From the NCBI GenBank assembly GCA_029974875.1, contig JARKQP010000849.1:1-10131 (forward strand): 10,131 bases of DNA, written 5' to 3'. Positions 1-10,131 of the stretch are shown here, in pieces; the first letter of the stretch is position 1, and each line of letters starts with the position of its first letter. A program made the translations under genes and the position numbers. The notes under the pieces were generated by a model. It did no database searches and was not told the origin of the DNA. It saw only the letters and a program-made list of their open reading frames with translations. The DNA comes from Mobilitalea sp. (GTDB taxonomy: Bacteria > Bacillota_A > Clostridia > Lachnospirales > Lachnospiraceae).

Positions 1-952
1 TCCCGGGCTTTGAGTTGCCGAAATATCCAAACAAAGTTCCTGCCTTTACCAGATCCTCGGCGGTCGACTGGTTCGTGGTTGCATCCTGTAATATGTAGCC
101 CTTCTGGTACCAGTCATAGGCGCGCTCTGCCAGGGCCTTGCAAAGGTCGGACTCATAATAATCACTTACCTCCAGCTTCTGGTTATCCAGAAGAACGCCA
201 ATCATATCGCTTAGCTGGTCCCCATTTGTGTCAAAGCTTAAGCCCAGGCTGTCAAAGAGGGTACCATTGGCAGTCTGTCCTGCCATAGCCGGTGTTACCC
301 CTGCTTCATTATCCTTGATTGTCTTGAATACATTTTCAAGATCCCCATAGGTTTTAATTGTGCTGGGATCGATATTGTATTTCTCCAGCAAAGAGGTCCT
401 GCACATAAAGCTGGTCCTGGCAGCTAAATCCCTGTTTGTCGCAACTCCATAAACCTCTCCGTCAATGGCCGCTGCAGACACATAATCCCCGAGGGCATCT
501 GTGATACCTTGGCCATATTGCTTCAAAAGATCGCCCATCGGATAGAGCTGCCCTTTGGAAGCATGGCTTGTGTAATTGAAAAATGCCGTTATCGTTCCGT
601 CCGCCAGTAAATCCAGGGGCTCACCGCTGGTCAGCATCAGGTCGATCTGCTGGGAATAATTACTTGCATTGATCGGAACCATCTTTAAGGTACAGTTGAC
701 CTTTTCCAATAAATATTCATTGATTGCATCATTGACCTTCTGCAGGTCATTAGGGACTGGTCCAAAAATCAAAAACGCCATTGTCAGCTCTACCGGCTTT
801 TCCCCGGCAGCCTCTTTTCCTGCCCCCTCTGTCACAGCATTTCCGCCCGTCTCACCCTTGTTGGCCTCTCCCGTATTCCCACAGGCTGTCAGACTAAGCA
901 CTAACAGCAATGCCAACAATAGGGATCCCATACGTCTTACCATATTCTTCAT
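1..952 (-). CDS. Extracellular sugar-binding lipoprotein of an ABC transporter (3' end outside window)
   Basis: About 317 codons are visible; the C-terminus lies beyond the left edge. The protein should capture a sugar or oligosaccharide outside the membrane and deliver it to ABC permeases. It starts MKNMVRRMGS, has a hydrophobic stretch LLLALLLVLS and a lipobox LTAC with the lipidated Cys at residue 24, then a Gly/Glu/Ala-rich linker to about residue 52 and the mature domain. Its opening (LTMAFLIFGPVPNDLQKVNDA) and the segment QQIDLMLTSGEPLDLLADG resemble the family-1 binding proteins of the LplA/DUF3502 type. The start at 952 is chosen because AAAGGAG lies about 7 bases before it; an internal ATG at 943 has no better site. 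The response regulator and kinase lie just upstream on the same strand, which suggests that they control it. The permease genes are probably further left, unseen. The sugar is unknown. Confidence 0.9.
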   Translation of the reverse strand, partial: MKNMVRRMGSLLLALLLVLSLTACGNTGEANKGETGGNAVTEGAGKEAAGEKPVELTMAFLIFGPVPNDLQKVNDAINEYLLEKVNCTLKMVPINASNYSQQIDLMLTSGEPLDLLADGTITAFFNYTSHASKGQLYPMGDLLKQYGQGITDALGDYVSAAAIDGEVYGVATNRDLAARTSFMCRTSLLEKYNIDPSTIKTYGDLENVFKTIKDNEAGVTPAMAGQTANGTLFDSLGLSFDTNGDQLSDMIGVLLDNQKLEVSDYYESDLCKALAERAYDWYQKGYILQDATTNQSTAEDLVKAGTLFGYFGNSKPG

Positions 953-966
953 ATACCTTCTCCTTT

Positions 967-996
967 CTTACAGTAATGGCTGTTGATTACTGTAAG
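967..996 (-). promoter_or_regulatory. Perfect 11-bp inverted repeat in the leader of the binding-protein gene
   Basis: Arms 967-977 and 986-996 are perfect complements (CTTACAGTAAT / ATTACTGTAAG) around an 8-base spacer. The element ends 15 bases before the start codon, just before the ribosome site. It could be an operator, or a hairpin in the 5' untranslated RNA that affects translation or stability. There is no T-run after it on either strand, so it is not a normal terminator. Confidence 0.6.
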
Positions 997-1007
997 CACA
1001 TTGTATA

Positions 1008-1036
1008 ATTATAATTCCAGGAATGATATTTCTTAT
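1008..1036 (-). promoter_or_regulatory. Possible promoter of the binding-protein gene
   Basis: On the minus strand a perfect TATAAT lies at 1013-1008, about 55 bases before the start codon. At 17-18 bases spacing there is only ATAAGA/GATAAG, a poor -35 box. A weak -35 would fit dependence on an activator such as the neighbouring AraC-type regulator. The region is AT-rich, so a chance match is possible. Confidence 0.35.
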
Positions 1037-1144
1037 CCGATTTGCACTATCGTTTTTCCGACATGTTATCATTTTTGTTGTTACACAGCCAATTTCTAGG
1101 TATTATACAGGTATCATGGCATACATCCTGCACAATCTCCCCGG

Positions 1145-1942
1145 TCAGATGAGACTTTTATTATTCTGGCGGTATACGGTGGGCGTAACACCGAACATCT
1201 GGCGGAACATCTTGGTAAAATGTGAATAATTCGGGTAGCCTACTTCTACGGCGATTTCATTGATGGAGGCATCCGTATCTATTAACAGCCTTGATGCCAG
1301 GCATAGCCTCTCCCGGATAATATAATTAACAATGGAACATCCCATCTCCTTCTTAAAGAGTTTAGTTAAATAGTCCGGGTTTAGATATACCTGCCTGGCC
1401 AGGAATTCAACACTGAGGTCCTCTTTGATATTCTGCAATATTGACCTCGCCACCTCCTCTGCTATTTCCTTGCTGGATTTCTTCGTTCCTGCCTTTTCCT
1501 CTATATCCTTACTTTTATTCTCCAGATATATTTCACCGTATTTCAGAATCCGTTTCTCTTCCTCCTTCCTGTTAATATCCTCAAGCACACGGGACAGGCA
1601 GTCCTCCAATTTCTCATAGGATACCGGCTTTACCAGATAGTCGGAGCTTCCTAAGCGCAATGCTTCCTGGGCATAAGAAAAGTCCGCATGGCAGGTCAGG
1701 AAGATACATCTGACCTCCTCATTCTTCTCCCTTAACCACCGGATAAAACGTATGCCGTCCTCCTGGGGCATCTCAATATCACACAGGATGATATCAATCT
1801 TTTGCTGTGCCAGTATCCGCCTTGCCTGCTCCGCACTATTGGCAATATGCACCTGGTTAATATCCAGCTTTGACCAGTCAACTCCCTCTTTTATGCCCAT
1901 GATTGCATAAATCTCATCATCCACAATCAATAAATCAGCCAT
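1145..1942 (-). CDS. YesN-type response regulator, receiver plus AraC HTH
   Basis: A 265-residue DNA-binding response regulator. The receiver domain (about 1-120) has the acidic pair D8/D9, the phosphorylation site D55 in ILCDIEMPQEDG, T83 and K105 in LVKPVS. A charged linker (about 121-160) leads to a double helix-turn-helix AraC/XylS domain (about 163-262) with ENVxFLA-like DLSVEFLARQVYLNPDYLTKLFKKEMG and the family hallmark INEIAVEVGYPNYSHFTKMFRQMFGVTPTVYR. Its start overlaps the last 8 bases of the kinase gene (ATGGCTGA), with AAAGGAGG 7-8 bases upstream, so the pair is translationally coupled. By family precedent the kinase phosphorylates D55 and the regulator activates nearby carbohydrate uptake genes; the binding-protein gene 192 bases downstream is the obvious candidate. 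The target is inferred, not shown. Confidence 0.95.
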   Translation of the reverse strand: MADLLIVDDEIYAIMGIKEGVDWSKLDINQVHIANSAEQARRILAQQKIDIILCDIEMPQEDGIRFIRWLREKNEEVRCIFLTCHADFSYAQEALRLGSSDYLVKPVSYEKLEDCLSRVLEDINRKEEEKRILKYGEIYLENKSKDIEEKAGTKKSSKEIAEEVARSILQNIKEDLSVEFLARQVYLNPDYLTKLFKKEMGCSIVNYIIRERLCLASRLLIDTDASINEIAVEVGYPNYSHFTKMFRQMFGVTPTVYRQNNKSLI

Positions 1943-3557
1943 GCCCGTCCTCCTTTTGGATCAAAATCATTATTTCAGTACCTTCATTTAACCTGCTTTT
2001 AATATGTATCCTGGCTCGGTCGCCATATAAAAAATAAAGACGTTTCCGGCAATTCATAATCCCTGTCCCTGAGCCTTTCTTGTGGACAAGCCCTTCTTCT
2101 GCCAGGATGCTCCTAACACTGGCCTCATCCATCCCCTTCCCGGTATCGGCAACGGACAGCTCTACCCGGTCTTTTAATTCCCTGGCTTTTATCCTGATAT
2201 CAATGCATTCCCCCAGGATAATCGCATATTTTATGATGTTCTCCACAAAATTCTGGATCAGCAGCGGAAGTATCTTATAGTTTTCCAGTCCTTCATCAAT
2301 TTCATAGGATACATGGAAGGTATCCGGGAACCGCATGGCTGAAATAGCCAGGTAGTCCTTAACAAAATCAATTTCCTTTGACAGCTCCACCAGCTCATTT
2401 CCGTTATGGAAGATATAGCGGAAATATCCTGAGAGGTAGGTGCTTAAATTCTGTATCGCCTTAAAATCCTTGATTTGTGCCATGCTGTATATGATATTAA
2501 AGGAGTTTAACAGAAAATGGGGATTGATCTTCAGCTGTAAAATCTGAAAATCTGCCCGCTGCTTTTCCAGCTTCTTTTCGTAATTTTCTATTTTCAGTGC
2601 GGTGATCTCACCCGTCATTTTATTAAAGGTTTCATTAATCTGGCTAAATTCATAGGAGGTCTTCCTGGTCGTAATTTTATAATTCATATTCCCATGCTTG
2701 ATCTCCTCCATGGCCGCCTTTATTTTCTTTAAGGGGGTAATCAGCCAGGTACCAAGACAAGCTACAATTAACGGGACCGCCAGCAACCCGGTGATCGCAA
2801 GTCCCATCGTAAGCTTTATGGTAAAGGGTATGTTTCCGAAGATCTCTTTCTTCGGGATATATCCGGTGAGCTGAAAATTATTGACCGCTGAGGCAGCCGA
2901 TACCTTAATATAGTTCTTCCTGTTTTCCTCCTCCTGTTTCCCGGTAAAGCGGATCTCTTTATCCGAATAATTTTCCAGGATCTGAAGGTTTTTTAAGGCA
3001 GTGCCCGCCTCCGCAAAGACTCCCACGTAGGCTTTATCATATTTTTTTACCCATAGCAGGTAGGGGTTATTGTTAACCATAACCATATGCCATATCTTTT
3101 CTTTCTCATTTTCCCCCTTCTCCAGGATATAATTATTGATTTCAACAAACTTTTCCAAGGAGTTATCCTTTGTTACCGTCAGTAAATCCTTACGCTCCGG
3201 CACATAGACAAACATTCCCGTTACATACTGGTAGCTGGTCAGCTGCATTTTAAAGGAATCACGGACCACACCGCTTGAGATATAGTAGCGGTCACCGCCG
3301 TAATTACTGTTCATGGTGACAAAATCAGCGTTCGTGGAGGTATAGGTGTAGATGTATTTCTGGGCATAGGTCAGGTCATTGTCGATTTGGTTAATTGCAA
3401 GCTCAAGATTATATCCGCTTTCCCTGATTGCATTCTCTTCCAGGATCCTCATGGAGTTATTCGCGGAATAGGCAGCTATTAGGGATATGAACACATTGGT
3501 TATGACAAATAATAGGATAATCTTTACGCTGATGGAATTTATGATTCTCTTTTTCAT
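1935..3557 (-). CDS. YesM-type membrane sensor histidine kinase
   Basis: A 540-residue sensor kinase. Visible in order: transmembrane segment about 12-32 (KIILLFVITNVFISLIAAYS), an extracellular sensing region of roughly 210 residues, a second membrane segment about 247-273, a HAMP linker to about 326, a coiled stretch, then the His_kinase domain with LQLKINPHFLLNSFN (phosphorylated His about 347). The ATPase domain follows with the N box NFVENIIKYA, G1 box DTGKGM (471-476) and G2 box GSGTGI (495-500). The start was set at 3557, not at the in-frame ATG at 3569: GGAGGAG lies 5 bases before 3557 and overlaps the upstream ATG, which has no ribosome site of its own. It forms a coupled pair with the regulator. 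No convincing promoter was found upstream. The ligand is unknown; by family it is a sugar or a sugar-loaded binding protein. Confidence 0.95.
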   Translation of the reverse strand: MKKRIINSISVKIILLFVITNVFISLIAAYSANNSMRILEENAIRESGYNLELAINQIDNDLTYAQKYIYTYTSTNADFVTMNSNYGGDRYYISSGVVRDSFKMQLTSYQYVTGMFVYVPERKDLLTVTKDNSLEKFVEINNYILEKGENEKEKIWHMVMVNNNPYLLWVKKYDKAYVGVFAEAGTALKNLQILENYSDKEIRFTGKQEEENRKNYIKVSAASAVNNFQLTGYIPKKEIFGNIPFTIKLTMGLAITGLLAVPLIVACLGTWLITPLKKIKAAMEEIKHGNMNYKITTRKTSYEFSQINETFNKMTGEITALKIENYEKKLEKQRADFQILQLKINPHFLLNSFNIIYSMAQIKDFKAIQNLSTYLSGYFRYIFHNGNELVELSKEIDFVKDYLAISAMRFPDTFHVSYEIDEGLENYKILPLLIQNFVENIIKYAIILGECIDIRIKARELKDRVELSVADTGKGMDEASVRSILAEEGLVHKKGSGTGIMNCRKRLYFLYGDRARIHIKSRLNEGTEIMILIQKEDGHG

Positions 3558-3865
3558 GAGCTCCTCCATGGATCAAATTGTGAATACTTATGTCACTATT
3601 CTATATCCCCCAGGGCCGCCAGACAAGATTGAAACATTTGTAAACAGAATGCCATAAGGCCACAGCAAAGAATCCTTCCAAGCTGCAGCCCATATTCCAG
3701 TAAAAAACCGATATTTTTATATTATTTCCATTCCCCGATATCATAGAACTTGCCGTGGATATGTATGATATAGGGTATATACTGTGCCAAAAGCTCAGGA
3801 TCACAAACTCTATAGTTATATCTCCAGTATAACGAAAACCCTTATGGATAGCATTCAATTTTAAT

Positions 3866-3898
3866 CCCAAAACATAGCTACTATTTTTCCGTTTTGGG
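3866..3898. repeat. 8-bp inverted repeat, CCCAAAAC / GTTTTGGG
   Basis: Perfect arms at 3866-3873 and 3891-3898 with a 17-base spacer, about 310 bases upstream of the kinase start. It could be an operator half-site pair or a weak hairpin. Nothing else in the window shares it. Confidence 0.4.
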
Positions 3899-3923
3899 CA
3901 GCGGGGAGCCCCGGATAAAAGGA

Positions 3924-3957
3924 CAAGGCAAAAAGATGATATAAGCTTTTTGTCTTG
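3924..3957. repeat. 12-bp stem-loop of unknown role
   Basis: CAAGGCAAAAAG (3924-3935) pairs with CTTTTTGTCTTG (3946-3957), 11 Watson-Crick pairs plus one G-U, with a 10-base loop. It ends 6 bases before the acetyltransferase remnant begins. No T-run follows the stem on either strand, so an intrinsic terminator is unlikely. It may be a remnant of an inserted or deleted element at the break point. Confidence 0.5.
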
Positions 3958-3963
3958 GCATCG

Positions 3964-4054
3964 CCAGGTGGATACTACGTTATTTCTGTTAGGGAAGGAT
4001 TTTGATGATTTTGGACAGAAGAAAATTATGTTTTCCTTATTAGGGCATGCCTAA
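3964..4054 (+). pseudogene. 3' remnant of a GNAT acetyltransferase gene, copy A
   Basis: The plus strand reads VDTTLFLLGKDFDDFGQKKI then MFSLLGHA and stop (TAA at 4052-4054). This is the C-terminal tail of the same protein whose broken copy lies at 6466-6740, which reads EDTTLFLLGTDFDNFEQKKI then MFPLLGHA. Homology starts abruptly at 3964; the bases before it are unrelated, and there is no start codon or ribosome site. Most differences between the copies are transitions, and the reading frame is kept throughout the tail, so this was coding sequence. It is a fragment of about 28 codons with no likely product. Confidence 0.8.
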
Positions 4055-4065
4055 TAGTCTGCCAA
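3964..4065 (+). repeat. Direct repeat, left copy (partner 6650-6751)
   Basis: 102 bases align to 6650-6751 without gaps; by hand count 92 are identical. The repeat includes the acetyltransferase tail, its stop codon and 11 bases beyond. Homology resumes at a nearby hairpin (4071 onward against 6806 onward), after 5 bases here and 54 bases in the other copy. Confidence 0.9.
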
Positions 4066-4069
4066 GAGA

Positions 4070-4095
4070 GGGAAGGAGGCCGCAGCCCCCTTCCC
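4070..4095 (-). terminator. Hairpin, possible terminator after the PIN toxin gene
   Basis: GGGAAGGAGGC (4070-4080) pairs with GCCCCCTTCCC (4085-4095), 10 of 11 pairs, around the loop CGCA. It lies about 87 bases beyond the end of the minus-strand toxin gene. It lacks a good T-run on the minus strand, so termination is uncertain. The same hairpin and its flank CTAAATAGAA recur at 6806-6841. Confidence 0.45.
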
Positions 4096-4181
4096 TAAAT
4101 AGAAATGTCTCGTTCTTATAATATATAAGGGATACTGCTTTACCCCCTTTTCGTAGAGCCCGGTACGGCCGGGATGAAACC

Positions 4182-4610
4182 TCAATTGTAAAGGTTTTCA
4201 ATAATCTCCACCATCTGCCTTGGAGTAACAACAAATGGCCTTGCCGGGAAATGCTTCATATTACCGGTAACTAGATAGGTATCATTATCATTCTCTAGAT
4301 GATGAGCTAATGCAACCTCGAAGAACACTGCATCCTCCGGATCCGGATAAATTTCTTCTGATTGGAGAGCATCCTCTTGAATACCTGATTTTATAATTTG
4401 ATGAATAACTGCATGAATACGTTCTGCTGTAAAATGGAACTTTTCTCGCTTCAACACCTCTTCATATTCTTCCAATATCTCCTTATTATAAATCGGAATG
4501 AGTTCGCCACAAAAAATATATTCAATAACCTTATATGGTGCACGTTCCATGGAGTTCTTACTAAGCAATGCTGATACAAGGACATTAGTATCTATAACTG
4601 CATAATACAT
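4182..4610 (-). CDS. PIN-domain toxin of a toxin-antitoxin pair
   Basis: A 142-residue single-domain PIN protein, a metal-dependent ribonuclease fold, of the 'putative toxin, PIN family' (TIGR00305-like) group. The opening YYAVIDTNVLVSALLS carries the first active-site Asp (D7) and N9. Further acidic residues expected around the metal site are E47/E48 in EILEEYEEVL, D90/D93 in YPDPEDAVFFEVAL and D110 in DTYLVTGNMKHFP, the usual end of this family. Length is normal and the gene appears intact. It begins two bases after the antitoxin stop codon (TGA TT ATG), so the two are co-transcribed and coupled. The ribosome site is inside the antitoxin's end. By family it would cleave RNA unless bound by the antitoxin; the target is unknown. 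Confidence 0.9.
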   Translation of the reverse strand: MYYAVIDTNVLVSALLSKNSMERAPYKVIEYIFCGELIPIYNKEILEEYEEVLKREKFHFTAERIHAVIHQIIKSGIQEDALQSEEIYPDPEDAVFFEVALAHHLENDNDTYLVTGNMKHFPARPFVVTPRQMVEIIENLYN

Positions 4611-4612
4611 AA

Positions 4613-4924
4613 TCAGCCACCCTGCTTAGCCCTTCTTTCTGCTCTAACTGCCCGTATTTCATCATTAATCTCATCTAGTCCCATACCTAAGAGGTCATTC
4701 GCCTCAGCTTCTTCCCGCAGGGCAAGAAAAGCCCTCATTCCCTCCGGGTTCTTATAGTTCTTTCGGGTAAGTTTAATATCAAATGGCAGTCCGCCCTCCT
4801 GTAAACACTTTTTTAAAAACATCTTAATCGCTGTTGACATATCTAATCCAAGATTATCAAACAGCTCCGCCGCTTCATTCTTCAGTTCCGTTTCAACTCT
4901 TGTTTGAATTAAACTCGTTTTCAT
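4613..4924 (-). CDS. RelB/DinJ-family ribbon-helix-helix antitoxin
   Basis: A 103-residue antitoxin. The N-terminal half (about 3-50) is the ribbon-helix-helix DNA-binding domain: strand SLIQTRVETELKN, helices AAELFDNLGLDMSTAIKMFLKKCL, then GGLPFDI, all typical of RelB/DinJ. The C-terminal part, ending LDEINDEIRAVRAERRAK, is the usual toxin-wrapping tail. The start is fixed by AGGAGGG upstream. The partner here is a PIN protein and not RelE/YafQ. A strong promoter and a palindrome directly upstream fit autoregulation by the antitoxin or the complex, as known for the family. Confidence 0.92.
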   Translation of the reverse strand: MKTSLIQTRVETELKNEAAELFDNLGLDMSTAIKMFLKKCLQEGGLPFDIKLTRKNYKNPEGMRAFLALREEAEANDLLGMGLDEINDEIRAVRAERRAKQGG

Positions 4925-4959
4925 ATGAGAACCCTCCTATTCATTTAACTAATTATTCC

Positions 4960-4976
4960 GTATGATTTTATCATAC
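4960..4976. promoter_or_regulatory. Likely autoregulatory operator of the toxin-antitoxin pair
   Basis: A perfect palindrome GTATGAT-TTT-ATCATAC lies just downstream of the -10 box, near the transcription start of the antitoxin gene. Ribbon-helix-helix antitoxins bind such palindromes. It could also form a short hairpin in the 5' end of the mRNA. Confidence 0.7.
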
Positions 4977-4988
4977 ATTTTCAATACT

Positions 4989-5017
4989 ATTATATGCAAA
5001 ATATCTGTTTTAGTCAA
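4989..5017 (-). promoter_or_regulatory. Sigma-A-type promoter of the antitoxin-toxin operon
   Basis: On the minus strand TTGACT (5017-5012), a spacer of exactly 17 bases, then a perfect TATAAT (4994-4989). It lies 65-90 bases before the antitoxin start codon. This is the best promoter match in the window. Confidence 0.85.
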
Positions 5018-5129
5018 ATATTCATTTCATTTGTTAGCTATTATTCTTTTAAGGATTTCTTTTTGCATTCATTCTATCCTGATGTTAGTTTAAAATAGTA
5101 TCTATGAAGATGATGATTTCATTTTTAGA

Positions 5130-5158
5130 TTGTCTGTAGTCCCCGACTATGGTATGAT
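5130..5158 (+). promoter_or_regulatory. Sigma-A-type promoter of the first leader and the CD3324-family gene
   Basis: TTGTCT (5130-5135), a 17-base spacer, and TATGAT (5153-5158). Transcription would start near 5165, giving a 5' leader of about 180 bases that contains the 8-codon ORF and the stem-loop before the gene at 5349. Confidence 0.65.
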
Positions 5159-5240
5159 ATTTTACAAGTGCCATACTTTGGTAAATCAATAATATTTCAT
5201 AGTTGTTATACGCCTATTTATTTAATGGAGGATCTGTTTT

Positions 5241-5267
5241 ATGAGAAAATATATTATTTTTGCATAG
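5241..5267 (+). CDS. Putative 8-codon leader peptide, copy 1 (MRKYIIFA)
   Basis: ATG-AGA-AAA-TAT-ATT-ATT-TTT-GCA-TAG, with GGAGG at 5227-5231 nine bases upstream. It sits 81 bases before the CD3324-family gene. A second ORF of exactly the same length, also ending GCA-TAG and placed before the gene at 5877, is the main support. The last base of the stop codon is the first base of the stem-loop's left arm, an arrangement typical of ribosome-controlled attenuators. Translation is unproven. Confidence 0.55.
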   Translation: MRKYIIFA

Positions 5268-5282
5268 CACTGGCTATTGCAA
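5260..5282 (+). repeat. 23-bp leader motif, copy 1
   Basis: This motif begins TTGCATAGCA and ends GGCTATTGCAA. It matches 5789-5811 at 21 of 23 positions. It is itself an imperfect dyad (TTGCA-TAGC against GCTATTGCAA, one bulged base). It contains the last codon and stop of the leader ORF. Confidence 0.85.
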
Positions 5283-5356
5283 TTTTATATGAATAATTTG
5301 TTGTAGCCATTGCTATTCCTGATAGTTTATTAAATTTAGGAGGGCATTATGGGCTA
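5267..5356 (+). promoter_or_regulatory. Putative translation-attenuation leader RNA, copy 1
   Basis: Arm 1 GCACTGGCTA (5267-5276) pairs with arm 2 TAGCCATTGC (5304-5313), 9 of 10 pairs. Arm 2 can instead pair with the start region of the CD3324-family gene: TAGCC with GGCTA (5352-5356), AT with AT (5349-5350), TGC with GCA (5344-5346). That alternative traps the start codon and the end of the ribosome site. The same three-arm layout recurs at 5796-5886. Confidence 0.55.
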
Positions 5357-5624
5357 TATAAGAGCAGAAGAAGTTCTGCCGCAGGAAATCATCCAGTTAA
5401 TACAGAACTATATTGACGGGAAGAATATTTATATCCCACGAAAAGAAAGCAATAAAAAGGAATGGGGAAACGGAACTCTGATACGGCAAGAATTAAAGAC
5501 GAGAAACCTATTCATTCTTTCTGATTTTTACCAAGGCTTAAGTGTTACAGAATTAGCAAAAAAGTATTTTTTATCCGAAAAAAGTATACAGCGAATTATC
5601 CGGGAAATGAAAAAAACAGCATGA
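5349..5624 (+). CDS. CD3324-family small helix-turn-helix protein
   Basis: A 91-residue intact protein resembling the CD3324 family (related to Mor-type activators) of Clostridia. The N-terminal part GYIRAEEVLPQEIIQLIQNYIDGKNIYIPRKE has the family pattern 'LPxExxxxIQxYxxGxxIYIP'. The basic GNGTLIRQELKTRN follows. The C-terminus GLSVTELAKKYFLSEKSIQRIIREMK (about 63-88) is a predicted helix-turn-helix, so it probably binds DNA. AGGAGGG ends 4 bases before the start codon. It has its own promoter, a structured leader and a terminator directly after it, so it forms a single-gene unit between the toxin-antitoxin pair and the DUF1062 gene. Its target genes are unknown; sharing the leader element with the next gene hints at a common stimulus. 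Confidence 0.85.
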   Translation: MGYIRAEEVLPQEIIQLIQNYIDGKNIYIPRKESNKKEWGNGTLIRQELKTRNLFILSDFYQGLSVTELAKKYFLSEKSIQRIIREMKKTA

Positions 5625-5654
5625 TATAACAACTCTGATAATAAGCTATGTAAT

Positions 5655-5690
5655 GAGCTGATCCGTAAAGGGATCGGCTCAAACTTTTTT
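5655..5690 (+). terminator. Intrinsic terminator after the CD3324-family gene
   Basis: GAGCTGATCC (5655-5664) pairs with GGATCGGCTC (5671-5680), ten pairs including one G-U, loop GTAAAG, followed by AAAC and six Ts. It lies 30 bases after the stop codon and separates this gene from the second leader. Confidence 0.88.
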
Positions 5691-5769
5691 ATAAAAATGT
5701 TTAAGGTCGTAATCAAAATTCCTGTATGCTAAACTATTGCAAAACCATAGAGGAAGGAAAATCATTTTC

Positions 5770-5796
5770 ATGACTACACCTGTATTTCTTGCATAG
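5770..5796 (+). CDS. Putative 8-codon leader peptide, copy 2 (MTTPVFLA)
   Basis: ATG-ACT-ACA-CCT-GTA-TTT-CTT-GCA-TAG, the same length and the same Ala-stop ending as the ORF at 5241. Between the two ORFs 18 of 27 bases match, yet the peptides differ at most positions. The ribosome site AGGAAGG (5751-5757) is 12 bases upstream, longer than ideal. The stop codon's last base opens the stem-loop. Translation is unproven. No clear promoter was seen; TATGCT at 5725-5730 has no good -35 partner. Confidence 0.5.
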   Translation: MTTPVFLA

Positions 5797-5811
5797 CAAA
5801 GGCTATTGCAA
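5789..5811 (+). repeat. 23-bp leader motif, copy 2
   Basis: Matches 5260-5282 at 21 of 23 positions and sits 88 bases before the DUF1062 start codon, against 89 bases for copy 1 before its gene. A partial relative, CTATTGCAAAACC, lies at 5735-5747 just upstream of the second leader ORF. Confidence 0.85.
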
Positions 5812-5886
5812 ATCCAAATAATATCATACTGTAATAGCCTTTGCAAATCCGTCAATTAACTTGAAGGAGATGCAAAATGAGCTATT
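5796..5886 (+). promoter_or_regulatory. Putative translation-attenuation leader RNA, copy 2
   Basis: Arm 1 GCAAAGGCTATT (5796-5807) is perfectly complementary to arm 2 AATAGCCTTTGC (5833-5844). Arm 2 can instead pair with the gene start: AATAGC (5833-5838) with GCTATT (5881-5886), and TTTGCA (5840-5845) with TGCAAA (5871-5876). In that form the start codon sits in an internal loop and the ribosome site GAAGGAG (5863-5869) in the hairpin loop. The absence of a T-run argues for control of translation rather than termination. Confidence 0.6.
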
Positions 5887-6488
5887 CAAGAAAATTTGAA
5901 TATGAAATCCTACCAACGGAAGCTTACTCCGTTATTCGCCACTGCCCTATCTGTGGCATTAAATCAACATATCGTAGCAGCAACAATTTCCGGGTTAATG
6001 CAAATGGGAACTTGCTTGATGTATGGTTGATTTACCAATGCAAAAAATGCAAGCATACCTATAATCTAACGATCCATGAACGGCTTAGAAAGGAGGCTCT
6101 TCCATCCCATTATTATAAAAGGTTAATGGAAAATGATCATGAACTTGGAATGGAATATGGAATGGACCTGGCTGTTTTTTCGAGAAATAAAGTGGAAATT
6201 GATAAGAGCAGCATCCAGTATCAGATTGTTCGTCTTGACCTGCAAGATCCTACTGCTTTAGATGGGCAGATAAGATATCGTCCTGGTGACTTGATAAAAA
6301 TCAGGAATCCATATAAACTACAAATAAGAACGGATAAGATTATTTCGGAAATACTGCACATTTCCCGGAAGCAAGAAAAGCTGCTGGAGAATTCAGGTGC
6401 CATTATTCTTCTTAAGGAATATTCCCTGAAGGATATTGAACTATTGATAAAGGGGGACATTAATCATGGATCAGCGGTATGTCATTAA
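5877..6488 (+). CDS. DUF1062-family protein with a four-Cys zinc-ribbon-like motif
   Basis: A 203-residue cytoplasmic protein recognised as DUF1062. The N-terminal part has two Cys pairs, CPIC (C23, C26) and CKKC (C55, C58), likely to bind zinc. The family-typical core lies between them: YRSSNNFRVNANGNLLDVWL. The rest is soluble with no membrane segment or signal peptide. The biochemical role of the family is not known to me. GAAGGAG stands 7 bases before the start. The gene's last 23 bases overlap the start of the acetyltransferase gene at 6466, so the two were once a coupled operon. The leader upstream suggests regulated translation. The protein appears full length. Confidence 0.85.
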   Translation: MSYSRKFEYEILPTEAYSVIRHCPICGIKSTYRSSNNFRVNANGNLLDVWLIYQCKKCKHTYNLTIHERLRKEALPSHYYKRLMENDHELGMEYGMDLAVFSRNKVEIDKSSIQYQIVRLDLQDPTALDGQIRYRPGDLIKIRNPYKLQIRTDKIISEILHISRKQEKLLENSGAIILLKEYSLKDIELLIKGDINHGSAVCH

Positions 6489-6740
6489 TAAATCCTACCG
6501 GGATAACGATTTATTAAGGGAAAGCTTCAATATACTTGCCCAGGAAACCTTTGGCCTGTATTTTGAGGACTGGTATCAGAATGGATTAAAACAGTGACTT
6601 TAGGATTTACTCCGAGGGAAAGGGACGGATTTATCATGTCAGAAGTCCACCAGGAGGATACTACGTTATTTCTGTTAGGGACGGATTTTGATAATTTTGA
6701 ACAGAAGAAAATTATGTTTCCCTTATTGGGGCACGCTTGA
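6466..6740 (+). pseudogene. GNAT N-acetyltransferase gene with its middle deleted, copy B
   Basis: The 5' part reads MDQRYVINKSYRDNDLLRES, then FNILAQETFGLYFEDWYQNG, and stops after 43 codons (TGA 6595-6597). This is the N-terminus of a GNAT acetyltransferase. The plus-two frame then reads TVTLGFTPRERDGFIMSEV, EDTTLFLLGTDFDNFEQKKI and MFPLLGHA to TGA at 6738-6740, the C-terminus of the same family. From memory such proteins are about 270-290 residues, so roughly 190 central residues, including the acetyl-CoA-binding fold, are missing, with the junction near 6586-6594 and out of frame. The start (AGGGGG upstream) is intact and overlaps the DUF1062 gene. A 43-residue product is possible but could not be an enzyme. 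Its C-terminal half repeats at 3964. Confidence 0.85.
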
Positions 6741-6751
6741 TAGTCCGCCAA
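6650..6751 (+). repeat. Direct repeat, right copy (partner 3964-4065)
   Basis: Gap-free match to 3964-4065 with 10 differences in 102 bases. It brackets, with its partner, the toxin-antitoxin pair, the CD3324-family gene and the DUF1062 gene. Confidence 0.9.
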
Positions 6752-6758
6752 TCATGAC

Positions 6759-6787
6759 CACCGGCTAAGTGAAGTAGGTGTTTTTTT
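6759..6787 (+). terminator. Intrinsic terminator of the DUF1062-acetyltransferase unit
   Basis: CACCGGCT (6759-6766) pairs with AGTAGGTG (6773-6780), 7 of 8 positions including one G-U, then seven Ts (6781-6787). It is moderate in strength and directly follows the pseudogene. Confidence 0.65.
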
Positions 6788-6805
6788 GTAATGGGTATAA
6801 AAGTT

Positions 6806-6831
6806 GGAAGGAGGCCTTGCGGCCTCCTTCC
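6806..6831 (-). terminator. Strong hairpin terminating the rhamnosidase-transporter operon
   Basis: GGAAGGAGGCC and GGCCTCCTTCC form a perfect 11-bp stem with loop TTGC (6817-6820). It lies 19 bases past the transporter stop codon on the minus strand and is followed there by AACTTTTAT, a modest T-run. The same hairpin and flank occur at 4070-4105. Confidence 0.75.
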
Positions 6832-6850
6832 CTAAATAGAACTTGACATA

Positions 6851-8203
6851 TTATTTTTTCATACGCAGCCTGTTTAATTCTGCCTGCATTTCATCCAATT
6901 TCCTATTATCCAAGGGGTAAGCAAACCAGAAGACGGCTGCAGCTACTATACAAAAAACTGCCGGTATAACCAGCGTAGAAATAATCATGCCGCTTTTTGC
7001 TGATGCAATTTGCTCTGCATTTGCAACATATCCTGTCACAGATAAAATATATGCCGGAATCGCAGCCCCCAAAGTACCTCCTACTTTGGCAACAAAGGAT
7101 TGCAAGGCCGATATTGCGCCTTCTGCCCTCTTACCCTTTTTATATTCGACATAATCAATATTGTCGGCCTGAATACCGTACATTAAAACCATTACAAGTC
7201 CGGCACCGAACCCCATAAATAGATAGGACAGGTACAAGAACATCAGATTGTTGACCTGCAATAGACGAATTAGTAAGGCACACCCGTAAATCAGTATCCC
7301 TAAGCTGTAAACAAGCCGCTTACTGCTTTTCTTTACCAAAAACCCAGTGACTGCTATGGCCGGTATCATGCCCGCCAACGTGATGACCGAACACAAGGAC
7401 ACTATTTTCAAATTACCCAGAACATAGGTTGCAAAATAAACTTCCGACGCCGTTAATATGGCTTTTCCTGATATAAATAGCAGCTGTGAGATAAATGCTG
7501 CCAGAACAGGCCCAACCGTAAGAAATGATACCATCTGCTTTAAGCTATACTTATCCTCATTTATGGCACTGACGCGCTCCTTTACACCAATAGCCCCAGT
7601 AACCGAAAACAGCAAAACAATCATAGTTGTTACAGCAATCAAAATAAAGTATCCCGTCCTTTTGGTTGCAAAGGCACTGATAATCAAGGGTGCTCCCACC
7701 GATACAGCTACTGATCCCAGCATATATCCGGCGCCTTTAATGGCACTTAAGGAGGTACGCTCCTTCATATCTGATGTCATGGCAGGAATCAGGCTATTCA
7801 AGGAAATATCCATAACATCGAAGGTAATTCCAATGAGTATATATGTAACATAAGCAATGGCCATCTTTATGGCATCCGGGGCCAAAGCCGGACCATACCA
7901 TAGCAAAGCAAAATTAACAGAGCATATAATAGCTCCAATAAACAGCAGTGTCTTGAATTTGCCGTTTTTGGTTCTTGGGAGACGGTCAATAACAAATCCC
8001 ATAATCGGGTCGTTTATCCCATCCAGAAATTTTGTCAGCACGAATAATGTACCGACTGCTGCAATAGGTAAGCCAACTACGTCCGTATAAAATATCAGTA
8101 AATAGGTGCTGATTAACGTCATAATAGGTATATTACCAACATTAGCGAGAAAGAAGGTGATTTTCTCACTCACTTTCATCTTTTGTTCCAATTGATGTTT
8201 CAT
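6851..8203 (-). CDS. GPH-family (MelB-like) sugar:cation symporter
   Basis: A 450-residue membrane protein of the glycoside-pentoside-hexuronide:cation symporter family (MFS superfamily) with about 12 hydrophobic segments. The N-terminal FYTDVVGLP and the motif FLDGINDPIMGFVIDR (D61, D65, D73), followed by NGKFKTLL, match the cation- and sugar-binding region of this family. The C-terminal tail is short and charged. The start was set at 8203: GGAGGG (8217-8212) is 8 bases upstream; ATG at 8209 is only 2 bases from it, and the longer frame to 8254 has no ribosome site. It follows the rhamnosidase gene on the same strand and is closed by a terminator, so it probably imports rhamnose, rhamnosides or the oligosaccharides the enzyme acts on. 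The substrate is inferred only from this context. Confidence 0.93.
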   Translation of the reverse strand: MKHQLEQKMKVSEKITFFLANVGNIPIMTLISTYLLIFYTDVVGLPIAAVGTLFVLTKFLDGINDPIMGFVIDRLPRTKNGKFKTLLFIGAIICSVNFALLWYGPALAPDAIKMAIAYVTYILIGITFDVMDISLNSLIPAMTSDMKERTSLSAIKGAGYMLGSVAVSVGAPLIISAFATKRTGYFILIAVTTMIVLLFSVTGAIGVKERVSAINEDKYSLKQMVSFLTVGPVLAAFISQLLFISGKAILTASEVYFATYVLGNLKIVSLCSVITLAGMIPAIAVTGFLVKKSSKRLVYSLGILIYGCALLIRLLQVNNLMFLYLSYLFMGFGAGLVMVLMYGIQADNIDYVEYKKGKRAEGAISALQSFVAKVGGTLGAAIPAYILSVTGYVANAEQIASAKSGMIISTLVIPAVFCIVAAAVFWFAYPLDNRKLDEMQAELNRLRMKK

Positions 8204-8205
8204 TA

Positions 8206-8388
8206 TCATAACCCTCCATTTTCTAACTTTTTTATTCCTTCCACACTGTTGCAATAAACTTCACTACTGCGATAAATTTCACTACTGCTATAGACTTCAC
8301 TACTGCCATAGACTTCACTACTGCTACGACGAAAATAGAGCCAAACTCTTCTCCTATCCCTTCCTTCTTTATCTGGTATATTCCTCAA
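8206..8388 (-). CDS. Possible 60-residue hexapeptide-repeat ORF bridging the operon
   Basis: An open frame from TTG at 8388 to TGA at 8206 fills the whole gap between the rhamnosidase and transporter genes. AGAGGAG, directly after the rhamnosidase stop, lies 3-4 bases before the TTG. The TGA overlaps the transporter's ATG at 8209. The product would be basic at its start (RNIPDKEGRDRRRVWLYFRR), then repeats of SSEVYG / SSEVYS / SSEIYR / SSEVYC. I recognise no family. It could be a real small protein, a coupling device that carries ribosomes to the transporter, or a chance frame kept open because the 18-bp repeats contain no stop codon. Confidence 0.3.
   Translation of the reverse strand: MRNIPDKEGRDRRRVWLYFRRSSSEVYGSSEVYSSSEIYRSSEVYCNSVEGIKKLENGGL
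8241..8330 (-). repeat. Five 18-bp tandem repeats
   Basis: Units at 8241-8258 (divergent, 13 of 18 matches), 8259-8276, 8277-8294, 8295-8312 and 8313-8330. The plus-strand core is CTTCACTACTGC with a variable 6-base tail. The unit is a multiple of three, so the minus-strand frame survives copy-number change. The array lies between the rhamnosidase and transporter genes. Confidence 0.92.
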
Positions 8389-8396
8389 AATCTCCT

Positions 8397-10131
8397 CTAG
8401 CTTCCATTTACTTCATAATGGTGACTCCCCCCAACTACATCATATATTTTTCCATTCGGCAGAATGATCCTTGCAGGAATCCCTTTCGGTACCGTAACAT
8501 CCAGGCAGAAATTCCCCTTATTTATTTTCCAATCAGAAACAATGAGCCCTTGACAGGATTCATATTCCGCTCTTGCATAGGTTAGGCTGCCTCCGGGAAC
8601 CGGTTTTATCTGTATCCTCTTAAAGCCTGGTTCAAGGGGGCTGATCCCTGCGCATTCCCGGAACAGCCAGGCCACCACCGCACCCGGCGCATAGTGGTTA
8701 TGGGAATCCACAGGAACATTCTCCGCAGTAATGCCATTCCAATTCTCCCACACCGTGGTTGCTCCCTTTGTAACAGGGTACAGCCAGCCTGGCCGCTCTA
8801 AGTTTTCCAGCATTTTGTATGCAGTATCAATAAAGCCGCATTCCGTCAATACCGGAAGCAATAGCCAGGTAGTTAAAAAGCCTGTACCAATTTTATAGCC
8901 GTTCTCTATGCACTTCTGATTTAAGTCGGCTGCAATGATTCTCTTTTCCTCTTCTGTAACCAAGCCCATTCCAATCGGGCGGACATAACGGCAATGCCGC
9001 TTGGATTTTACTCTTTTGTTTTTTAAAAATTCTTTATGATAAGCCAAATTAATCTCAGCCGCCAGCTTCTGATACTTATTCCTATCCCCGTTCCGGCCAA
9101 GGATCTCCGCCATCCGTGCCAGCTGATTCGTTGTATAGAAAAACCATGCTGTAGTCACTTCCGTATCCGGGAAAAATAAAGCCTTAATATAGTCCTTATA
9201 CATTGGCCTTCCTGGCTCCAGCCATTCACCATAATGGAAGCCCTTCTCAATAATGTATCTTCTGTGTTTTCCCCTACGGAAAATGAAAAATATGTTTTTC
9301 TCCTTCGCCCGCTTTCTATTAAATTCCACAAATCTTTTAACCGGTTCATAAACCTCTTCCAATATCCCTTTGTCACCGTAAAACTCATATAAGGTCATTG
9401 CAACATTTGATAATGCATCCGACCAGCCGCAGCACCCCTTCGCACGGTCCGGCTTTTTCTCATCCGGGATTACATAGGGCAAATTACCGTCTTCCTTCTG
9501 CTCATATATAAAATCCCTGAGCCACTTTTGTAAAAACACCTTAGTATCAGCCAAATAGCAGGCAGTTTGGCTAAAAACTGAAATATCTGCTGACCAGCCG
9601 GAACGTTCTCTGGTAGGATTGTCCGTAGGGATATCCAGGAAATTCGATTTCTGCCCCCAGCGCACGTTCTCTACCAGCCGGTTAATTAATTCATTGGAGC
9701 ATTCAAATTTACCCGTGTATTTCATATCCCCATAGATGGCATAAGCTTTAAAATTCTCTGCTTTGGCTTCTTCCGGCCAGTTTACCAATTTCACATAGCG
9801 GAAACCGCAGATTTGAAAAATTTGTCCACCTGTCTGTGTGCCTTCCCTTAAGATATATACAAATTCCTGACCAAGCTCCCCACTTACCATGCTGGCGCCT
9901 TCCGCAACTAAGTTCTTCTGGGTGAAATTCCCGTTCTCATCCAAGGCCTCACCCATAATTATTTTCACCTCATGCCCTGATTTCCCCTTTACAACAAAAG
10001 TTATTCTTCCCGCCATATTCTGACCAAAATCAAGGACCGTATTTCCATCCGGGGTATGTAAAACAACCGGTGTAAATTCTTCCTGTCTGCGGGCTGCAAC
10101 CCCTTCAAGGGGGATCAATTTTCCCCGATAT
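8397..10131 (-). CDS. GH78 alpha-L-rhamnosidase (5' end outside window)
   Basis: About 577 C-terminal residues are visible; the frame runs open to the right edge, and the first in-window TTG (10118) is not a real start. GH78 enzymes are usually near 900-1000 residues and release terminal alpha-L-rhamnose from glycans and plant glycosides. Visible: the beta-sandwich motif VLDFGQNMAGRITF, the (alpha/alpha)6 catalytic barrel with DIPTDNPTRERSGWSADISVF (acidic residues near 9606 and 9585), GFHYGEWLEP, YVRPIGMGLVTEEEKR, GATTVWENWNGI (Glu at 8745-8747, the usual base position) and SHNHYAPGAVVAWLF, then the C-terminal beta domain. The variant DIPTDNPTRER replaces the commoner DCPQRDER form, as in a known subgroup. 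Whether it is secreted cannot be seen. It heads the operon with the symporter. Confidence 0.93.
   Translation of the reverse strand, partial: YRGKLIPLEGVAARRQEEFTPVVLHTPDGNTVLDFGQNMAGRITFVVKGKSGHEVKIIMGEALDENGNFTQKNLVAEGASMVSGELGQEFVYILREGTQTGGQIFQICGFRYVKLVNWPEEAKAENFKAYAIYGDMKYTGKFECSNELINRLVENVRWGQKSNFLDIPTDNPTRERSGWSADISVFSQTACYLADTKVFLQKWLRDFIYEQKEDGNLPYVIPDEKKPDRAKGCCGWSDALSNVAMTLYEFYGDKGILEEVYEPVKRFVEFNRKRAKEKNIFFIFRRGKHRRYIIEKGFHYGEWLEPGRPMYKDYIKALFFPDTEVTTAWFFYTTNQLARMAEILGRNGDRNKYQKLAAEINLAYHKEFLKNKRVKSKRHCRYVRPIGMGLVTEEEKRIIAADLNQKCIENGYKIGTGFLTTWLLLPVLTECGFIDTAYKMLENLERPGWLYPVTKGATTVWENWNGITAENVPVDSHNHYAPGAVVAWLFRECAGISPLEPGFKRIQIKPVPGGSLTYARAEYESCQGLIVSDWKINKGNFCLDVTVPKGIPARIILPNGKIYDVVGGSHHYEVNGS

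Follow-up and report, generated by a model that had tools for sequence, protein, structure and literature searches.

The window, i.e. the whole 10,131-nt stretch of Mobilitalea sp. (Lachnospiraceae) DNA that was analysed, contains two unrelated genes that each carry the same leader RNA switch around an 8-codon ORF. The first gene encodes a Mor/HTH-like protein of the CD3324 family. The second encodes a DUF1062 protein, whose N-terminal cysteines are invariant in the family alignment and whose structure model has a pLDDT of 90.7. The features of both units are given below, with the alternately pairing stretches of each leader numbered as segments 1 to 4.

5227–5240, + strand: ribosome-binding site of leader ORF 1 (GGAGG, 9 nt from its ATG) with the spacer, at the start of a 56-nt repeat
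5241–5267, + strand: leader ORF 1, MRKYIIFA, 8 codons, stop TAG
5260–5268, + strand: segment 1 of copy 1 (TTGCATAGC), partner segment 2 (helix 1:2)
5267–5282, + strand: segment 2 of copy 1 (GCACTGGCTATTGCAA), partner segment 1 or 3
5298–5321, + strand: segment 3 of copy 1, partner segment 2 or 4
5335–5358, + strand: segment 4 of copy 1, with Shine-Dalgarno, ATG and CD3324 codons 2–3 (GGC TAT), based on RNAalifold, pair counts and codon bias
5349–5624, + strand: CD3324-family gene (Mor/HTH-like), 91 aa (NF040785 CD3324_fam, E = 4.2e-32; PF08765, E = 7.6e-9)
5654–5681, + strand: terminator-like hairpin and T run 3' of the CD3324 gene (3 such sites in the region vs a shuffle mean of 1.3)
5751–5769, + strand: ribosome-binding site of leader ORF 2 (AGGAAGG) with the spacer
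5770–5796, + strand: leader ORF 2, MTTPVFLA, 8 codons, stop TAG
5789–5797, + strand: segment 1 of copy 2
5796–5811, + strand: segment 2 of copy 2, inverted repeat with segment 3
5830–5850, + strand: segment 3 of copy 2, inverted repeat with segment 2
5864–5886, + strand: segment 4 of copy 2, with Shine-Dalgarno, ATG and DUF1062 codons 2–3 (AGC TAT)
5877–6488, + strand: DUF1062 gene, 203 aa, N-terminal cysteine pairs, putative S4-like C-terminus (PF06353, E = 2.1e-33)

The common assembly that a preliminary description had proposed ahead of both genes is found in all its parts: a ribosome-binding site, an 8-codon ORF ending in GCA-TAG in both copies, a stop codon within a near-identical 23-base motif, and pairing arms. 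The motif (TTGCATAGCANNGGCTATTGCAA) lies at 5260–5282 and 5789–5811, is identical at 21 of 23 positions and has no match in 200 shuffles of the window. Its distance to the start codon is, as had been claimed, 89 nt in copy 1 (5260 to 5349) and 88 nt in copy 2 (5789 to 5877), and it forms the end of a 56-nt direct repeat (5227–5282 and 5756–5811) with 71% identity. The long pairing arm indeed starts at the last base of the stop codon, with 5796–5810 pairing with 5830–5844 in copy 2; the counterpart in copy 1, read by eye, is 5267–5282 with 5298–5314. The genes themselves had been described as sharing no similarity, which holds for the genes as such but not for their common start, ATG-NGC-TAT, which is part of the RNA switch.

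The hairpin at 5654–5681 may perhaps separate two transcription units. In a consensus scan of the window, the intervals from leader to gene (5241–5349 and 5770–5877, + strand) contain no terminator-like site of the kind expected in a transcription attenuator, and a search of the window with the Rfam 15 curated covariance models gave no match at E up to 1. A pair of genes for a RelB/DinJ-type antitoxin and a PIN-domain toxin lies directly upstream on the minus strand (4182–4924). By eye, a broken GNAT copy (a 43-aa start, then the C-terminal part) follows the DUF1062 gene at 6466–6740, and a second GNAT C-terminal remnant is seen at about 3932–4051, the two remnants flanking the toxin–antitoxin pair and both leader units. 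The 43-aa GNAT piece alone has no Pfam match.

Recurrence of the element and its target genes

Many Firmicutes from gut and soil contain the switch. An exact motif scan of one genome per species (84,980 species) yielded at least 120 stretches with the motif, among the matches listed mostly from Lachnospiraceae, plus other Clostridia, four C. difficile, Sporomusa, Desulfosporosinus, Lysinibacillus, Brevibacillus and one Bacillus. Together with the two copies in the window, the matches listed amount to 123 instances. In 118 of these the ORF has a start, a ribosome-binding site and a length of 8–9 codons, in three it is 10 or 11 codons long, and in two the script finds none. The Ala-stop ending of these instances is not evidence, because the search pattern itself fixes it, and a covariance model (R1) was therefore built from 94 cores, with helix 2:3 as the modelled structure.

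R1 was searched against 299 genomes from the family of a Kineothrix genome (G001) and 398 from its phylum, with G001 in both sets, and matched in 37 and 5 genomes, respectively. This gave 62 distinct matches, 58 from the family search, where seven opposite-strand rows were set aside, and four new ones from the phylum search. All 62 were examined for the downstream gene, which is a CD3324 gene in 40, a DUF1062 gene in 19 and neither in three. The leader ORF is present in all 59 matches before either family, 57 by script and two by eye (L179 near a contig end, L220 shifted), while the same script is positive in 26 of 908 upstream control windows and in none of the three matches before neither family. 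A search for the element ahead of CD3324 and DUF1062 genes had been proposed; the element is not confined to the window, and 59 of the 62 R1 matches precede either family.

Homologous genes lacking the element, named beforehand as an outcome that would speak against it, do occur for part of both families. In a class-wide family search (196 genomes), about 24 of 29 CD3324 rows are without the element and about 5 of 29 have it or a variant of it (by eye); DUF1062 is above the cut-off in four of the 196 genomes, in two of which the element is found. Part of the DUF1062 genes have another leader, or none. L023 keeps segments 3 and 4 ahead of DUF1062 with no leader ORF within 260 nt upstream, and the DUF1062 loci L033 and L192 have the leader with long inserts; in L033 the insert lies in the loop between segments 2 and 3, and the leader and both arms are retained.

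The CD3324 relatives L138, L140, L142 and L149 show a different conserved-looking 5' region (GCTCC..GGAGC), which has no Rfam match. The relatives L141, L143, L147, L153–L157 and L162 are without the element, several of them following terminator-like or TTATCGTG sequences, and could, as a guess, possibly derive from integrative elements. The CD3324 family search also matches the Bacillus subtilis control genome, a convenient host.

Competing helices and the start of the gene

Segment 1 is the end of the leader ORF, segment 2 is GCANNGGCTATTGCAA, segment 3 is the complement of segment 2 followed by TCC, and segment 4 consists of the Shine-Dalgarno sequence, the start codon and codons 2–3 (NGC TAT) of the gene. 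Because segments 2 and 4 resemble each other, segment 3 is able to pair with either one. The helices 1:2, 2:3 and 3:4 are accordingly predicted to be mutually exclusive; compensatory changes occur in all three, and 3:4 would hide the ribosome-binding site of the gene. RNAalifold, unprompted, returns helices 1:2 plus 3:4 from 93 motif-selected sequences.

Covariation in helices 1:2 and 2:3 was counted in 52 of the 59 R1 rows, some of which also have the exact motif; L193, L196, L214, L217, L218, L220 and the second L184 match were left out before counting, being shifted or long. Helix 1:2 reaches 94.4% pairing and 22 double-change cells, and its covariation score is 0.166 vs 0.071 in shuffles. 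For helix 2:3 the values are 82.4%, 45 cells and 0.187 vs 0.111, and as R1 models 2:3, the rows found with it lean to this helix and not to 1:2. None of 500 shuffles reaches the score of either helix, and slid versions of the two are only 24–52% paired. Examples of the pairings are AACGCATAGC with GCTATTGCGTT (L221) and AATGAGTAGC with GCTATTCATT (L181). Helix 3:4, counted in the 93 motif-selected rows, reaches 95.2% pairing, 28 double-change cells and a score of 0.149 vs 0.087 (0 of 500 shuffles), and in three rows codon 2 changes from NGC to NAC with the matching change in segment 3. By another measure, the count of pairs with double changes, the result is less extreme: the observed values are reached by 16, 16 and 11 of 500 shuffles for 1:2, 2:3 and 3:4, respectively, and all of these shuffles leave shared ancestry in place.

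The codon usage at the gene start agrees with the third helix. Serine at codon 2 of leader-bearing genes is encoded by AGC in 93 of 93 cases and glycine by GGC in 61 of 62, as compared to 249 of 1205 serine and 200 of 890 glycine codons in the rest of these genes. The energy of the 3:4 duplex is −18.4 for native partners, −17.9 when the partner is swapped within a family, −14.9 when it is swapped across families and −9.7 with a shuffled partner. From the codon-2 bias and the 3:4 pairing it follows that the MSY/MGY start, the sole similarity between both genes, is held at the RNA level.

Predicted response to ribosome position

The loci hold 227 distinct family genes (152 CD3324, 75 DUF1062), 170 of which pass a strict leader test; 138 of these leaders come from motif-scan loci or the window, 30 from R1 loci and two from family-search loci. 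The other 57 genes include variant elements outside the strict pattern, e.g. L207, L208, L217 and L218. The strict leaders have 8 codons in 136 cases, 9 in 22, 7 in eight, 10 in three and 11 in one, and their stop codon is TAG in 168 and TAA in two.

Ribosome-masked folding of the 170 leaders gives a cost of opening the ribosome-binding site of the gene of 8.2 kcal/mol, in absolute terms still closed, when the P site is 4–5 codons before the last sense codon, compared to 12.8 kcal/mol with the P site on the last codon and 11.2 without a ribosome. The difference between early halt and last codon exceeds 2 kcal in 89% of the leaders and is abolished by one shuffle of 11 segment-2 bases per leader (12.1 vs 12.9), while enforcing helix 1:2 brings the cost to 12.3 (120 of the 170 leaders). 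When the leading edge is set anywhere from +12 to +18, the lowest cost in an 8-codon ORF stays at codons 2–5 (85 of the 170). In the window, the DUF1062 copy follows this order, with 12.2 for the early stall, 16.5 at the last codon and 14.1 free; the corresponding values for the CD3324 copy are 7.9, 14.4 and 8.0, so that the free RNA opens as easily here as the stalled one. Unpaired probabilities show the switch far less clearly: the Shine-Dalgarno sequence is near 0.2 in every state, and the AUG is at 0.40 when free and 0.75 with an early ribosome, but at 0.63 even when the ribosome has reached the last codon.

On the basis of the conserved anatomy, the gene specificity, the covariation of the three helices and these folding models, each copy is likely to be a ribosome-sensing translational attenuator that is induced by an early halt on the leader ORF. 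At rest, with a ribosome that quickly reaches the leader stop or with no ribosome at all, hairpin 1:2 and helix 3:4 would form, and 3:4 would bury the Shine-Dalgarno sequence, the start codon and codons 2–3, keeping the gene off. A ribosome that halts around codons 2–5 would cover segment 1 and not segment 2; the uncovered segment 2 could then capture segment 3, by which segment 4 would be freed and the gene translated. The 8-codon length and the stop inside segment 1 would place a finishing ribosome over segment 2, so that the gene stays off. What is sensed is probably a slowdown in early elongation, of the kind that some ribosome-targeting antibiotics cause, and the leader would mostly read the position of the ribosome and not one peptide. 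We infer the direction of the switch in cells, its stimulus and the function of the proteins.

A different leader is found at ten DUF1062 loci (L024, L094, L099, L117, L005, L048, L056, L063, L064 and L215), in hosts that include C. difficile (four loci), Sporomusa, Maledivibacter, Brevibacillus, Clostridium puniceum and Pseudobacteroides. It is unrelated to the first leader, has 12–17 codons (one reads further) with NPP or IPP, and is followed by a hairpin that holds the Shine-Dalgarno sequence. The predicted opening cost falls as the P site reaches the Pro-Pro (codons 8–10) in L117, L094, L024, L063, L056 and L005; the fall is gradual in L048 and L099, weak in L064 and ahead of Pro-Pro in L215. 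Since the cost stays low for later codons, Pro-Pro is predicted to be the first and not the sole opening position. As judged from these models, the two unrelated leaders before DUF1062 would both make sense as stall sensors.

Alternative readings and significance

The 170 leaders encode 111 distinct peptides of 7–11 residues. The conserved peptide with a hydrophobic end that had been assumed from the two copies in the window turns out to be a trait of many but not all relatives, with MTEFSIK and MFNKKETLVA off the pattern. IFVI is an erm-type arrest peptide motif. RLR is also described as an arrest peptide motif (PMC8632094, PMC6310831). No motif is common to all 111 distinct peptides, and neither RLR nor IFVI is found among the peptides listed. 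Some leader types look exchanged between the two families, as if copied (L081, L082, L110 and L021), the peptides being MGTPYYVA/MGTPYYIA, METPVIFA/MTTPIFIA and MRRYVINA before DUF1062.

In a strict sensor of the ErmC type, one drug and a defined nascent peptide would set the stall codon, and the proteins would be resistance factors for that drug. Several peptides do recur (MRRYVMFA, MTTPVxFA, MLNPIVIVA), some in different codings, such as TTPVCF with four codings in five sequences, and Pro (42) or Tyr (30) occupies codon 4 in 72 of the 111 distinct peptides, at or adjoining the predicted activating P-site codon, although this is no more than a correlation, in lineages that have it in common by descent. 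Across the family, however, the peptides are diverse in sequence and length, and as they vary this widely, a fixed single drug–peptide pair is unlikely for the family as a whole. Codon variability in the leader is 1.31 at the third position vs 1.20 at the first and 1.39 at the second, and this lack of a third-position excess leaves no sign of selection at the amino-acid level; the strict peptide sensor is considered unlikely. The recurrent Pro or Tyr at codon 4 would also suit an attenuator in which a run of regulatory codons senses starvation for an amino acid or charged tRNA, but the 111 peptides are without a common codon run and neither target family is annotated as a biosynthetic enzyme or tRNA synthetase, which makes such a sensor highly improbable.

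The Mor/HTH-like domain of the CD3324 protein, together with the imperfect dyad that the motif forms ahead of both genes, could suggest a DNA operator, i.e. a 23-bp partial palindrome through which the CD3324 protein regulates itself and controls DUF1062. This is very unlikely: the dyad is off by one base, the leader ORF and its stop are retained (including TAA in L215 and TGA in L135), the covariation in helices 2:3 and 3:4 involves bases further downstream and in the coding sequence, and the motif is located within an ORF, downstream of the ribosome-binding site of that ORF. The folding results bear on a further reading, in which leader ribosomes repress and a loss of initiation (starvation, cold, initiation inhibitors) activates the gene by way of 2:3, the thermodynamically preferred fold. 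Without a ribosome, 2:3 prevails over 1:2 at equilibrium (a mean of 11.2 vs 1.6 pairs), enforcing 1:2 lowers the stability of the ensemble by 4.3 kcal/mol, and the ribosome-free opening cost is below that at the last codon (11.2 vs 12.8; 8.0 vs 14.4 for the CD3324 copy in the window). Conversely, the mean cost is lower with an early-stalled ribosome (8.2) than without one, and hairpin 1:2, conserved by covariation, would be left without an evident role, for which reason this opposite direction appears improbable. Given the equilibrium preference for 2:3, induction by an early halt requires for its resting off state either that 1:2 forms first, co-transcriptionally, or that ribosomes are at the stop.

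The ermC-type attenuator has four alternating segments and a leader ORF, on which a stalled ribosome frees the ribosome-binding site of the gene. The resemblance to erm and cat leaders that had been put forward, with a leader ORF and alternative folds, is backed by the leader ORF in 59 of 59 R1 matches before either family and by the three covarying helices. The element shares the four segments and the leader ORF with the ermC type, and release by a stalled ribosome is predicted here as well. In contrast to the ermC type, its 8-codon ORF has the stop in segment 1, its peptides are diverse, activation is predicted at codons 2–5, pairing extends into codons 2–3 of the gene and the target families are uncharacterised. 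The control of ermC is named translation attenuation in one account (PMC6310831).

Other leaders share some of these traits. The cplR leader of C. difficile, whose mRNA is induced by retapamulin and lincomycin, resembles the element in being a short uORF in Clostridia with a stem that hides the Shine-Dalgarno sequence; as described (PMC10201436), it differs by its 3-codon uORF MR[I/M] and an intrinsic terminator with poly-U, whereas no terminator-like site was picked up by the consensus scan of the two window leaders. In E. coli, the toiL uORF before topAI is reported to sense several antibiotic classes via stalls at different positions, but it differs from the element in sequence, phylum and targets and, according to that report, works with Rho-dependent termination (PMC12121999). 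The uORFC-6-1 motif before hflX, a ribosome-stress gene, is likewise a structured uORF in Firmicutes, but is characterised in its description by a conserved Arg-Leu-Arg peptide, a predominantly Bacillales distribution and a different gene (PMC8632094). A literature search found no earlier description of the present leader element, the design of which is unlike that of leaders with a fixed arrest peptide, in that the ORF would serve as a ruler, and one arm of the leader is a copy of the start region of the gene itself.

The shared switch points to an undescribed ribosome-stress response. It is conceivable, as a tentative extension, that this is a widespread Bacillota ribosome-stress regulon, in which a peptide-indifferent attenuator with an 8-codon ruler switches on HTH and zinc-ribbon/S4-like families (with GNAT acetyltransferases following in part of the cases) that protect, rescue or modify ribosomes, with DUF1062 recruited twice into stall sensing via two unrelated leaders. 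For two uncharacterised families the leaders provide a first testable handle, suggesting that the proteins are needed when ribosomes stall. As the element is present in many gut Lachnospiraceae genomes, C. difficile and bacilli, it may mark an intrinsic response of these bacteria to ribosome-targeting drugs.
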